Below are positions 1-64,000 of a stretch of 64,000 bases of DNA, piece by piece. Below the pieces are notes generated by a model. The model searched no databases and was not told the DNA's origin. It saw nothing but the letters and a program-made list of their open reading frames with translations. The stretch spans positions 573,131 to 637,130 of the forward strand of contig JAOSJT010000001.1 in the NCBI GenBank assembly GCA_027493955.1. The letters run 5' to 3'. How positions within the stretch are numbered: position 1 is the stretch's first letter; each line of letters begins with the position of its first letter. The position numbers were made by a program, and so were the translations under genes. Source of the stretch: Bacteroidia bacterium (GTDB taxonomy: Bacteria; Bacteroidota; Ignavibacteria; SZUA-365).

Positions 1-301
1 GCATGATCGTGAAAAGGGGAGGTTTGCCCGGCACGCCGACGGTAGACTCGAACAGCCCTCGTAAACGTCGGTACGTTTTCGGCGCCTGCACGCGCCGGCA
101 GGGATTATCTCCAACCGCACCGAGTCGAGGTCCGCGATTCCCGATCACGGCGAAGCATTGCTGCACATGCCGTTCAGCGGCGAAACGGTGCAATTCAACA
201 AGCGGAGTTGCCTGTCCGATTGTCATCTGCTATATTTCCTGACGTGGCGTTCAGCAGCATCGTCACCTCTATACCGATACGAAACAATCTTGGAGCACCT
301 C
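1..301. other. Leader region without a convincing gene
   Basis: No reading frame here has a ribosome binding site, recognisable protein or sensible partner. The 80-codon frame from position 3 is compositionally unconvincing. The only supported element is the promoter at 208-238 that faces the rubrerythrin gene. An upstream gene may end just before the window. Confidence 0.5.
208..238 (+). promoter_or_regulatory. Bacteroidota-type promoter of the rubrerythrin gene
   Basis: TTG at 208-210, a 20-base spacer, then TATATTTC at 231-238. This fits the Bacteroidota sigma-A consensus (TTG, 19-21 bases, TAnnTTTG) in all but the last base. It would start transcription near 244 and leave a leader of roughly 58 bases. 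The same 20-base spacing recurs at about ten other sites in the window. Confidence 0.7.
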
Positions 302-802
302 ATGAGCGAAACGAAAGAGCATCTCAAGGAAGCATTTGCCGGTGAGAGCCAGGCCAATCAGAAATACCGCGCCTTCGCGAAAAAAGCAGAGCGCGAGGGC
401 TATCCCAACATCGCGAAACTCTTCCGCACCACCGCCGAAGCGGAACGTATTCATGCCGAAGGACACTTTGCCGCGCTGGAAGGAATAGGCAGCACTGCGG
501 AAAATCTGAAAGCTGCCATCGATGGCGAAACCTACGAGTATCAGGAAATGTATCCGCCCATGCTCGAAACGGCCGAGGCCGCAGCACACCGTGCGCGAAC
601 GATGTTCGGGTACGCCGTCAAGGCGGAAGAGGTCCACGCGCAACTCTACGCACTGGCGCTCAAGGCCGCCGAAGAGGGACGTGACCTCGAGGTCAGCGAG
701 TTCTGGCTCTGTCCCGTCTGTGGACATATCGAGTTCGGAACCCCGCCCGACAAATGCCCCATCTGCGGCCTGAAGTCCGAAAAATTCGTTGTCGTCGTAT
801 AA
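302..802 (+). CDS. rbr: Rubrerythrin
   Basis: Non-haem diiron peroxidase (166 aa) that reduces hydrogen peroxide in anaerobes and microaerophiles. The N-terminal ferritin-like four-helix domain carries the expected carboxylate ligands: E15 in ESQA, E48 and H51 in EAERIH, E76/E79/E82 in the GETYEYQE stretch, and E109/E110 with H112. The C-terminal rubredoxin domain has two CPxC knuckles at C137-C140 and C152-C155 for the FeS4 centre. The start at 302 is chosen because the family begins a few residues before the ESQA motif; a longer frame from 158 would start upstream of the promoter box and adds unrelated sequence. Cytoplasmic and monocistronic, with a repeat hairpin directly downstream. Confidence 0.97.
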   Translation: MSETKEHLKEAFAGESQANQKYRAFAKKAEREGYPNIAKLFRTTAEAERIHAEGHFAALEGIGSTAENLKAAIDGETYEYQEMYPPMLETAEAAAHRARTMFGYAVKAEEVHAQLYALALKAAEEGRDLEVSEFWLCPVCGHIEFGTPPDKCPICGLKSEKFVVVV

Positions 803-806
803 ATTG

Positions 807-851
807 GCGGAGAGCAGAGAGCGGTCGTGCTTTCCGCTCTCCGCTCTCCGC
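807..851. repeat. Heptamer inverted repeat (unit CGGAGAG / CCGCTCT)
   Basis: The left arm 807-824 consists of CGGAGAG-type heptamers. The right arm 834-851 is two exact CCGCTCT units plus CCGC. The two 18-base arms pair with one mismatch around a 9-base loop. The array begins 4 bases after the rubrerythrin stop codon and ends just before the promoter of the next gene. It could end or stabilise the rubrerythrin transcript, though no U-run follows. It is the smallest of the period-7 arrays in this window. Confidence 0.8.
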
Positions 852-882
852 TTGCTTCCCGTCCGAAAATACGCTAATTTTA
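852..882 (+). promoter_or_regulatory. Promoter for the Cys-rich exported protein
   Basis: TTG at 852-854, 20-base spacer, TAATTTTA at 875-882. The proposed start codon at 887 lies only four bases beyond the -7 box, so a transcript starting 4-7 bases downstream would be leaderless or nearly so. Confidence 0.6.
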
Positions 883-886
883 ACTG

Positions 887-1348
887 ATGCGTATTTTACG
901 TCATAGCGCCCTCGCTCCCTCGCTCCGTTTGAGATTGTTCACGGTGTTGATGTTGGCCTTCGGATTTGTCTGTGGCACGTTTATCAGCAGCTACGCGCCG
1001 AGTATGTATTGCGGGGTGCTTGCTCCCTGTGCGGATGCCGGCACGCACAGCGATCATGATACGGATGCCGCCACGCACTGCGAGGTGCTTTCGGAGTGCG
1101 GATCGTGCCCCGACAGCGGGACGGACGTCTGTGAAAACGAAAGCCGGACAGACGAAAAGTGCTGCACCAAGGATTGTCCCGAGTGTTTCTTCTGTCATAG
1201 CGGTCCGCTGGTTCTGCTCGGCGCTTCCGCCGCATCGTACTTCGCTCCCGCTGTGGCGACCCTTCAGCAGCAGGATGAACAACCGCTTTTCCTTCCTTCA
1301 CCTCCTCTTCACCAACCTCCGAGATTTCTGAAATACACCCAGATCTGA
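887..1348 (+). CDS. Small exported Cys/His-rich protein, probable metal-handling partner of the TonB receptor
   Basis: A 153-aa protein with a hydrophobic segment at about residues 15-35 (signal peptide or anchor). A Cys/His/Asp-rich middle (about 45-105) includes CC, CxxC and CPECFFCH patterns. The proline-rich tail ends PPRFLKYTQI. Short Cys/His-rich proteins with an HxPPR-like end are common directly before metal-related TonB receptors in Bacteroidota, and here the receptor starts 33 bases downstream. A role in binding copper, zinc or another soft metal is inferred from residues and context only. No Shine-Dalgarno sequence is visible and the promoter abuts the start, so a leaderless mRNA or a later start (ATG near residue 22) is possible. 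Confidence 0.65.
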   Translation: MRILRHSALAPSLRLRLFTVLMLAFGFVCGTFISSYAPSMYCGVLAPCADAGTHSDHDTDAATHCEVLSECGSCPDSGTDVCENESRTDEKCCTKDCPECFFCHSGPLVLLGASAASYFAPAVATLQQQDEQPLFLPSPPLHQPPRFLKYTQI

Positions 1349-1381
1349 TTTTTTTTTTTCCTATCAGCTTCGGAGTATTTC

Positions 1382-3634
1382 ATGAAAAACAGTCTCAGGC
1401 GCATTGCGCCATTGTTGCTGTGCCTATTTTCACTTGCGCTGCCGTACAGCATCCTGGCCCAAACCATTCACGGTTCGGTCAGTGCTGTGGAAGAGGGACA
1501 AAGCGTCGCTCTCCCCAAAGCCCACGTGTTCTGGCTCGGGACGAAAGATGGCGTCCTCACGGACGATCACGGGCATTTTCACATCGAACGCAAACGCGAC
1601 GCGACACATCTTGTCGTCAGTCATGTTTCCTGGGAAACCGACACGATTCTCGTCGGAGACCGACTAAGCATTGACGTACTTCTGTCTGTACCGCGAACAA
1701 CAGAAACCGTCGAAGTCACAGCCACCGCTCCGGATACCTACGTCGCGCCGATACCCCAACGCACGGAGGTTATAACCGCTCAGGAATTGGAGAAAGCCGC
1801 CTGTTGCGACCTTGCCGGTTGCTTCGGCACGACCTCCTCGGTACAACCCGACGCAACGGACGTCATCACGGATACCCGCCAATTGACCATGCTCGGTCTC
1901 GGTGGTGTCTATACGCAGGTGCTCGTTGATAACGTGCCGTTGCCCGGCGACCGGCTTACACGACAGTTCGGAATACAGAGCATCCCTGGTCCCTGGGTCA
2001 ATCGTATCATGGTCAGCAAAGGCGCCGGCGGCGTCGGCCAGGGGTCATCTGCCGTGTCCGGCCTGATCAACGTGCTGCTGCTGGAGGGGATGGAAGAAAA
2101 TCGCGTCTTTTTCAACGCATTCGGTATGAGCCATCTTGAACAGCAGTACAACGCCTACGTCACAACCAGCGTGGAAAAATGGAATACCATTCTCATGCTG
2201 CATGGAACGCGTCACGGAAAACGCATGGACCGCGACGGCGATAGCTTCATGGATGCGCCGAATGTGGACCGTTACTCGCTGCTGAACAAATGGACGTACA
2301 CCAACGAGGAAGATTTCACGACCAACACCGGCATCCGCTTTGCCTGGGAAGACCGCCTGGGTGGTCAGATGGATTTCAATGAATCGCTGCATCGCGGCGG
2401 CACGGACGTCTACGGTCAGCGTATGCGGAACAACCGGGCCGAAATCTATAATCGCTCGGACATAGGCCTCGGCGAGGGTCTGACCCTGCGTACCCATGCC
2501 ATCGCTTCGCTGCACGAACTCGACGCGTTCTACGGCACTACCTCCTACGATGCCACGCAATACGCGGGCTTTGCCGATGCATGGCTCGTGATGGAACCGG
2601 ACGAGACACACACGCTGACGCTCGGCGCATCCTGGTCCTGGAGCGAGTTGCAGGAAAACGTCGATACAGGCCTCAATCCTCTGGGAAAAAGCTACGCCGG
2701 CTCCTACAACCTTTTGGAATCCGTACCCGGGGTGTTCATTGAAAGCAAACTGCTGCTGTACGACAAGGTACTCTCGCTCGTTACGGGCGTACGTGCGGAT
2801 CATTACCGCGAGTACGGGATAGCGATGACACCCCGACTGTTTCTGCGCTACAACATGGACGAGGTCACCACGCTGCGTCTTTCGGCGGGAACGGCATTTC
2901 GTACGGCGTCGGTGTTTTCGGAATACGCTCCGCTCTTCGCGAGCTGGAGGGATATTGTCGTACCGACAGCCCTGCAGCCCGAACGGGCGATCAGCTACGG
3001 ATTCAATGCGGTTCGGCAGTATGACGCGGGCGGGCTTTCCGGTATGCTCACGCTCGATATTTTTCGCACCGAGTTCCAGAATCAGATCGTTGCGGATTTC
3101 GACCAGCGATCCGATGCCGTCATTATCGCCAATCTCGGTGAACGCACCACCTCGGACCATCTGATGTTTGAGGCCACGGCACAGCTGCCTTTCGGTCTTG
3201 GACTGCGCGGAAGCTACATGTTGACCGAAGCTGTGGAGATTCATGGCGGAGTGCGGAAACTGCCGCCTTTCATTTCCCGTCACCGCGCGCTGGCTGTAAT
3301 GACGATGGACATGTTTCGCGAACGGCTTACGGCGACGCTCAGCGCGGAATGGCGCAGCGGACAGAGTTTACCCAACAGCGCGCTATGGCCGGCGGAGTTT
3401 CGTCTCCCGGCCATTTCACCGGCGTTCACCCTGCTCAACGCACACCTGAATGCCAATCTTGGTCGCATAGACGTCTACGTCGGTGTCGAGAACCTTCTGG
3501 ACTTCCGGCAGTCGGGTCCGATTCTCAATGCACGCAGACCCTTCGAGGCGCATTTCGAGCCGACGTTCGCATGGGGCCCCGTGAAAGGCCGTGAGGCGTA
3601 TGCAGGTACACGCCTGCGTATCGGAGACTATTGA
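1382..3634 (+). CDS. TonB-dependent outer-membrane receptor with carboxypeptidase-D-like N-domain
   Basis: A 750-aa outer-membrane receptor for energised uptake through TonB/ExbBD. It has a signal peptide (about 1-27, ending SILAQ), then a carboxypeptidase-regulatory-like beta-sandwich (about 29-110). The plug domain (about 125-235) includes the GAGGVGQGSSAVSGLINV stretch, and a 22-strand-type barrel runs to the C-terminus. The plug contains a conserved-looking CC pair at residues 141-142 (AACCDLAGCF), a feature of a receptor subgroup found beside metal-resistance or metal-uptake genes in Bacteroidota. Together with the Cys/His-rich protein just upstream this suggests a metal ion or metal complex as substrate (inference). 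Probably cotranscribed with that protein and ended by the hairpin at 3695-3724. Confidence 0.92.
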   Translation: MKNSLRRIAPLLLCLFSLALPYSILAQTIHGSVSAVEEGQSVALPKAHVFWLGTKDGVLTDDHGHFHIERKRDATHLVVSHVSWETDTILVGDRLSIDVLLSVPRTTETVEVTATAPDTYVAPIPQRTEVITAQELEKAACCDLAGCFGTTSSVQPDATDVITDTRQLTMLGLGGVYTQVLVDNVPLPGDRLTRQFGIQSIPGPWVNRIMVSKGAGGVGQGSSAVSGLINVLLLEGMEENRVFFNAFGMSHLEQQYNAYVTTSVEKWNTILMLHGTRHGKRMDRDGDSFMDAPNVDRYSLLNKWTYTNEEDFTTNTGIRFAWEDRLGGQMDFNESLHRGGTDVYGQRMRNNRAEIYNRSDIGLGEGLTLRTHAIASLHELDAFYGTTSYDATQYAGFADAWLVMEPDETHTLTLGASWSWSELQENVDTGLNPLGKSYAGSYNLLESVPGVFIESKLLLYDKVLSLVTGVRADHYREYGIAMTPRLFLRYNMDEVTTLRLSAGTAFRTASVFSEYAPLFASWRDIVVPTALQPERAISYGFNAVRQYDAGGLSGMLTLDIFRTEFQNQIVADFDQRSDAVIIANLGERTTSDHLMFEATAQLPFGLGLRGSYMLTEAVEIHGGVRKLPPFISRHRALAVMTMDMFRERLTATLSAEWRSGQSLPNSALWPAEFRLPAISPAFTLLNAHLNANLGRIDVYVGVENLLDFRQSGPILNARRPFEAHFEPTFAWGPVKGREAYAGTRLRIGDY

Positions 3635-3694
3635 TCCCGAAAAGCGGCGCTCCGCCGTAAGCGTGCGACAGAAATCGTCGTTTCAGAACCAATG

Positions 3695-3724
3695 AAAAAG
3701 GCGCGGTGTACATCGCGCCTTTTT
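3695..3724. terminator. Bidirectional intrinsic terminator
   Basis: A perfect 11-bp stem (AAAAAGGCGCG / CGCGCCTTTTT) around an 8-base loop lies between the convergent ends of the TonB receptor and the kelch/Omp28 gene. The stem carries A-runs and T-runs on both sides, so it can serve both strands. Confidence 0.9.
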
Positions 3725-3760
3725 CGTCGTCGGAGGGGGAAAGACTCCCGCTTCGATGGA

Positions 3761-6184
3761 TTATTTCATAAACGTCATGCTGCGGGTGAGTACCGTGTTT
3801 CCGCTGCGGAGCGTCAGGATGTAGGTACCGGCTGTCAAGCCGTCGGCATGGAAGGACATGCTGTGCCTGCCGCGATCAAACTCACCGTCCGCGAGCCGTG
3901 CAACTTCACGGCCTAGCAGATCATTGACCGTGAGAATGACGTTTTCGCGCTGCGGGAGATCGAAACTGACCATGGTTGACGGGTTGAAGGGATTCGGATA
4001 ATTCTGATGCAGCGTCAGCGAAGCTTCGCCCGGCAGCCGTTTGCTGTCGAGAATGAAGTCGCCGAGTTCCGCCTCCGTGGACTGAAGGATTTCACCGAAG
4101 GTGACACCGTCGGAGTGATGCGCGTAAATGATGAAGCGGCTGGTTTCCACGGTCGAGTCAACGGAAGTGAAGTTGAACGTTTTCGTGACACGCGTCTGCG
4201 AGCGCACCGTCGCTCCACCGCTGATGACTTCTCCGGCATCGCTCGGGATCACCTGCCGCATCACATGATTGTGGAAATAGGGGAACAACCTGGTTGAGCC
4301 ACCCTCCGGCGGATAGAACACCTGCGTGTAATTCATCTGATCCTGTACCTGTGCGATATTCAGACGGACAGGGATGGCGAGGTCGCGGTGGAACAGTACC
4401 TCCACGGTGATACTTGTCCTTTTACTGACGGGATCGTAGGTCTTCGCCAGCACATTCAGGCTGATCGGGCTGCGCCTGGTTTGCAGCACCTCGGTAATGG
4501 ACGAATTCCAGAGTGAGCGGCTGATTGCGGGGGCCGACTGTCCTTTGAACACGATGCGGTTTACAGAACCCTGTGGCCAACCCGTGAGCTTGATGATACC
4601 CGTCCAGAAACCTGTGGAAACAGTCTGCATGGGCTCGGTGGCACTGCCGCCGTGATACGCGATACCATGCACGCGGCCGGGGAAGCGCTCGATCATGGCT
4701 TTCAGGCTGTCGGCGCCGTAGGGACAGAAACCGCACCAGGTTCCGGTTCCTTCTTCCATCAATACGTTCTGCTCCGCATCAACATCCTCGTCCTGCACAT
4801 GCAACGTGAGTGAGAGATCCGTGGAAGGCCGAATCGGATCGTTGGTCGTGACGGTGATTTTCCCCTGATGCACACCGTTGCCGGAGGAGGAATTCAACAC
4901 CGCGGCAATATTGGCAACCTCACCGGGTGGCACACTTCCGGACGCCGTGGCGAGCGACATCCAGCTTCCGGCGGGTTCGACAACCGTCGCTTCCCAGGTC
5001 AGCGGCGCACTGCCATTGTTGCGGATCGGAAGATTCTGTTCGACGCTTCCGCCGTTTTTGAGCCAGACGTCAAAACTGGTGGTGGCGAAGTGTGCGAGCG
5101 GACCGCCCGCGGCATTGACATTGAGGATTTCCACAGCGGCGGTGACTCCGCTCGGCTGGTGATTTCCGCCGATCATGTACAATTTGTCCGTTCCGTCGAA
5201 AATCAACTGACTGGCGAAGTATACGGGAGTCGGTTTCTGATCCATCATGATCCAGGTGTCCTGTGCCGGATCATACGCGTATGTTTTACCTGACGGAGGA
5301 CCATTGTTCTGACTGGCCGCGTTGTAGCCGCCGCTAAAGTACATCTTGCTGCCGTCCGAACCCGCGGAGAAGCGCATGACAGAGCCATCGGGATAGTTGG
5401 CGATCTGTGTCCAGGTAATGTCGTCGCCACTGATCGCTCCCTTGTACGCCCAGGCCCCGTACAAACCTTGTCCGTTGGTATAGCGCACGCCGCCAACGAA
5501 TAACACGGTGTTGCCGACTACGGCGACGCCCTGCGCCCAGGCGGTGTAAGGCGTGAGAGAGCTGGATGTCGTCCAGCGGTCCGTTGCGGGATCGTAGATC
5601 TGGATGACGGTGGAGGAGGTGGTGAAAGCGGTCGTCCCGCCGCCGAGGACCCAGATGCGTCCGTTATGGACGAATGAACCCCCACCGTACACCGGCGTGG
5701 GCATATTGGATTTCGTTGTATAGGTGTTCGCGACGGGATCATACTCCAGCACGGACGGCTGTACGGTGAAGGGACTCGTGGAGCTGTAGCCGCCGATGAG
5801 GTAGATTTTTCCGTTTACGGTCTGTACCGCCGGAAGCGCGCGTTGTAAGGGTAAAGCGGCGATGGCGCTCCATAGGCCGCTGGCGGCATCCAGCTTGTAG
5901 CATTTCAGGTCGTAGCGTAAGTCGGCGCCGAGACCGCCAAACACGTACAGGTGTCCGTCATGCCACGCGGCACCTTCATAGCACTTGGCTGACAGCAGAG
6001 CGGGTCCGGTGGTCCATTGTCCTGCCGTACCGGCAAGTGAAGCGGGGACCTGCGAACCGGTTTTCATGATGTCAGCGAAGACGGGATGATCTTCGACGGC
6101 GTCGATGGTTTGCCCGCGCACCGGGCTTATCAGTGCGGAGAGAATAACACAGGCGAACAGCGTCCTCAGTAAACGTCGATGCAT
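3761..6184 (-). CDS. Secreted kelch-repeat / Omp28-like thioredoxin-fold protein with T9SS sorting domain
   Basis: An 807-aa exported protein with signal peptide (about 1-25, ending SPVRGQ). Five or six kelch-type blades (about 50-350) contain repeated YxFGG/YLIGG turns. A HYDIN/ASPM-like beta-sandwich (about 360-465) follows. Next comes an Omp28-related region with a thioredoxin-like GTWCGFCPYG motif near residue 480. The end is a C-terminal Por secretion domain with YPNPFNPSTMVSF and a final FMK. Such proteins cross the outer membrane by the type IX system and are anchored or released at the surface. The kelch propeller may bind ligand and the CxxC could be redox-active; the substrate is unknown. 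Monocistronic, with a promoter at 6309-6339. Confidence 0.88.
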   Translation of the reverse strand: MHRRLLRTLFACVILSALISPVRGQTIDAVEDHPVFADIMKTGSQVPASLAGTAGQWTTGPALLSAKCYEGAAWHDGHLYVFGGLGADLRYDLKCYKLDAASGLWSAIAALPLQRALPAVQTVNGKIYLIGGYSSTSPFTVQPSVLEYDPVANTYTTKSNMPTPVYGGGSFVHNGRIWVLGGGTTAFTTSSTVIQIYDPATDRWTTSSSLTPYTAWAQGVAVVGNTVLFVGGVRYTNGQGLYGAWAYKGAISGDDITWTQIANYPDGSVMRFSAGSDGSKMYFSGGYNAASQNNGPPSGKTYAYDPAQDTWIMMDQKPTPVYFASQLIFDGTDKLYMIGGNHQPSGVTAAVEILNVNAAGGPLAHFATTSFDVWLKNGGSVEQNLPIRNNGSAPLTWEATVVEPAGSWMSLATASGSVPPGEVANIAAVLNSSSGNGVHQGKITVTTNDPIRPSTDLSLTLHVQDEDVDAEQNVLMEEGTGTWCGFCPYGADSLKAMIERFPGRVHGIAYHGGSATEPMQTVSTGFWTGIIKLTGWPQGSVNRIVFKGQSAPAISRSLWNSSITEVLQTRRSPISLNVLAKTYDPVSKRTSITVEVLFHRDLAIPVRLNIAQVQDQMNYTQVFYPPEGGSTRLFPYFHNHVMRQVIPSDAGEVISGGATVRSQTRVTKTFNFTSVDSTVETSRFIIYAHHSDGVTFGEILQSTEAELGDFILDSKRLPGEASLTLHQNYPNPFNPSTMVSFDLPQRENVILTVNDLLGREVARLADGEFDRGRHSMSFHADGLTAGTYILTLRSGNTVLTRSMTFMK

Positions 6185-6501
6185 ACGGCTTCTCCTTACG
6201 ACGGTTGGTTCAATGATTTGTGAACTCTATGGAAACAAGACCAAGAGATGCGGGAACTGTTCCTTAAAGCATGACATTGTCGCTGCGGAATAAAAAAGTT
6301 ACGTATCCGCAAAGTACGGACTCATGGTGTAAAGCGCAATCCGGAAGTCCGGGAATTCCGGGCACGAACAGCTATCCCTATGAAGATGAACTATCGTGGT
6401 GGTACGCGGAGGCCGTTGGCGTGAGAAATGAATTGAAGAATTTCGGAGAAGCGTATGAAGAACGCATCGGAGTCAGATGCAATCCATGTGGATAATACGA
6501 T
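6185..6501. other. Divergence-free gap holding one promoter
   Basis: This 317-base stretch separates two minus-strand genes. It holds the promoter 6309-6339 of the kelch/Omp28 gene and its leader of about 120 bases with a good ribosome binding site (AAGGAGAA, 6190s). No protein-like frame on either strand is convincing, and no clear terminator for the preceding MFS gene was seen. Confidence 0.5.
6309..6339 (-). promoter_or_regulatory. Promoter of the kelch/Omp28 gene
   Basis: On the minus strand: TTG (6339-6337), 20-base spacer, TACTTTGC (6316-6309). Spacing matches the other Bacteroidota-type promoters in the window. Confidence 0.55.
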
Positions 6502-7746
6502 TCATGTCCGGATGCGGCCTGGTTCGCGTACCAGCAGCCAGAGCAGGGAGCTGACACCAAGCGAGACTGCCGCAATGATGAATATCAGCGCTTTGTCCTC
6601 CGTTTGCTGAATCAGGAGGCCAAGCCCGAGACTGACAACGAGTTGCGGGATGACGACGGAAAGATTGAATATGCCCATGAAAAACCCCATGCGAGACTTG
6701 TCAACATTCTCGGACATGATCGCGAAGGGGAGACTGACCACCGCGGCCCAACCAATGCCCGCGAACGCCATGAAAACATAGAGAAGCATGCTGCTCGTTG
6801 CGAACAAAACGATCATTGCGTATGCGGCAGCCATCACCGCCACGGCCAGTGTGTGCACCCGGACGCGACCGAGGCGTTCGGACAGCGGCTCCAGTACCGT
6901 AACAGGCAGGATAAATCCCACGGTGTTCAGTACAAGAAAGGAAATGCTGATGATTTGCCCCGTCGCGAAATCCGTCGCCGGACTGAGCTTCTGCATGATC
7001 CATGCGATGATGTACACGAACATGGTCTGTATCCCCAACCAGGAAAAGGCGTGTGCCGCATAGATGCGCAGTAACTGCCCCCAATCCGTCTGTGTCCTGC
7101 TGTTTTCGGCAGGATCCGTGCCGGCCGACGACAATACGCGCGGCTCCTCGATGAAGAGCGGCGGAAGCAGGGAAAACAAGAGGACAACGACCGCCCCGGC
7201 ATAAATCAGCACGTAGTTCCCCAGAGTGGCTCCCAGCGCGTAGGCAGCGACACCAAAGAAACCACTAATTGTCTGCATCCAGGTGTATCCCTTGGTGCGT
7301 GGAATACCGTCCTCGGTAACATCGGCGATAATGGAGCGGGTCGGATTGAAACTGATATTGATGGCCAGATCCAGCGTGAGCGCCACAGCTATCGCGACAC
7401 CAAGTATTCCTCCCAGACCGAGCTGATCGCTGATGACGTGAATATTTGGCAGCGCGATGAGCATCAATGCGGCGAGCACGCCGCCGATCAGAATGAATGG
7501 TCGCCGGCGTCCGCCCCAAAACCACACACGATCGCTAATGATGCCGATAATCACCTGTCCCAATATCCCCGCGAGCGGTCCGGCCGCCCAGACAATGCCT
7601 ATCTCGTGAATATCGAGTCCATACTGTGTCCCCAGTATCCAACTGAGCGCGGCGATCTGTATCGAAAGCGCGAAGCCCATGGCTGTGGCAGGAAGACTGA
7701 GGAGTACGTAGAACGTGTTACTGATCCGTCGCTGAATGTCGAGCAT
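6502..7746 (-). CDS. MFS sugar carrier, SLC45/GPH-like
   Basis: A 414-aa integral membrane protein with about 12 hydrophobic segments and no signal peptide cleavage site. The first cytoplasmic loop has the motif-A variant DRVWFWGGRRRPF, typical of the SLC45 / sucrose-maltose carrier group of the major facilitator superfamily; NPTRSIIADV resembles the DxxP-rich region of the same group. It probably moves a di- or oligosaccharide by cation symport. It is the last gene of a minus-strand sugar operon, 13 bases after the MalG-type permease, which supports a sugar substrate. A carrier next to an ABC importer may give high- and low-affinity routes or efflux; direction cannot be told from sequence. 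Confidence 0.85.
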   Translation of the reverse strand: MLDIQRRISNTFYVLLSLPATAMGFALSIQIAALSWILGTQYGLDIHEIGIVWAAGPLAGILGQVIIGIISDRVWFWGGRRRPFILIGGVLAALMLIALPNIHVISDQLGLGGILGVAIAVALTLDLAINISFNPTRSIIADVTEDGIPRTKGYTWMQTISGFFGVAAYALGATLGNYVLIYAGAVVVLLFSLLPPLFIEEPRVLSSAGTDPAENSRTQTDWGQLLRIYAAHAFSWLGIQTMFVYIIAWIMQKLSPATDFATGQIISISFLVLNTVGFILPVTVLEPLSERLGRVRVHTLAVAVMAAAYAMIVLFATSSMLLYVFMAFAGIGWAAVVSLPFAIMSENVDKSRMGFFMGIFNLSVVIPQLVVSLGLGLLIQQTEDKALIFIIAAVSLGVSSLLWLLVREPGRIRT

Positions 7747-7759
7747 GTCGCCTCCGTCA

Positions 7760-8596
7760 TCAACCCTTGACGCTTCCGAGTGTGAGTCCGCTGACGAGCC
7801 AGCGGCTGAGTATGAGGTAGAGAATAATCGCGGGAATGCTCACCACCAATGCTCCCGCCGCATACAACCCCCATTCGGTACTCATGTTCGACTGGAACAT
7901 TTTCAGCCCGATCGGGAGAGTGAACATATCTTCGTAGTACAATACCTGAGCCGCGACAACATACTCCGTCCACGCAGCCATGAAAGAGAACAGCGCGGTG
8001 ATCACCAGGGCCGGAGTGGCCAGCGGGAGTATTACACGGTAAAACGCTCCGAAACGTCCGAGGCCGTCAATGCGCGCCGCTTCCTCCAGACTGACAGGAA
8101 TCGTGTCGTAGTAGCCCTTCATCTGCCAGATACAGAATGGCAGAGCGGTGGAACTGTACATCACGATCAATCCGAGAAAATTGTTGATGAGGTTCAGCTT
8201 CGCGAGCATGATATACAACGGCAGAAGCAGCATGGTCGCGGGAAACATTTGCGTGATCAGCAAGCCGAGCATCCCGGCTCGTCGGCCGGGAAATCGGTAG
8301 CGCGAAAATGCGTATCCGGCGGTCGAAGCCAGTGCGACACCTGTGAGCACAACCACCATGGTGACGAAGAAGCTGTTCCAGACCCAGGTGAGAAATGGTC
8401 TGTCCGTGAACAGCGCAATGTAATTGTCCCATGTCGCATCCTCCGGAATGATAGCGAGCGATCCGCTCAACAGTGTCGCCTGCGGCCGTAACGATATGCT
8501 GAGCACCTGCACGATCGGGTAGATCGCGATGGCGGTGAACAACAACACCATAACATAGACGAATCCTCTGAAAAGAGGAGAATCCTTGCCGCGCAT
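7760..8596 (-). CDS. malG: Sugar ABC transporter permease, MalG type
   Basis: A 278-aa inner-membrane permease of the CUT1 family. It has six hydrophobic segments and the cytoplasmic EAA loop at residues 172-191 (EAARIDGLGRFGAFYRVILP) that contacts the ATPase. The N-terminal half contains the usual YAFSRYRFPGRR loop. Its start codon overlaps the stop of the upstream binding-protein/permease fusion by one base (TGATG), indicating translational coupling, so the two form the transmembrane pair of one importer. No MalK-type ATPase is encoded nearby; it would have to come from elsewhere, as with shared ATPases of other CUT1 systems. Substrate is probably a maltodextrin-like or other oligosaccharide, but this is not fixed by sequence. 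Confidence 0.93.
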   Translation of the reverse strand: MRGKDSPLFRGFVYVMVLLFTAIAIYPIVQVLSISLRPQATLLSGSLAIIPEDATWDNYIALFTDRPFLTWVWNSFFVTMVVVLTGVALASTAGYAFSRYRFPGRRAGMLGLLITQMFPATMLLLPLYIMLAKLNLINNFLGLIVMYSSTALPFCIWQMKGYYDTIPVSLEEAARIDGLGRFGAFYRVILPLATPALVITALFSFMAAWTEYVVAAQVLYYEDMFTLPIGLKMFQSNMSTEWGLYAAGALVVSIPAIILYLILSRWLVSGLTLGSVKG

Positions 8597-10911
8597 CAGT
8601 ACACCGTCTCCGTTGCGGATGTTTTACGCATGAAGAGCAAACTCCACATTGCGAGGAGCACGAAAATCACAACACTGAACGCTGCCGCGTACCCGTAACG
8701 GTAAAGATTGAACGCCGCGCGATACACATAGCTGACGAGAATATGCGTTTGATCCGCCGGTTGCCCGCCATTCGAAACCAGCCACACAACATTGATGTTG
8801 TTGAACGTCCACACGATTCCCAGCGTGATAGCCGGGATCATCACGGGCTTCAGCAGAGGCAGTGTAACGTGCACGAAGCGTCTCCAGGCCGAAGCGCCGT
8901 CAATTTCCGCCGCTTCATACAATTCGCGCGGTATGGACTGCAAGCCGCCCAGGGCGATGATCATCATGAACGGAAATCCCAGCCACACATTGGTGATTAT
9001 GGCCGCCACGAAGGCCAGCGTCGCGTCCGTCAGCCACGGCAGCGGGGCGATGGAGAAGAGGGATCCGAGGATGGCGTTGATTGCGCCACTGTCGGTGTTG
9101 AACATGCCGCGCCAGGTCAGCGCGGTGATGTACTGCGGCACCGCCCAGGGGAGAATGAGCAAAATGCGAAACAGGGATTTTCCGGGTAAATGACGGTTGA
9201 GCAGCACCGCGAGAAACACGCCGATCACCACGTGCAGCGTCACGTTGACCACTGTCCACACAATGGTTTTGATAAAAACGCTGTAAAACTCCGTTGAAAA
9301 CATCGCGCCCAGGGCCGCGGCAATACCGGCACCGCCGGTCCACACATCCAGAAACCGATCGATGCCGAACACCCGACCGTACTGCTGGAATCCGATGATG
9401 CCCCAGGTGTCCACCGTGCGCATGCTCATGTTGGAAAACGAGATCACGAGATTGTAGAAAAAGGGATACACCACGACGCCGAACATCAGCACCGATGCGG
9501 GAAGCACGAGCAGCAGGCCGAAACGCGCATCCGCCCGGCTCCGTCCTCCTCCCTGGAAAAGAGGAAGTACACCGTTGCGGATTAGAAAGAACAGCGCTAC
9601 CAGACCGGCAAGCACGGCTATGCCCTGAAACGCGACGGCGACGGCGGGATCGCTCCGGTCTTCGTCGGCGCCTTCGTTCATTTCGCGAATTTTCTGTTCG
9701 GCGAGGCGCTGCTGCTCGCGTGCGGCAGCCGCGGCGCTGAGGTCTCCGCCGAGGACGCTCTGGTAGGCCGGACGCATGGCATCCCACACGGCACGCATCT
9801 CCGGAACGAGTGGGGAGGCCTTTCCGATGCGCACCTGCTCTATGGAAACTCGAATGATGGGATCATCGAGAACACGCGGATCCCGCTGCGCGGCGAGCGT
9901 GGAAGGGATGGTCTTCAGACGCTGTGAAAAGATGACCTGGGTTTCCGGTGAAAGTATAAAACGAAGGAAAATACGCACCGCCTCGAGTGTCTCACCCTTG
10001 ACCGAACGATTCACGAAGTATCCTTTCGTCGTTACCATGGGCGCTGCAGCTACACCGCTCATCTCCTGAACCGGCAGGAGGTCGAGAACGAAATCATCGC
10101 CGAGTTTGTCCACATACCGGCCCCAGGCCCAGGGTCCGTTGATGATCATCGCCGCGCGGCCTTCGAGGAATTGCGTCTCCGCGATTTCGTAATCACTCTC
10201 GCGCGGAATGATGCGATGGCGGTCGCGGAGATCCTTCACAAAATTGAATGCGTCCACCGCGGCGGAATTATTCAGCGTGGGACGATTGTCTGCGTCCAGT
10301 ACCCAGCCGCCGAAAGCGGTATAGAAGGGCATGAAGAAGAAGGGTTCCGTATAATTCCAGACCAGTCCGTACTGATCGATCACCCCGTCTCCATCGGTAT
10401 CCCGTGTCAGTTTCTTTCCGTACTCGATCAGTTCCGCAAAGGTGCGCGGAGCCCGTGTGAGTCCCGCCTGCCGGAACAGGGTGCGGTTCCAGCCCATCGC
10501 GAGGTGGTTACCGATCTCGTCACCGATCTGATAGAGCTTTCCCCGATAGCGCGTGACAGCTTTCTCGTCGAAGCCGCGAAGCTCCGCCGCTGTAAAGAGA
10601 TCGTCGAGCGGCCGGATAATCCCCATGGATTCGAAGGCGCCGACATAGTCGCTTGGGCCGTACACCAGCTCCGGACCACCACCGGTAAACGCCGCCGCAG
10701 CCTGATAGGAGGAGCGCAACTCCTCGGTTTCGCGGAACAGCTCGTTCACGCGAATATGCGGATGGCGGCGATGGAATTCCGCAATACGCTCCGCCAGCAC
10801 TTTCCGCGCCTCCGGCCGCATTTGCGTCCATATATGCAACTGAACCTGAGCCCGCGCGAGCGTCGCAGCCGTAAGGAGCAGGATGGCGGTGAGCAGGAAG
10901 CGGGCGCGCAT
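8596..10911 (-). CDS. Fused sugar-binding protein and MalF-type permease (MalE-MalF fusion)
   Basis: A 771-aa single-chain importer component. Residues 1-22 form a signal peptide or first membrane segment. Residues 24-412 are a CUT1 extracellular solute-binding domain (IWTQMRPEARKVL, DGDGVIDQYGL, NGPWAWGRY, and the helical YFVNRSVK to LSPETQ part). A transmembrane helix follows at about 425-446. A MalF-like permease runs from about 462, with the EAA loop at 665-689 (YEAAEIDGASAWRRFVHVTL). No frameshift is needed: the frame is continuous. The start at 10911 is chosen because the preceding 31 in-frame codons are read from heptamer repeats. The tethered binding domain implies no free periplasmic pool. 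Coupled to malG through TGATG. Confidence 0.9.
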   Translation of the reverse strand: MRARFLLTAILLLTAATLARAQVQLHIWTQMRPEARKVLAERIAEFHRRHPHIRVNELFRETEELRSSYQAAAAFTGGGPELVYGPSDYVGAFESMGIIRPLDDLFTAAELRGFDEKAVTRYRGKLYQIGDEIGNHLAMGWNRTLFRQAGLTRAPRTFAELIEYGKKLTRDTDGDGVIDQYGLVWNYTEPFFFMPFYTAFGGWVLDADNRPTLNNSAAVDAFNFVKDLRDRHRIIPRESDYEIAETQFLEGRAAMIINGPWAWGRYVDKLGDDFVLDLLPVQEMSGVAAAPMVTTKGYFVNRSVKGETLEAVRIFLRFILSPETQVIFSQRLKTIPSTLAAQRDPRVLDDPIIRVSIEQVRIGKASPLVPEMRAVWDAMRPAYQSVLGGDLSAAAAAREQQRLAEQKIREMNEGADEDRSDPAVAVAFQGIAVLAGLVALFFLIRNGVLPLFQGGGRSRADARFGLLLVLPASVLMFGVVVYPFFYNLVISFSNMSMRTVDTWGIIGFQQYGRVFGIDRFLDVWTGGAGIAAALGAMFSTEFYSVFIKTIVWTVVNVTLHVVIGVFLAVLLNRHLPGKSLFRILLILPWAVPQYITALTWRGMFNTDSGAINAILGSLFSIAPLPWLTDATLAFVAAIITNVWLGFPFMMIIALGGLQSIPRELYEAAEIDGASAWRRFVHVTLPLLKPVMIPAITLGIVWTFNNINVVWLVSNGGQPADQTHILVSYVYRAAFNLYRYGYAAAFSVVIFVLLAMWSLLFMRKTSATETVY

Positions 10912-10918
10912 GGTAATT

Positions 10919-11064
10919 AGTGAAGGGTAAAGGGTGAAGGGTAAAGGGTGAAGGGTAAAGGGTGAAGAGTGAAGAGTGAAGAGTGAAGAGCAAGAGTGCT
11001 GCACGCACTGATCTCTACGAGCAGGAGCCCCTTTACTCTTTACCCTTCACCCTTTACCCGTTAC
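10919..11064. repeat. Large heptamer array pair (unit RGTRAAG) between the oxoglutarate dehydrogenase and sugar-transport genes
   Basis: The left arm 10919-10988 is ten consecutive heptamers of the form (A/G)GT(A/G)AAG without a single indel. The right arm 11031-11058 is four heptamers in inverse orientation (CTTTACT, CTTTACC, CTTCACC, CTTTACC), followed by a degenerate CGTTAC. Spacer is 42 bases. A 22-bp perfect stem can form between 10925-10946 and 11038-11059, with an alternative register one repeat pair further on. The stop codon of the oxoglutarate dehydrogenase gene lies in the degenerate sixth unit (11061-11063), and the start of the fusion permease is 8 bases from the other end. Confidence 0.92.
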
Positions 11065-14000
11065 ATAAACGCCTCTTCCACGAGCCGTTTCTGTTCGATC
11101 TCGTGTAAGGTGCCGCTACCGGACGCCGGGCTGCCGCTGTGGACACGTCCGACGAAGGAAAGATGGTAGGGGGGCTGCAACGCTTCGCGCAGTTTGCCGA
11201 GCACGAAATTCCAGGCGCCCATGTTTTGCGGCTCTTCCTGCACCCATCGAATGTCCCGCGCCTGATGATAGCGCTTGAACACTTGCCAGAGATCGTCGTA
11301 CGGGAAGGGATACAATTGCTCAACGCGCACGATCGCCGTGTCGGTGATGCCCTGGGCCTTTCGGTGCGCCATGAGATCGAACGCCACCTTGCCCGTACAG
11401 AGCAATACCCGTCGCACGTCGGCAGGTGCGTCGGGATCGTCGAAGACGAAGCGGAAGCCACCGTCCGTGAATTCGTGCAGCGGACTTTTCGCCACCTCGG
11501 CACGCAGCAGACTCTTCGGCGTCAACACAATCAATGGCTTACGCTCCGACAACAGCGCCTGGCGGCGCAGCAGGTGGAAGAGCTGCGAGGAGGTGGTCGG
11601 GGAAGCGATGCGCATATTGTTCTCGGCGGATAAAATGAGGAAACGCTCGAGCCGCGCACTGGAGTGCTCGGGACCCTGCCCTTCGTAGCCGTGCGGGAGC
11701 AGCAGCACAAGTCCGCTGCGCTGTCCCCACTTGTCCTCCGCCGCGGTGATGAACTGATCAGTGATGATTTGCGCACCGTTGACGAAATCCCCGAACTGTG
11801 CTTCCCAGATCACCAACGCTTCCGGACGCACCACGGAATAGCCGTACTCGAAACCGAGAACCGCATACTCGGAGAGAAGACTGTCGTACGGCATGAATTT
11901 TTCCTGTCCGGCGCGAATGTGATTCAGCGGTATGTAGGAGTTCGCCGTCTGATTATCGACGAGCACGGAGTGGCGGTGACTGAATGTGCCGCGCCGGGAA
12001 TCCTGTCCGGAAAGCCGTATCGGTATTCCCTCGATGAGAACGGAACCGAAAGCGAACGCCTCACCGGTTGCCCAATCCACGGGAGCACCGCTGTCCAGCA
12101 ATCCGATGCGGCTCTCGATCAGCCGGCGCAGCTTCGGATGCGGCTGGAAATCTTCGGGAAAGGTTGTCAGCGCATGCAGAATTTCATCGAGCGTTTCACG
12201 CGGCACCTTGGTTTCGATACGCTCGCCGATATCTTCCTGAATAACGCGGAAGACATGGTCCATGTCGATCTCGGGAGGAGCGATTTCACGGGTGATGTCG
12301 AAGGCGCGTTCTATTGACTTGTGGAAATACTCCAAGGCGTCCTCGGCTTCGCGCACGGTGATATCGCCGCGGTTGACCAGGGCTTCGGTGTACACTTTGC
12401 GGATGGAACGCTTGTTCTTGATTTTCGAATACATCAATGGCTGCGTGTAGGAAGGATCGTCACCTTCGTTGTGGCCATGTCTGCGATAGCCGATCAGATC
12501 CACCACCACGTCCTTGTGAAAAGCGTTGCGGAAGGCCAGCGCCAGCTCGATGACATGCACGGCAGCTTCGGGATCCTCGCCGTTGACATGGAAAATCGGA
12601 GCCTGCACCATTTTGGCGACATCCGTGGCATAGACGCTGGAGCGTGCGTCGGCAGGGGACGTGGTGAAGCCGATGCCATTGTTGGTGATGATATGCACGG
12701 TGCCGCCGGTGCGATACCCCTGCAACATGCTGAGATTGAAGGTTTCAGCGACGACACCCTGCCCGGCGAACGCGGCATCTCCGTGAATCAGTACGGGGAG
12801 AACGCTCTGCCTCTCGCTGTCGCGTTTCATATCCTGCATCGCGCGTGCAATGCCTTCCACCACCGGATCCACGGCCTCGAGATGACTCGGATTGCTCGCG
12901 AGGGTGACCTGCAGTTGCGTTCCGTCGAAACCGGTGTACGTACCGGTTGCGCCCATGTGATATTTCACATCGCCGGAACCCTGCATGGAATCGGGATCGA
13001 GATCGCCGTCGAATTCCGAAAAAATCTTCTCGAAGCTTTTCCCGAAAATGTTCGCCAGCACGTTCAACCGTCCCCGATGCGCCATCCCGACCACTACATC
13101 CGAAATACCGGAAGAGACGGCCTCGTTCAGCAATCCGTCCAGCACCGGGATCAGCGTTTCCAGCCCCTCCAGACTGAAGCGTTTGTGCCCGATATATTTT
13201 GTGTGCAGGAATTTCTCGAAGGCCTCGGCGGCGCTCAACATCCCGAGGATGCGGAGTTTCTTGCTCGTATCCATCCACGACGAACGCGGACGTCCCTCCA
13301 CCTGTCCCTGTATCCAGCGTTTCTGCTCGGGATCCTGAATGTGCATATACTCGATGCCGATGGTGCGGCAGTAGGTGTCGCGTAACAGTTCCATGATATC
13401 CCGCAGCTTCATGCGCTGCCGTCCCGCGAAGCCGAGCGTAATGAACTCGCGGTCGTAGTCCCAGAGCGATACACCGTAATTCTCCGGATCCAATTCCGAG
13501 TGCTGTTCCACCTCGTTGCTGAGGGGATTGAGATACGCCTGCAAATGCCCGCGCACGCGGTACATGTTAATGAGTTGCTGGACGCGGGCCTGCTTCTCGA
13601 TCATGCCGTCGTTGCTGCCCGTTCCTCCGAACGCCGGGTTGATGTCCCGTGTCAACCTGATGGGTGGATAGGGAATGTGCAGCGTTTCGAATATCTCTTC
13701 GTAGAAGCCATTCTCGCCCGTGAGCAACTTGTCGAGGGTGTCGAGAAACATGCCGCTTTCCGCTCCCTGTATCACCCTATGATCGTAGGTGCTCGTCACC
13801 GTCATGCTCTTGCTGATCCCGAGCATGGCCAGGGTGCGGGGATCGGCATTCTTGAATTCCGGCGGCCATGAAATCGAGCCGATGCCGACAATCACGCTCT
13901 GCCCCTGCATGAGCCGTGGGATGGAGAACGCAGTGCCAATCATTCCCGGGTTGGTCAACGTGGCATTGGTGCCCACGAAATCGTCAGGCGAAATCGAATT

Positions 14001-14651
14001 GGTGTTTACCTTGCGCAGGAGTTCATTGTACGCGGCGAAGAATCCCGCAAAATCGTATTGTTCCGCCGCTTTGATATTAGGCACGAGCAGACTCCGCGTC
14101 CCATCCTTCTTCTGGATGTCCACGGCAATACCGAGGTTGATATGCTCCGGTGTCACTTTGTAATGCTCGCCTTCATGATACGCATAGAGGGTGCTCATGG
14201 CGGGCATGGAACGCAGGGCCTTCAGAATGGCCCAGGCGATGAGATGCGTGAAGCTGACGCGGCCGCTCACCATATCCTCGAGGTAGCGGTTGATGAGACG
14301 GCGGTTTTCCTCCAGAAGCTTCACAGGTATGACGCGCGACGAGGTCGCCGTCGGCATACTCAGACTCTTCTCCATGTTGCTGACGATAATTTCAGCGGGA
14401 CCCCGCAGCTTCTGGGCTCCCGTGGGGAGTTCCACCGCAGGTTTTCCGGCTGGAGGGGCAGCGGGAGTGGCAGCTTCAGGCGCGACGGCTGCAGAGCTCT
14501 CGTGAAAAGTGGTGGGGGAGTAGTCGGCGAAAAAATCTCTCCAATGCTCGCCCACCGATGCGGGATCTTGCCTGAACTGTCTGTACATTTCGTCGATCAG
14601 CCAGGTGTTGGGACCGTAGACCAGGGATTTGTCTATACCGTTGTCAGCCAT
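11061..14651 (-). CDS. kgd: Multifunctional 2-oxoglutarate dehydrogenase E1 with fused E2 acyltransferase domain
   Basis: A 1196-aa enzyme of the TCA cycle joining an E2-type succinyltransferase domain (about 85-315) to a thiamine-diphosphate E1 (about 355-1196). The N-terminus (LIDEMYRQFRQDPASVGEHWRDFF) is the E1 arm that binds E2 in ordinary SucA. A Pro/Ala linker follows, then the acyltransferase core ending with the STYDHRVIQGAESG signature (D290-H291). No lipoyl domain is fused, so a separate lipoylated E2 is needed. The E1 part has the GDAAFAGQGVV...NNGIGFTT diphosphate site and the SHLEAVDPVVEG histidine region. This layout is best known from actinobacterial Kgd/OdhA. It oxidatively decarboxylates 2-oxoglutarate, and the family can also act as a decarboxylase or carboligase. 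Stop codon touches the heptamer array. Confidence 0.96.
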   Translation of the reverse strand: MADNGIDKSLVYGPNTWLIDEMYRQFRQDPASVGEHWRDFFADYSPTTFHESSAAVAPEAATPAAPPAGKPAVELPTGAQKLRGPAEIIVSNMEKSLSMPTATSSRVIPVKLLEENRRLINRYLEDMVSGRVSFTHLIAWAILKALRSMPAMSTLYAYHEGEHYKVTPEHINLGIAVDIQKKDGTRSLLVPNIKAAEQYDFAGFFAAYNELLRKVNTNSISPDDFVGTNATLTNPGMIGTAFSIPRLMQGQSVIVGIGSISWPPEFKNADPRTLAMLGISKSMTVTSTYDHRVIQGAESGMFLDTLDKLLTGENGFYEEIFETLHIPYPPIRLTRDINPAFGGTGSNDGMIEKQARVQQLINMYRVRGHLQAYLNPLSNEVEQHSELDPENYGVSLWDYDREFITLGFAGRQRMKLRDIMELLRDTYCRTIGIEYMHIQDPEQKRWIQGQVEGRPRSSWMDTSKKLRILGMLSAAEAFEKFLHTKYIGHKRFSLEGLETLIPVLDGLLNEAVSSGISDVVVGMAHRGRLNVLANIFGKSFEKIFSEFDGDLDPDSMQGSGDVKYHMGATGTYTGFDGTQLQVTLASNPSHLEAVDPVVEGIARAMQDMKRDSERQSVLPVLIHGDAAFAGQGVVAETFNLSMLQGYRTGGTVHIITNNGIGFTTSPADARSSVYATDVAKMVQAPIFHVNGEDPEAAVHVIELALAFRNAFHKDVVVDLIGYRRHGHNEGDDPSYTQPLMYSKIKNKRSIRKVYTEALVNRGDITVREAEDALEYFHKSIERAFDITREIAPPEIDMDHVFRVIQEDIGERIETKVPRETLDEILHALTTFPEDFQPHPKLRRLIESRIGLLDSGAPVDWATGEAFAFGSVLIEGIPIRLSGQDSRRGTFSHRHSVLVDNQTANSYIPLNHIRAGQEKFMPYDSLLSEYAVLGFEYGYSVVRPEALVIWEAQFGDFVNGAQIITDQFITAAEDKWGQRSGLVLLLPHGYEGQGPEHSSARLERFLILSAENNMRIASPTTSSQLFHLLRRQALLSERKPLIVLTPKSLLRAEVAKSPLHEFTDGGFRFVFDDPDAPADVRRVLLCTGKVAFDLMAHRKAQGITDTAIVRVEQLYPFPYDDLWQVFKRYHQARDIRWVQEEPQNMGAWNFVLGKLREALQPPYHLSFVGRVHSGSPASGSGTLHEIEQKRLVEEAFM

Positions 14652-14984
14652 GTCTCTGTGTATTTGTGTGTTGCGTAGCCGCCGTCGCGTTCGTTGCTGG
14701 TCAGCGTTAACGTGGATGAAATGCGTAATCTTTTAAAATTGATCAAAAATCACGTAATGGACAACAGATTTCATCTCAAACCGGTTCACGTGGGTCCGAC
14801 AATCGGTCCTGAACGCGTGAAAAATCGGAACGGAACCCCGGTAGTACTCCGCAAAGCGTCGTGATTACATTGTTGGGGGGAATGATCGCAAAAAAAACAC
14901 CCCCGTACCTGAATCGGGACGGGGGAGTGCGTGAGGGTGTGCGACTGGTGGGATGTCGGAAAAACTTCCGTCATCCGTGCGGTT
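14652..14984. other. Gap with a terminator and the 2-oxoglutarate dehydrogenase leader
   Basis: Two minus-strand genes flank this 333-base region. It contains the terminator at 14890-14925 of the outer-membrane protein gene. The part nearest the dehydrogenase has an AT-rich patch around 14728-14750 (TTGATCAATTTTAAAAGATTA when read towards the gene) that may hold its promoter, but none of the frames fits the TTG-N20-TAnnTT pattern well. No coding signal seen. Confidence 0.45.
14890..14925 (-). terminator. Intrinsic terminator of the outer-membrane protein gene
   Basis: On the minus strand a CCCCCGT / ACGGGGG stem with a 12-base loop is extended past one mismatch and followed by eight T residues (complement of A 14890-14897). 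Confidence 0.8.
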
Positions 14985-15776
14985 TCAGATGTTGAACAGA
15001 TACGCCAGATGAAACATCACGTTCGGAAGATGGAATTGATCCTCGTAATTCGGCAGGAAGGTCCGCGAATCCTTGATGATGTTGTTGAACGTATACGCCA
15101 TGCTGATGCCGAAATTCAGATCGCCGATGCGGGATTTAACCACGGGGAATTCGCCGCCGATACGCAGTTCCAGCAGCGCATTCACATCGTCGTCCGCGGG
15201 GGTAATGTCGGAAAAGACGCGCCGGCCTTCGGGATTCAAACCGGGACTATCCGCCCAGCTTGCGGCGGGATCGATGCCTTCGGCAGGAATGGTGAAGCCG
15301 TCGCCGGTATTTTTCATTTCACTCGACGCGGGCAGACCATAACCCACTCCGATGTAGAATTGGCTGAATTGAAAGAATACCGACAGCATCGTGTACTGGA
15401 AGGTCCCTTCCGTTTTCAGCTTGCCGGGAATGTTCGTGCTGTGATTCTCAATGGCGTCGCTGAAGGAGATGCGCTCGTTCTCGTCGGTAAAGGCGAGTGT
15501 ATGCAGGGAAAGTTCGCCGACGACACGCGTTTTCCTGCCCAGGGGTATACTTGCTTTGACGCCAAAATGCGATCCGACACCGAGCGTACGCGACACTCTG
15601 CTGACATTGTAATCTGTCGTGTTCATCGCCAGCGTCAGCGCGCCCAACGCACCGACCTTGATGAACATGTCATCCTCTTCAACCTCGTCGCGAACGACAA
15701 TGGTCGTCTGGGCCATCGCCTGCATACTCAACGCGACTATCAGCAGAAACAGAAACGCAATTGTCCCTTTCTTCAT
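14985..15776 (-). CDS. Outer-membrane beta-barrel protein of unknown function
   Basis: A 263-aa protein with a clear signal peptide (MKKGTIAFLFLLIVALSMQAMAQ, cleavage after residue 23). It then has alternating hydrophobic/polar strands with aromatic ends (FGVKASIPLGRKTRVVGELSLHTLAF, FYIGVGYGLPAS, LNFGISMAYTFNNI), ending in LAYLFNI, a typical outer-membrane C-terminal strand. No named family was recognised. The start is set at the ATG before the signal peptide; the longer frame runs back into the heptamer repeats. It follows hoxH on the same strand but is separated by an inverted heptamer array, so it is probably its own unit. A TATGTTTC box at about 15820 could be its -7 element but has no TTG at the usual distance. 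Confidence 0.8.
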   Translation of the reverse strand: MKKGTIAFLFLLIVALSMQAMAQTTIVVRDEVEEDDMFIKVGALGALTLAMNTTDYNVSRVSRTLGVGSHFGVKASIPLGRKTRVVGELSLHTLAFTDENERISFSDAIENHSTNIPGKLKTEGTFQYTMLSVFFQFSQFYIGVGYGLPASSEMKNTGDGFTIPAEGIDPAASWADSPGLNPEGRRVFSDITPADDDVNALLELRIGGEFPVVKSRIGDLNFGISMAYTFNNIIKDSRTFLPNYEDQFHLPNVMFHLAYLFNI

Positions 15777-15858
15777 GTCAACTCCATGAAATGTGAAAAC
15801 AGAATGTTGCGGAAAAACGAAACATACGACTTCTCGCCCGAAGATAAAACAACGCCGA

Positions 15859-15996
15859 GAAGTGCGAATTGCGTAATGCGTAGCGCGGAGATCGTAACAC
15901 AGGCTGTTCGAAAATCCGTGCATCTGGTCCTGACTTTCGAACTGCACGCGCTCCGCGCTACGCGCTCCGCGCTTCGCGCTCCGCGCTACGCGCTCC
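15859..15996. repeat. Heptamer array pair (units GTARYGC / GCGCTMC) at the end of hoxH
   Basis: The left arm 15859-15890 is four degenerate heptamers (GAAGTGC, GAATTGC, GTAATGC, GTAGCGC). The right arm 15948-15996 is seven consecutive heptamers alternating GCGCTCC, GCGCTAC and one GCGCTTC. A 13-bp perfect stem forms between 15878-15890 and 15951-15963; the spacer between arms is 57 bases. The hoxH stop codon (complement of 15986-15988) is the TAG inside a GTAGCGC unit, so the last three codons of hoxH are themselves repeat sequence. Confidence 0.9.
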
Positions 15997-17440
15997 GCCG
16001 TGTGAATGATCTGAACACGGTCCCGCCTGCGTCCACATACGAGATCACCATGGGCATGCGGCCAAGGGCGTGGGTGGAGCAGGAGAGGCAAGGATCGAAG
16101 CAGCGTATGCCGGCCTCTATGCGGTTGAGAATGCCCTCGGTGATTTCCATTTCCGGGTCGTTGATGTAATGCATCGCGATTTGCCGGATGGCGCGGTTCA
16201 TCGAAAGATTATTCTGACCGGTGGCGATGACCATATCCACATGGCGGATGACACCGTCCTTGCCCGCGGTGTAATTGTGAAAGAGAGTCCCGCGCGGCGC
16301 CTCGCATGCACCCACGCCCTGGGCCTTGTTGGAATAGGCGCGTGAGCGAAGGTCGGTCTCGTGAAGCGTGTCGGGATCAGTGAGCAACTCTTCCATACGC
16401 TCCAGGGAGAAAAGTATTTCGATAAGACGCGCATAGTGGTAGTAGAAGGAATTCAGAACAACATTGCGCGTGCCTGCCCGCTGCTTGAATTCCACGAGTT
16501 CCTTGTCCGATTTCGGAGAACCGGTGTGTGAACAGACGTTCAAACGCGCGAGGGGACCCACGCGGTAATTCCCTTGCGGATACCCGAGCGGCGAGTAGTA
16601 CGGGAATTTCAGGAAGGACCAGTCCTCGACGGCTTCACCGATGTAATCGCGATACTTCTTGGGATTCAGCTTGTCCGCCACGATGTTACCGCCGCTGTCC
16701 ACGATGCGGATGACACCGTCGTAATACTCCAGCGCGCCGTCCTCGGTGACGTGACCGAGGAACAGGGTTGGGAAATTCCCGAACACCTCGAGCTTGCCGT
16801 GATTGGTCTCGATGAAGGCTTTGATGAAATCCAGTCCGGCCTTGGCCGCGATATGGGCCTCGGGAAGTCCCTCAAGTATGGCGTCGCGTGAAGAGATACT
16901 CAGTGCTCTTCGTACGCCGCCGGGGAGGGGAAGATCCGGGTGGATCTTGCGACCGCCGAGTTTTTCGATAGCGTCCTGGCCCCATTTCCGCAGACGTATG
17001 CCTTGCCGGGCGAGGTCGGGATTCTGCGCGGCCACACCGAAAATATTGCGACGCTCCGGATCAGCATCCATCCCGAGCAGAAGGTCGGGTAGCGAAAGAT
17101 GAAAGAAGCTGAGGGCGTGACTTTGTACCCACTGCGCGAGATTGAGCACACGACGCAGGTTTTCTGCGGTTTTCGGAATCTCCACCGCAAGAATGTCGTC
17201 GCCCGCCTTAGCCGAGGTCAGCGAATGACTCACCGGACAAATGCCGCAGATGCGTGAGGTGATGCCGGGCATTTCCCAGATTAAACGACCTTCGCAGAAT
17301 TTCTCGAAGCCGCGGAATTCCGTCACGTGAAAACGCGCGTCCTCCACTGTGCCCTGATCGTTGAAGTGAATGGTGATCTTTGCGTGACCCTCGATACGTG
17401 TCACGGGATCGATAACAATGCTGCGTATCGGCTTATCCAT
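15986..17440 (-). CDS. hoxH: NAD-reducing [NiFe] hydrogenase, large (catalytic) subunit HoxH
   Basis: A 484-aa catalytic subunit that binds the NiFe(CN)2CO centre. The N-terminal L1 motif is [11 protein letters not shown] (C65, C68) preceded by RIEGHAKI; the C-terminal L2 motif is [12 protein letters not shown] (C451, C454, H457). Both match the group 3d bidirectional enzymes. The 27 residues after H457 are the expected C-terminal extension removed by a maturation endopeptidase after metal insertion; no such protease or Hyp gene is in this window. The start at 17440 overlaps hoxY by 8 bases and begins [18 protein letters not shown], as in homologues. The end of the extension is encoded by a heptamer array. 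Acts in the cytoplasm as a dimer with HoxY. Confidence 0.96.
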
Positions 17441-17969
17441 ACTTGAGCTGATCCTCGGGCAAGGTGGGGGTGCGGCCGTCGAGTAATTGCGAAACAACGT
17501 ACCAGATGAGGTCCGCTTCCGGCGGACAACCGGGAAGGTGAAAATCTACATGCACGAGACGATGGATGGGCAGTACCGACGGTTCGAGAACGGGCAGGGG
17601 ACTGAACGGCGTATGACCCAGAATGCTGCCTGTCGGCCCATACACCTCCTGCATCATGGCGTCGCGGTCGAAGGTATTGCGCATGGCGGTCACATTACCC
17701 GTGACGGCGCAGTCGCCGAATGCGATGACGAGACGGGAACGCTCACGGATTTTCATCAGCAGTGCTCTGTTGTCCTCGTTTGCGACGGCACCCTCAACCA
17801 GAGTCGCGTCCACGGCTGATGGAAATTCCTTGACATCCATAATGGGACTGTACACGACATCGGCACGCTCGTGCAATTCCAGCAGTCGTTCATCCAGATC
17901 CAGAAAGGACATGTGGCAGCCGGAACAGCCGCCCAGCCAGGCCGTGGCGAAGGTTATTTTTTTATCCAT
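17433..17969 (-). CDS. hoxY: [NiFe] hydrogenase small subunit HoxY
   Basis: A 178-aa electron-transfer subunit carrying the proximal [4Fe-4S] cluster. Ligand motifs are [10 protein letters not shown] near residues 15-18, GDCAVTGNV in the middle and [12 protein letters not shown] near the end. There is no signal peptide, consistent with a soluble cytoplasmic group 3 enzyme, and the length is normal for HoxY. The start at 17969 ([15 protein letters not shown]) is chosen over an upstream frame because it places the first Cys motif correctly and overlaps the end of hoxU by 16 bases. It passes electrons between HoxH and the HoxFU diaphorase. Confidence 0.95.
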
Positions 17970-18679
17970 TCGTTCTTCTCTCTGGCGTTGACGATGTACT
18001 GCAGGAAATCGCGGTTCTTCGAAAGTGAGGTCACCGGCTTGCCTTTCTCGAACAACGCGCCGGTCGGACACACCAGGGTGCATTTTCCACAGGATGTGCA
18101 GGAAGTGGATGCACCCCACGGCATGGCGAGGTCGGTTATCACGAAGGTGTCGATGCCGCGGCCCGCGATATCCCAGGTATGCGCCGCTTCAATTTCGTCG
18201 CAGACGCGCACACAGCGCTGACAGAGCACACAGCGATTATGATCCAGCACAAATCGATCATGCGAAGCGTCTACCTTTTTATCCTGATGCAGGTAGTCGA
18301 AGCGCACATGATCCATGCCCACTTTGTAACCGATTTCCTGCAATTCACAGTGACCGTTCACGACGCAGACGGAACAGATATGATTCCCCTCGGCAAACAA
18401 CAGCTCGATAATCATGCGCCGATACTTATTGAGGCGTGGGGAGGTGGTTTTCACAACCATGTTTTCTTCCACGCGCGTGACGCATGCGGGCTGCAAGCGG
18501 TTGTTGCCGTCGATCTCCACCATGCAGAGGCGGCAGGCTCCGACCTCGGACAAACCGTCAAGATGACACAAGGTCGGAATGTACACGTTGTGTTCCCGAG
18601 CCGCCTCCAGTATGGTGCTCGAGGCGGGAGCGCTGATCATCTCCCCGTTCAGCGTTAGGGTTTTGATTTCCTCAACCAT
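17954..18679 (-). CDS. hoxU: Hydrogenase diaphorase subunit HoxU (iron-sulfur protein, NuoG-like N-terminal part)
   Basis: A 241-aa iron-sulfur subunit. It has an N-terminal ferredoxin-like [2Fe-2S] domain ([20 protein letters not shown], with a fourth Cys in QPACVTRV), and a His-Cys3 [4Fe-4S] segment ([16 protein letters not shown]). Two CxxCxxCxxxC clusters follow ([11 protein letters not shown] and [15 protein letters not shown]). This is the standard HoxU/NuoG N-terminal layout, so the wiring between HoxF and HoxY appears complete. The start at 18679 is preceded by an AAGGAG ribosome binding site; it lies inside the last codons of hoxF. Confidence 0.95.
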
Positions 18680-20369
18680 GGGAAGCTCCTTGTTCCTGCG
18701 CCACATCCGTCGCCACATCGCCGAGGCCCGCCGTAGGACCAATCGGGCACACTCCCGCTGCGCAGTGCTGTTCGTGAATGTGTTGCTCGTACTCCTTGCG
18801 GAAGAAGTGCAGCGTTGACATCACAGGATTCGGTGCGGACTGTCCGAGTCCGCAAAGACTGGTGTCCTTGACCATGACGCACAGTTCTTCGAGTATATCC
18901 ATGTCATCATTGGTGGCTGTTCCGGTGGTGACGCGGTCCAGAAGGCGGTAGAGTTGCACGGTGCCGACACGGCAGGGAACACATTTACCGCAACTTTCAT
19001 CGCGGCAAAATTTCATGAAATATTTCGCGATGTCGACCATGCATGATGTATGATCCATGACGATGAGTCCCCCTGAGCCCATCATGGAACCGACATGAGA
19101 GAGGGATTCGTAGTCCACCGGCGTGTCGAGGTGCTGCACGGGAATGCACCCGCCGGAAGGCCCTCCGGTCTGCGCCGCCTTGAATTCCCCATTGTCCGGT
19201 ATGCCGCCGCCGATGTCGAAAATGATTTCGCGCAGCGTAATGCCCATCGGGACTTCGATCAATCCGGTGTTGACGATGCGTCCCGCCAGCGCGAACACCT
19301 TTGTGCCCTTGCTCTTTTCCGTACCAATCTGGGAAAACCACTTCCCTCCGTTCAGCACGATGGCGGGAATATTGGCGAAGGTCTCCACATTGTTCAGCAA
19401 CGTGGGTTTTCCCCATAATCCGGATTGAGACGGATAGGGGGGACGCGGGCGGGGCATGCCTCGCTCGCCTTCGATCGACTGCAGCAGCGCCGTTTCCTCG
19501 CCGCACACAAACGCTCCCGCTCCGATCCGCAGGTCAATTCGGAAATTGAAACCGGAATCGAAAATACGGTTGCCGAGTATTTGCGTGCGCTCGCTTTGCT
19601 TTATCGCCTTTTTCAGACGTTCGATGGCCAGCGGGTATTCACCGCGCACGTAGATGTAGCCCTGGTTCGCCCCAACGGCATACCCGGCTATGGCCATGCC
19701 TTCCAGAATGGCGTGTGGATTCCCTTCCAGCATGGCGCGGTCCATGAATGCGCCCGGATCACCTTCGTCCGCATTGCAGACCACATATTTTTCGGATGAA
19801 GCGACACGGCGGGTGATGTCCCACTTCAGACCTGTGGGATATCCGCCACCGCCGCGGCCGCGGAGTCCGCTGTTGCGCACCTCCAGTACCACACCTTCCT
19901 GCGTGTAGTAGGTTATGGCTTTGGCGAGACCTTCATACCCGCCATGGGCGATGTAATCTTCGATGGATTCCGGATCGATGCGGCCCATGTTTTTCAGCGC
20001 GATAGACACCTGTTTGTCGAAAAACGCCGAGGCCTTGGGGAACAGCAGATCCTTGACGGGCTTTTCCTTGATCACATGGCTGTCGACGATGCGTTCGGCA
20101 TCCTCCGGTTTTACCTTGACGTAGAGCGTGTTGGAAGGCTGGAGACGCACGAGAGGGCCGGCGCCGCACAGGCCCATGCAACCCGTAGTGATCACACGAA
20201 CGTCAGCGGCCACTTTGCGTGCCGCGCAGGCGTTATCAAAGGCATCTTTGAGTTGCAGCGAACCGGACGCGATGCAGCCCCCGCTGCCGCACACGTGGAT
20301 TTCAGCTTTGAAGGCGGCGAGAGTTTCCCGGAAGCCGCTGCCGATTTCGTATAACTCTTCGAGTGTCAT
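18672..20369 (-). CDS. hoxF: Hydrogenase diaphorase subunit HoxF (NAD and FMN binding)
   Basis: A 565-aa NADH-binding subunit. It starts with a thioredoxin-like [2Fe-2S] domain ([10 protein letters not shown] and CMGLCGAG, residues about 25-70). The NuoF core follows: [16 protein letters not shown] for [15 protein letters not shown] and the [14 protein letters not shown] region for FMN. The C-terminal [4Fe-4S] ligands are [11 protein letters not shown] plus SLCGLGQ. It oxidises or reduces NAD(H) for the hydrogenase. The start at 20369 follows a very strong AAGGAGGAG ribosome binding site and overlaps the hoxE stop as ATGA. A further Cys pair near the end (CAAGVCP) lies beyond the usual core. 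Confidence 0.96.
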
Positions 20370-20875
20370 TGCTCCTCCTTGCGCCACGAGGCGATTCGTT
20401 CGGTGGCCTGTTCTATGGTGTCGAAACCGATAACGTCGTTATCGTACACGGTTACCGGAGCGATGCCACAGGATCCGACACAGCGGGCGGTTTGCAGAGA
20501 GATTTTGCCATCGGCAGTGGTTTGCCCCATCTTACAGCCGCACAGGTGTTCCAGCGTGTTCTGTAACTCCGCAGCGCCGCGTACGTAGCAGGCGGTGCCC
20601 ATGCACAACGTGACGGTGTGCTCTCCCTTGGGTTCGAGAGAGAAGAAATGGTAAAACGTCGCGACCCCGTACACTTTACTCGGAGGGAGCTTGAGACTGC
20701 GGGCGATATACAGCAGCTGTTCGCGCGAGATGAAGCCGAAAAGCTCCTGCGCGGTGTGCAGAACCTCAATCAGCGCGTCCCCCCGGAATTGGTGACGCGC
20801 TAAAGCGCGATCAAGGTATTTGTACCGGTTGTCGGCTGCTTTCGCTTTTTCCGCTGCGGCGCTGGTCATAAGCAT
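20366..20875 (-). CDS. hoxE: Hydrogenase diaphorase subunit HoxE (thioredoxin-like [2Fe-2S] protein)
   Basis: A 169-aa NuoE-family protein. An N-terminal helical bundle ([32 protein letters not shown]) is followed by a thioredoxin-like fold. The [2Fe-2S] ligands are [11 protein letters not shown] (two Cys, CxxxxC) and [12 protein letters not shown] (CxxxC). It is the first gene of the hoxEFUYH operon and in this family is needed for diaphorase function. The whole operon is tightly coupled by overlapping starts and stops, which implies one transcript from the promoter at 20973-21003. The presence of a separate HoxE together with HoxF, HoxU, HoxY and HoxH marks a pentameric group 3d enzyme as in cyanobacteria. 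Confidence 0.95.
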
Positions 20876-21198
20876 CTGCCCTGGAGTGCTGAGGGAATGG
20901 TTCTCCGTCGTTTTGCTGAATCGGCACGCCAGAAACGAGAAAAAATGCGCGATTGTGTGCGATTCTTGTCTCGTAATCTATCAACTCGGCGCTTGAAAGG
21001 CAAGGATGGAGCCCGCATCAGCGTGCGGAATCGGGAGTCCGGCATCGAATTGCCCAATCGGAAACCGCGAGGCTGCCGACGACAAGACCAGAACGAAAGC
21101 GAGAAGTATCCGGAGAAAAGGAACTGCAAGTTTACACGAAACGCTGAATCCGTTTCAGACGTCTTCGATTCGTTAATCGGACGACGCACATCGTTAAT
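20876..21198. other. Region upstream of the hox operon
   Basis: The 323-base gap contains a hox promoter candidate at 20973-21003 and a leader of about 90 bases. The remainder (21004-21198) shows no coding frame with a family match, no strong hairpin and no repeat. The far end overlaps nothing but the stop of the GroES-like gene. Confidence 0.5.
20973..21003 (-). promoter_or_regulatory. Candidate promoter of the hoxEFUYH operon
   Basis: Minus strand: TTG (21003-21001), exactly 20 bases, TAGATTAC (20980-20973). The -7 box matches TAnnTT in the conserved first positions. Confidence 0.55.
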
Positions 21199-21567
21199 CT
21201 ATTGCGTTACGACTTCATTACGCACGATCAGGAGAATGGCGGCATGGGGAACAATGAGGTATTTCTGCTGCTCGAACTCGACCTCGATACCCTGATTTTT
21301 CATGAACAGCACGTAATCGCCCTCTTCCACTTGCAAGGGAATATATCGTACGGGTGCTCCTTTCCTCGCCCAGGGTTCTTCTTCGGAGTACTCGGGATTG
21401 GGCAGGGCGTAGCCCGGTCCGGTTTTCACCACATAGCCGCTCTGAATTTTCTCCCTTTCCTGTACGCCGGGTGGCAGGTACAAACCGGATTTTGTCATGG
21501 CGGCGGGATCTTCGGGGGTGACCAAAACGCGGTCGCCCACGACAAGCAGACGCTGAATGCTTCTCAT
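21199..21567 (-). CDS. GroES-like co-chaperone (Cpn10 family)
   Basis: A 122-aa Cpn10-fold protein: LLVVGDRVLVTPE at the N-terminus, the mobile-loop position occupied by MTKSGLYLPPGVQEREKIQSGYVVKTGPG, and a closing strand PLQVEEGDYVLFMKNQGIEVEFEQQKYLIVP. Normal GroES is about 95 aa; this one has an insertion (YALPNPEYSEEEPWARKGAPVRYIP) in the region between the loop and the closing strand, and a C-terminal tail. It is not beside groEL, so it is likely a secondary GroES-like protein rather than the main co-chaperonin. It starts 8 bases after the PhoH gene and is probably cotranscribed with it. A longer start upstream is possible but lacks homology. Confidence 0.8.
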   Translation of the reverse strand: MRSIQRLLVVGDRVLVTPEDPAAMTKSGLYLPPGVQEREKIQSGYVVKTGPGYALPNPEYSEEEPWARKGAPVRYIPLQVEEGDYVLFMKNQGIEVEFEQQKYLIVPHAAILLIVRNEVVTQ

Positions 21568-21574
21568 GGCAAGC

Positions 21575-22909
21575 TCACAGAAGGTCGGTTGCGAGTTCCG
21601 CCAGTTCCGAACGCTCTCCTTTCTCGAGGGTGACATGCGCGTAGAGCTTCTGTCCCCGCATTTTGTCGATGAGATAGCTGAGTCCGTTGGAACGGCTGTC
21701 GAGGTAGGGGTGGTCTATCTGGAAAATGTCGCCCGTGAACACGAATTTCGTTCCTTCACCTGCGCGAGTGATGATGGTTTTGATTTCATGCGGTGTGAGG
21801 TTCTGTGCTTCATCCACGATGAAATAGATATTGACCAGACTCCGTCCGCGGATGTATGCCAGAGGGGAGATGACCAGTTTCTCCTCTTTCAGCATTTCCG
21901 CGATGCGCCGGTGCTTGGTATCCGTTTCTGGAAACTGATGCTGTATCACCCCGAGATTGTCGAACAACGGCTGCATGTAGGGATCAAGTTTGGACATGAT
22001 ATCACCGGGCAAATACCCGAGATCCTTGTTGCTCAAGGGAACGACCGGGCGGGCGAGGAAGACCTGCCTGTACAATCGGCGCTTCTCCAGGGCCGCCGCC
22101 AGAGCGAGCAACGTCTTTCCCGTGCCGGCCTTGCCGCTGAGGGATACCAGGGGGATGTCCGGATTCGATAGCGCATCGAGCGCGAAAGTCTGCTCCGAAT
22201 TTCTGGGATTGATGCCGTACGCGGGATTTTTGTCCACACGCTTCATCATACCGCTGCGCCCGTCGTAACAGCCGAGGGCGGATTTCCGGCCGCAACGCAG
22301 GATGAAGTACTCGTTGGGATTGAATGTCCCGGCTTCCGCGAACATCGCGGCATCGACCTCGAATGGCGGCTGATACAGCATGTCGATAACCGCGTCATCC
22401 ACATTTTCGAGCACCCGTCTGCCGGTGTACAGCGTGTCTATATCCTTGACCTGGTCGGTGACGTAATCCTCTGCCATCAGTCCCACGCCTTTGGCCTTCA
22501 TGCGCAGGTTCACGTCCTTGGTCACGAGAATGACAGGACGTGCCGGATACTCGCGATTGAGCATGTAGGCGCAGTGCAGTATGCGGTGGTCGGGTGTGCG
22601 CTCGGACAGTCCGAGAGGGAAGTCCTTGCCCCAATCTTTGTCGAGTCGAATGCTGATGCGTCCCTGTTTCGCGCCAATGGGTGCACCGCCGTCGAAGAGC
22701 TTGTCGCCGCTGAGTGCATCGAGCTCGCGAACGAATTCTCGCGCGTGGAAATTCAGCGTTTCATTACCCTTTTTGAACTGATCGAGTTCCTCCAGCACCG
22801 CGATGGGAATCACGACGTCGTGCTCCTCGAAATTGTAGATACAGGAACTGTCGTGGAGAAGAACGTTGGTATCTATGACAAAGAGTTTCTTGACTGCGCG
22901 CTTGGCCAT
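21575..22909 (-). CDS. PIN-PhoH fusion ATPase/ribonuclease (PhoH2-like)
   Basis: A 444-aa protein with an N-terminal PIN nuclease domain (about 8-155) and a C-terminal PhoH P-loop ATPase domain (about 238-444). PIN acidic residues are visible as [27 protein letters not shown] and [11 protein letters not shown]. The Walker A is SGKAGTGKT at 258-266, followed by [20 protein letters not shown]. Walker B lies in [17 protein letters not shown], with FTGDIFQID after it. PhoH2-type proteins unwind and cleave RNA in an ATP-dependent way and are often linked to phosphate or RNA stress. The full residue set suggests an active enzyme. It heads a two-gene unit with the GroES-like gene. Confidence 0.93.
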
Positions 22910-22920
22910 GCCGGCTCCGA

Positions 22921-22951
22921 TAGTGATATGGTTGTCTACGAGAAGTTACAA
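22921..22951 (-). promoter_or_regulatory. Weak candidate promoter of the PIN-PhoH gene
   Basis: Minus strand TTG (22951-22949), 20-base spacer, TATCACTA (22928-22921). Spacing is right but the -7 box matches poorly, and the start codon follows within 12 bases. Confidence 0.35.
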
Positions 22952-23154
22952 GGTTTTTCCACAATCCCCATGCCCGTGGAAACCGGAAACCGGTCCTGCG
23001 GCGCAGGACCGTCCGAGGTCGCGTTACGGGAGTGGAGAGATCGAATACGCGCCGGACTGTGCGGTACTCCGGAATTTCCGTTATATTCCGCCCAATGACA
23101 TTTCGACCATGCAACCGCCGCGGTTCCGTCACCGTGGCATCTTTTGGAGGATAT

Positions 23155-23616
23155 ATGGAAAGCAGAGGCAGCTGGGATCAGTACTTTATGAAAATCGCAG
23201 GCATGGTGGCCGAGCGTGCCACCTGCAACCGGGCGCATATCGGCGCGGTGATTGTGAAAGATAAGAATATCGTGGCCACGGGGTACAACGGCTCTCCCGC
23301 CGGACATCCGCATTGCTCCGATGTCGGCTGCCTCGTGTATGTCTCCCGCAATCCCGACGGCGAGGAAGAGGAAAACTGCTTCCGCACCATCCACGCCGAA
23401 ATCAACGCCATTGCCCAGGCAGCGAAGCACGGTGTGGAGATCAATGGCGCGGATATTTATATCACCGCCAGTCCCTGCTATCACTGTCTCAAGACCATAG
23501 TGAACACCGGCATCCGGCGCATCTACTACGGGAAGCCCTACAAAATCGACCGCATCCGGGTGCTGCTTGAATATTCTCCCATCGAACTTATACACGTTCC
23601 GCTGGAGCACGCGTAA
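23155..23616 (+). CDS. Deoxycytidylate (dCMP) deaminase family protein
   Basis: A 153-aa zinc-dependent deaminase that would convert dCMP to dUMP for dTTP synthesis. The zinc site is complete: IHAEINAI (H80, catalytic E82) and SPCYHC (C108, C111). The dCMP-specific [12 protein letters not shown] loop near residues 43-54 is present, and C24 and C59 may form a second zinc site as in related ComEB proteins. The start at 23155 is supported by a strong GGAGG site 6-7 bases upstream. The stop codon is in the first unit (GCGTAAC) of a degenerate period-7 tract at 23611-23638. Confidence 0.93.
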
Positions 23617-23721
23617 CGCAGAGCGCTGAGAGCGAAGCGTACGTATTTTGTGCATGTCTGAAAAAGAAAAGGGTGAAAAGGTTCTGTACCTTTTCACCCT
23701 TGTACCATTTTACCTTTTCAC
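23611..23721. repeat. Degenerate heptamer tract plus octamer hairpin at a convergent gene junction
   Basis: Positions 23611-23638 read as four loose heptamers beginning with GCGTAAC, which contains the deaminase stop codon. A perfect 14-bp hairpin follows (23669-23682 with 23688-23701, 5-base loop). Its right arm continues as four 8-base units (CTTTTCAC, CCTTGTAC, CATTTTAC, CTTTTCAC; 23690-23721). The element lies between convergent genes and may terminate both. The octamer period sets it apart from the exact heptamer arrays elsewhere. Confidence 0.75.
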
Positions 23722-23761
23722 CATTCCCGGAATACCGGGGTCACTGCTCGATACCCGGTTG

Positions 23762-25282
23762 CTATCTCGACACGACGCGGAACTCCACGCGACGGTTCTG
23801 CGCGCGGCCTTCCTCGGTGTCGTTGGTGACCGTCGGCTGTTCCATGCCATAGCCGGCCGCGCGAAGTCTCGATGAGGATATGCCTTTACCGATCAGATAT
23901 TGCACCACGGCTTCGGCGCGGTTCTGCGAGAGCTTCTTATTGTAGTCGCGGGCGCCGACATTGTCCGTGTGACCAGCGACCTCCACGGAGACATTGGGAT
24001 TCGATTTCAGCCACTCCGCGGCGCGATCGAGATCGACGTATGATTCGGATTGCAACGTCGCCTTGTCGAAGTCGAAGAACACGAGCAGGCGCACGAGATC
24101 ACGCGTCATGGGCACATCCTTGCGGATCATATCGTTGCCGCTGCCTGCGGGAACCGTGAATCGATCGGAATAGAAAAGATATCCCGCCGCTTCCGCAGTG
24201 ATCACATAATCCCTGCCGGGTTGCAATACGACCACATAGGAGCCATCCATGTCGTCGCTGTGGAAGGAACTGACCACGGAGTTCGTCGATACATCGCGAA
24301 CGGTGAGTGTCGCTCCAAGCGGCGCGTCGGTGTTATGGTCATGCACCCTGCCGGTGACGGTGGTGACGGGCGATGGCGGCAGGGGATTGGGTACCGCGAG
24401 CCAGATGTCGAGATCACCCTGCCCACCGGCGCGGGAGGAAGCGAAATACATGTCCTGGCTGTTCAGAGAAAGGCCGCAAAAGTAATCGTCGTCGGAGGTG
24501 TTCACGGGCACTCCCATGTGTCTTGGGGCGCTCCAGCCGGAAACCCCGCTGGTGGTCTGATATATGTCCAGACCGCCGATGCCGGGATGCTGATCGCTGG
24601 AAAAATACAGCGTTCGGTTGTCGGCCGCGATGGCAGGCGCGAGTTCGTCGCCGACGGTGTTGATGACCGCTCCGAGATTCACCGCGGGACGCCAGTCGCC
24701 GCCGTGGCTGCGTGTCGTCATCCATAGATCGGTGCCGCCCTGGCCGCCCGGGCGATCACTGGTGAACAGAATGGTAAGGCCATCGGAAGAGATGGCGGGT
24801 TGCGATTCCCAGAATGGGGAGTTCACATTCGGACCGAGGTTGCGCACATTGCGCCACATCCCGGCGCCGTATTCGGCGATGTACAAATCGCAGTCGCCCA
24901 GCGCGTCGGGACGTCCGCAGCCGGTGAAGACCATCCAGTGGCCATCGGGTGTGATGGACGAGCTGCCTTCGTCGGCGGAGGTGTTCAGTGGTTCACCCAG
25001 CCGCTGAATCTGTTCCCAGCCGTCATATCCCGCGATGGCGGTGAAAATGTCCTGACTCCCATTTCGTGTGGAGGTGAAGTACATGACGCGGCCGCTGCCG
25101 ATAATCATGGGACTGAAATCGTCGTCCGAAGAATTGAGTGCACCGCTCACGGGACGAATGGTGACGTCGTAGCGCTCGGGCGTGATCATCTGACGTGGCG
25201 GCTTCTCTTCCTGCGCATGCAGCAGGCAATATGGTGCGAGCAGAGCGAAGAGGACGATTGCGATACTGATTTTCGTGTTCAT
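23762..25282 (-). CDS. PorE-like OmpA-family protein with beta-propeller
   Basis: A 506-aa exported protein: signal peptide (about 1-23, ending LLHAQ), and a PD40/WD40-like propeller (about 45-300) with repeated YFTSTRNGSQD, LFTSDRPGGQGGTDLW and YFASSRAGGQGDLDIW blades. Next come a carboxypeptidase-regulatory domain (about 307-385) and an OmpA C-terminal peptidoglycan-binding domain (about 395-506, with VEVAGHTDNVG and NRRVEFRV). This order is that of PorE, the type IX secretion subunit that links the outer-membrane machine to peptidoglycan, but the N-terminal TPR region of PorE is missing. It could be a short PorE or a general cell-envelope OmpA paralogue. It starts 10 bases after a barrel-protein gene and likely works with it. 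Confidence 0.87.
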   Translation of the reverse strand: MNTKISIAIVLFALLAPYCLLHAQEEKPPRQMITPERYDVTIRPVSGALNSSDDDFSPMIIGSGRVMYFTSTRNGSQDIFTAIAGYDGWEQIQRLGEPLNTSADEGSSSITPDGHWMVFTGCGRPDALGDCDLYIAEYGAGMWRNVRNLGPNVNSPFWESQPAISSDGLTILFTSDRPGGQGGTDLWMTTRSHGGDWRPAVNLGAVINTVGDELAPAIAADNRTLYFSSDQHPGIGGLDIYQTTSGVSGWSAPRHMGVPVNTSDDDYFCGLSLNSQDMYFASSRAGGQGDLDIWLAVPNPLPPSPVTTVTGRVHDHNTDAPLGATLTVRDVSTNSVVSSFHSDDMDGSYVVVLQPGRDYVITAEAAGYLFYSDRFTVPAGSGNDMIRKDVPMTRDLVRLLVFFDFDKATLQSESYVDLDRAAEWLKSNPNVSVEVAGHTDNVGARDYNKKLSQNRAEAVVQYLIGKGISSSRLRAAGYGMEQPTVTNDTEEGRAQNRRVEFRVVSR

Positions 25283-25292
25283 GATGCCCTCC

Positions 25293-26258
25293 TCAATTCA
25301 TGCGCCAGCGAAGGCCGATGGTGAAAAACGCGGTCAACATGTTGAAGTCCTTGTTGCTGCGCGCAAGTGCGAGTCCCTCCCCGTTGCTCCACACCGGGAT
25401 GATCTCGGCGGTTTCCGTTGGAATATGGCTCAGCTCGGTGTTTGCGCTTTCGACAAAGGTCCCGAGGGGGTATGCGACTGTGAGTTCAGGTGTGAGATAG
25501 AGATTCGGGTTCAATTCTATCCACATGCCCACACCGAACTTGACGTCGATACGCGAACTCTTGAACCCGGAGACTTCGGCTTCCATCGAAGCCGTGCGAA
25601 GCTCGTTCACCACTTCATCCAAACCCTGCACGTCTTCGGTGTAGTAAATGTCCTCGGGCTGAACCAGCGTCTGATCGAGTTTGGCGGTATTGGATTGCAG
25701 TAATCCGAACGAGGGACCGAGAAGCAGGTACACCGGCGATGATCCAAGGTTTATTCTGCCCAGCAGATCAATGCCGATGTAATCGAAGGTCCAGTCTGTT
25801 TTGTTGTTAATGATGGTCGTCAGATTCGTCTCCGTCTGCGGATGAATCTCCATCATGTCGGTTGTTTCATCGAACGCACCCATGCGGGTGTGGTAATTCG
25901 CCTTGAGCACGATGCCGAAGATGTCCGAGAGCGGAAAATCCAGCGTGGCGCCGAGGTAGAATCCCAACCCGCTTCCGTCGTTGACGCTTGCCGGAAGTAC
26001 ATAGCGCGGATTATGCGGATTCGGTGTGTAATATGCGAGCGGACCATTCGAAAAACTCGAGTACGTCAATCCGCCGTCTATACCAATAAACCAGGAATAA
26101 TCTCCCGATGCGCGTTTCGGACGAAGCACGTCGCCCGCATCCGATCGCAGTGACAGCGTCCATGGGTGTCCGCCACCGGGACCGTCCGCCAGCGCCGGGG
26201 GCGGCAGCACGACGGCGCAGATGAGGAGAAAGAAGAGTGAGAAGCGAAGGAATTGCAT
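25293..26258 (-). CDS. Outer-membrane beta-barrel protein
   Basis: A 321-aa exported protein with signal peptide (about 1-24, ending PPALA). It is followed by a pattern of amphipathic strands (YSWFIGIDGGLTYSSF, GLGFYLGATLDFPLSD, PVYLLLGPSFGLLQSN, KFGVGMWIELNPNLYLTPELTVAYPLG) and a C-terminal LTAFFTIGLRWRMN. This is the pattern of small PorT- or OmpW-like barrels in Bacteroidota, but no specific family is assigned. It is the first gene of a two-gene unit with the PorE-like OmpA protein; 10 bases separate them. That pairing suggests a joint envelope or secretion role. Confidence 0.8.
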   Translation of the reverse strand: MQFLRFSLFFLLICAVVLPPPALADGPGGGHPWTLSLRSDAGDVLRPKRASGDYSWFIGIDGGLTYSSFSNGPLAYYTPNPHNPRYVLPASVNDGSGLGFYLGATLDFPLSDIFGIVLKANYHTRMGAFDETTDMMEIHPQTETNLTTIINNKTDWTFDYIGIDLLGRINLGSSPVYLLLGPSFGLLQSNTAKLDQTLVQPEDIYYTEDVQGLDEVVNELRTASMEAEVSGFKSSRIDVKFGVGMWIELNPNLYLTPELTVAYPLGTFVESANTELSHIPTETAEIIPVWSNGEGLALARSNKDFNMLTAFFTIGLRWRMN

Positions 26259-26495
26259 ATACTGTTCCTTTTATGGGTGAAACAGGCGGAATAAACGGAA
26301 CGTCCACCGCTTGCGCGGAATTGGGAGGACTGCGGTGATCGATAGACACGCAATGTTACAAAATTTTCAAAGAAGGGCCAAGCGCATTCCGCCTCACTAC
26401 CAGTGGTACAGGCGTCGCCGCTCTGCGCGAGAGAGAAGTATGGTCTGAAGCGTTGGGGAAGGAGAAGGACCGGTCCGGAATTGTCTCCGGATCGC

Positions 26496-26903
26496 TCACT
26501 GTGCGAGCATATCGGGCGTAAACGGATCGGGAAGTAAGTCCGTCATCGTGCGGAACGCATGGTCGGCGTTCTCATCGCAGAGGATGAGCGTCATTGCGGG
26601 ATTGAATTCCGCCAACACCTGCCTGCACGCACCGCAAGGGGCGACGGGCTGCCGACTTGTCGCGATAGCCATGGCTGTAAATGACCGCTTTCCCTGCGCG
26701 ACAGCGGTGAAGACCGCGGTGCGTTCCGCGCAACACGTAAGTGAGTAGGAGCTGTTCTCCACATTGCAGCCGGTCACGATGCTTCCGTCATCGCAGAGCA
26801 ATGCGGCCCCGACGCGAAATTGCGAGTAGGGGGCATAGGCATTGTCGCGCACTGATCGGGCGGCGGAGACAAGAGCTTCCACTTCGTTCTTCGTCAACGG
26901 CAT
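26496..26903 (-). CDS. cdd: Cytidine deaminase
   Basis: A 135-aa homotetrameric-type cytidine/deoxycytidine deaminase of pyrimidine salvage. Zinc ligands C58, C90 and C93 are in SLTCCAERTAVF and PCGACRQVL; E60 is the catalytic proton shuttle. The substrate-binding AYAPYSQFRVGAALL segment lies at 22-36 and CNVENSSY at 46-53. Length is normal. The start is preceded by GGAGGT at a good distance. It lies just downstream of tRNA-Ala, whose terminator overlaps its upstream region, so it probably has its own promoter or reads through. Confidence 0.95.
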   Translation of the reverse strand: MPLTKNEVEALVSAARSVRDNAYAPYSQFRVGAALLCDDGSIVTGCNVENSSYSLTCCAERTAVFTAVAQGKRSFTAMAIATSRQPVAPCGACRQVLAEFNPAMTLILCDENADHAFRTMTDLLPDPFTPDMLAQ

Positions 26904-26920
26904 ACGACCTCCATGAAATG

Positions 26921-26948
26921 AAAAAGGCCTGATGAATTCAGACCTTTT
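26921..26948 (-). terminator. Terminator of tRNA-Ala
   Basis: Minus strand hairpin AAAAGG-(mismatch)-CTGA paired around a 5-base loop and ending in five T residues, four bases beyond the tRNA 3' end. Confidence 0.7.
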
Positions 26949-26951
26949 GTG

Positions 26952-27024
<73 letters not shown>

Positions 27025-27035
27025 AAACGGGTCAA

Positions 27036-27066
27036 ATAAGATAGCGAGCTTTCACACAAAATGCAA
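27036..27066 (-). promoter_or_regulatory. Promoter of tRNA-Ala
   Basis: Minus strand TTG (27066-27064), 20 bases, TATCTTAT (27043-27036), placing the start of transcription a few bases before the mature tRNA 5' end. Confidence 0.7.
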
Positions 27067-27245
27067 ACAGGGGAAAACGTTCACGCGTGCAGAGTTGAAA
27101 ACGCTACGACGACCCGTCGAACGCTCCGCTCCGAGATTTCGGGAAGGCGGAAATGATCCGCGCACTTCCGTGATTTTACGCGTAAGGTAGAAATTCATTT
27201 TCCCATGTCGTACATTGGACGCATTGAACCTTTGTCCCGTTACAC

Positions 27246-27257
27246 TTCACGCGTGAA
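27246..27257. promoter_or_regulatory. 12-bp palindrome TTCACGCGTGAA upstream of Fe-SOD (possible operator)
   Basis: A perfect palindrome about 90 bases before the superoxide dismutase start. Related ACGCGT-centred copies occur at 27080-27089 and 27176-27185, spaced 96 and 70 bases apart. Repeated dyads of one core in one gap suggest binding of a dimeric regulator; no binding protein can be named. Confidence 0.4.
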
Positions 27258-27345
27258 CAGTTACACGAGGATGACCGAATCCTCAAATCGTAATTCATAC
27301 TTCGTCAATCGTACACCCCTTTTCCAATAAACACCAGGAGTTCCC

Positions 27346-27933
27346 ATGTCTTTCATCCTCCCCGATCTTCCGTTTCCCAAGGACGCGCTCAAGCCGTTTC
27401 TGACCGAGGAAACGTTTGACTACCATCACGGCAAGCATCATGCCGCATATGTGACCAACGCGAACAATCTCGCCAAGGACACCCCATACGACGATCTTTC
27501 CCTGGATGATGCCATCCTCCGCGCCGCGGCGGAAAGCCACACCGGCATGTTCAACAATACCGCGCAGATCTGGAATCACACATTCTTCTGGAATTGCATG
27601 TCCCCGAGCGGCGGCGGCGCACCGACAGGACGCATCGGCGAACTGATCACGCGCGATTTCGAGTCCTTCGACGCCTTCAAGGAGCAATTCACGAAGGCGG
27701 CCGTCACGCTGTTCGGCTCCGGCTGGGGCTGGCTTGCGCTTAACGGCGAAGGAAAGCTGGAACTCATGCCGCTCTCCAATGCCGACACACCCATGCGGCA
27801 CAATAAGAAAGCGCTGCTCACCGTTGATGTGTGGGAGCACGCCTACTACATCGACTATCGCAATGCTCGTCCGAAATTCGTCGAAGGATTCTGGGACGTG
27901 GTCAACTGGGAGTGGGTGAACAGCCAGTTGTGA
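27346..27933 (+). CDS. sodB: Superoxide dismutase, Fe type
   Basis: A 195-aa cytoplasmic enzyme that dismutes superoxide. The four metal ligands are H27, H78, D161 and H165 (DVWEHAYYIDY). Q74 in NNTAQIWNH sits at the position typical of iron rather than manganese enzymes, and the GGGAPTG and GSGWGWL signatures also favour iron. Length is normal for the iron family. The start follows an AGGAG site about 6 bases upstream. With rubrerythrin in the same window it indicates an organism that meets oxygen without relying on it alone. It ends at a perfect hairpin terminator. Confidence 0.97.
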   Translation: MSFILPDLPFPKDALKPFLTEETFDYHHGKHHAAYVTNANNLAKDTPYDDLSLDDAILRAAAESHTGMFNNTAQIWNHTFFWNCMSPSGGGAPTGRIGELITRDFESFDAFKEQFTKAAVTLFGSGWGWLALNGEGKLELMPLSNADTPMRHNKKALLTVDVWEHAYYIDYRNARPKFVEGFWDVVNWEWVNSQL

Positions 27934-27963
27934 CCGTGAACCGAGTCACAAGTGAAATGTGAA

Positions 27964-28007
27964 ATGAGAAAGGGGCGCACGGCGAAAGCAACGCGCCCCT
28001 TTCTCAT
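27964..28007. terminator. Bidirectional hairpin between Fe-SOD and an outer-membrane gene
   Basis: A perfect 15-bp stem (27964-27978 with 27993-28007) around a 14-base loop at a convergent junction. The bases just before it (27950-27970) are three loose heptamers (AAGTGAA, ATGTGAA, ATGAGAA), so this hairpin too is attached to a short period-7 tract. Confidence 0.85.
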
Positions 28008-28038
28008 ATTCCTTCGTGCAGGATCCAACTTCAGAGCT

Positions 28039-28917
28039 TCATCGTCCGCCGCTTCGCGTTTCATCATCTCCCCAGAAACGCATCCGCAACGAACATCCCG
28101 CCGCGAGATAGTATTCGCTTTCGTCGCGGGGGAAAGGGCGGTGCGGGACCGTGAGCGTGTACCCCGCGGAGAGATCGAGTTGCACATCCGGATCGACGAG
28201 CCATGTGAAGCCGCCATCGAAGCGGTGCACCGGCTCTGTGCCGGCGCCCAGGTCGCCATACAGTTCCACGTATGCTCCGACGACATCGGTCAGTGAGGAG
28301 CCGAGGGCCACGGAGTAGAAGCCAACGTAATCCCGGAGACTCCCTTCAAAGGCCATTCCGAGATTGTACCCCAGCGAAAAATGGTCACTGAGCGTGTGCG
28401 AACAGGCGAACCGCGCTTCGGGGATATAGTGTTCGATGTCGAACTCCGCGGCTCCCGATCCGGGGATAGCGAGCATGAAAATGAACGCTGCTTCGGGCAG
28501 GATGCCATGCTCCTCGCGGAGCGCGGTTTTCAGACCCGCGGAAAGCGGGACGAAGCCGTGTTCGTTTATCACACGAGGCAGAAGGTATTCCTCGGCCCGG
28601 GAAAGGTGATTGAAGTCGCTCCAGTGATCGACATATCGGTACCCGAGTTCGAGACGCAATTCGTAATTGGTAGCGAAACCAAAGCGGAACAACGCGTCCG
28701 GATTGGCGAACTCCGTCTCTTCCAGGAAGGTCCTGCCGTCACTGCTGAAGCGCAGATCGCTGCGGGATAATCCTATCTCGACCTGCAACCATCCCGTCGG
28801 CACGACGGAAGAGGTTTCGGTCTGATCCGGACGGTCCGTTGCCATGTCTTGTTGCGCAAAAGCCACGGTGCTGAAGATGGCCCATACAGGCAGGAGGAAG
28901 GCGCGCAAGCGATGCAT
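28039..28917 (-). CDS. Outer-membrane transporter-like barrel (phenol-degradation MetA-like family)
   Basis: A 292-aa exported barrel protein with signal peptide (about 1-22, ending TVAFAQ). The opening DMATDRPDQTETSSVVPTGWLQVEIGL is characteristic of a widespread outer-membrane family annotated as MetA-like/transporter. Alternating strands follow throughout. Function in this family is mostly unknown; transport of hydrophobic compounds is suggested only by a distant phenol-pathway member. The start at 28917 is chosen because a promoter at 28942-28972 lies just upstream and the signal peptide begins there. Monocistronic. Confidence 0.82.
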   Translation of the reverse strand: MHRLRAFLLPVWAIFSTVAFAQQDMATDRPDQTETSSVVPTGWLQVEIGLSRSDLRFSSDGRTFLEETEFANPDALFRFGFATNYELRLELGYRYVDHWSDFNHLSRAEEYLLPRVINEHGFVPLSAGLKTALREEHGILPEAAFIFMLAIPGSGAAEFDIEHYIPEARFACSHTLSDHFSLGYNLGMAFEGSLRDYVGFYSVALGSSLTDVVGAYVELYGDLGAGTEPVHRFDGGFTWLVDPDVQLDLSAGYTLTVPHRPFPRDESEYYLAAGCSLRMRFWGDDETRSGGR

Positions 28918-28941
28918 TGAACAGACTCCATAAGGAAAAAA

Positions 28942-28972
28942 CCAAGCTACGCAGGGTCTCTCATCCGTACAA
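28942..28972 (-). promoter_or_regulatory. Promoter of the MetA-like outer-membrane gene
   Basis: Minus strand TTG (28972-28970), 20 bases, TAGCTTGG (28949-28942). It rules out a start codon at 28977, which would lie upstream of it. Confidence 0.6.
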
Positions 28973-29164
28973 GGCATTTTTCGGGCTACACCGTATGTTG
29001 CCCTCGAACGCGGTCGCCTGGACGGAACGCGGCTGTCGGCACCGTCGCGTGTCTTCCGTCTCGTGCACGTGTGCGCAACAGCGGATCAGGAAACGGACGA
29101 AATGGAAACCGCAATCGCAAGAAATTTCAAGGGTTTAGCATACTTTGGCGCATGACGTTCTACC

Positions 29165-29195
29165 TTGAAAAATCCCGCATTTCGCCGTACATTTC
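29165..29195 (+). promoter_or_regulatory. Promoter of the PHP-purF operon
   Basis: TTG (29165-29167), 20 bases, TACATTTC (29188-29195). An ATG at 29196 touches the -7 box and would precede the transcript start, so the next in-frame ATG at 29226 is the likely start. Confidence 0.7.
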
Positions 29196-29225
29196 ATGTT
29201 TGTTCCCTGCGAATTACGAGGTCGC

Positions 29226-30290
29226 ATGTACGAATATATTGGCGCTGTGCACATCCATTCCCGATACTCCGACGGTACCGGGGAGATGGGCGATATTGTG
29301 CGTTTCGCCGGCGAGGTAGGCCTCGATTTCATCATGACAAGCGATCACAATACCCTTCGGCCAAAAATCGATGGCTGGGAGGGATGGCACGAAGATGTGA
29401 TGCTGCTCATCGGCTACGAGATCAATGACCGCAAGGACCGCAACCATTACCTCGCTTTCGGTCTCGATAAAACCGTGGGGGTGCGCATTTCCGCGCAGGA
29501 GTACGTCCGGCGCGTGAAGGAACAGGGCGGCATAGGCTTCATCGCCCATCCGGACGAACAGCGCGGCAGCATGCCCGAGCATCCGCCGTATCCATGGCTT
29601 GCGTGGGACACCGAAGATTTTGACGGCATCGAGATCTGGAATCACATGAGCGAGTGGATGGAGGGGTTGACCGAGGAGAACAAATTTCAGCGGTTTATCC
29701 ATCCTCTCAAGTCCATAACCGCGCCGCCGGAGGTCACGCTTCGGCGTTGGGACGAGCTGAGCCGCACCCGACGTGTGGTGGGCATCGGCGGTACCGACGC
29801 GCACGCGCACAAGGCGGACATCATGGGCTTTTTCGACGTGGAGGTTTTCCCGTACAAGGTCATGTTCAAATCCATCCGCACCCATGTACTGCTCGACGAG
29901 GCAATACACCGCCGCAGCGCCGCACATTTCGAAGAGGACAAGTGGAAGATCTATGAAGCCTTGCGGCACGGACGTTGCTTCGTGGCCAACTCCTATCACG
30001 GTGACGCGCGGGGATTCTCCTTCTACGCCACCTCCGCGACCGAGACCCTGCAACAGGGAGATTGGACGGAGTTCAAGGGTCCCGGGACGCTGGCGCTGCA
30101 TATCGAACTGCCTCAACCCGCACGTGTGCGTCTCCTCCGCAACGGGGCCCTGATCCGGGAGGAGATCGCCAAAGAACTGCTTCACACCGTCGCCGAGCCC
30201 GGCGCATGGCGCGTCGAGGCCTGGCTGGACGACAAAGGCTGGATTTTTTCCAATCACATACGCATCGGCAACCCGGACGGGACCTGCTGA
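29226..30290 (+). CDS. PHP-domain metal-dependent phosphoesterase
   Basis: A 354-aa protein with an N-terminal PHP (polymerase and histidinol phosphatase) domain. Metal-binding motifs are GAVHIHSRYSDG (H9, H11, D16), TSDHNT, IAHPDEQ and GGTDAHAH near residue 195. About 230-280 holds a helical insertion, and the last 80 residues form a beta-sandwich-like tail (LALHIELPQPARVRLLRNG, GAWRVEAWL). Such proteins hydrolyse phosphate esters, but the substrate is unknown. The stop codon overlaps a possible start of purF (TGATG), so it is cotranscribed with a purine gene; a nucleotide-related substrate is possible but unproven. Confidence 0.85.
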   Translation: MYEYIGAVHIHSRYSDGTGEMGDIVRFAGEVGLDFIMTSDHNTLRPKIDGWEGWHEDVMLLIGYEINDRKDRNHYLAFGLDKTVGVRISAQEYVRRVKEQGGIGFIAHPDEQRGSMPEHPPYPWLAWDTEDFDGIEIWNHMSEWMEGLTEENKFQRFIHPLKSITAPPEVTLRRWDELSRTRRVVGIGGTDAHAHKADIMGFFDVEVFPYKVMFKSIRTHVLLDEAIHRRSAAHFEEDKWKIYEALRHGRCFVANSYHGDARGFSFYATSATETLQQGDWTEFKGPGTLALHIELPQPARVRLLRNGALIREEIAKELLHTVAEPGAWRVEAWLDDKGWIFSNHIRIGNPDGTC

Positions 30291-30325
30291 TGTACATCCG
30301 GTTTCATGAGGAAACCACAAGGCAC

Positions 30326-31840
30326 ATGAATCGCGTAATCAATTCCCGACTTCCGAATTCCGAAGAAATTGACAAACCCCAATCCAATTGCGGCGTGGTG
30401 GGCATCTATGGCGATCCCTCGGCCAGCACCCTCACGTACTACGGATTGCATTCCCTGCAGCATCGCGGTCAGGAGGCAAGCGGCATCGTATCCTGTCCGA
30501 TAGCCGCGGACGGCGCGCGCGGTGGGAAGCTTCGTATCCACAAGGGACCCGGCCTGGTGACGGAGGTGTTTTCCGATCAGAATCTACTCACGGAACTGCT
30601 TACCGGAGAAGTCGCGATCGGGCATAACCGTTACTCCACCACGGGTTCGGACAATCTGGAGAATATTCAACCGTTTCTCGTCAATTATCGCGACGGACAG
30701 CTCGCTGTGGCGCATAACGGGAATCTGACGAATACGCGCGCCCTGCGCAGCCGGCTGCAGGAAGAGGGTACCATTTTCCAGACCTCTACGGACACGGAGG
30801 TCATTCTCCACCTCACCGCGCGCAGCGCAGCCGCCACACCCGAAGACCGCATCATGGACGCGCTCAACACCGTACAGGGCGCCTTTTCGCTGGTAATGCT
30901 GCATGACGATACGCTTATCGCCGCCCGCGATCCGCATGGATTCCGACCGCTTTGCCTCGGCCGTCGTGGTTCCGCATGGGTGGTGGCCTCGGAAACCTGC
31001 GCTCTGGATATTATGCAGGCCGAGTATGTGCGCGACGTGGAGCCGGGAGAAGTGTTGTTCTTTGACAAGCGGATGCGCAGCACGGGTGAGCCCACAGCAC
31101 GCAGACTGGATTTCAGGGCCGAGAAGTATCACCACTGCATCTTCGAGTACATTTATTTTTCCAGACCCGATTCACGCGTGTTCGGCGAAAATGTGGATAA
31201 GATCCGCCGTCGTCTGGGCAAGGCGCTCGCCGAAGAGCATCCGGTGGAAGGGACACCCGAAGATCCCGCTTTCGTCATGGCGGTGCCGGACAGCAGTAAC
31301 ACCGCAGCCATTGGATTTCAGCGCAGCAGTTACAAGCAGGGGATCGAAGCGCGTTACGAAATCGGTCTCATTCGCAATCACTACATCGGACGTACCTTCA
31401 TACAGCCCGGCCAGGAAAAACGCGAAATGAAGGTGCGCATGAAGTTCAACACGGTGAAAGGTGTGGTGGAGGACCGCAAAGTGGTTATCATCGACGACTC
31501 CATCGTACGCGGCACGACAAGCCGCCTGCTTATCAACCTCGTGCGCGAGGCCCGGCCGCGGGAGTTGCACGTGCGCATCAGTTCTCCGCCCATCATGAAG
31601 CCCTGTCCCTATGGCATGGATTTCCCGAGCAGCGACGAACTCATCGCACCGCAGAACGACGGCGACGTGGACGCGATTCGCAGGGAAATCGGAGCGGATT
31701 CGCTCGGTTACCTGTCCATCGAGAAAATGCTGGGCACAGTGCCGCATGAAGGGAAAAGCGGCTGGTGTACCGGCTGCTTCAATGGCGACTATCCTGTTCC
31801 CGTAGAGGAAAACATGCGCAAGGATGAGCACGAGGTGTGA
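30326..31840 (+). CDS. purF: Amidophosphoribosyltransferase
   Basis: A 504-aa enzyme for the first committed step of purine synthesis (PRPP plus glutamine to phosphoribosylamine). The N-terminal nucleophile is C22 in SNCGVVGIYG, exposed after removal of a short propeptide, as in the Bacillus-type enzyme. Glutaminase signatures are HSLQHRGQEASGI, GHNRYSTTG and AHNGNLTN. The phosphoribosyltransferase PRPP loop is VVIIDDSIVRGTTS. The start at 30326 gives a 21-residue propeptide with an AAGG site upstream; an alternative ATG at 30290 overlaps the PHP gene stop and would add 12 residues. Cysteines near residue 252 and the C-terminal CTGC resemble iron-sulfur ligands of the Bacillus-type enzyme. 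Confidence 0.95.
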   Translation: MNRVINSRLPNSEEIDKPQSNCGVVGIYGDPSASTLTYYGLHSLQHRGQEASGIVSCPIAADGARGGKLRIHKGPGLVTEVFSDQNLLTELLTGEVAIGHNRYSTTGSDNLENIQPFLVNYRDGQLAVAHNGNLTNTRALRSRLQEEGTIFQTSTDTEVILHLTARSAAATPEDRIMDALNTVQGAFSLVMLHDDTLIAARDPHGFRPLCLGRRGSAWVVASETCALDIMQAEYVRDVEPGEVLFFDKRMRSTGEPTARRLDFRAEKYHHCIFEYIYFSRPDSRVFGENVDKIRRRLGKALAEEHPVEGTPEDPAFVMAVPDSSNTAAIGFQRSSYKQGIEARYEIGLIRNHYIGRTFIQPGQEKREMKVRMKFNTVKGVVEDRKVVIIDDSIVRGTTSRLLINLVREARPRELHVRISSPPIMKPCPYGMDFPSSDELIAPQNDGDVDAIRREIGADSLGYLSIEKMLGTVPHEGKSGWCTGCFNGDYPVPVEENMRKDEHEV

Positions 31841-34800
31841 TGCGGCTCCGCGTGATCATAGTGCTCCTCCTGTTGAGCTGCGGAGGTCTGGTCGCCATGG
31901 CACAAGACATCCCTCAGCCGCGTCGCATCGTGCTCCGGCTGGGCGCAGCGCACACACCATCGTTCACCGCCAACGGCGGCGTGCTCCTGCCGCCCGGTAT
32001 CGCGGCTGTGCTCGGCGAGGCGGGAGCGAACGCGCAACCCTTGCTGCCCGCGACGTCGCTCCGCAAGGGAACGGACGAATTGTCGCGCTTCGTGTGTATT
32101 GATGTTCCGCTGCAGACCGATGTGGAGCAGTTGCTTGCCGCCCTGCAAGACCGTCCGGAAGTGGAATATGCCGAACGTGACAAGTGGTATCAGGTCCATG
32201 GCGTGCCGAACGATTCCGCCTGGGCCTCGCAGTGGGGCGCGCAACGCGTCGGAATACCGGCCGCGTGGGACGTGACTTCCGGGGATCCCGCCATAATCAT
32301 CGGCGTCATTGACACGGGCGTTGACGATGCGCATCCTGATCTCCATGGTCAGTTGTGGATCAACGCTGCGGAGGATCTGAACGGCGACGGCTTGTTCCAG
32401 CCCTGGCCCTCCACGGAGTTGCGTGAAGGTATCGCCGGTGACCTGGACGGTGTGGACAACGACGGAAACGGCTTTGCGGATGATGTGATCGGCTATGATT
32501 TTGTGGATCAGCGTGCTGTGAGCAACGCTGCGGGGGGCGATTACCGGGATCCCGATCCCATCCCCTACGATGATATGGGGCACGGAACGAACGTCACCGG
32601 GATTATCGCAGCCAAGGCGAATAACGGCATTGGAATCGCGGGCATTGCTCCCGGTTGTCGCATCATGACGCTGCGTGCCTTCGATGCACGGGGCTTCGGT
32701 GCCGAAAGCGACGTGTCCCGCGCCCTCGCCTACGCCGTTGCAAATGACGCGCGCGTTATCAACATGAGCTTCGGCGATGTGGTGTACTCGCGCGTGTTGC
32801 GCGACGTGATCCGCTATGCCTACGCGCGCGGCGTCGTCATGGTGGCCTCGGCGGGGAATGCGCAGTCCACCGCTCTGCATTATCCCAGTGCCTACGACGA
32901 GACGATTTCGGTCAGTGCAAGCACCGAAGGCGATGTGTTGGCGGGATTTTCGAATTACGGTTCCACCATTGACCTCGCGGCTCCCGGTTCGGACATACGC
33001 ACGACAGACCGCGAAGGGCGTTATACCGGTTTTTATGGAACCTCGGCATCCGCACCGTTTGTGGCCGCCGCTGCCGCCCTGTTGCTCAGCCGCGACGACA
33101 AACTGTCGCCGGAGGAAGTGCGCGGCATTCTCATCGCCTCCGCGGAGGATCTTGGGGCCTCCGGCTGGGACGAACGTTTCGGAGCGGGGTTACTGCGCGT
33201 GGACAGAGCCATGCGTCTCGAGCATCCCTCTGTTGTGCGCATCACGTCACCGCGCACCGATGCGGCCACGAATGCCTCCAGCATCGTCGTTCTCGGTACG
33301 GCTGCCTCTCCCGTGATGTCCGGTTACAAGATGCAATACGGCATGGGCGTGAATCCGCTGCGCTGGACGGACATCACCGGCGTCATACCCCGTCAGCTTG
33401 TGGACGACACACTGTGCGTGTGGAACATTTCCTCCTTGCCCGACACCACTTACACCCTGCGGCTCGCGGCGCTCAGCGACAAAGGCAATTCCCTCGATGA
33501 CCGCATCGTCGTGCACATCGACAGGACGCCGCCGGAAATTCTCGGTGCCTTGCTGGTACCCGCGCTCGACGGCAACGCATACGGCGTCAGTGTAGGCTTC
33601 ACCACGGATGAGCCGACGCTGGGTAAGGTGTGGTACCGCCAGCGGGGCTCTTCGGCACCCTGGACCTGGGCCTCCGCCGAAGGAGCGACGCGCAACAATC
33701 TTTTCGTTGGCACATCGCACGCCATCTTTCTTGGGCCTGATCTCTTCGTCCCCGGCAGAGCGTATGAATTCTACCTGAGCGCCGAGAACGCGGTCGGTCT
33801 CGAAACGCTGTTGAAGGACGAAAATGGCAACAATCTCGAAGTGAACGTCCCCGCGCCGGTTTCGGGTTTTGGCTTTGATCGCGTCCTTCCTGCGCTGCCG
33901 CTGGCGCGTCTTTTCGGCACGGCCGCGGATCTCAATGGCAACGGATGGCCCGAGGCGCTTCTCAACGACCTTTCGGACGACGGACGACTCAAGGCCTGGG
34001 AATACAACGGACTGAGCTTCGAGCGCGTTCAGGGCGTGGAATTGCGGAATGAAATTCCGCGCGGCATCGGCGACGTGACAGCCGACGGACGGCCGGACCT
34101 TCTTACCTCTATTGTCCGGAATGGATTTCTGAATACCGGTGCTGCAGGTGCGTTTCCTTCCACGCGCATCTGGGGCGACAGCAGCGGCGGGCGCTTCTGG
34201 CCCATCACGATAGAGGATGTCACTGGCGATGGCGGCAACGAAGTGCTCGCCATCGTGGACGACAGCACGGTGGGAGTGTTCCGCTGGAACGGCAACGTGC
34301 TGGAGCGCTTCTCCATAATCGTCAATCCCACCGGCGCACCGCCTCCGGGCAACGCCTTCAGCGCACCGCGCGTGGCGGTGGGGGATTTCAACGGCAACGG
34401 CAAGCGGGATCTCCTGTTCGGCGATGCCGACGGGGATTTCTTCATAGCCGAGTATGACGGGTCGGGGAGCTTTCCGGTGATCTGGGGTTCTTCGAACGAT
34501 TTCGTGAACGCCAGCGACTTTGTGGTTGCGGGGGATTTCACCGGTGACGGACGCGATGAATTTGCCGTGGGCTTCCGCACCGATGTAGACGACGTGGTGC
34601 CGTACTGGTTCATGGGAATTTTTCACCTCGACAATCAAAACAAGGCCGAAGCGTTGTGGTCCGGACAGTTCCACGGCGTGGCCGAGAGCAGTCAATACGG
34701 CAGCTTCACGCGCATACAGAACAGTCTCAGCGCGGGAGACCTCGATGGCGATGCGGCGCTTGAAATCGTGCTGAGCGTCTATCCCGAGCTGTACATCATC

Positions 34801-36123
34801 GACTACGATCCGGCGTCGAAGGAATTCAGCCCGGTCTTCCATCTGCCGCTGGTAAACACCAATGCGGCCATTATCACCGACATTGACGGCGACGGCGTGA
34901 ACGAACTCGGCATAGCGCTGGTGGACAGTGTTGTCTGGTATCGAAAAAATATTCCCTACACCGGTCCCGAGCCGCCTCGCGGTATCACCGTCGAGTACGT
35001 GAGCGCAAGCTCGGCGCGCATCGAGTGGACCATCGGCGCTGCCGCTCCGGAATATCGCGTGTACAAGGGTGCCGACGCGGGTTCCATGCAGTTGTTCGGG
35101 ACCTTCCCGGGGAGCGTGTCCTTGCTCGATCCCGCCCTGGTCGAAGGGCAACCGGTGCTCTACGCCGTAACCGCATTCAATCCGGCTGCGACGCCGCAGG
35201 AAAGTCCCCGCGTGTATGCCCGCATGCTGCGGCCGCATCAGACGCCCGTGGTGGACTCCGTGGTGTACGCTCAGCAAGGACAATTGCTCGTGTACGTCAG
35301 TCAGGATATGGGCAGCCAATTGCCTTCGCCGTCGCTGTTCAGGCTCGACGGCGCACGCGAGCCGGTGAGCGTCGCACTCCTCGAGCCGCGGGTGTTGCTT
35401 CTGTCCTTCGGCACACTCAACGACGGCAGCTACGGCCTGTATGTCACCGGGTTGCGTGATGGCGAGGGCATACCGTTCGATGACGCTCTGCTGGGACCGA
35501 TAGAGGTGCGTACGCCCGTCATTAATGCATGCTACATCGAACGTGTGGAGTTTCTGCCGCCGCGCTCGTTCCGGGTGACCTTCAGTGCGCCGGTGGAATC
35601 CGCCAGCGCTTCGGCCGCGGAGAATTACGTATTCGAACCCGGGGGTGTTGCGGAGACGGCCGAACCCGATCCCGAAAATCCGCGAGTGGTGTTGCTCGCG
35701 GTGCGAGGGGATATGCCCATCGGGGCGTTGGGGAAGGAGTACGTGCTGTCTGTGCGTAATGTGCGCTGCTCTTCCGGTTCAGTGATCGGCGACGGCCCCG
35801 GTTCCACTGCCGGCGTGGTACTGAACCGTCAGACGTTGGATGAGGTGTTCGTGTATCCCAATCCGCTACGCCCGGAAGACGCGCAACAGTTCGTCACCTT
35901 TGCCAATCTCACACCGCAGGCGGTCATACGCGTGTACACTGTGTCCGGAATGTTCATCCGCGAAGTTGTGGAGGACGATGGCAATGGCGGCGTGGAATGG
36001 GATTTGCGGGACAGCAACGGCCAACTTGTTCCCGGAGGTGTGTATCTCTTTCGCGCGGAGGGGAAGGACCTTTCCGGCCGGGCCGTTGATCCGAAACTCG
36101 GCAAATTCGCCATCATCAGGTAG
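31840..36123 (+). CDS. Secreted subtilisin-family (S8) peptidase with FG-GAP/VCBS repeats and T9SS sorting domain
   Basis: A 1427-aa exported protease: signal peptide (about 1-22), propeptide-like region (25-120), and S8 catalytic domain (about 135-440). Catalytic residues are D158 in IGVIDTGVD, H248 in MGHGTNVTG and S402 in GTSASAP, with oxyanion N340. Then come bacterial Ig-like strands, about four FG-GAP/VCBS-type calcium-binding repeats (DLNGNGWPE, DVTGDGGNE, DFNGNGKRD, DFTGDGRDE, DLDGDAALE, DIDGDGVNE), and a fibronectin-III-like part (about 1045-1125). A C-terminal Por sorting domain (VYPNPLRPED, VPGGVYLFRAEGKD) closes it. Probably secreted by the type IX system and surface-held. The start overlaps the purF stop (TGATG), an odd operon partner. 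Confidence 0.93.
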   Translation: MRLRVIIVLLLLSCGGLVAMAQDIPQPRRIVLRLGAAHTPSFTANGGVLLPPGIAAVLGEAGANAQPLLPATSLRKGTDELSRFVCIDVPLQTDVEQLLAALQDRPEVEYAERDKWYQVHGVPNDSAWASQWGAQRVGIPAAWDVTSGDPAIIIGVIDTGVDDAHPDLHGQLWINAAEDLNGDGLFQPWPSTELREGIAGDLDGVDNDGNGFADDVIGYDFVDQRAVSNAAGGDYRDPDPIPYDDMGHGTNVTGIIAAKANNGIGIAGIAPGCRIMTLRAFDARGFGAESDVSRALAYAVANDARVINMSFGDVVYSRVLRDVIRYAYARGVVMVASAGNAQSTALHYPSAYDETISVSASTEGDVLAGFSNYGSTIDLAAPGSDIRTTDREGRYTGFYGTSASAPFVAAAAALLLSRDDKLSPEEVRGILIASAEDLGASGWDERFGAGLLRVDRAMRLEHPSVVRITSPRTDAATNASSIVVLGTAASPVMSGYKMQYGMGVNPLRWTDITGVIPRQLVDDTLCVWNISSLPDTTYTLRLAALSDKGNSLDDRIVVHIDRTPPEILGALLVPALDGNAYGVSVGFTTDEPTLGKVWYRQRGSSAPWTWASAEGATRNNLFVGTSHAIFLGPDLFVPGRAYEFYLSAENAVGLETLLKDENGNNLEVNVPAPVSGFGFDRVLPALPLARLFGTAADLNGNGWPEALLNDLSDDGRLKAWEYNGLSFERVQGVELRNEIPRGIGDVTADGRPDLLTSIVRNGFLNTGAAGAFPSTRIWGDSSGGRFWPITIEDVTGDGGNEVLAIVDDSTVGVFRWNGNVLERFSIIVNPTGAPPPGNAFSAPRVAVGDFNGNGKRDLLFGDADGDFFIAEYDGSGSFPVIWGSSNDFVNASDFVVAGDFTGDGRDEFAVGFRTDVDDVVPYWFMGIFHLDNQNKAEALWSGQFHGVAESSQYGSFTRIQNSLSAGDLDGDAALEIVLSVYPELYIIDYDPASKEFSPVFHLPLVNTNAAIITDIDGDGVNELGIALVDSVVWYRKNIPYTGPEPPRGITVEYVSASSARIEWTIGAAAPEYRVYKGADAGSMQLFGTFPGSVSLLDPALVEGQPVLYAVTAFNPAATPQESPRVYARMLRPHQTPVVDSVVYAQQGQLLVYVSQDMGSQLPSPSLFRLDGAREPVSVALLEPRVLLLSFGTLNDGSYGLYVTGLRDGEGIPFDDALLGPIEVRTPVINACYIERVEFLPPRSFRVTFSAPVESASASAAENYVFEPGGVAETAEPDPENPRVVLLAVRGDMPIGALGKEYVLSVRNVRCSSGSVIGDGPGSTAGVVLNRQTLDEVFVYPNPLRPEDAQQFVTFANLTPQAVIRVYTVSGMFIREVVEDDGNGGVEWDLRDSNGQLVPGGVYLFRAEGKDLSGRAVDPKLGKFAIIR

Positions 36124-36126
36124 CGT

Positions 36127-36705
36127 ATGAAAACGAAGACGCAACAGACCCGCGACGCATCTGAAGCCATCTGGACTCCCTCCAATATGTTGAGTATGCT
36201 TCGTATGCTCATGGCGCTGCCCGTCGCTCTCCTCCTGCAGGAGCCCCGGGGCAACATGCATTGGATTCTGATACTCGGTGCGGCCGCGTATGCATCCGAT
36301 CTGCTCGATGGCTGGCTGGCCCGGCAATTCGGGGGTGAAAGCAAATTCGGCCGCATCATCGATCCGCTCGCGGACAAGGTGTTCATCACCGTCACGGCGT
36401 TGACGATGATCGCCGTCGGCATCGTGCCTTTGTGGTTCGGCGTCGTGGTGGTGGTGCGCGACATCATCATATTTGCGGGAGGAATGCATTTGCGCGCGAA
36501 GAGCGGCGTGCTTGTGCAATCCACCATGCTCGGTAAGGCGACCGTCGTATCCATCGGCGTGGTGCTCGTCGCGGCGCTGTTTGCCGACGGTCGGCAGACA
36601 CTCCTGACGCTGCTCATGCTGCTCAGTCTCGGCTTCATCGCCGCATCGCTGTACAGTTACGGCGAGCGCTATCTTCGTCTGATCAAGCAGGCGCGGAAGC
36701 GATAA
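36127..36705 (+). CDS. pgsA: CDP-alcohol phosphatidyltransferase (phosphatidylglycerophosphate synthase-like)
   Basis: A 192-aa inner-membrane enzyme of phospholipid synthesis. The family signature is complete: D58-x2-D61-G-x2-A-R-x8-G-x3-D79-x3-D83, read in SDLLDGWLARQFGG and FGRIIDPLADK. Four to six hydrophobic helices follow. It transfers a phosphatidyl group from CDP-diacylglycerol, most likely to glycerol-3-phosphate. It starts three bases after the peptidase stop and 28 bases before ftsY, so it is part of the same long plus-strand operon. Phosphatidylinositol-type enzymes share the motif, so the acceptor alcohol is inferred. Confidence 0.88.
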   Translation: MKTKTQQTRDASEAIWTPSNMLSMLRMLMALPVALLLQEPRGNMHWILILGAAAYASDLLDGWLARQFGGESKFGRIIDPLADKVFITVTALTMIAVGIVPLWFGVVVVVRDIIIFAGGMHLRAKSGVLVQSTMLGKATVVSIGVVLVAALFADGRQTLLTLLMLLSLGFIAASLYSYGERYLRLIKQARKR

Positions 36706-36733
36706 TTCATCCAACTTCATTTCCGGCATTGAC

Positions 36734-37714
36734 ATGGGTTTTCTCGACAAATTCAAACTCTCTCGTCTCATGGACGGCCTCGCGAAGACGCGCGATTCCG
36801 TCATGGAAAAAGTCACGCGCGTTATCAGGGCGAAGCGTAAAATCGATGATGCACTTCTGGACGAGATAGAAGAAATTCTGCTTCTGGGAGATGTTGGCGT
36901 CGCGACCACCAGCACCATCATTGACAATCTTCGCGATCGCGTCAAGCGCGAACGCTACGAGGATGCGGGGGAATTGCATCGTCTGTTGCGCGAAGAGGTG
37001 GCGAAGCTGTTCCGTGAAAATGACATTCGCACCGACGGCACGTCAATCGAGGTACCGGCGGGTGTGTCGCCTTTCGTTATCATGGTCGTAGGCGTCAACG
37101 GCGTTGGAAAAACCACGACCATCGGCAAGCTGGCGTTCAATTATCGTTCCTCCGGCAAACATGTCATTATCGGTGCCGCGGATACCTTTCGTGCGGCCGC
37201 GAATGAGCAACTTGAAATCTGGGCGCAACGCGCTGGTGTGGACATCATACAGCAGCAGCATGGCTCCGATCCCGCCGCTGTCGCATACGACACGTTGCAG
37301 TCGGCCCTGGCCCGCAAGGCGGATGTTGTGATTATCGATACCGCCGGACGGTTACACACCAAGACGAACCTCATGGAGGAACTGAAAAAAATCAGGCGCG
37401 TCATGAGCAAACTCATGCCCGATGCGCCGCACGAAGTCCTGCTCGTCCTGGATGCCACGACAGGGCAAAACGCGATACAGCAGGCGCGCCAATTCGGTCA
37501 GGCCGTGGACGTCACGGGTCTCGTTGTGACAAAGCTGGATGGGACGGCGAAGGGCGGTGTGGTGATCGGCGTGAGCAGCGAGCTGTCCATACCGGTCAAG
37601 TACATCGGCGTGGGCGAGCAGATCAACGATCTCCAGGTCTTCGACCACGACGCCTTCGTCGCCGCGCTGTTCGGTGATTTGCGAACGGAAGACGTCAGCA
37701 CGGTGGAAGAGTAA
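36734..37714 (+). CDS. ftsY: Signal recognition particle receptor FtsY
   Basis: A 326-aa SRP GTPase that docks ribosome-SRP complexes at the membrane. The N-domain (about 1-95) is followed by the NG GTPase: G1 GVNGVGKTTTIGKLA, G2 DTFRAAANEQL, G3 DTAGRLHTKTNLMEEL, G4 TKLDGTAKGG and closing YIGVGEQINDLQVF. The acidic A-domain of E. coli FtsY is absent, as is common outside the gammaproteobacteria. Lies in the pgsA-ftsY-mutL part of the operon. Confidence 0.97.
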   Translation: MGFLDKFKLSRLMDGLAKTRDSVMEKVTRVIRAKRKIDDALLDEIEEILLLGDVGVATTSTIIDNLRDRVKRERYEDAGELHRLLREEVAKLFRENDIRTDGTSIEVPAGVSPFVIMVVGVNGVGKTTTIGKLAFNYRSSGKHVIIGAADTFRAAANEQLEIWAQRAGVDIIQQQHGSDPAAVAYDTLQSALARKADVVIIDTAGRLHTKTNLMEELKKIRRVMSKLMPDAPHEVLLVLDATTGQNAIQQARQFGQAVDVTGLVVTKLDGTAKGGVVIGVSSELSIPVKYIGVGEQINDLQVFDHDAFVAALFGDLRTEDVSTVEE

Positions 37715-37732
37715 GCCGCAACGGAGAGGGCC

Positions 37733-37927
37733 ATGTTTCTTCGCAAACCACAGCATAAGCGTTTCGAGTATCTTCCACGTTACTACGATCCTTCCAGGGA
37801 CGAAAGTGCGCGGGATCGGCGACGCATCAAGTTCGAACGGACTGTCCGGCGCGGAAACCACCGCCCGTTTATCGTCATCGTGGCGATGTTCATTCTCGCA
37901 TATATTCTCTATACGATTCTCCGGTAA
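37733..37927 (+). CDS. Small basic protein with one C-terminal membrane helix
   Basis: A 64-aa protein: about 42 mostly charged residues rich in Arg/Lys (RRRIKFERTVRRGNHR), then a single hydrophobic helix IVIVAMFILAYILYTIL to the end. It is a tail-anchored-like inner-membrane protein with the basic part in the cytoplasm. A GGAGAGGG site precedes the ATG. It sits 18 bases after ftsY and 3 bases before mutL, which supports expression. No family recognised; the position after ftsY hints at membrane targeting, but that is only context. Confidence 0.7.
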   Translation: MFLRKPQHKRFEYLPRYYDPSRDESARDRRRIKFERTVRRGNHRPFIVIVAMFILAYILYTILR

Positions 37928-37930
37928 ATC

Positions 37931-39823
37931 ATGCAACACTCCGCCCCGTCATCTGGAATCCGCCGCCTTCCCGATCATCTCGCGAATCAAATCGCGGCGG
38001 GGGAGGTTGTGCAGCGGCCGGAGTCTGTCGTCAAGGAACTGGTGGAGAACGCCATTGACGCCGGTGCGGAGCATGTAACCATTATCATCGCCGGTGCAGG
38101 CAAGACGTTGATACAGATCATTGACGACGGCAGCGGCATGAGCGAAGCCGATGCGCTGCTCGCCTTCGAGCGTCACGCGACAAGCAAAATCGCTTCCTAC
38201 GAGGATCTCGAACGCATTCACACCTTCGGCTTCCGCGGCGAGGCGCTGCCTTCCATCGCCAGTGTCGCCCAGGTGGAGCTGAAGACCCGCACCGTCCATG
38301 AAGACACCGCGACGCTGATCCGCATTCAGGGTGGCACCGTGGAAGAACAAAGCAGAACGGACGGAGCGACAGGCACGTCCATCACCGTGCGCAATCTCTT
38401 TTACAACACACCCGCGCGGCGGCAGTTTCTGAAATCGAATACGACGGAATACCGGCACATCGCGGACAGTGTGCAGCGCTTTATCCTGTCCTATCCCAAC
38501 GTCCGCATCACATTCATTTCGGATGGACAGACGGTGTTCGACGCCTTTCCCGGAACCCTGCGCGAGCGCGCGGCGGCGGTGTTCGGCGACAGGCTTGCCG
38601 AATCGCTGATCGAAGTCGGCGAACAAACCGATCTCATCACCATCAGCGGTTTCATCGGCCGGCCGAGTTTTGCGCGAAAGACCCGCGGCGAACAATACCT
38701 GTTTGTGAACGGGCGTTATGTGATCAACCGTCTGCTCAATCATGCCGTGGTCAGTTCCTACGAGAATATGATCGCGTCGGGCGAGTATCCGCTGTACGTA
38801 CTGTTTCTCAATGTGGATCCCCGGCAGGTGGACGTCAATGTGCATCCCTCCAAGCTCGAGGTGAAGTTCAGCAACGAGCGGAACATATACACCATACTCA
38901 ACGCCGTCATCCGACAGAGTCTCTTTCACAACGACCTCACACCTTCCATCGAGTTTCGCGACCGGGAAGGAGACGGCGGTTTATCGCTCGGCCCTGAGGA
39001 TTTTTCGCGTGTGCGCATGACATCGCCGGATCAACATGGCGCACCGCAACCGCGCTACGACTCGTACGCCTCGCTCTCGCGCGGAGAGAGCGGCGGATGG
39101 ACCGGCCCCCGCGAAGGCGCTGCGCAGGGAAGCCGTATGGATGCCACACAGATCGACGACCTGTTCCGTTCATTGAACATCAGATCATCCACGCAACTGC
39201 CGGATCAGGAAGCGGAGACCGTGATTTTTCCCAGCGAGCAGCCCGTGTCCGACACACGCTTTCTCTGGCAACTGCACAACAAGTACATTTTCGCACCCAT
39301 CAAATCCGGTCTCATGATCATTGACCAGCACGTGGCGCATGAGCGTATCCTCTATGAGCGCGCGTTGTCCGCACTCGAACACGCGGCCCCATTCTCGCAG
39401 CAACTGCTGTTCGAACACAGCGTACGCGTGTCACCCGCCGACCACGCGTTGTTGCATTCCATCAGTGAAGAACTCGGGCAGCTTGGATTCATCCTTCGCA
39501 TGGGTCGCCAGGATACCGTGACGGTGGAGGCCGTGCCCCAGGACGTACGTCCGGGCATGGAAGAATCCATTCTCGAGGAGATTCTCGAGCAGTACAAAGA
39601 ATACCAAAGCACCGGCACGACCGACGTGCGCCACAATGTGGCCGCCTCGTACGGTTGCAGGACGGCCATCAAAGCAGGGGATAAAATGACCGCACCCGAA
39701 ATGCAAACGCTTATCGATCAGCTCTTCGCGACATCGAATCCCTACGTCTGTCCCCATGGACGCCCGATCATCATCAAGCTCTCACTCGACGAAATCGACC
39801 GCCGCTTCGGCCGGACGAGTTGA
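37931..39823 (+). CDS. mutL: DNA mismatch repair protein MutL
   Basis: A 630-aa mismatch-repair ATPase. The N-terminal GHKL ATPase shows [38 protein letters not shown] and [14 protein letters not shown] variable linker runs about 330-445. The C-terminal dimerisation/endonuclease domain holds the [13 protein letters not shown] motif and [11 protein letters not shown], which together mark a MutL with its own latent nicking activity, as in organisms without MutH. Starts 3 bases after the small membrane protein gene; its stop overlaps a possible TTG of the next gene. Confidence 0.97.
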
Positions 39824-39849
39824 CGTCGGCAACAGCGTTGGAGTCAGTC

Positions 39850-42800
39850 ATGCACAGCACTACCTATCAACCCAAAAACAAAATCCGTCTCGTGACCGCC
39901 GCGTCGTTGTTCGACGGTCATGATGCCAGCATCAACATCATGCGGCGTATCCTGCAGGCCAGCGGAGCGGAGATTATCCATCTCGGGCACAATCGTTCCG
40001 TCGCCGAAATCGTGGATGCCGCCGTGATGGAGGACGTGCAGGGGATAGCCATCTCGTCGTATCAGGGCGGGCATATGGAATTTCTCAAGTACATGAAGGA
40101 TCTCCTCCGCGAGCGCGGAGCCGGCCATGTGAAGATTTTTGCTGGTGGTGGTGGCGTCATCGTGCCTGAGGAAATCGCCGAGCTGCACACCTACGGTATC
40201 GATCGTGTATTCTCGCCCGAAGACGGACGTGAGCTCGGTTTGCAGGGCATGATCAACATCGTCATGGAAGCCTGCGACGCACCTGCCGGGACGCATGACT
40301 CTCTGGCACTGCGTGACGGAACGCTCTATGCGGGTGACCGTGAGCTGACGCAGCTCAACGGAGAACTGCGCGGCAATATTCCGCTGCTTGCAGGCGCTCT
40401 CTCCTTGCTCGAAGAGCATGACGATGTTGCCGTGCGTATCGAAACCGACCGGAAGGTCCCCATCCTGGGCATCACCGGCACGGGTGGAGCTGGAAAGTCG
40501 TCGCTTACGGACGAACTTGTACGGCGTTTCTTACGGGAACTTCCCGACGTGCATGTCGCCATTCTCTCCGTTGATCCATCCCGTCGGCGCACAGGCGGCG
40601 CGCTGCTGGGCGACCGCATCCGCATGAACGCGATCAGCGCCACAGGATCATCGGGCCATGAGCGCGTGTACATGCGTTCCTTCGCCACACGCGCCGCAAA
40701 TACCGCCACCTCCGCTGCGCTCTCCCGTGCCATCGCTCTGTGCGCCTCTGCGGGTTTCGACCTCATCATCGTGGAAACCGCCGGCATCGGACAGTCCGAC
40801 AGCGAAATCGTGGATCTCGTCGATGTCGCGATGTACGTCATGACGCCGGAGTACGGAGCACAGACGCAGCTCGAGAAAATCGACATGCTCGATCTGGCGG
40901 ACATCGTCGTACTGAACAAATTCGAAAAACGCGGCGCGGAGGATGCGCTGCGTGACATACGCAAGCAGGTCAAGCGGAATCGCGGGCTGTGGGATACACC
41001 GGATGAGGACCTTCCCGTCTTTCCGACCATCGCCAGTCAGTTCAATGACGCGGGCACGAACTGGTTGTTTCAGAATCTGCTGCGGAGTATCAATCGCAAG
41101 ACAGGCAGCACCTGGGAAAGCGCATTGGGAATGGAGCAGCGTCTGCCCGACAAGGCGGCCATCATACCGCCGGAGCGTTCGCGCTACCTGTCCGAAATAT
41201 CCGACACCGTGCAGCAGTACAAGCGTTGGGTGGCGGAACAGGCGGATTTCGCGCGTCAATGGCAGCAGCTTGAAGGAGCGCATGCCGCCCTGCTCGCGGC
41301 GGGCGCACGCAGGGAGGTGCAGATATCGGGAGAGGAGGGACTGGTGGAAATCGGCAGCCGCGAACAGCGTCAGGACCTGCTCGACATACTCCAGGCACAG
41401 ATCAGCTACTTCCGCACGCGCGTATCGCCGGAAAACCGCGACCTGCTCGAGAAATGGGGCGCCGCGCGCGAGGCCTACCGGCGCGACACACTCACCACGC
41501 GCGTACGTGACAGAGAAATCGTGACGGAATTGTTCCATACCACCTTATCCGGAACGCGCATCCCCAAGGTATCTCTGCCCACCTACCACGACAGGGGAGA
41601 CATCCTCTCGTGGATACTGCTGGAAAACGTCCCCGGGAGTTTTCCGTATACGGGCGGTGTGTTCCCGTTCAAACGCGAGGGCGAGGATCCGACGCGCATG
41701 TTTGCCGGAGAGGGATCGCCGGAGCGCACGAACCGCCGTTTCCATTACCTGTCACAGGGACTCGGCGTTGCGCGCCTTTCCACCGCCTTCGATTCCGTGA
41801 CACTTTACGGCGAGGATCCCGACGAACGACCGGATATTTACGGCAAAATCGGCAATTCGGGCGTCTCCATCTGCACGCTCGACGACATGAAAAAGCTGTA
41901 TTGCGGCTTTGACCTCTGCGCGCCGACTACGTCGGTGTCCATGACTATCAATGGTCCCGCACCGATGATACTGGCCATGTTCATGAACACCGCCATCGAT
42001 CAGCAGGTGGAGAAATGGCTGGTACTCAACGAGCAGTTCGTTGCGGCGCAGCACGCGATCGACGCGTGGTATGCAACGCTGGGCATGCGGCGCCCGGTGT
42101 ACACCGGCGCGGGTGAAGCAGGCGAGATCCTCTCCGCGCTCAACGACAAACACCAGTTCGGGAAGGGTGGCGCGGTGCATCGCTACTTCGGACTCGGGAC
42201 GCTGGGCGTGAGCGGTGACTTTTTCGTACGCGAGGGCATTCTCCCCGCCGATGTATATCAGGCTATCACCGCTGATACCATGAGTACGGTCCGAGGCACA
42301 GTGCAGGCCGATATCCTCAAAGAGGATCAGGCCCAGAACACGTGCATTTTCTCCACCGAATTCGCCCTGCGCATGATGGGCGATATTCAGGAAAACTTTG
42401 TCCGGAACAAGGTGCGGAATTACTATTCCGTCTCCATCTCCGGATATCACATCGCCGAAGCCGGCGCTAATCCCATAACGCAGCTTGCCTTTACACTCGC
42501 GAACGGCTTCACCTACGTGGAGTACTACCTGTCCCGCGGCATGCACATCGATGATTTCGCGCCGAATCTGTCCTATTTCTTTTCCAACGGCATCGACGCG
42601 GAGTACTCGGTGATCGGCCGCGTGGCCCGCCGCATCTGGTCCGTGGCCATGAAACGGTTGTATGGCGGGAACGACCGCTCACAGAAACTCAAGTATCACA
42701 TACAGACCAGCGGCCGCAGTCTCCATGCCATGGAAATCGATTTCAACGACATCCGCACGACGCTGCAGGCCCTGTACGCCATTTACGACAACTGTAATTC

Positions 42801-43398
42801 ACTGCACACCAACGCCTACGACGAGGCCATTACCACACCGACGGAAGAGAGTGTGCGTCGCGCCCTGGCGATTCAGCTCATCATCAACCGTGAACTGGGG
42901 TTGGCCAAGAACGAGAATCCCCTTCAGGGCGCCTTTATCATCGAGGAACTCACCGATCTCGTCGAAGAAGCCGTTCTGGCCGAATTTCGCCGCATCTCCG
43001 ACCGCGGCGGTGTGCTCGGAGCGATGGAAACCATGTATCAGCGCGGCAAGATACAGGAAGAATCCATGCTCTACGAACACCGCAAGCACAGCGGCGAGCT
43101 GCCGATTATCGGTGTCAACACTTTCCTGCGGCCGGAGCATCTGAGCGGGCAGCAATCGCAGCCCACCGAGCTGATTCGCTCGACCACGGAAGAAAAGGAA
43201 CAGCAAATCGGGAATTTGCGCGCCTTCCGCAGCCGCAACGCCGGGCAGAGCGCCGACGCCCTCCTGCACGTACAGACGGCCGCCGTGCAACATGCCAACG
43301 TATTCGACGCATTGCTCGCATGCGTTCGCGTGGCGTCGCTCGGACAGATCTCCGCCGCGCTCTACGAAGTGGGCGGCCGCTACCGGCGGAATATGTAA
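39850..43398 (+). CDS. icmF: Fused isobutyryl-CoA mutase with G-protein chaperone
   Basis: A 1182-aa B12 enzyme that interconverts isobutyryl-CoA and n-butyryl-CoA and related acyl-CoAs. Order: cobalamin-binding Rossmann domain (about 10-140) with FDGHDAS (lower ligand H24) and SSYQGGH; MeaB/MeaI-like GTPase (about 200-420) with P-loop GTGGAGKSS at 210-218; linker; mutase barrel (about 560-1182) with [10 protein letters not shown] and RMFAGEG. This G-protein-in-the-middle layout is specific to IcmF rather than methylmalonyl-CoA mutase. The built-in GTPase protects cofactor loading. The start at 39850 is preferred; a TTG at 39820 overlapping the mutL stop is an alternative. Two possible acyl-CoA genes follow. 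Confidence 0.95.
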
Positions 43399-43497
43399 AT
43401 CCGAACGCGCAGCACGCTCCGAAACCCACGCCGCGAAAGCGGCAGACCCTACGACCAGACGAAAACACCACTGTAACCGAAGCTCATTGGAACACGC

Positions 43498-44211
43498 ATG
43501 ACAACTCCTGATCACAACCGACTGACAGCCGCTCTCGGCCTCGATTTTCCCCTGATCGGATTTTACGACGTTCCCGACACCACACCATTTGCTCCGTTGG
43601 TCAAACCTCGGGGGTGCCTTTTCGAACATGCCCGCGACTGGCGCCTCGGGTATTCCGTCGCGCTCTCTGCGAAACACATCGGCTGCAGAGGCGCAGGGTA
43701 CTGGCTGTGCGGGGTGCAGACCCGTACGACCGAGCAACTGGTCACCTTCCTGCGGGAAGAGGAGGGCCTGAAGGATAGCGAAGACACAACGCGGACGTGG
43801 CTGGAAGAACAGACCCCGTACACATTGGAAAACAACTATATCGTTGTCGGACCATTGCGCTCGGACAGCTACGAACATCTGCGCACCATCACCTTTCTTG
43901 TTTCCCCCGATCAGCTTGCCATGCTCATCACGGGAGCGGAATACCGCAACGCCGGGACGTCCGTGCTGACGCGTGCGCCTTTCGGATCCGGCTGTATGCA
44001 ACTGGCGCCGCCGCTCGAGGGCGCGGATGCCGTTGCGGCCTGGATCAGTCTGACGGATGTCGCCATGCGACGCTACGTCGCGGACGGGATTCTCGGCTTC
44101 ACCGTCACCAGACCGGTGTTCGAACAACTCGTTTCCCTCGGGGACGACAGCTTCCTCGACAAACGCTTCTGGACCGAATTGCGTGAAGCGCGAATGCAAC
44201 ATCAACCCTGA
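43498..44211 (+). CDS. DUF169-family protein
   Basis: A 237-aa soluble protein of the DUF169 family: PLIGFYD near the start, PRGCLFEHARDW, GCRGAGYWLCG, and a conserved FLVSPDQLAMLITGAEYRNAG segment followed by GSGCMQLAPPL. Conserved Cys residues (about C38, C62, C71, C162) may bind a metal or cluster. The biochemical role of the family is not known. It is 99 bases downstream of icmF and 78 bases before a dehydrogenase-like gene, all on the plus strand, so a link to acyl-CoA or C1 metabolism is possible but only contextual. Confidence 0.8.
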   Translation: MTTPDHNRLTAALGLDFPLIGFYDVPDTTPFAPLVKPRGCLFEHARDWRLGYSVALSAKHIGCRGAGYWLCGVQTRTTEQLVTFLREEEGLKDSEDTTRTWLEEQTPYTLENNYIVVGPLRSDSYEHLRTITFLVSPDQLAMLITGAEYRNAGTSVLTRAPFGSGCMQLAPPLEGADAVAAWISLTDVAMRRYVADGILGFTVTRPVFEQLVSLGDDSFLDKRFWTELREARMQHQP

Positions 44212-44289
44212 GACGTCTTCGCATCACACAGCGCCACCGAAACCAGAACACGTTTCGGTCGCTTTACCTTTTTTACAAGGACGGACACC

Positions 44290-45003
44290 ATGAAAATCCT
44301 TTTTACCGGTTCGACCCGTCTTTTGACGGATTGGCTTGAGGTCTGCCGCATGCACGAGTGTATCGTGTACGGAAAGGGAATGAAGAAAAAGCTTCCCGAT
44401 GACGTAAAGAAAATCCATGCGCTGGACGAAGCGCCGGACGTTGATCTGATCATCGATCTGCATGTGCGCGACTCGCGGAAGTGGCGGCTCATTCTCGACG
44501 ACATCATGGCGGAGGTCAGTCCCACCGCGCCCATGCTGTGCAATACCATCGCCGTCACCGCCACCGAAATAGGCGCGCACACCAATCAGCCGGAACGTAT
44601 CATCGGCATCGCCGCGCTGCCGACGCTGGTGCAATCGGACGTCGTCGAAATCAGCTACCCCTACAAAACAGAACGGCTGCACGAACAGCTGCTCACCGAG
44701 TTTTTCGCGAGCATCGGCAAACGGCATGTGGTCGTCCGGGATGAAATCGGCATGGTCACGCCACGCATTCTCGCCGTCATGATCAATGAAGCGCTGCTCA
44801 TCATGCAGCAGGATATTGCCGGCGAAGACGATATCGAAGCCGCCCTCGCCGTCGCGCTCGGTGGCGAGGGACCCCTTTCCTGGGGCCGACGCTTCGGATG
44901 GACAAACGTGTACAATCTGCTCTATGCCATGTACGATGAACTCGGCGGCGAGCGCTACCGCCCGGCGTCACTGTTGCGAAAAATGGCGATGGTGGATGAA
45001 TAG
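44290..45003 (+). CDS. 3-hydroxyacyl-CoA dehydrogenase-like protein with degenerate nucleotide-binding domain
   Basis: A 237-aa protein. The C-terminal part (about 140-237) matches the substrate/dimerisation domain of 3-hydroxyacyl-CoA dehydrogenases: GMVTPRILAVMINEALLIM, EDDIEAALAVALGGEGPLSWGRRFGW, and RPASLLRKMAM. The N-terminal part is shorter than a full Rossmann domain, and its first strand reads ILFTGSTRLLTDWL, lacking the GxGxxG dinucleotide motif. It may bind NAD weakly or not at all and act as a non-catalytic partner, or have diverged in function. The start follows an AAGGA site. Downstream lies the GTTWAAC heptamer array. Confidence 0.75.
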   Translation: MKILFTGSTRLLTDWLEVCRMHECIVYGKGMKKKLPDDVKKIHALDEAPDVDLIIDLHVRDSRKWRLILDDIMAEVSPTAPMLCNTIAVTATEIGAHTNQPERIIGIAALPTLVQSDVVEISYPYKTERLHEQLLTEFFASIGKRHVVVRDEIGMVTPRILAVMINEALLIMQQDIAGEDDIEAALAVALGGEGPLSWGRRFGWTNVYNLLYAMYDELGGERYRPASLLRKMAMVDE

Positions 45004-45004
45004 A

Positions 45005-45108
45005 GTTCAACGTTAAACGTTAAACGAAGAGTACATTGATATCCTTGTGATCCGTGCGGATTGACGAGGAATCCGGCGCCGTTTAACTTTTAACGTTTAA
45101 CGTTTAAC
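45005..45108. repeat. Heptamer array pair (unit GTTWAAC) at a convergent junction
   Basis: The left arm 45005-45025 is three heptamers (GTTCAAC, GTTAAAC, GTTAAAC). The right arm 45081-45108 is four (GTTTAAC, TTTTAAC, GTTTAAC, GTTTAAC). A 15-bp perfect stem forms between the arms across a spacer of about 55 bases. The stop codon of the minus-strand gene (complement of 45097-45099) is the TAA of a GTTAAAC unit, and the plus-strand stop ends 2 bases before the left arm. Confidence 0.92.
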
Positions 45109-46134
45109 CTCCCCCGTGGTGAGTTTTTGCTGCACCCGCTCCAGATCCTGCGACAACCTGCGCTGACGCAGGTCGCGGAGCGCGGCGCTCAACGGATTTG
45201 CGGACCCTGTATCCAGGAGAGTGGCGACAACCGCAGAACCTGAGAGCACTATACCTCTGCATCGTGGGTGCGCTTCCGCAAGCCGCAGCATTTCTTTCGC
45301 GCCATCGAGGGAAGGTGTTTCTTCGCGGAGCTGGGGCTGCCAGGGGAGAATGCCGCTCGTATAGCTGTCCGCATCATCCGCGATGCAATATATAGGCGTA
45401 CGCCCGGCGTCCGGAGCGGAAAGAACATCGGCCGCCATGCTTCCGTTGTTCGCGGAGATATAAGCACCGTCACAATGCGGCATGTAGATCGCGGGGGTGC
45501 AGCCGGACCCGATACGGATTTCCACTTTTCCGTCGTAAGCCGTGTGCAGTGCGGTGAGCAATTCGAGCCACTCCGCCGCGGAAATGGACGGATCGCCGAA
45601 GACCCCGTCCAGGAGCAATGCCTCCGCGCCGCAATCGTTTGCGAACACCGCCATCTCGGTCACGAGAGTACGGTAGGTGAGAAAAAATTCTTTCGACAAT
45701 GCAGATCCTGGCCGCGACGTCAAAGTGCTGCCGTTCCAGTACACCGGGGCCGCGATGACGCGTACACCGGCTGCGCGCAGGGCGGAGATTCGTTCGGCAT
45801 GCCGGCCGAGGTCTTCGAGACCGTACTCGGCGCGTCGTGCGGTCGGCGTCCAGAGAGGAATGCGGTACAACACCCATTTCACACCGTGGTGTTCCAAAAC
45901 GCGCGCGATTACCCGCGCGTCCGGAAGCATGTACAGGTCGTCCGCAGGGAGCTGCACGGCGATGCGGAAGGCTGCCACGGTCTCCTCCTTCGGCGGCGGC
46001 GGTGTGCTCGCGTCGCCCACGGGACCGCTGAAGTCCAGTTGTCCGAGCATGTACACAAGCGCAAGAAGCATGGCGGCAACGATGAACACTGCGGCGCGCC
46101 TGCCCCGTTGTAGTTCCTGCTCCTGGTTACGCAT
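45097..46134 (-). CDS. Membrane-anchored protein with TIM-barrel-like (glycosidase-type) domain, function unknown
   Basis: A 345-aa protein. One N-terminal membrane helix (about 14-32: AAVFIVAAMLLALVYMLG) is followed by a Pro-rich linker and an exported domain. Strand-helix repeats (RVLEHHGVKWVLYRIPLW, RISALRAAGVRVIAAPVYW, YRTLVTEMAVFANDCGAEALLLDGVF, GKVEIRIGS) resemble the GH113-like or related TIM-barrel glycosidases. The catalytic glutamates of those families are not evident, so it may be non-catalytic. It overlaps mfd by 8 bases on the same strand. The C-terminal residues are encoded by the heptamer array. Confidence 0.65.
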   Translation of the reverse strand: MRNQEQELQRGRRAAVFIVAAMLLALVYMLGQLDFSGPVGDASTPPPPKEETVAAFRIAVQLPADDLYMLPDARVIARVLEHHGVKWVLYRIPLWTPTARRAEYGLEDLGRHAERISALRAAGVRVIAAPVYWNGSTLTSRPGSALSKEFFLTYRTLVTEMAVFANDCGAEALLLDGVFGDPSISAAEWLELLTALHTAYDGKVEIRIGSGCTPAIYMPHCDGAYISANNGSMAADVLSAPDAGRTPIYCIADDADSYTSGILPWQPQLREETPSLDGAKEMLRLAEAHPRCRGIVLSGSAVVATLLDTGSANPLSAALRDLRQRRLSQDLERVQQKLTTGEVKR

Positions 46135-49100
46135 CGATCTGCTCCGCCTGTACCGTGTGGGCGAGTTCGGTTTCCATCTCTTCGAGCAGTTGCTGCACCT
46201 CTTCCGGCGTAGTGATACCGGCCGCGATAATGCGCACCTGTTTTCTGTCCTGCTCCAGACGCATACGATGGGAATTCCGCAAGACCCACTGCATCAGCGG
46301 CTGCAGATGCCGGTCGTAGAAGGGTTGATCATCCTCCGGCGGGAGCGCAATATTCAGTCGCTCTTCTTCGAGCGTCACTCTGCTCAGACGGATACGGGCC
46401 GCAATGAGCCGGAGACGCACGCTGTAGAACAGATTCAGCGCTTCCTGGGGAAGCACGCCGAAACGATCGCGGAGTTCAGCCTCTATGCCATCAATATCGT
46501 TCGCTTCGTCGCAGTTGTACAACCGCCGGTAAATATCGAAACGCTCGGTGGCGTTGCTGACGTATGGATGCGGCAGGTACGCATCCAATCCCAATTCCAT
46601 GAGTACATCGGCGCGGGGACGGATTTCCTTTTCGATTTCCTCAAACAGACCGGAGAATTCCTGCTCCTTCAGCTCCCGCACCGCCTCGTCCAGCATGGAC
46701 ATGTACAGCTCGAAACCGATTTCCGTGATGAAACCGCTCTGCTCCGCACCCAGCAGATTTCCAGCACCGCGGATTTCCAGATCGCGCATGGCGAGATGAA
46801 AGCCCGTACCGAGTTCGGTGAATTCCTCTATCGCCTGCAATCGCTTGAGCGCGTCGCGCGTGAATTTCGCGCCGGGCGGAACCAACAGATAGGCGTAGGC
46901 CTGTATGTTCGACCGGCCGACGCGGCCGCGCAGCTGATACAGCTCCGCCAGGCCGAAATGATGCGCCTTGTTGATGAAAATGGTGTTCGCGTTGGGAATG
47001 TCCAGACCCGATTCGATGATTTTCGTCGCCACCAGCACGTCGGTCTTTTTCTCGATGAAGCGCAGCATGGCACGCTCGAGATCTGCGGGCTTCATCTGTC
47101 CATGCGCGGTGCCGACACGCACGCCAGGGAGATAACTGCGGATGGTGTCCGCGAGATGATCGAGATCCGATACGGCGTCATTGACAACGAACACCTGTCC
47201 GCCGCGCTGCAACTCGCGCTGCACACCTTCGATGATGACGTCCTTTTCGAACGGCAGAATATGCGTGATGATCGGAAGCCGGTTCTTGGGCGGCGTTTCG
47301 ATGACGGAGAGATCGCGCGCGCCGAGCAGGGAGAAGTTCAGGGTACGCGGTATCGGTGTGGCCGTCATGGTGAGCGTATCCACCGTTTCGCGTAACTGGC
47401 GGAGCTTCTCCTTTGCCGCAACGCCAAAACGGTGCTCTTCGTCCACAATGAGCAAGCCCAGATCCTTGAAGCGCACATCCTTGCTCAACAAGCGATGCGT
47501 CCCGATCAGCACATCCACAGCGCCGCGCTCGAGTTTCTGAACCACGTTGCTCTGTTCTTTTTTCGATTTAAAGCGCGACAGCGATTCAACGCTCACGGCA
47601 TAACGCGAAAGACGGTCGCGAAAGGTGTGAAAATGCTGTTCCGCGAGAATGGTCGTGGGCACGAGCACCGCCACCTGTTTGCCGTCCGTCACCGCCTTGA
47701 ACGCCGCGCGGACGGCCACTTCGGTTTTTCCGTAGCCCACATCGCCGCAGACCAGGCGGTCCATCGGAGCGCTGTCCTGCATATCGCGCTTTACCTCCGC
47801 CGTCGCCGCCGCCTGATCAGGTGTGTCTTCGTACATGAAGGATGCTTCGAGTTCCTTCTGCCATTGTCCGTCCTCGGAGTAGGCGAAACCCGTTGCCATC
47901 TTGCGTTTGGCGTACAGTGTGATCAAATCGCGTGCGATATCCTTGAGATAGCGCTTGGTCCGTTCTTTCGTGCGCTCCCATGCGCCGCTGCCCAGTTTGG
48001 AGAGCGCGGGTGCGGCGCCCTCCTCCGAACTGTATTTCTGCAGTTTGTTGATGTAGTTGAGATTGACGTAGAGCACATCGTCATCGGCATACACGAGCTG
48101 CGCGGTCTCCTGCAAGCCGCCGTTGACATTGATGGTCTTGAATCCGGAAAACCGCCCTATGCCCTTATCGGCGTGCACGACAAAATCCCCGGGACGGAGT
48201 TGACGTATCTCGCGCAGCGAAAGTCCTTTGACTCCCTTTGTCGCACGGCGCTGCACCCGTCGTCTGTTGAAAATCTGATGCTCAGTCAACAGCGCCACCC
48301 GCAATCCCCGGTGAATAAATCCGCTGGCGAGGGGACAGTAGTGCACGGTATAGCGCGGCGGCAAGATCTCCTCTTCCTCGTCCTGCATCGCGCTGTGCAG
48401 CAAATCCTCGAGGCGCTCTGCCTGCGTCTCGGAATCCGCAATCAACAAAGGCGTGATGCCTTCGTCGTTGAGCGCACTCATCGTTTCCACAAGCCGGCGC
48501 ACAATGCCGTTCAGCGAAGGCTGGCTCTCCGCACCGGCGTGAACGATCGGGAGATCGGGGAACTCCACAGCGGAAGTAATGAGTGTTGCATGCGTCGAGC
48601 GCAGTTCGTCGAGCAGCCCGGGAGCGAGCGTTTCCTCCGCATGCGAGAGCAGCTCGAAGCCGTCGAGCATGAGCACGGCGTCAGGAGCGAAAAATGCGGA
48701 CATGCGGTTGAGCGCCGTCCCTTCTTCGTCAAGGAAGAGCGATGCGACGAAAGCGACCTCGGTGAGCGTCGCGGACGAGCGTTGATTGATGGGATCGAAT
48801 TCACGGATACTCTCGATCTCATCCCCGAAGTACTCTATGCGCAGCGGATTGTCCGTCCCGACCGGAAACACATCCACGATGCCCCCGCGCACGGCGTACT
48901 CGCCCGTGCTTCCGACAAAATCCACCTGCTCGAAACCGCCGAAGGCCAGGGATCGCACCAGCTCATCCTGCCGCGTGGAATTTCCGGGTGTCAGATGCAC
49001 ACTCGACGCACGTATCGCTCCGACGCTCGGAAACTTCGTGCAGACACTGTGAACGTCGGTGACTACGAAACGTACCGGGTGCTCCGCGAGTGAGCGCAGG

Positions 49101-49459
49101 GCATCCGCATTTTCGGCGAAACTGCTTGCAATGTTGCGCACCGCTTTTTGCGTCGGGGAGAATCGCTCACCGATGAACAGGACGTCTTTTGCGCCCAGAA
49201 GCAATTCGGCATCACTCCAGATTTCCTGCGCCCGATCCGCGTCAGGACAGACCACCACCAGTTGCCTGCCGAGCCGCCGATACAAACCCGCCAGGACGAT
49301 GCTCATGAACGATCCTGCGGCTCCGCGTAACTGTGCGCCGCTGCCCGCGTGTGTCACGACCTCCGCCAACGCCTCGACGGCGGCGACGTTCAGGAGGGGA
49401 GCAAGTATCGCGGTATCCGGTACCGCTGGCGCAGTCGCCTGACCGGCTGTGTGTTTCAT
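46127..49459 (-). CDS. mfd: Transcription-repair coupling factor Mfd
   Basis: A 1110-aa SF2 DNA translocase that removes stalled RNA polymerase and recruits UvrA. UvrB-like N-terminal modules (about 1-440) are followed by the RNA-polymerase interaction domain (LRPGDFVVHADKGIGRFSGF). The motor has Walker A GDVGYGKTEVAVRAAF, LVPTTILAEQH, Walker B DEEHRFGV, TMTATPIPRTL, and the TRG motif region with the GRVGRSN helicase motif VI. The C-terminal D7 domain is present. The start at 49459 overlaps the DUF971 gene stop (ATGA), indicating coupling. Confidence 0.97.
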   Translation of the reverse strand: MKHTAGQATAPAVPDTAILAPLLNVAAVEALAEVVTHAGSGAQLRGAAGSFMSIVLAGLYRRLGRQLVVVCPDADRAQEIWSDAELLLGAKDVLFIGERFSPTQKAVRNIASSFAENADALRSLAEHPVRFVVTDVHSVCTKFPSVGAIRASSVHLTPGNSTRQDELVRSLAFGGFEQVDFVGSTGEYAVRGGIVDVFPVGTDNPLRIEYFGDEIESIREFDPINQRSSATLTEVAFVASLFLDEEGTALNRMSAFFAPDAVLMLDGFELLSHAEETLAPGLLDELRSTHATLITSAVEFPDLPIVHAGAESQPSLNGIVRRLVETMSALNDEGITPLLIADSETQAERLEDLLHSAMQDEEEEILPPRYTVHYCPLASGFIHRGLRVALLTEHQIFNRRRVQRRATKGVKGLSLREIRQLRPGDFVVHADKGIGRFSGFKTINVNGGLQETAQLVYADDDVLYVNLNYINKLQKYSSEEGAAPALSKLGSGAWERTKERTKRYLKDIARDLITLYAKRKMATGFAYSEDGQWQKELEASFMYEDTPDQAAATAEVKRDMQDSAPMDRLVCGDVGYGKTEVAVRAAFKAVTDGKQVAVLVPTTILAEQHFHTFRDRLSRYAVSVESLSRFKSKKEQSNVVQKLERGAVDVLIGTHRLLSKDVRFKDLGLLIVDEEHRFGVAAKEKLRQLRETVDTLTMTATPIPRTLNFSLLGARDLSVIETPPKNRLPIITHILPFEKDVIIEGVQRELQRGGQVFVVNDAVSDLDHLADTIRSYLPGVRVGTAHGQMKPADLERAMLRFIEKKTDVLVATKIIESGLDIPNANTIFINKAHHFGLAELYQLRGRVGRSNIQAYAYLLVPPGAKFTRDALKRLQAIEEFTELGTGFHLAMRDLEIRGAGNLLGAEQSGFITEIGFELYMSMLDEAVRELKEQEFSGLFEEIEKEIRPRADVLMELGLDAYLPHPYVSNATERFDIYRRLYNCDEANDIDGIEAELRDRFGVLPQEALNLFYSVRLRLIAARIRLSRVTLEEERLNIALPPEDDQPFYDRHLQPLMQWVLRNSHRMRLEQDRKQVRIIAAGITTPEEVQQLLEEMETELAHTVQAEQIDA

Positions 49460-49785
49460 TCCTGTATCCCGCCTGCGGTATCCGCCTCGGGACAGAGAGA
49501 GCGGAGGTAGGTGTAGTCGAAAATCCCCGTGTGATGGCCGTCCTTCCAAAACAGCTGTATGGCGTAATGCCCCTGCTGCATCACCTTGTCAAGCGTCAGC
49601 ATGTCGCCGGCGAACAACGGGATATAAAAAGGACCCTTGCTCTTTTTCTCTTCAACACAGGTGGCGCAGGGACAACTTCGGCGCAGGAGCGGCATACCAT
49701 AACGACAGACGAGGCCGTCGGACCAGGTGACTTCGAGTTGCCGGTCTGCGTTCAGACGTATCGTGATCGGGACGATTCTGTTCAT
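49456..49785 (-). CDS. DUF971-family protein (gamma-butyrobetaine hydroxylase N-terminal-like domain)
   Basis: A 109-aa protein with the family pattern: RLNADRQLEVTWSDGLVCRYGMPLLRRSCPCATC then a closing GHYAIQLFWKDGHHTGIFDYTYLRSLC. The CPCATC and C-terminal Cys are candidate metal ligands; in eukaryotic and some bacterial homologues this domain binds zinc. Stand-alone versions are associated with iron-sulfur protein assembly in some lineages, but the role here is unknown. The start at 49785 gives the full domain; a longer upstream frame is low-complexity. It is the first gene of a unit with mfd. Confidence 0.85.
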   Translation of the reverse strand: MNRIVPITIRLNADRQLEVTWSDGLVCRYGMPLLRRSCPCATCVEEKKSKGPFYIPLFAGDMLTLDKVMQQGHYAIQLFWKDGHHTGIFDYTYLRSLCPEADTAGGIQE

Positions 49786-49911
49786 AGGATTTCTGATCGG
49801 GTGCTGTGATGGAGCGTGCGTGCCGGGAGAGGCATCGAACACGCCGCCGGATGCGTGCTGCCTGTGCGTGCGTGGCCGGGTGTACGAATACGTCCGGTCC
49901 GCGGATGTTCA

Positions 49912-49942
49912 TTGCCTTTGAGGGCCATTCGCTCTATTTTTA
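49912..49942 (+). promoter_or_regulatory. Promoter of the pyrF-larC-kinase operon
   Basis: TTG (49912-49914), 20 bases, TATTTTTA (49935-49942); start of transcription near 49948 and a leader of about 30 bases. Confidence 0.65.
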
Positions 49943-49978
49943 TATGTTCTAACGTTCTCGACACCAATTGAAGCATTC

Positions 49979-50797
49979 ATGCACATCCTGGAAAAGTTAG
50001 ACGCCATCACGGCGAAAAACAAGAGCCTCGTTTGCGTCGGTCTCGATACCGACCCCGCGAAGCTACCCGCCCACCTCCGCGGACGCGACGATGCGGTCAT
50101 CGCCTTCAACCGGGCCATCATCGAGGCCACCGCCGATGTCGTCCAATCCTACAAGCTGAATCTTGCGTTTTACGAAACCCTGGGACGTGACGCCTGGCAC
50201 TGCATCCGCGCGACGCTGGATGCGATCCCTTCCGACGTGGTCACCATCGGCGATGCGAAGCGCGGAGATATCGGCAATACTTCGACGATGTATGCCAAAG
50301 CCCTGTTCGAAGATTTCACCTTCGATGCGACCACGGTCGCTCCGTACATGGGCTTCGATTCCGTCGAACCCTTTCTGCGCTATGAAGAAAAGGGAATCTT
50401 TTTGCTGGCGTTGACTTCCAACAAAGGTTCACGCGATTTCCAGTATCTCGAAATCGGCGGCGAAGCACTCTACCGCCATGTCGTACGCACCGCCCTCGGA
50501 TGGAATACCGCCGGCAATCTCGGCTTTGTCGTGGGCGCGACGCACCCGTCGGAGTTGCGGGACCTTCGCGCGATGGTCGGGGATGCGCCGCTGCTCATTC
50601 CGGGCCTGGGCGCCCAGGGTGGGGATACCGAGGCCTCCGTTAAGGCGGGAGTGACTGCCGCTGGCGGGCGCGCCGTGTACAATTCCAGCAGAGGTATCAT
50701 TTTTGCCGGTGACGGCGAGGATTTCGCCGATAAGGCGCGCGAGGCCGCTCTGCTGCTCAGAGACGAAATAAACGCACACCGGCCTTCAGCCGCATGA
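49979..50797 (+). CDS. pyrF: Orotidine 5'-phosphate decarboxylase (type 2)
   Basis: A 272-aa enzyme for the last step of UMP synthesis. The active-site signature is SDVVTIGDAKRGDIGNT (Asp-Lys-x-x-Asp, type 2 form), with LVCVGLDTDP at the N-terminus, LNLAFYETLG, a phosphate loop PGLGAQGGD and NSSRGIIFA. Length fits the longer type 2 group. The stop overlaps the larC start as ATGA, so pyrF is the head of an operon that mixes nucleotide, cofactor and regulatory genes. Confidence 0.95.
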   Translation: MHILEKLDAITAKNKSLVCVGLDTDPAKLPAHLRGRDDAVIAFNRAIIEATADVVQSYKLNLAFYETLGRDAWHCIRATLDAIPSDVVTIGDAKRGDIGNTSTMYAKALFEDFTFDATTVAPYMGFDSVEPFLRYEEKGIFLLALTSNKGSRDFQYLEIGGEALYRHVVRTALGWNTAGNLGFVVGATHPSELRDLRAMVGDAPLLIPGLGAQGGDTEASVKAGVTAAGGRAVYNSSRGIIFAGDGEDFADKAREAALLLRDEINAHRPSAA

Positions 50798-52161
50798 AAA
50801 TCGCCTATCTCGATATCATCTCCGGCATCAGCGGCGACATGACGCTCGGCGCACTCGTACATGCAGGCGCATCCTTCGATGCGTTGCGGGATGAACTGCG
50901 CAAGCTTCCGCTGGAGGGGTACGAGATGACGCTCACGCGGGTCCATCGCTCCATGATTGCCACCATAAAAATCGATGTGCTGCTCACCGAAGCCGGGAGG
51001 ACGGAAGAGCTGGCGGTCCGTGAGTCCCTCACGGAAGCTCCGCACGATCATACCGATCATGCGCACACGCACACGCACACGCACAGCCATGCGTCGCATG
51101 TTCATACCCATGGCGGACAGACCGACAGCGGCATGGTGCCCGTTGGCGATGTGCCGGCCATGCCCCATCGGCATGTGACGAGGGCCTGGAGCGACATTCG
51201 GGCGCTGATCGAACAGAGCGTGCTTTCCGCGCGCGTCAAGCAGCGTGCCCTGGACATATTCAGCGCGCTGGCGCAGGCCGAAGCACAGGTGCATGGCTGT
51301 GCAGTGGATGATGTGCATTTTCATGAAGTGGGCGCGGTGGATTCCATTATCGATATCGTCGGTACGGCGATCTGTCTCGAGCTGCTCGGTGTCGAACGTG
51401 TCTATACCTCGGCTGTGCGGACAGGCAGCGGGGGGCATATCGATACACAGCACGGCGTCATGCCCGTGCCCGCACCCGCGACACTTGAATTGCTCCGGGG
51501 ATATCCGATCGAACTTACGGACGTTCCCTTTGAACTCACTACCCCGACAGGCGCCGCCATCATCGCGGCGTCATCAAGGGGCGTCATGCGTGCATCGGAG
51601 TTGCTCTCCATTGATGCCATCGGCTATGGCGCCGGCAGCAAGGAATATCCCGGACTCCCGAACGTTCTGCGCGTGCTTATCGGCAGCATCGGCGAGCCCT
51701 TCGACAACGAAAGCGGGATGGACGCGGGCGACACCGTCACCATCCTTGAATGTTCCATAGACGACATGAATCCGGAGGTCTACCCCTGGGTGATGGAGCG
51801 CGTCCTCGAGGCCGGCGCACTCGATTGCTGGACGCAGAGCGTGGTGATGAAGAAAGGGCGCCCCGGACAGGTCCTCACCGTCCTAGCTCCCTTGGAAGCT
51901 GCCGATGTGCTTCAGGACCTCCTGCTGCGTGAAACCAGCTCCCTCGGTGTACGCAGGCACGAGGTGCGGAGGCGCAAACTGCATCGTGAAATCGAGACGG
52001 TGGACACGCGCTACGGACCGATTCGCGTCAAACGCATCGGTACGGGCGAAAGGATGCGCCGGGTACCCGAATTCGAGGAGTGCCGCCGCCTTGCAGGTGA
52101 ACTGAATCTTCCGTTACTTGACATTTATCGCTCTATCGAACACGACAGCAATCGCGATTGA
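50794..52161 (+). CDS. larC: Nickel-pincer cofactor biosynthesis protein LarC
   Basis: A 455-aa protein that inserts nickel into the pyridinium-dithiocarboxylate pincer cofactor (P2TMN) of lactate racemase and related enzymes. The N-terminus MKIAYLDIISGISGDMTLGAL is typical, with VHFHEVGAVDSIIDIVG and CSIDDMNPEVYPWVMERV further on. A His-rich stretch (residues about 84-110, repeated HTH) is the usual nickel-binding region between the two domains. LarB, LarE and LarA are not in the window, so the target enzyme is elsewhere or larC acts alone on another nickel protein. Coupled to pyrF by ATGA. Confidence 0.94.
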   Translation: MKIAYLDIISGISGDMTLGALVHAGASFDALRDELRKLPLEGYEMTLTRVHRSMIATIKIDVLLTEAGRTEELAVRESLTEAPHDHTDHAHTHTHTHSHASHVHTHGGQTDSGMVPVGDVPAMPHRHVTRAWSDIRALIEQSVLSARVKQRALDIFSALAQAEAQVHGCAVDDVHFHEVGAVDSIIDIVGTAICLELLGVERVYTSAVRTGSGGHIDTQHGVMPVPAPATLELLRGYPIELTDVPFELTTPTGAAIIAASSRGVMRASELLSIDAIGYGAGSKEYPGLPNVLRVLIGSIGEPFDNESGMDAGDTVTILECSIDDMNPEVYPWVMERVLEAGALDCWTQSVVMKKGRPGQVLTVLAPLEAADVLQDLLLRETSSLGVRRHEVRRRKLHREIETVDTRYGPIRVKRIGTGERMRRVPEFEECRRLAGELNLPLLDIYRSIEHDSNRD

Positions 52162-52165
52162 CAGA

Positions 52166-53464
52166 ATGACTTTTCCACGGGCACTTCTCATACTTCTTTT
52201 CCTGTTCTCGTTCCGCGGCTTCGCGCAACAGGAGCCGGAGGTTTCCGCCGAGCAGGTCCCGGAGGACTTGCAACAGGAGATCGTCGAGAAGTATTTCGAG
52301 GACAATCCCATACATACCATTCTGTACACACGCTACCGCACCGAGACCATCATTCTCCTCGTGCTTATCGCCGCCTCCATTCTGGGAGTACGGAATTACT
52401 CGCGCATACTCGCTCGACAGGAGCAGCGCGTGTTCGACGCACTGCAGAGCAACGCCGTCATCATTTTCGACCGTTCGTCTGACCTCAGAATGATGAACCG
52501 CGCCGCCCGCCTGCTGCTGGGACTCGATGATTACGTTTCCATGTCCGAGGTGTATTCCTACTACCTGAAAAACGCGCCGTCCCCGGAAATCCTGCAGGTC
52601 TTCGAGGAAGCGCAGAGCAGCAGATACGCCGTGGAACGCGAGGTCGTGTTCAATCACGGGAAAGTGATGCGTACGCTCATCGTCAAGGCGTATCCGTTTT
52701 ACAGCGAAACGAAGCGGCTCGACGGGTATATCATGATCATCGCCGACATCACCGAGGCGATAGAGAAAGACCGGCGCGTCAACTGGTCCGGCGTAGCCCA
52801 GCATGTCGCGCACAAGGCGAAAACACCGCTGTCCACCATCACTCTCACCGCGCAGCACCTCGAAATGCTGCTCTCCGAACAGCGAGACGGGACAGGGGAG
52901 GAAATGACGAAGTATCTGGACCGCATCGTGAACGAGTCGCGTAAACTCAACGAGATCGTACACAATCTGACACGCCTCGCCAACAAGGAGCAGATGAATC
53001 TTCTGCCCAACGACGTCAACATCATCCTCCAGAACCTCGCCGACGAATATCGCGAAAAGTCCACGCGCAACATCGAAATCATCACGCATTTCTACCGCAA
53101 CCTGCCCAGGGTCGGCATAGACATCGCGCATTTTCCTGAAGCTATCGGGAATCTGCTGGACAATGCCGTGCGGGCCATCGGCTCGCGCGACGGCAGAATC
53201 ATCCTCGCCACAGCCCCCGGGCAATGGATCAACCGCCCCGGCGAGTATGTGGAAATCACCATACAGGACACGGGCGCGGGAATGGACGAGGAAGTCAAAA
53301 AAGGAATCTTCCGTCCGTTTTCAACACACAGCAAGGGCGGCACAGGACTGGGACTCGTGATCGTGCAGAAAATCATCCAGGAACATCAGGGTGAAATCAC
53401 GTTCAACTCCTCGCCGGGCCTTGGCACGACGTTTCAAATTCGGCTGCCGGTCACTAAATACTGA
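52166..53464 (+). CDS. Membrane sensor histidine kinase
   Basis: A 432-aa sensor. An N-terminal signal-peptide-like segment (about 1-21), a short periplasmic stretch of about 40 residues, and one transmembrane helix (about 60-75, IILLVLIAASILGV) come first. A cytoplasmic PAS domain (about 85-200, DALQSNAVIIFDR) is followed by HisKA with AQHVAHKAKTPLS; H216 is the likely phosphoacceptor. The HATPase domain has an N-box NLLDNAVRAI and G-boxes DTGAGMDEEV and GGTGLGL. With so small an exported part it probably senses an intramembrane or PAS-bound signal. The start is set at 52166, 4 bases after larC, and it pairs with the response regulator 6 bases downstream. Confidence 0.92.
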   Translation: MTFPRALLILLFLFSFRGFAQQEPEVSAEQVPEDLQQEIVEKYFEDNPIHTILYTRYRTETIILLVLIAASILGVRNYSRILARQEQRVFDALQSNAVIIFDRSSDLRMMNRAARLLLGLDDYVSMSEVYSYYLKNAPSPEILQVFEEAQSSRYAVEREVVFNHGKVMRTLIVKAYPFYSETKRLDGYIMIIADITEAIEKDRRVNWSGVAQHVAHKAKTPLSTITLTAQHLEMLLSEQRDGTGEEMTKYLDRIVNESRKLNEIVHNLTRLANKEQMNLLPNDVNIILQNLADEYREKSTRNIEIITHFYRNLPRVGIDIAHFPEAIGNLLDNAVRAIGSRDGRIILATAPGQWINRPGEYVEITIQDTGAGMDEEVKKGIFRPFSTHSKGGTGLGLVIVQKIIQEHQGEITFNSSPGLGTTFQIRLPVTKY

Positions 53465-53470
53465 CGTATC

Positions 53471-54841
53471 ATGAACGAAAAACCAATCATTCTCATTGTC
53501 GATGACGAAGAAGACTTTTGCCAGACCGTCTCCGACATTCTCACACACTCGGGCTATCAGACCGTCGTCCGCCAGAATCCCGTCGAAGCGCTGGAAATGC
53601 TGCACGTGCAGACGGTGGATCTCGTGCTGCTCGACATTCTGATGCCGCAAATGGACGGACGGCAGGTACTCACCGAAATCGTCCAGAACTGGCCGGAAAT
53701 TCCCGTGATCATGATTACCGGACAGGCGTACAACGTCCCTGTCGCCATTGAAACGGCGAAAAAGGGCTCTTACTCCTTCCTCGCCAAGCCCATTGACCTC
53801 GTGCAGTTGAAGGAATCCGTCAAAGAAGCCATCGAATCCAAGAGGCCCAAGGTGGTCTCCGGGACCATCGAAGAGGTCATGCGCGAAATCGGGATCGTGA
53901 GCGCGAGCAGCGCCATTCAGCAAATCATGGGAATGGCCGAAAAGGTGGCCAAGACCACCGTGCCCGTGCTCATCACCGGTGAAAGCGGGGTCGGCAAGGA
54001 GGTCCTCGCCCGCGCCATTCATGCCATGAGCCCGCGCCGCGAGCGTCCCTTTGTTTCCGTGGATTGCGGCACACTCACCGAAACGCTGCTCGAATCCGAG
54101 CTCTTCGGTCATGTCAAAGGATCCTTCACCGGCGCCATGGCCGACAAGAAGGGCCTGTTCGAGATCGCGGACGGCGGCACCATTTTCCTCGACGAAATCG
54201 GTAACACCAATACGACCTTTCAGCAGAAGCTGCTCCAGGTGCTCAACAGCGGCAAGGTTCGCAGGGTAGGGGATCCGTTGGATCGCGATGTGGACGTGCG
54301 TGTGATCAGCGCCACCAACAAGCATCTGCTGCATCTGATACACGAGGGGACGTTCCGCGACGACCTCTTCTACCGGCTCAACAAATACGACATCCACATC
54401 CCGCCCTTGCGCGAACGGCGCGAGGACGTCGCTCCTCTCGTACGGCATCTTCTCGCCAAGGCCGCCCGCGAACACAGCCTGCAGGACCACTTCTTCTCGC
54501 CCGCGGCGCTCGATTTGCTCACACGGCAGGATTGGCGCGGCAACGTGCGTGAACTGGACAGCGTCGTGACCAAGCTCGCGATTTTCGCCGAAGCCGAGGA
54601 AATTGACGTGCACACCGTAGCGCATGCGCTCAAGGCCGAAATTCAGGGGAAGCGCGCGTTCAAAGTTGACACGCGTCCGCTCATGGATCAGGTGGAGGAG
54701 TTCGAGAAGAAGCTCATCATCGAGGCCCTGCGCGCGAACAACGGCAATCAGACCCGCGCCTCGGAACAGCTCGGTGTCGAGCGCACCAACTTCGTCAAGA
54801 AAATGCGCAAGCACGGTTTGAATAAGGAAGATTTTCTCTGA
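53471..54841 (+). CDS. Sigma-54-dependent response regulator (NtrC family)
   Basis: A 456-aa enhancer-binding activator. The receiver domain (1-120) has the acidic pocket VDDEED and phosphoacceptor D55 in VLLDILMPQMDG. The AAA+ domain (about 140-375) has Walker A GESGVGKEVLARAIH, the sigma-54 contact loop GSFTGA (Ser in place of Ala) and Walker B FLDEIGN. The C-terminal Fis-type HTH (about 415-456) reads NNGNQTRASEQLGVERTNFVKKM. It would drive transcription from -24/-12 promoters when phosphorylated by the neighbouring kinase. Target genes cannot be told; rpoN is outside the window. Confidence 0.95.
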   Translation: MNEKPIILIVDDEEDFCQTVSDILTHSGYQTVVRQNPVEALEMLHVQTVDLVLLDILMPQMDGRQVLTEIVQNWPEIPVIMITGQAYNVPVAIETAKKGSYSFLAKPIDLVQLKESVKEAIESKRPKVVSGTIEEVMREIGIVSASSAIQQIMGMAEKVAKTTVPVLITGESGVGKEVLARAIHAMSPRRERPFVSVDCGTLTETLLESELFGHVKGSFTGAMADKKGLFEIADGGTIFLDEIGNTNTTFQQKLLQVLNSGKVRRVGDPLDRDVDVRVISATNKHLLHLIHEGTFRDDLFYRLNKYDIHIPPLRERREDVAPLVRHLLAKAAREHSLQDHFFSPAALDLLTRQDWRGNVRELDSVVTKLAIFAEAEEIDVHTVAHALKAEIQGKRAFKVDTRPLMDQVEEFEKKLIIEALRANNGNQTRASEQLGVERTNFVKKMRKHGLNKEDFL

Positions 54842-54846
54842 CGCTC

Positions 54847-54877
54847 TTGCATTTTCCGCCCGGATGGCGTATATTTA
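54847..54877 (+). promoter_or_regulatory. Promoter of tRNA-Gly
   Basis: TTG (54847-54849), 20 bases, TATATTTA (54870-54877). The same bases also read as TTGCAT, 17 bases, TATATT, so the site satisfies both promoter styles. Confidence 0.75.
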
Positions 54878-54901
54878 TATACCTCTTGAACAGAGGTATT
54901 T

Positions 54902-54974
54902 GCGGGAATAGCTCAGTTGGTAGAGCGCAACCTTGCCAAGGTTGATGTCGCGAGTTCGAGTCTCGTTTCCCGCT
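54902..54974 (+). tRNA. tRNA-Gly (anticodon GCC)
   Basis: A 73-base cloverleaf: acceptor GCGGGAA/TTCCCGC, D-arm GCTC/GAGC, anticodon stem CAACC/GGTTG with loop TTGCCAA (anticodon GCC, reads GGC), T-arm GCGAG/CTCGT with loop TTCGAGT, discriminator T as usual for bacterial glycine tRNA. CCA is not encoded. Promoter and terminator flank it closely. Confidence 0.97.
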
Positions 54975-54978
54975 CTTC

Positions 54979-55012
54979 ACCGGACAAGTTACATGCTTGT
55001 CCGGTTTTTTTT
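54979..55012 (+). terminator. Terminator of tRNA-Gly
   Basis: A perfect 10-bp stem ACCGGACAAG / CTTGTCCGGT with a 7-base loop and an eight-T tail, 4 bases after the tRNA. Confidence 0.95.
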
Positions 55013-55043
55013 GCGTCCAGCTGTTCATCGGGAATTGATTCAC

Positions 55044-55092
55044 AATCGTACATCGTACATCGTACATCGTACGTCGTGCATCGTCACTCGTT
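55044..55092. repeat. Heptamer array (unit CATCGTA), single arm
   Basis: Seven heptamers in a row (AATCGTA, then CATCGTA three times, CGTCGTG, CATCGTC, ACTCGTT) with no indels. No inverse arm is visible nearby, unlike the other arrays. The stop codon of the minus-strand lipoprotein gene (complement of 55084-55086) is at the join of the last two units, so the C-terminal residues of that protein are repeat-encoded. Confidence 0.88.
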
Positions 55093-56766
55093 TGTCCGCA
55101 ATTTGACGCCTCCGGTTTCCCAGCGGGCGCGGACGCGAAGTGTGTCTTTGTAACGGAGGAAGGGTTCGGGGGCGAGCAGAGGTCTGGCTCTTCCTGGTGA
55201 GTAGCGGCCGTTGCTGTCGAGATCAAGGAAGGCCTCGATTTTATACTGTCCCTCGGGGACGCGGGGAAAGGAGAAGCGTCCGCTGGAATCCGCGACAGTG
55301 TGGCGCTCCGTGCCGCCGTCCTTCACGTCGCGCAAGGTGATGTGCGGGACGCCCCTGAGGCTGTCACCGGCAAAGCTGCCGGAAACGCTGCCGAAATTGC
55401 CCGCCTTGCCGGAAGTGAAGGGAAGGCAGTACAGCGTGTCCGCCATGGCGCGGTCCGTAATCTCGTCTCGTATGCTCGCCAAATCCAGGCACAAGCGGTA
55501 CGCCGCCGCTTCATCGAGCACGGGATGCGCGATTTCCACGCGCGTCATATCGGGTTGCAGAATGGTGACGGGGAGTTCTTTGCCTGTGGAATCGAGCAGG
55601 CGCACCGACACATCCGGGCGTACCGGCCGCGAAAAACGCAGCAGGAAAACGCTGTCGGTGGGTACTCCCTGCGCGCCATCCTTTGGGAAAATCTCGAGAA
55701 ATGCCGGTCTTCCTGTGTCGGGCAGGGCGCTGCCGTCAAAGTACTGCGCCTCGGCGCGTAACGGATTTCCGGCCGCATCGCCGAGAGAATCGAGCTGCAA
55801 TCGGAAACGTCCCTCACGCATCGGTTGCGCGAGAAACACATCCCAGCTGTGGCGTCCCTGCAGCGCGCGGTGCACGCTGTGCACGGGCAGCGGTGTTCCG
55901 TCGGCGGAGTCGTACAGCGCGACGCTGCCTGAAGGAGGCGGGAAAGGCTGCACATCTTCGCTGAAAGCAATGCGGAACTGCCGCATGTTGACCGCCTGCA
56001 CGCGCTGCACGAACGGCGCCGTAGTGTCCTCCCGATGCAGGGTAAAACGCAGCGCCGAGGGCATGCGGCTGCTGTCCGCCGCAAACACGTCGCCGGCTGG
56101 GATGCCGATTTCATCTGCTTCGACGTCGTAGAGCTGATTATTGAGATTGTCGCGCACGGCGAACACCCGATACCATCCTTCGCGCAGATAGGAGAGGCGG
56201 AAGCGTCCGTCGTCGCCGGTACGGACGACATAGTCCGGGCGATGACGCGCGGGATCGAGCGTATCACCCCGTCCCTCGTGCAGCAGATAGGCGAACACGG
56301 ATATCCCGGCCGGCTTCGCATCGCTCACGCTGCCTTCGATCATACCGGCGTCGAGACTGTCGCCCGTCGAGAACGCCAGTTGCCAGCTTCCGTTCATCGC
56401 GTTGCCGGCGCGCAGATCTTTGAGATTGCTGCCGACGGTGATGACGATGGTTTTATCGTCGGGCAGTTCATCCGGAAAGAGCACTTCCACTTCGCGTGCG
56501 GACCAGTCGAGTTCGGGCTTGCCGTCCAGCAGGGGAGAGATGTGCAGGGCCTCGTCGAAGGAGCGCTTGTCCACGCGTTCGTTGAATTCGATCACCACAC
56601 TCCGCCCGCGAAAGTTGACGGTGCCCGGAGCGGGTGTGCTGTTGCGTACATACGGCGCCTCGGAGTCCGCGGGCCCCCCCTCGGGCGGACGCTGCGTGGC
56701 GCAGGACGCACACAGCAGCGCCGCGAGGATCATGGATCGGCGGAAAGCGACGTGTTGCGGTTTCAA
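55084..56766 (-). CDS. Ig-like domain lipoprotein
   Basis: A 560-aa exported lipoprotein: signal peptide with lipobox LLCASC (Cys near residue 22), followed by the CATQRPPEGGPADSEAPYV start typical of a Bacteroidota family with an Ig-like/SbsA domain (about 38-140, GRSVVIEFNERVD). Carboxypeptidase-regulatory-like repeats come next (GDDGRFRLSYLREGWYRVFAV; ADSSGRFSFPRVPEGQYKIEAFLDLD), and a second Ig-like domain at about 355-450. It probably sits on the periplasmic or surface face of the outer membrane. Function of the family is unknown. It is the last gene of the minus-strand unit rpsU to here; its end is in the CATCGTA array. Confidence 0.85.
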   Translation of the reverse strand: MKPQHVAFRRSMILAALLCASCATQRPPEGGPADSEAPYVRNSTPAPGTVNFRGRSVVIEFNERVDKRSFDEALHISPLLDGKPELDWSAREVEVLFPDELPDDKTIVITVGSNLKDLRAGNAMNGSWQLAFSTGDSLDAGMIEGSVSDAKPAGISVFAYLLHEGRGDTLDPARHRPDYVVRTGDDGRFRLSYLREGWYRVFAVRDNLNNQLYDVEADEIGIPAGDVFAADSSRMPSALRFTLHREDTTAPFVQRVQAVNMRQFRIAFSEDVQPFPPPSGSVALYDSADGTPLPVHSVHRALQGRHSWDVFLAQPMREGRFRLQLDSLGDAAGNPLRAEAQYFDGSALPDTGRPAFLEIFPKDGAQGVPTDSVFLLRFSRPVRPDVSVRLLDSTGKELPVTILQPDMTRVEIAHPVLDEAAAYRLCLDLASIRDEITDRAMADTLYCLPFTSGKAGNFGSVSGSFAGDSLRGVPHITLRDVKDGGTERHTVADSSGRFSFPRVPEGQYKIEAFLDLDSNGRYSPGRARPLLAPEPFLRYKDTLRVRARWETGGVKLRTNE

Positions 56767-56781
56767 CGGATATCCTTGCCT

Positions 56782-57792
56782 TTAGCGACTGTTATCGGCC
56801 GCGCGCCGCTGTAGTTTTCGGTACACGGCCACGGCCTTGAGGTGTTCTTCGTAATTGCGGGAAAAGGTGTGTCCACCACTTCCGTCCGCCACAAAATAGT
56901 AAAATCCGTGCTCCTCAGGCCAGAGGGCCGCGCGGATGGCGCCGACACCCGGATTGTTGACCGGTCCCGGAGGCAGTCCGCGGTACATGTAGGTGTTGTA
57001 CGGCGAGTTGATGGCGAGATCGGAATACAACAAACGCCGCGGACCGTCGGGGATGATGTACTGTACGGTCGGATCCGCCTGCAGCAGCATACCGCGCCTG
57101 AGACGGTTGTAGTACACACCGGCCACGCGTGCGCGCTCCTCGGCAAGACGCGTCTCGCCCTCCACAAGCGACGCCATGGTCAGCACCTGATGCACGGACA
57201 GACCGCGCTCGTCCATGCGCGCAAGGAATTCGGCGGTGAACTGCCGCCGCATCGCAGCGGCCATGCGCGCAAGCACCTGACGCGGCGTCGCGTCGAATCG
57301 TATGTCGTACGTATCCGGCAGAAGATAGCCCTCGAGTTGCCGGACATCGAGTCCGAGACTGTCGATGAAATCGCGGTCCCGACTCAACGCGATCACATCT
57401 TCCGCATCGAAGCCTGCTTCCTTGGCCAGCACCGCCGCGATGCGTCTGATGGTGAGTCCTTCGCGAATGGTGACGCGTACGGCGGCCTGATGACTGCCCG
57501 CGACGAGAATCGCCAGGATGTCGGCGGCGGAGGCGCTCTCCGGAAACTTGTAATACCCGGATTGCAGCCGGCTCGCCGACGAGGAAAGCCGCGCCATCAG
57601 CATGAAGACGTATCTGTCACGCAGCACGTCATTGGCCGCGAGGGAGTCGGCAATGCTGCCGAGCGTGCTTCCGCGGGGAATGTCCACGGGGCGTAGTGCG
57701 CCGCTGCGATACGGAAGGAGGCTGGCGGAAAAGAGATACAGCAGCGCGAGCACTGCGACGGCCGCGGCGAGGACGAGACTACGGCGTTTCAT
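56782..57792 (-). CDS. mltG: Endolytic murein transglycosylase MltG
   Basis: A 336-aa inner-membrane protein with one N-terminal helix (about 5-25) and a periplasmic YceG domain. It cuts nascent peptidoglycan strands and so sets glycan chain length. The LysM-like part (IPRGSTLGSIADSL) is followed by the catalytic region MASLVEGETRLAEERARVAGVYYNRLRRGMLLQADPTVQY, in which the first Glu of EGET is the catalytic acid, and by SPYNTYMYRGLPPGPVNNPG. The start at 57792 overlaps tsaD by 14 bases. Confidence 0.95.
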   Translation of the reverse strand: MKRRSLVLAAAVAVLALLYLFSASLLPYRSGALRPVDIPRGSTLGSIADSLAANDVLRDRYVFMLMARLSSSASRLQSGYYKFPESASAADILAILVAGSHQAAVRVTIREGLTIRRIAAVLAKEAGFDAEDVIALSRDRDFIDSLGLDVRQLEGYLLPDTYDIRFDATPRQVLARMAAAMRRQFTAEFLARMDERGLSVHQVLTMASLVEGETRLAEERARVAGVYYNRLRRGMLLQADPTVQYIIPDGPRRLLYSDLAINSPYNTYMYRGLPPGPVNNPGVGAIRAALWPEEHGFYYFVADGSGGHTFSRNYEEHLKAVAVYRKLQRRAADNSR

Positions 57793-58804
57793 GGAACAAC
57801 GTCCCTGCCAGGCGCGCGAATGCGGGGGCCTGCGGCTGCTTCCGCGCACGCGACAGGCGGAAGGATGCAAGCAGCGCAATCATCGCGGCGTTGTCGGTGG
57901 AGTACACGGGCGGTGGAATGAAAACGCGTTTGCCGATGGCGCCCGCCCGTGCGCGCAGCGCCTTTCCGAGACCGGCGTTGGCCGAAACACCACCTGCCAC
58001 GGCCAGATCGCGAATACCGAATTCCGCGGCGGCGCGGAGCATTTTTCCGACCAGTATATCCACAACCGCCTGTTGAAAGCTTGCGCAGATGTCCCGCAGT
58101 TCCGCATCCGTCAGACGCAGGATGCCATCCACCGCACGACGACGCAGATGATACAGTACCGAGGTCTTGAGTCCGCTGAAGCTGAAGCGGTACCCCTCTT
58201 CATCCAGCAGCGGACGCGGAAAGGCGATAGCGGCCGCATTTCCTTCTTGCGCAAGGGCGTCGATCAGCGGTCCGCCCGGGAAGCCGAGTCCCAGCATTTT
58301 CGCCACTTTGTCGAAGGCCTCGCCCGCCGCGTCGTCTATGGTGCCGCCCAGCAGCGTGAGGCGTTCCGTGTCGTGCACGAGCACGAGCAACGTGTGTCCG
58401 CCCGACACCGCCAGCGCGAGGTAGGGGAAATCCGGTTTCTCCTCACCCAGGAAGGCCGAATACAAATGCGCTTCGACGTGATTGACGCCGATGAACGGCA
58501 GCCCGCGGGCGGCCGCGATGGCCTTGCCTGTGTTGAGGCCCACCAGCAAGGAACCGATCAAACCAGGCCCCTGCGTCGCCGCCACGGCATCGACGTCTTC
58601 GATCGTCACTCCGGCGTCGTCCAGCGCCGCCTGAATGATCGGAACGATGGCGCGAAGATGTGCGCGCGAAGCGAGTTCCGGCACCACGCCGCCGAAATCG
58701 GTATGGAACAGTTGGGAAGAAATGATGTTCGAGAGCAGCGTTCCGTCCCGCAGGACCGCCGCGGAGGTTTCGTCGCAGGAAGATTCGATACCGAGAATGG
58801 TCAC
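57779..58804 (-). CDS. tsaD: tRNA N6-adenosine threonylcarbamoyltransferase TsaD
   Basis: A 341-aa enzyme of the t6A modification of ANN-decoding tRNAs, acting with TsaB and TsaE. The ASKHA-fold shows LGIESSCDETSAAV at the N-terminus, the iron-binding HVEAHLYSA pair, VSGGHTLLVL, GAIDDAAGEAFDKVAK-like GTIDDAAGEAFDKV and a C-terminal STDNAAMIALL with the last metal Asp. Length is standard. It sits in a minus-strand run with mltG (overlapping) and the GalT/HIT-like gene 6 bases upstream. Confidence 0.96.
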   Translation of the reverse strand: MTILGIESSCDETSAAVLRDGTLLSNIISSQLFHTDFGGVVPELASRAHLRAIVPIIQAALDDAGVTIEDVDAVAATQGPGLIGSLLVGLNTGKAIAAARGLPFIGVNHVEAHLYSAFLGEEKPDFPYLALAVSGGHTLLVLVHDTERLTLLGGTIDDAAGEAFDKVAKMLGLGFPGGPLIDALAQEGNAAAIAFPRPLLDEEGYRFSFSGLKTSVLYHLRRRAVDGILRLTDAELRDICASFQQAVVDILVGKMLRAAAEFGIRDLAVAGGVSANAGLGKALRARAGAIGKRVFIPPPVYSTDNAAMIALLASFRLSRARKQPQAPAFARLAGTLFHETP

Positions 58805-58810
58805 GACGGC

Positions 58811-60136
58811 TCAGGATCCTTTGAAGTACTGCAGAGGATTCGGGACGACGACGCATTCCTCGGCGATGCGAATGGAGCCGTCAATAACGCCATCCCTGCG
58901 CAGATCGTAGAAGCGCGGCACCAGTTTGTCGCGCAGCACCGTTGGTGTCAGCGGATTGATGTAAATGTTCGTGCCGCCCTCGAAACCCGCAGGTGTGTTG
59001 ATGCGCAACTTGACGAATACATGCCAGGGAATTTTGAAGATGGAATCCATGGGCGTGTGATGCCATTCCTCGTTCACGGAGATGTCTCGTCCTATGGCGG
59101 CATGCACCGCACGCACGAGATCGCTCATTCCGCGCACCTCCTCGGGGGTATGGTCGGACGGACGCGCATTCACCGATTTGGAAAAAATTTCGACGGTCGG
59201 GAAGCGGTGGCCTATTCCGACAAAGGCGAGGGCGTAATCGTTTTCAGCAAAAATCAGATTGTTATACCCGGCGAAATTCGGTCCGTACGTGTTGTACACG
59301 TTTTTATCCTGCACCACGAGTTTGATTTTCCGCTCCATTGCCGCTCCCCATTCGTCAATGGCGACAATTTGCGTGTGCAGATGATCGAAGGTCGCCCCGG
59401 CCGGCTGCAGCCAGTTCTTGAACACACTGATGGATCGCACGTAGCGGTTGTTGGCCACGATATCCTGCATCGCGTCAATGATCAGGGCAAAGTACTGGTA
59501 ATGCTCATCGGCGCTGAGGTCGCCGGTGGAGCACAGCTCATCGGTACTTTGCGCATCGGGCAGGTAGTGACGATCGGCGATGATCAGCTCATGGCCGCCG
59601 CCGAAATGTGCTTCCGCCAATTTGATCTTGTCATCGAGGGAAATTTTCGAGATCTCTTCATCGGATTTTCCCTGGCGCCCGAGTTTATAGTCCACGATAC
59701 CGAGGACGTGTTTCAAACCGGTGGGATTGCCCAGATACTGATCCATCCAGACACGGTTCTTGTTCGAGAGCTTGTAATTGTAATTCCGTGTCCAGTAGTC
59801 CACGGAGAGGATTTCGAAGAGATTCGATATGCGGCGAAAGAGCGGACGGGTGTGCGTGTAGGCGTCGGGAGCGACCTGATACAGCGTCGTAAAACCGTCC
59901 CCGGTGTGCACGACACGGGACTTTTCCGGAGCTGTTTCAAAATAGCGGCTTATGCAAAACGCGCAGTAACCTTCTGGATCCTGCTTATCGAGCAGGGGGG
60001 CGGCGATGTCGCGTTGCGGCGATCCCAGCGGCTTGTCGCCACGGCCCGGTACCGACCATACTTCGACGCCGGTGAACGGGTTCACTTGTTTCACCGTTCC
60101 GTCGGCCATGGTGTTGAAATAGAAATGGTAGTCCAA
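58811..60136 (-). CDS. DUF4921-like protein of the GalT/HIT superfamily
   Basis: A 441-aa soluble protein. The N-terminal NPFTGVEVWSVPGRG stretch and a CAFC zinc-like pair (about residue 58) are followed much later by GATFDHLHTQIVAID (about 248-262), which resembles the HxHxQ active-site motif of galactose-1-phosphate uridylyltransferase and HIT hydrolases. A second conserved block reads NEEWHHTPMDS. Related proteins in actinobacteria are called DUF4921. A nucleotidyl-transfer or nucleotide-hydrolase role is possible, but the nucleophile pattern differs from GalT (His-Leu-His). It lies downstream of rpsU in the same direction. Confidence 0.75.
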   Translation of the reverse strand: MDYHFYFNTMADGTVKQVNPFTGVEVWSVPGRGDKPLGSPQRDIAAPLLDKQDPEGYCAFCISRYFETAPEKSRVVHTGDGFTTLYQVAPDAYTHTRPLFRRISNLFEILSVDYWTRNYNYKLSNKNRVWMDQYLGNPTGLKHVLGIVDYKLGRQGKSDEEISKISLDDKIKLAEAHFGGGHELIIADRHYLPDAQSTDELCSTGDLSADEHYQYFALIIDAMQDIVANNRYVRSISVFKNWLQPAGATFDHLHTQIVAIDEWGAAMERKIKLVVQDKNVYNTYGPNFAGYNNLIFAENDYALAFVGIGHRFPTVEIFSKSVNARPSDHTPEEVRGMSDLVRAVHAAIGRDISVNEEWHHTPMDSIFKIPWHVFVKLRINTPAGFEGGTNIYINPLTPTVLRDKLVPRFYDLRRDGVIDGSIRIAEECVVVPNPLQYFKGS

Positions 60137-60219
60137 CCCGCCTCCGGTAACTCGGTTATGGATGGGCTATGTGGTCAGGGAGAAGATCGTGAAGCGACTC
60201 CCATGCAGGGAAGGCCGGC

Positions 60220-60411
60220 TCAGCTTTCGTCGGACGTACGCCGGGCGCGACGGACGGCCTTTTGCTTCTTCATGCGCTTCTTGATGGACGGCTTCGTATA
60301 ATAGGCGCGGCGCTTGAATTCCTTGAGAATGCCCGAGCGTTCGTATTTTTTCTTGAAACGTTTAATCGCGCGGTCGATGGGTTCGTTTTCCTGTACAATA
60401 ATGCCGATCAA
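60220..60411 (-). CDS. rpsU: 30S ribosomal protein bS21 (TTG start)
   Basis: A 63-aa ribosomal protein matching bS21 throughout (IGIIVQENEPIDRAIKRFKKKYERSGILKEFKRRAYYTKPS, basic C-terminus). The start is set at the TTG at 60411, six bases after a perfect AAAGGAG (60424-60418), because homologues begin at this residue. An upstream ATG at 60453 would add 14 unrelated residues and place the Shine-Dalgarno inside the gene. In Bacteroidia bS21 affects anti-Shine-Dalgarno access, and rpsU with a strong site is thought to be self-regulated; the strong site plus weak start codon here fits that idea. Promoter at 60462-60492. Confidence 0.95.
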   Translation of the reverse strand: MIGIIVQENEPIDRAIKRFKKKYERSGILKEFKRRAYYTKPSIKKRMKKQKAVRRARRTSDES

Positions 60412-60461
60412 GCTGAACTCCTTTTGTTTTGTGAAACGATTTCTGAATTCCATTCAGATTT

Positions 60462-60492
60462 GAAAAATAGTGATCATCATGCTCTGAATCAA
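60462..60492 (-). promoter_or_regulatory. Promoter of rpsU
   Basis: Minus strand TTG (60492-60490), 20 bases, TATTTTTC (60469-60462), giving a leader of about 45 bases before the TTG start codon. Confidence 0.7.
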
Positions 60493-60689
60493 GTATGAAA
60501 TCGTGGAATCCTGCATTTTCGATACGTTTCGCCGCCAGCGGATCGTCGGTCCGTTTCGAGGTATCGTGGAAACGCCGCGGGTCGTGCCTGCGGAACGGCG
60601 TCGCTCGCGTTCTTCGGCGGGCGAACTGTTGAGACGACGCGCCTGAGTCCGCGTTTCCCTGGTCCGGCGGCTGCCACATCGCCGGCGCG

Positions 60690-60721
60690 TTGTATCTGTG
60701 CCCGCCCCGTGCGTACCTTGC
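60690..60721 (+). promoter_or_regulatory. Promoter of the acidic Cys protein
   Basis: TTG (60690-60692), 21 bases, TACCTTGC (60714-60721); start codon at 60747. Confidence 0.5.
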
Positions 60722-60746
60722 ATCTGTGCCCGATGCGGAACGTTGT

Positions 60747-60998
60747 ATGAAAAAAATCACAGAAAAAACTCCCCCCCGCGATGATGAGGAATCCAAAGTG
60801 AAGTTCTGCCTGAACTGCGACGATATGGATGATCTTGCGCTGAGTTCCGAAGCCGATGACCTGGCGCAACTACAGGATCGTTTCGAAAACTGTGTGCATA
60901 CCGGTCGCTTCGACGGGGATGTCTGCTCGCGCCTTTTCGTCGCCGACGATGATCTGAACGCTTCAGCGCTGTCGGACGATGATGACGATACGGAGTGA
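60747..60998 (+). CDS. Small acidic cysteine-containing protein
   Basis: An 83-aa very acidic protein (long Asp/Glu runs, last residues DDDDDTE) with a CLNC pair at about residues 21-24 and two more Cys (about 49 and 60). Four Cys could form a zinc or iron-sulfur site. No signal peptide, so cytoplasmic. The start is preceded by the promoter at 60690 and an in-frame longer start would lie upstream of it. It ends 9 bases before an outer-membrane protein gene with which it may be cotranscribed. No family recognised. Confidence 0.65.
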   Translation: MKKITEKTPPRDDEESKVKFCLNCDDMDDLALSSEADDLAQLQDRFENCVHTGRFDGDVCSRLFVADDDLNASALSDDDDDTE

Positions 60999-61007
60999 CG
61001 GGGACCT

Positions 61008-61850
61008 ATGAAACGCGGCGTTTGCACCTTGCTTTTCCTGTGTTGTTTTTCCTTTTCCGTGCGCGCACAACACCGCACGGAGCATCCCGCCGGACGCCTT
61101 CTCTTTCCTCCGCTTCTGGCGCATCACGTCGAACCACGTATGGGCGCTCTGAAACTGAACGGCGAGGATCGTCTGCGGCTGGACATCGGTAACGCGGTGG
61201 ACCTGTGGAATTTTTCCAGTGAGAGCGGCGAATCGCTCTTCGCCGTCGGCGCAGATTTTTTTACCTGGACCTCTCTCCGGCAGGACAAGGACTTCCATTT
61301 TCCCGTTGACGCGGTGGATTATCTCTTCGGAATCAACGCCTCCTGGCGTATGTCGATGGACGAGCAGCTCGTCGCCGGAGCGCGTCTCCGTCTCAGTCAT
61401 ATCAGTGCGCATCTTGTGGACGGCAGTTACGATAAGAGCACTGCCGCCTGGAGAGACGGAAGAGAGCCACTGGTGTACAGCAGGGAGTTCGTTGATCTCG
61501 TTGCGTCGCTGGACGTCGGCGATAACCTCCGATGTTACGCAGGCGGACAATACATCTATCACATCGATCCTGCATATTTGGGCAAACTCGGTGTGCAGGC
61601 CGGCGCGGAGGCCTTCTACGTCGATGCTTTCACGGACGGGATACATTTGTATGCCGCGTACGATTTTCGCACCGTCGATGTGCATGCGGTCACAGCCGCC
61701 CACGCGTTGCAGGCCGGGGTGAAATTCGGTCAGATGCGCGGAACGGGACTCAATGTGTTCGTAGCCCTGTATCACGGAAAAAGTCAGCACGGGGAGTATC
61801 ACGACCTCACCTGGTCGTACTGGGGACCCGGCTTTACCGTTGATTTTTGA
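61008..61850 (+). CDS. Outer-membrane protein, DUF1207-like
   Basis: A 280-aa exported barrel-type protein with signal peptide (about 1-20, ending SVRAQ). Features matching the DUF1207 family are LRLSHISAHLVDG near residue 127, SREFVDLVASLDVGDNLRCYAGGQYIYH, and the closing GLNVFVALYHGKSQHGEYH; the last strand ends in FTVDF. These proteins are predicted outer-membrane lipid- or surface-related barrels with no known activity. Translation probably follows the acidic small protein gene. Confidence 0.75.
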   Translation: MKRGVCTLLFLCCFSFSVRAQHRTEHPAGRLLFPPLLAHHVEPRMGALKLNGEDRLRLDIGNAVDLWNFSSESGESLFAVGADFFTWTSLRQDKDFHFPVDAVDYLFGINASWRMSMDEQLVAGARLRLSHISAHLVDGSYDKSTAAWRDGREPLVYSREFVDLVASLDVGDNLRCYAGGQYIYHIDPAYLGKLGVQAGAEAFYVDAFTDGIHLYAAYDFRTVDVHAVTAAHALQAGVKFGQMRGTGLNVFVALYHGKSQHGEYHDLTWSYWGPGFTVDF

Positions 61851-61876
61851 AAAATCGACATTCATCTGTATCATTC
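61847..61876 (+). promoter_or_regulatory. Candidate promoter of the deacetylase-glycosyltransferase pair
   Basis: TTG (61847-61849) overlapping the end of the barrel gene, 19 bases, TATCATTC (61869-61876); start codon at 61908. Spacing is one base shorter than at the other sites. Confidence 0.4.
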
Positions 61877-61907
61877 TTTTTTTACAGCCTGATCGAAAGA
61901 ACAGACC

Positions 61908-62573
61908 ATGCGACTCGCCGGGTTTTATCATGCCGCACTATCACGCTCGCTCTCGCGATTACCCGCACTGTTGCCCGGCGCGCAACATCGGCTTGCTGAT
62001 ACCTCTGCGGTTGCCGTCACGATTGACGACGGTCCCACGGCGAAAGGCACACCACCCTTGCTCGAGGCGTTAACGCAAAGCGGTATCGCCGCAACCTTTT
62101 TCTTCACCGGTATCGAAGCGGAGCGTCATCCGAAGCTGGTGCGGGACGTCGTGGCGCAAGGCCATGAAGCCGCGTCCCACGGATACACGCACGATGACCT
62201 GTTTTTCGCATCACGCGAGACGGTGCACCGCGATATGCTCCGTTCGCTCGACGCCATCGAGCAGTGCTGTGGCGTACGGCCGCGCTGCTATCGGCCTCCG
62301 TACGGCAGGATCAATCCCTTTCACATGGACATCGCCACCCGGCTCGATTGTACCCTCGTGCTGTGGAGCCGCATGCCGAGAGATTTCGACACCAGGCAAA
62401 AAGGCGCGGCGTTGTTGGAGAACCTGCGCTCCGTGCGCGGCGGGGATATTCTCGTTCTGCATGACAACGCCAGCACTCTGGGGCGACTGCCGGCGCTCGT
62501 GCATGCACTCGCACGACGCCTGCGCGAAACGAATCTGCGCGCCGTGCGCCTTTCCGACGGAGGCGATCGGTGA
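61908..62573 (+). CDS. Polysaccharide deacetylase (NodB-type)
   Basis: A 221-aa carbohydrate esterase 4 family protein that removes N- or O-acetyl groups from polysaccharide. Motifs: AVTIDDGP (catalytic base and metal Asp), HEAASHGYTHDDL (metal His pair), RPPYGRINP, and LVLHDN near the end. No signal peptide is visible, so it may act in the cytoplasm on lipid-linked sugars or be exported in another way. Its stop overlaps the start of the glycosyltransferase (TGATG); the two probably build and modify one envelope glycan or glycolipid. Confidence 0.92.
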   Translation: MRLAGFYHAALSRSLSRLPALLPGAQHRLADTSAVAVTIDDGPTAKGTPPLLEALTQSGIAATFFFTGIEAERHPKLVRDVVAQGHEAASHGYTHDDLFFASRETVHRDMLRSLDAIEQCCGVRPRCYRPPYGRINPFHMDIATRLDCTLVLWSRMPRDFDTRQKGAALLENLRSVRGGDILVLHDNASTLGRLPALVHALARRLRETNLRAVRLSDGGDR

Positions 62574-63670
62574 TGATTCCGGTAACGATTCTGACCGGCA
62601 TCCTCGCGCTGTACCTTCTCAAGGTGGCGTTGTTTCTGCTGGGCTCGAAACGGGCGAGCAAGCCCCAGCGCAGCGTGGCAACTCCTTCGGTGTCCGTCAT
62701 ACTGGCGGCACGAAACGAGGAAGCGAATATCCACCGTTGTCTGCGAAGTCTGTCCGCGCTGGTCTATGAAGGCGATCTGGAGATATTGATCGTCAATGAT
62801 CAGTCCACGGATGCGACGCCGGTGATCATGACGGAGTGGGCGGCGAAGGACAGCCGAATACGGATGATCAGCACGGAGGGACAGGTTCACGGTTTGAAGG
62901 GAAAGACCAACGCCATCGCGCAAGCGATCGAGCGTTCGACCGGAGAAATTATCCTTACGACGGATGCCGATTGCGAAGTACCGCGAGACTGGGTGCAGCG
63001 TACCGTGGAGCAGTATGACGCACACACGGGGTGCGTCTGCGGCTTTACCATGATCACTACGGATGGGTGGTTTTCGGGTATGCAGTCGCTGGACTGGGCG
63101 TATCTGCTCACCGTGGCTTCCGCCGGTGTAGGATGGAATCGCGCACTCAGCGCGGTTGGAAACAACATGTCCTACCGCCGCGCGGTGTATGACGAGGTGG
63201 GCGGCTATCAGGGCGTCGGTTTCAGCGTCACCGAGGATTTCGCATTGCTCATGGCTATCGCGTACAAAACATCCTGGAAAGTCCGCTATGCGGCCGAACC
63301 CTCCACGCTTGTCTGGAGCGCTCCCTGCCCGAATGTGCAGGATTTGTACAGACAAAAAAAGCGTTGGGGCAATGGGGGATTGGACAGTCCGCTTACCGGA
63401 TTTATCGTGATGAGTGTCGGCTTTTTGATGAACCTTGCACTCCTGTTGTTACCGTTGTTCGGTTTACCACTGTGGGCGTGGTTCGCCGGATTCGCCGGCA
63501 AGTGCATGGGCGATGCGGTGTTGCTGGCGTGGCCGCTGTCGCGCTTCCGGCGCATGGACCTCTTTCGCTATTTCCTGCACTTCGAGCTCTACTACATCGT
63601 GTATGTGACGGCGTTGCCCTTCGTGGTGCTCCTTGGCGGTAAAGTGGTCTGGAAGGACCGGAAACTTTGA
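62573..63670 (+). CDS. Membrane glycosyltransferase, family 2
   Basis: A 365-aa GT2 enzyme: one N-terminal membrane helix (about 2-22), GT-A domain with SVILAARNEEANIHRCL, IVNDQSTD, TTDADCE (the DxD metal site), EDFALLMAI, and the QKKRWGNGG motif (the QxxRW family signature in QKKRW form). Two or three C-terminal helices (about 280-360) follow. Processive or single-transfer synthesis of a polymer or glycolipid at the inner membrane is likely. The start is the ATG overlapping the deacetylase stop; a GTG directly before it is also possible. Confidence 0.92.
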   Translation: MIPVTILTGILALYLLKVALFLLGSKRASKPQRSVATPSVSVILAARNEEANIHRCLRSLSALVYEGDLEILIVNDQSTDATPVIMTEWAAKDSRIRMISTEGQVHGLKGKTNAIAQAIERSTGEIILTTDADCEVPRDWVQRTVEQYDAHTGCVCGFTMITTDGWFSGMQSLDWAYLLTVASAGVGWNRALSAVGNNMSYRRAVYDEVGGYQGVGFSVTEDFALLMAIAYKTSWKVRYAAEPSTLVWSAPCPNVQDLYRQKKRWGNGGLDSPLTGFIVMSVGFLMNLALLLLPLFGLPLWAWFAGFAGKCMGDAVLLAWPLSRFRRMDLFRYFLHFELYYIVYVTALPFVVLLGGKVVWKDRKL

Positions 63671-63698
63671 GCTTCCAGGACTGGTTGTAGTAGTTTTA
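63667..63698 (+). promoter_or_regulatory. Promoter of the last exported protein
   Basis: TTG (63667-63669, overlapping the previous stop codon), 21 bases, TAGTTTTA (63691-63698). Confidence 0.5.
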
Positions 63699-63725
63699 TC
63701 CATCTTCTCAAGTATTTGAGGTGCA

Positions 63726-64000
63726 ATGATGAGAGTCACAGCATTCGCAATACTCGCATTGGGTCTCCTTACGCAATCTGCGCACGCGCAATCGGATCAA
63801 CCGCTCACTCTGGAATGCACACGCACGGGCGTGGCACGTTCCGAAATCCGCTCCGTGACGGAAGGCGCTCCGCATTCGCTCGTCACAACACCCGTGAATC
63901 AACTTGGGGAGCATATACCGGACCTGGGACCGGCCGACTTCCGCATCGCGAAAGGAAAGAAAATCGCCACCATACATGAGGTGAAAGAAATCACCGCGGT
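63726..64000 (+). CDS. Exported protein, partial (runs off the window)
   Basis: Only the first 91 codons are present. Signal peptide (about 1-22, MMRVTAFAILALGLLTQSAHAQ) and then a segment VTTPVNQLGEHIPDLGPADFRIAKGKKIATIHEVKEI that resembles the opening strand region of von Willebrand factor A-like proteins of bacteria, where a bound-metal domain follows an introductory DFxVxxGxxxxxI element. That resemblance is weak. The frame is open to the end of the window; an ATG at 63729 is an alternative start. Confidence 0.6.
   Translation, partial: MMRVTAFAILALGLLTQSAHAQSDQPLTLECTRTGVARSEIRSVTEGAPHSLVTTPVNQLGEHIPDLGPADFRIAKGKKIATIHEVKEITA

Follow-up and report, generated by a model that had tools for sequence, protein, structure and literature searches.

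The element analysed here lies between two minus-strand genes of the window, by which is meant the whole 64-kb stretch of DNA that was examined. The upstream gene encodes a kgd/odhA-type (OdhA/Kgd) 2-oxoglutarate dehydrogenase with E2 acyltransferase and E1 domains, and the downstream gene a malEF-like fusion of a solute-binding protein and a permease; both identities, and the position of the element between two minus-strand genes, had been given in a preliminary description and were upheld. The gap between kgd and malEF is occupied almost entirely by the element: its right arm begins 2 bp past the stop codon of kgd (TAA, 11063-11061), and its left arm comes to 7 bp from the malEF ATG. Translation of malEF probably starts at this ATG (10911), as judged from a signal peptide and from equivalent starts in relatives. 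A longer ORF of 802 aa from 11004 (window 8596-11004) arises only because one strand of the array has no stops (LFTLHSSPFTLH...) and can be read through; automatic ORF calling would lengthen malEF in this way. Array read-through is likely a source of false N-termini in databases.

Both arms consist of the heptamer RGTRAAG (Table 1). The ten consecutive (A/G)GT(A/G)AAG units reported for the left arm were confirmed; they are indel-free, and their substitutions are A/G only, at unit positions 1 and 4. The inverse repeat claimed for the right arm was likewise present, reading CTTTACT CTTTACC CTTCACC CTTTACC with a partial unit that reaches 11064. The longest perfect pairing between the arms is 22 bp and exists in two registers shifted by 14 bp, since the units GGTGAAG and GGTAAAG follow each other in turn, giving a 14-mer. 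The earlier statements that the stem has at least two registers and that a hairpin would survive a change in copy number therefore both hold.

Table 1. Repeat features and flanking genes; positions are those of the window unless a site, contig or locus is named
Feature	Position	Strand	Remarks
Left arm	10919-10988	+	Ten perfect RGTRAAG heptamers
Core between the arms	10989-11030		Non-repeated, 42 bp
Right arm	11031-11064	-	Four perfect units (11031-11058) and a partial unit; RGTRAAG in kgd sense
Predicted hairpin	10925-11059	-	22-bp stem, 11038-11059 paired to 10925-10946
kgd	11061-14651	-	2-oxoglutarate dehydrogenase, upstream gene
malEF-like fusion	8596-10911	-	Solute-binding protein and permease
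GAGCGCG array	15947-15998	-	Unit on purine-rich strand; overlaps stop codon of minus-strand hydrogenase gene
TTAAACG array	45080-45108	-	Overlaps stop codon of minus-strand gene
GTACGAT array	55045-55084	-	Ends at stop codon of minus-strand gene
Facing pairs with multiple-of-7 spacing	10989-11030 (window); sites 1896133, 3684677, 4416157, 3162554		
Satellites with GTGTCGCCCTTCGGGCT/CCCCGGGCTGAAGCCCGGGG	G000:C1:1304309-1304748, 1310000-1310699, 1782762-1783409, 2163491-2163872		L133, L134, L139
69-bp satellite	G000:C1:546164-546898, 988935-989134, 3085608-3085807		L129, L131, L181
Composite arrays	L195 (about 5462-5570), L182 (5770-5830), L138 (about 5680-5775)		

By pattern matching, the repeat is far more frequent than chance would give. 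Across the single 5.24-Mb contig of the genome, the three-unit RGTRAAG pattern was matched 327 times (191 forward, 136 reverse), and the same pattern read backwards, used as a control over the whole contig, 0 times. A sequence-model search of the genome returned 139 RGTRAAG array matches, and the number of sites was estimated at about 50-60 (53-58 by clustering of fetched stretches), where the clustering and the array statistics represent ~1 Mb of sampled stretches of the genome. The kgd-malEF element is one of these many dispersed sites and no locus-specific device. Arrays of period 7 were the main class (115) in 0.97 Mb of sampled sequence, followed by period 14 (21), period 8 (21) and periods 2-6 (3), although this sample is enriched for RGTRAAG sites, its loci having been picked partly around RGTRAAG arrays. 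In 0.44 Mb chosen regardless of the RGTRAAG family (the window plus nineteen 20-kb tiles), period 7 or 14 was found in 18 of 38 tandem arrays, with many unrelated units. Every tandem-repeat site detected by TRF in the 64-kb window was a heptamer. No arrays of period 7 or 14 were found in 180 kb from two family relatives.

The position of the arrays relative to genes was compared using gene boundaries from simple codon-score gene calls, and heptamers other than RGTRAAG were oriented by their purine-rich strand. Of 43 single-orientation RGTRAAG arrays, 32 had their 5' end closer to a gene than their 3' end (p = 0.002), and ends at most 50 bp from a gene were five-prime in 13 cases and three-prime in 1. 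The other heptamers behaved in the same way: the 5' end of the purine strand was the nearer one in 44 of 59 (p = 2e-4), with 22 five-prime ends and a single three-prime end at most 50 bp from a gene. When arrays were merged into clusters, 78 of 105 obeyed this polarity (p = 6e-7). Arrays overlapping gene ends were also left out, because stop codons inside an array could bias the gene calls; the remaining arrays had 28 five-prime and 3 three-prime ends within 50 bp, compared with 14.2 five-prime ends expected under uniform placement (p about 1e-4). The median distance to the stop was 8 bp where the purine strand was sense (n = 48) vs 204 bp where it was antisense (n = 62; p = 5e-10); for the start, the corresponding distances were 133 bp vs 560 bp, and only one three-prime end was located within 50 bp of a sense-direction start. 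The arrays are found, in both orientations, beside numerous unrelated genes. Where the two flanking genes are co-directional, the arrays may point either way (24 sense, 38 antisense). Nor did their orientation follow local GC skew, taken as a proxy for the replication strand (p = 1). The polarity therefore does not depend on the direction of transcription or, as far as this proxy shows, on that of replication. Mixed-orientation clusters were always '+ -' and never '- +' (8:0 strictly); two arrays in one gap face each other because of the polarity rule.

Against this background, a function of the hairpin was considered. Minus-strand RNA of the element was computed to fold at -61.9 kcal/mol, compared with -34.7 for shuffled sequences (z = -7.7), and all hairpin-type sites were in gaps bordered by one or more stop codons, the majority no more than 20 bp from the stop. 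A stem past the kgd stop could on these grounds protect or process the kgd mRNA, or lower read-through into malEF. However, no intrinsic terminator, which would need a T run behind a G+C-rich stem, was found at the element, where UUCACUAAUUACC follows the stem. The sole terminator site called was a 5-bp hairpin in the core, and shuffles gave similar calls (mean 0.5, sd 0.7). Comparison with Rfam gave no match above the gathering score; the sub-threshold matches, mostly microRNA precursors, are due to the long stem. In a re-pairing test with arms swapped between sites, 168 was observed vs 161.8 expected (p = 0.33), a result that is compatible with hairpin function, given that any two arms of the RGTRAAG family pair. 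Since arms within a site were no more complementary than swapped arms, the stem looks incidental, most simply a by-product of two facing repeats. The arms are thus not co-adapted, their inward arrangement already follows from the polarity of single arrays, and the inverted-pair pattern was absent from six other genomes carrying the unit. A regulatory 3'-end hairpin is accordingly regarded as unlikely, even though the hairpin may have effects at the RNA level. The spacing of facing arms was often a multiple of 7 (42, 42, 42, 63 and 119 in 5 of 12 facing pairs), with differing cores.

The preliminary description had further suggested that the element may determine if the dehydrogenase transcript also covers the transport genes. 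This has no support, given the missing terminator, a stem no better matched than that of swapped arms, the occurrence of arrays beside unrelated genes in either orientation and the gene order in relatives, although the element may still have some effect on transcription. In relatives of the same family, typA often follows kgd, and typA precedes malEF. In genomes G006 and G003, kgd and malEF are co-directional on one contig, 2.1 and 3.5 kb apart respectively, with typA immediately upstream of malEF. In the window's genome typA is located at 3.81 Mb, and the kgd-malEF gap holds the array alone. Judged from gene order, typA and not malEF was the ancestral neighbour of kgd, and the array therefore marks a rearranged junction. 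No arrays were found adjoining the new site of typA at 3.81 Mb.

RGTRAAG arrays were patchy across Bacteroidota, occurring in 14 of 395 sampled genomes, plus relatives. In three other Bacteroidota genomes, two of them of one genus, 40 of 47 arrays had a gene closer to their 5' than to their 3' end (p = 1e-6). Anchoring was strongest in genome G193, where 20 of 22 arrays start no more than 50 bp from a same-sense stop (median distance 6.5 bp). An intrinsic-terminator-like site was present at most 120 nt downstream in 11 of 23 G193 arrays vs 12 of 115 random windows, which places about half of the arrays of this genome inside 3' UTRs. At six G193 loci (L171, L259, L260, L262, L269 and L273) the arrays precede homologous segments made up of the terminator and shared sequence with CCTAGGCGCAGCCTAGG; this suggests either joint copying of array, terminator and neighbour or the presence of a multicopy gene beside the arrays. 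Because of this common downstream homology, the six loci are not fully independent.

The 3' UTR position of these G193 arrays, ahead of terminators, speaks for Rho-dependent termination, in which the left arm would be a rut-like site that insulates malEF and arrays elsewhere would block antisense transcription. In the kgd-to-malEF direction the RNA of the left arm is 70 nt long, C-rich and G-free (33 C, 27 U, 10 A, 0 G), and by composition it may resemble a rut site. The relation of the arrays to transcription is not fixed, however, both orientations being found in co-directional gaps, and termination by Rho is considered distinctly unlikely.

Several arrays have the gene's own stop inside their first units or at the array edge (offsets -1, -5, -12, -19), a pattern seen in several genomes. 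Each unit supplies a TGA or TAA in sense, three units provide stops in all frames, and the A/G change at unit position 4 preserves TAA/TGA, so the arrays might act as translational caps that seal gene ends. But the polarity holds equally for heptamers that lack in-frame stops (e.g. GAGAGCR), arrays also abut starts in antisense, and many arrays are located 2-50 bp past a stop that is intact, which makes a stop cap very unlikely. The left arm also contains six G3 tracts with 4-nt spacers, and such G3N4 repeats of the + strand could form a G-quadruplex acting on transcription or replication. This is highly improbable as an explanation of the arrays: the four G193 AGTGAAG arrays checked contain no G3 tracts, although anchoring is most pronounced in that genome, and many other heptamer families lack such tracts as well.

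REP/BIME elements have a conserved palindromic unit, are associated with RAYT (Y1) transposases, are extragenic, often in 3' regions, and can form hairpins. RGTRAAG arrays are similarly extragenic, often in 3' regions, and able to form hairpins, but they have no conserved palindrome, their cores vary, and their distribution does not match that of Y1 transposase genes. The inverted arms, the extragenic position and one Y1 transposase gene in the window's genome would fit a mobile REP/BIME- or MITE-like element with terminal inverted arms; cores nevertheless differ across sites, arm length is variable, the array-rich genomes G193 and G027 are without Y1, and G003, G006 and G002 have Y1 without arrays. 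An element of this type is therefore given hardly any credence. Spread driven by RAYT, considered separately, was largely refuted by this failure of arrays and Y1 transposase genes to co-occur. No common mobile element was found around the arrays, the homology of their flanks being mostly to other repeats (or to the shared G193 segment).

We know of no accepted function or origin for heptamer repeats. The closest precedent is given by dispersed intergenic arrays of GGGNATC or GGGGAYT heptamers in Xanthomonas and Nostoc, in which the gene on the 5' side of the purine/G-rich strand is the nearer of the two neighbours, whichever way that gene runs: on the coding strand the arrays are found within 50 bp of stops, and on the non-coding strand within 50 bp of starts (Rehm et al., 2015; PMC4692102). 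These heptamers were linked to quadruplexes, no function was found, and inverted copies were possible (PMC4692102). RGTRAAG arrays are alike in forming tandem 7-bp units at many intergenic sites and, together with the other heptamers described here, in showing the same 5'-gene polarity; they differ in phylum and in unit (RGTRAAG, not GGGNATC or GGGGAYT with four G-tracts). A G4 motif is present in the left arm in the window but in none of the four G193 arrays checked. Here, several unrelated units of one genome, including units without G-tracts, obey the rule, so quadruplex formation is not needed. Gene-edge polarity is already known for GGGNATC-type heptamers (PMC4692102); its occurrence in another phylum, with unrelated units and in the absence of G-tracts, is added here, and removes the need for a quadruplex explanation.

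Direct repeats of the heptamer TAACTGA are patchy in Beggiatoaceae, Cyanobacteria and some Bacteroidetes; their length differences in one strain pair are mostly 7-nt steps, a role in rearrangement was suggested, and in Maribeggiatoa most of them are forward-oriented and found shortly ahead of start codons (MacGregor, 2015; PMC4679880). RGTRAAG arrays are likewise dispersed and patchy, but differ in unit and are placed after stops, or before starts in antisense. As cited in PMC4679880, phylogenetically scattered genomes are rich in 5-11-nt repeats, for which polymerase slippage was proposed, and heptamers are the most abundant class in most such genomes (Mrazek et al., 2007). The preference for heptamers is shared with these long simple sequence repeats, whereas gene-edge polarity is outside the description given of them in PMC4679880. 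A literature search for the letters of the RGTRAAG unit found nothing.

Taken together, the element is probably two facing copies of a genome-wide intergenic RGTRAAG repeat, with the hairpin as a by-product, in which arrays would slip and grow directionally up to gene limits. Template switching or replication slippage in 7-nt steps would create the arrays and alter their length, and they would persist only in sequence that is free to change. Growth or movement would be directional, the 5' edge halting where functional sequence sets a limit, a few bp past a stop or about 100 bp ahead of a start. In a gap bounded by two genes both arrays would then point inward and could pair. Between kgd and malEF, the array would have replaced typA and the old intergenic DNA and would act as filler that is, or can be, transcribed; if malEF expression were affected at all, this would be secondary. 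In this way polarity accounts for facing arrays and hairpins without invoking regulation, and the distance to the stop by strand is a simple quantity that can be applied to any annotated genome.

Several points count against this explanation of slippage and directional growth. The polarity rule is predicted by neither slippage nor tolerance alone, and the recurrence of RGTRAAG in distant Bacteroidota points to transfer or to a process that is sequence-specific. Degenerate units, used as a marker of the old vs the young end of an array, were on no consistent side, which leaves the direction of growth undemonstrated. A previously undescribed DNA-level process, largely blind to the letters of the unit and operating in several bacterial phyla, might make heptamer arrays that are seeded at gene boundaries or pushed against them, purine-strand 5' end first and especially at stops; this we hold to be rather unlikely.

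Some RGTRAAG sites of the genome are longer satellites with heptamer blocks (periods of ~50, 69, 116, 125 and 200 bp). Higher-order satellites have, between their heptamer blocks, a conserved GTGTCGCCCTTCGGGCT hairpin segment and palindromes such as CCCCGGGCTGAAGCCCGGGG. The 69-bp satellite consists of four heptamers and a 41-bp core (GCCGGGACGTCTTGTGGTTTTGAC-like), and related, diverged cores occur at distant sites. In composite arrays one heptamer family turns into another with the 7-bp step kept, for example from AGTAAAG through AGTAAGG to AATCGTG-like units.
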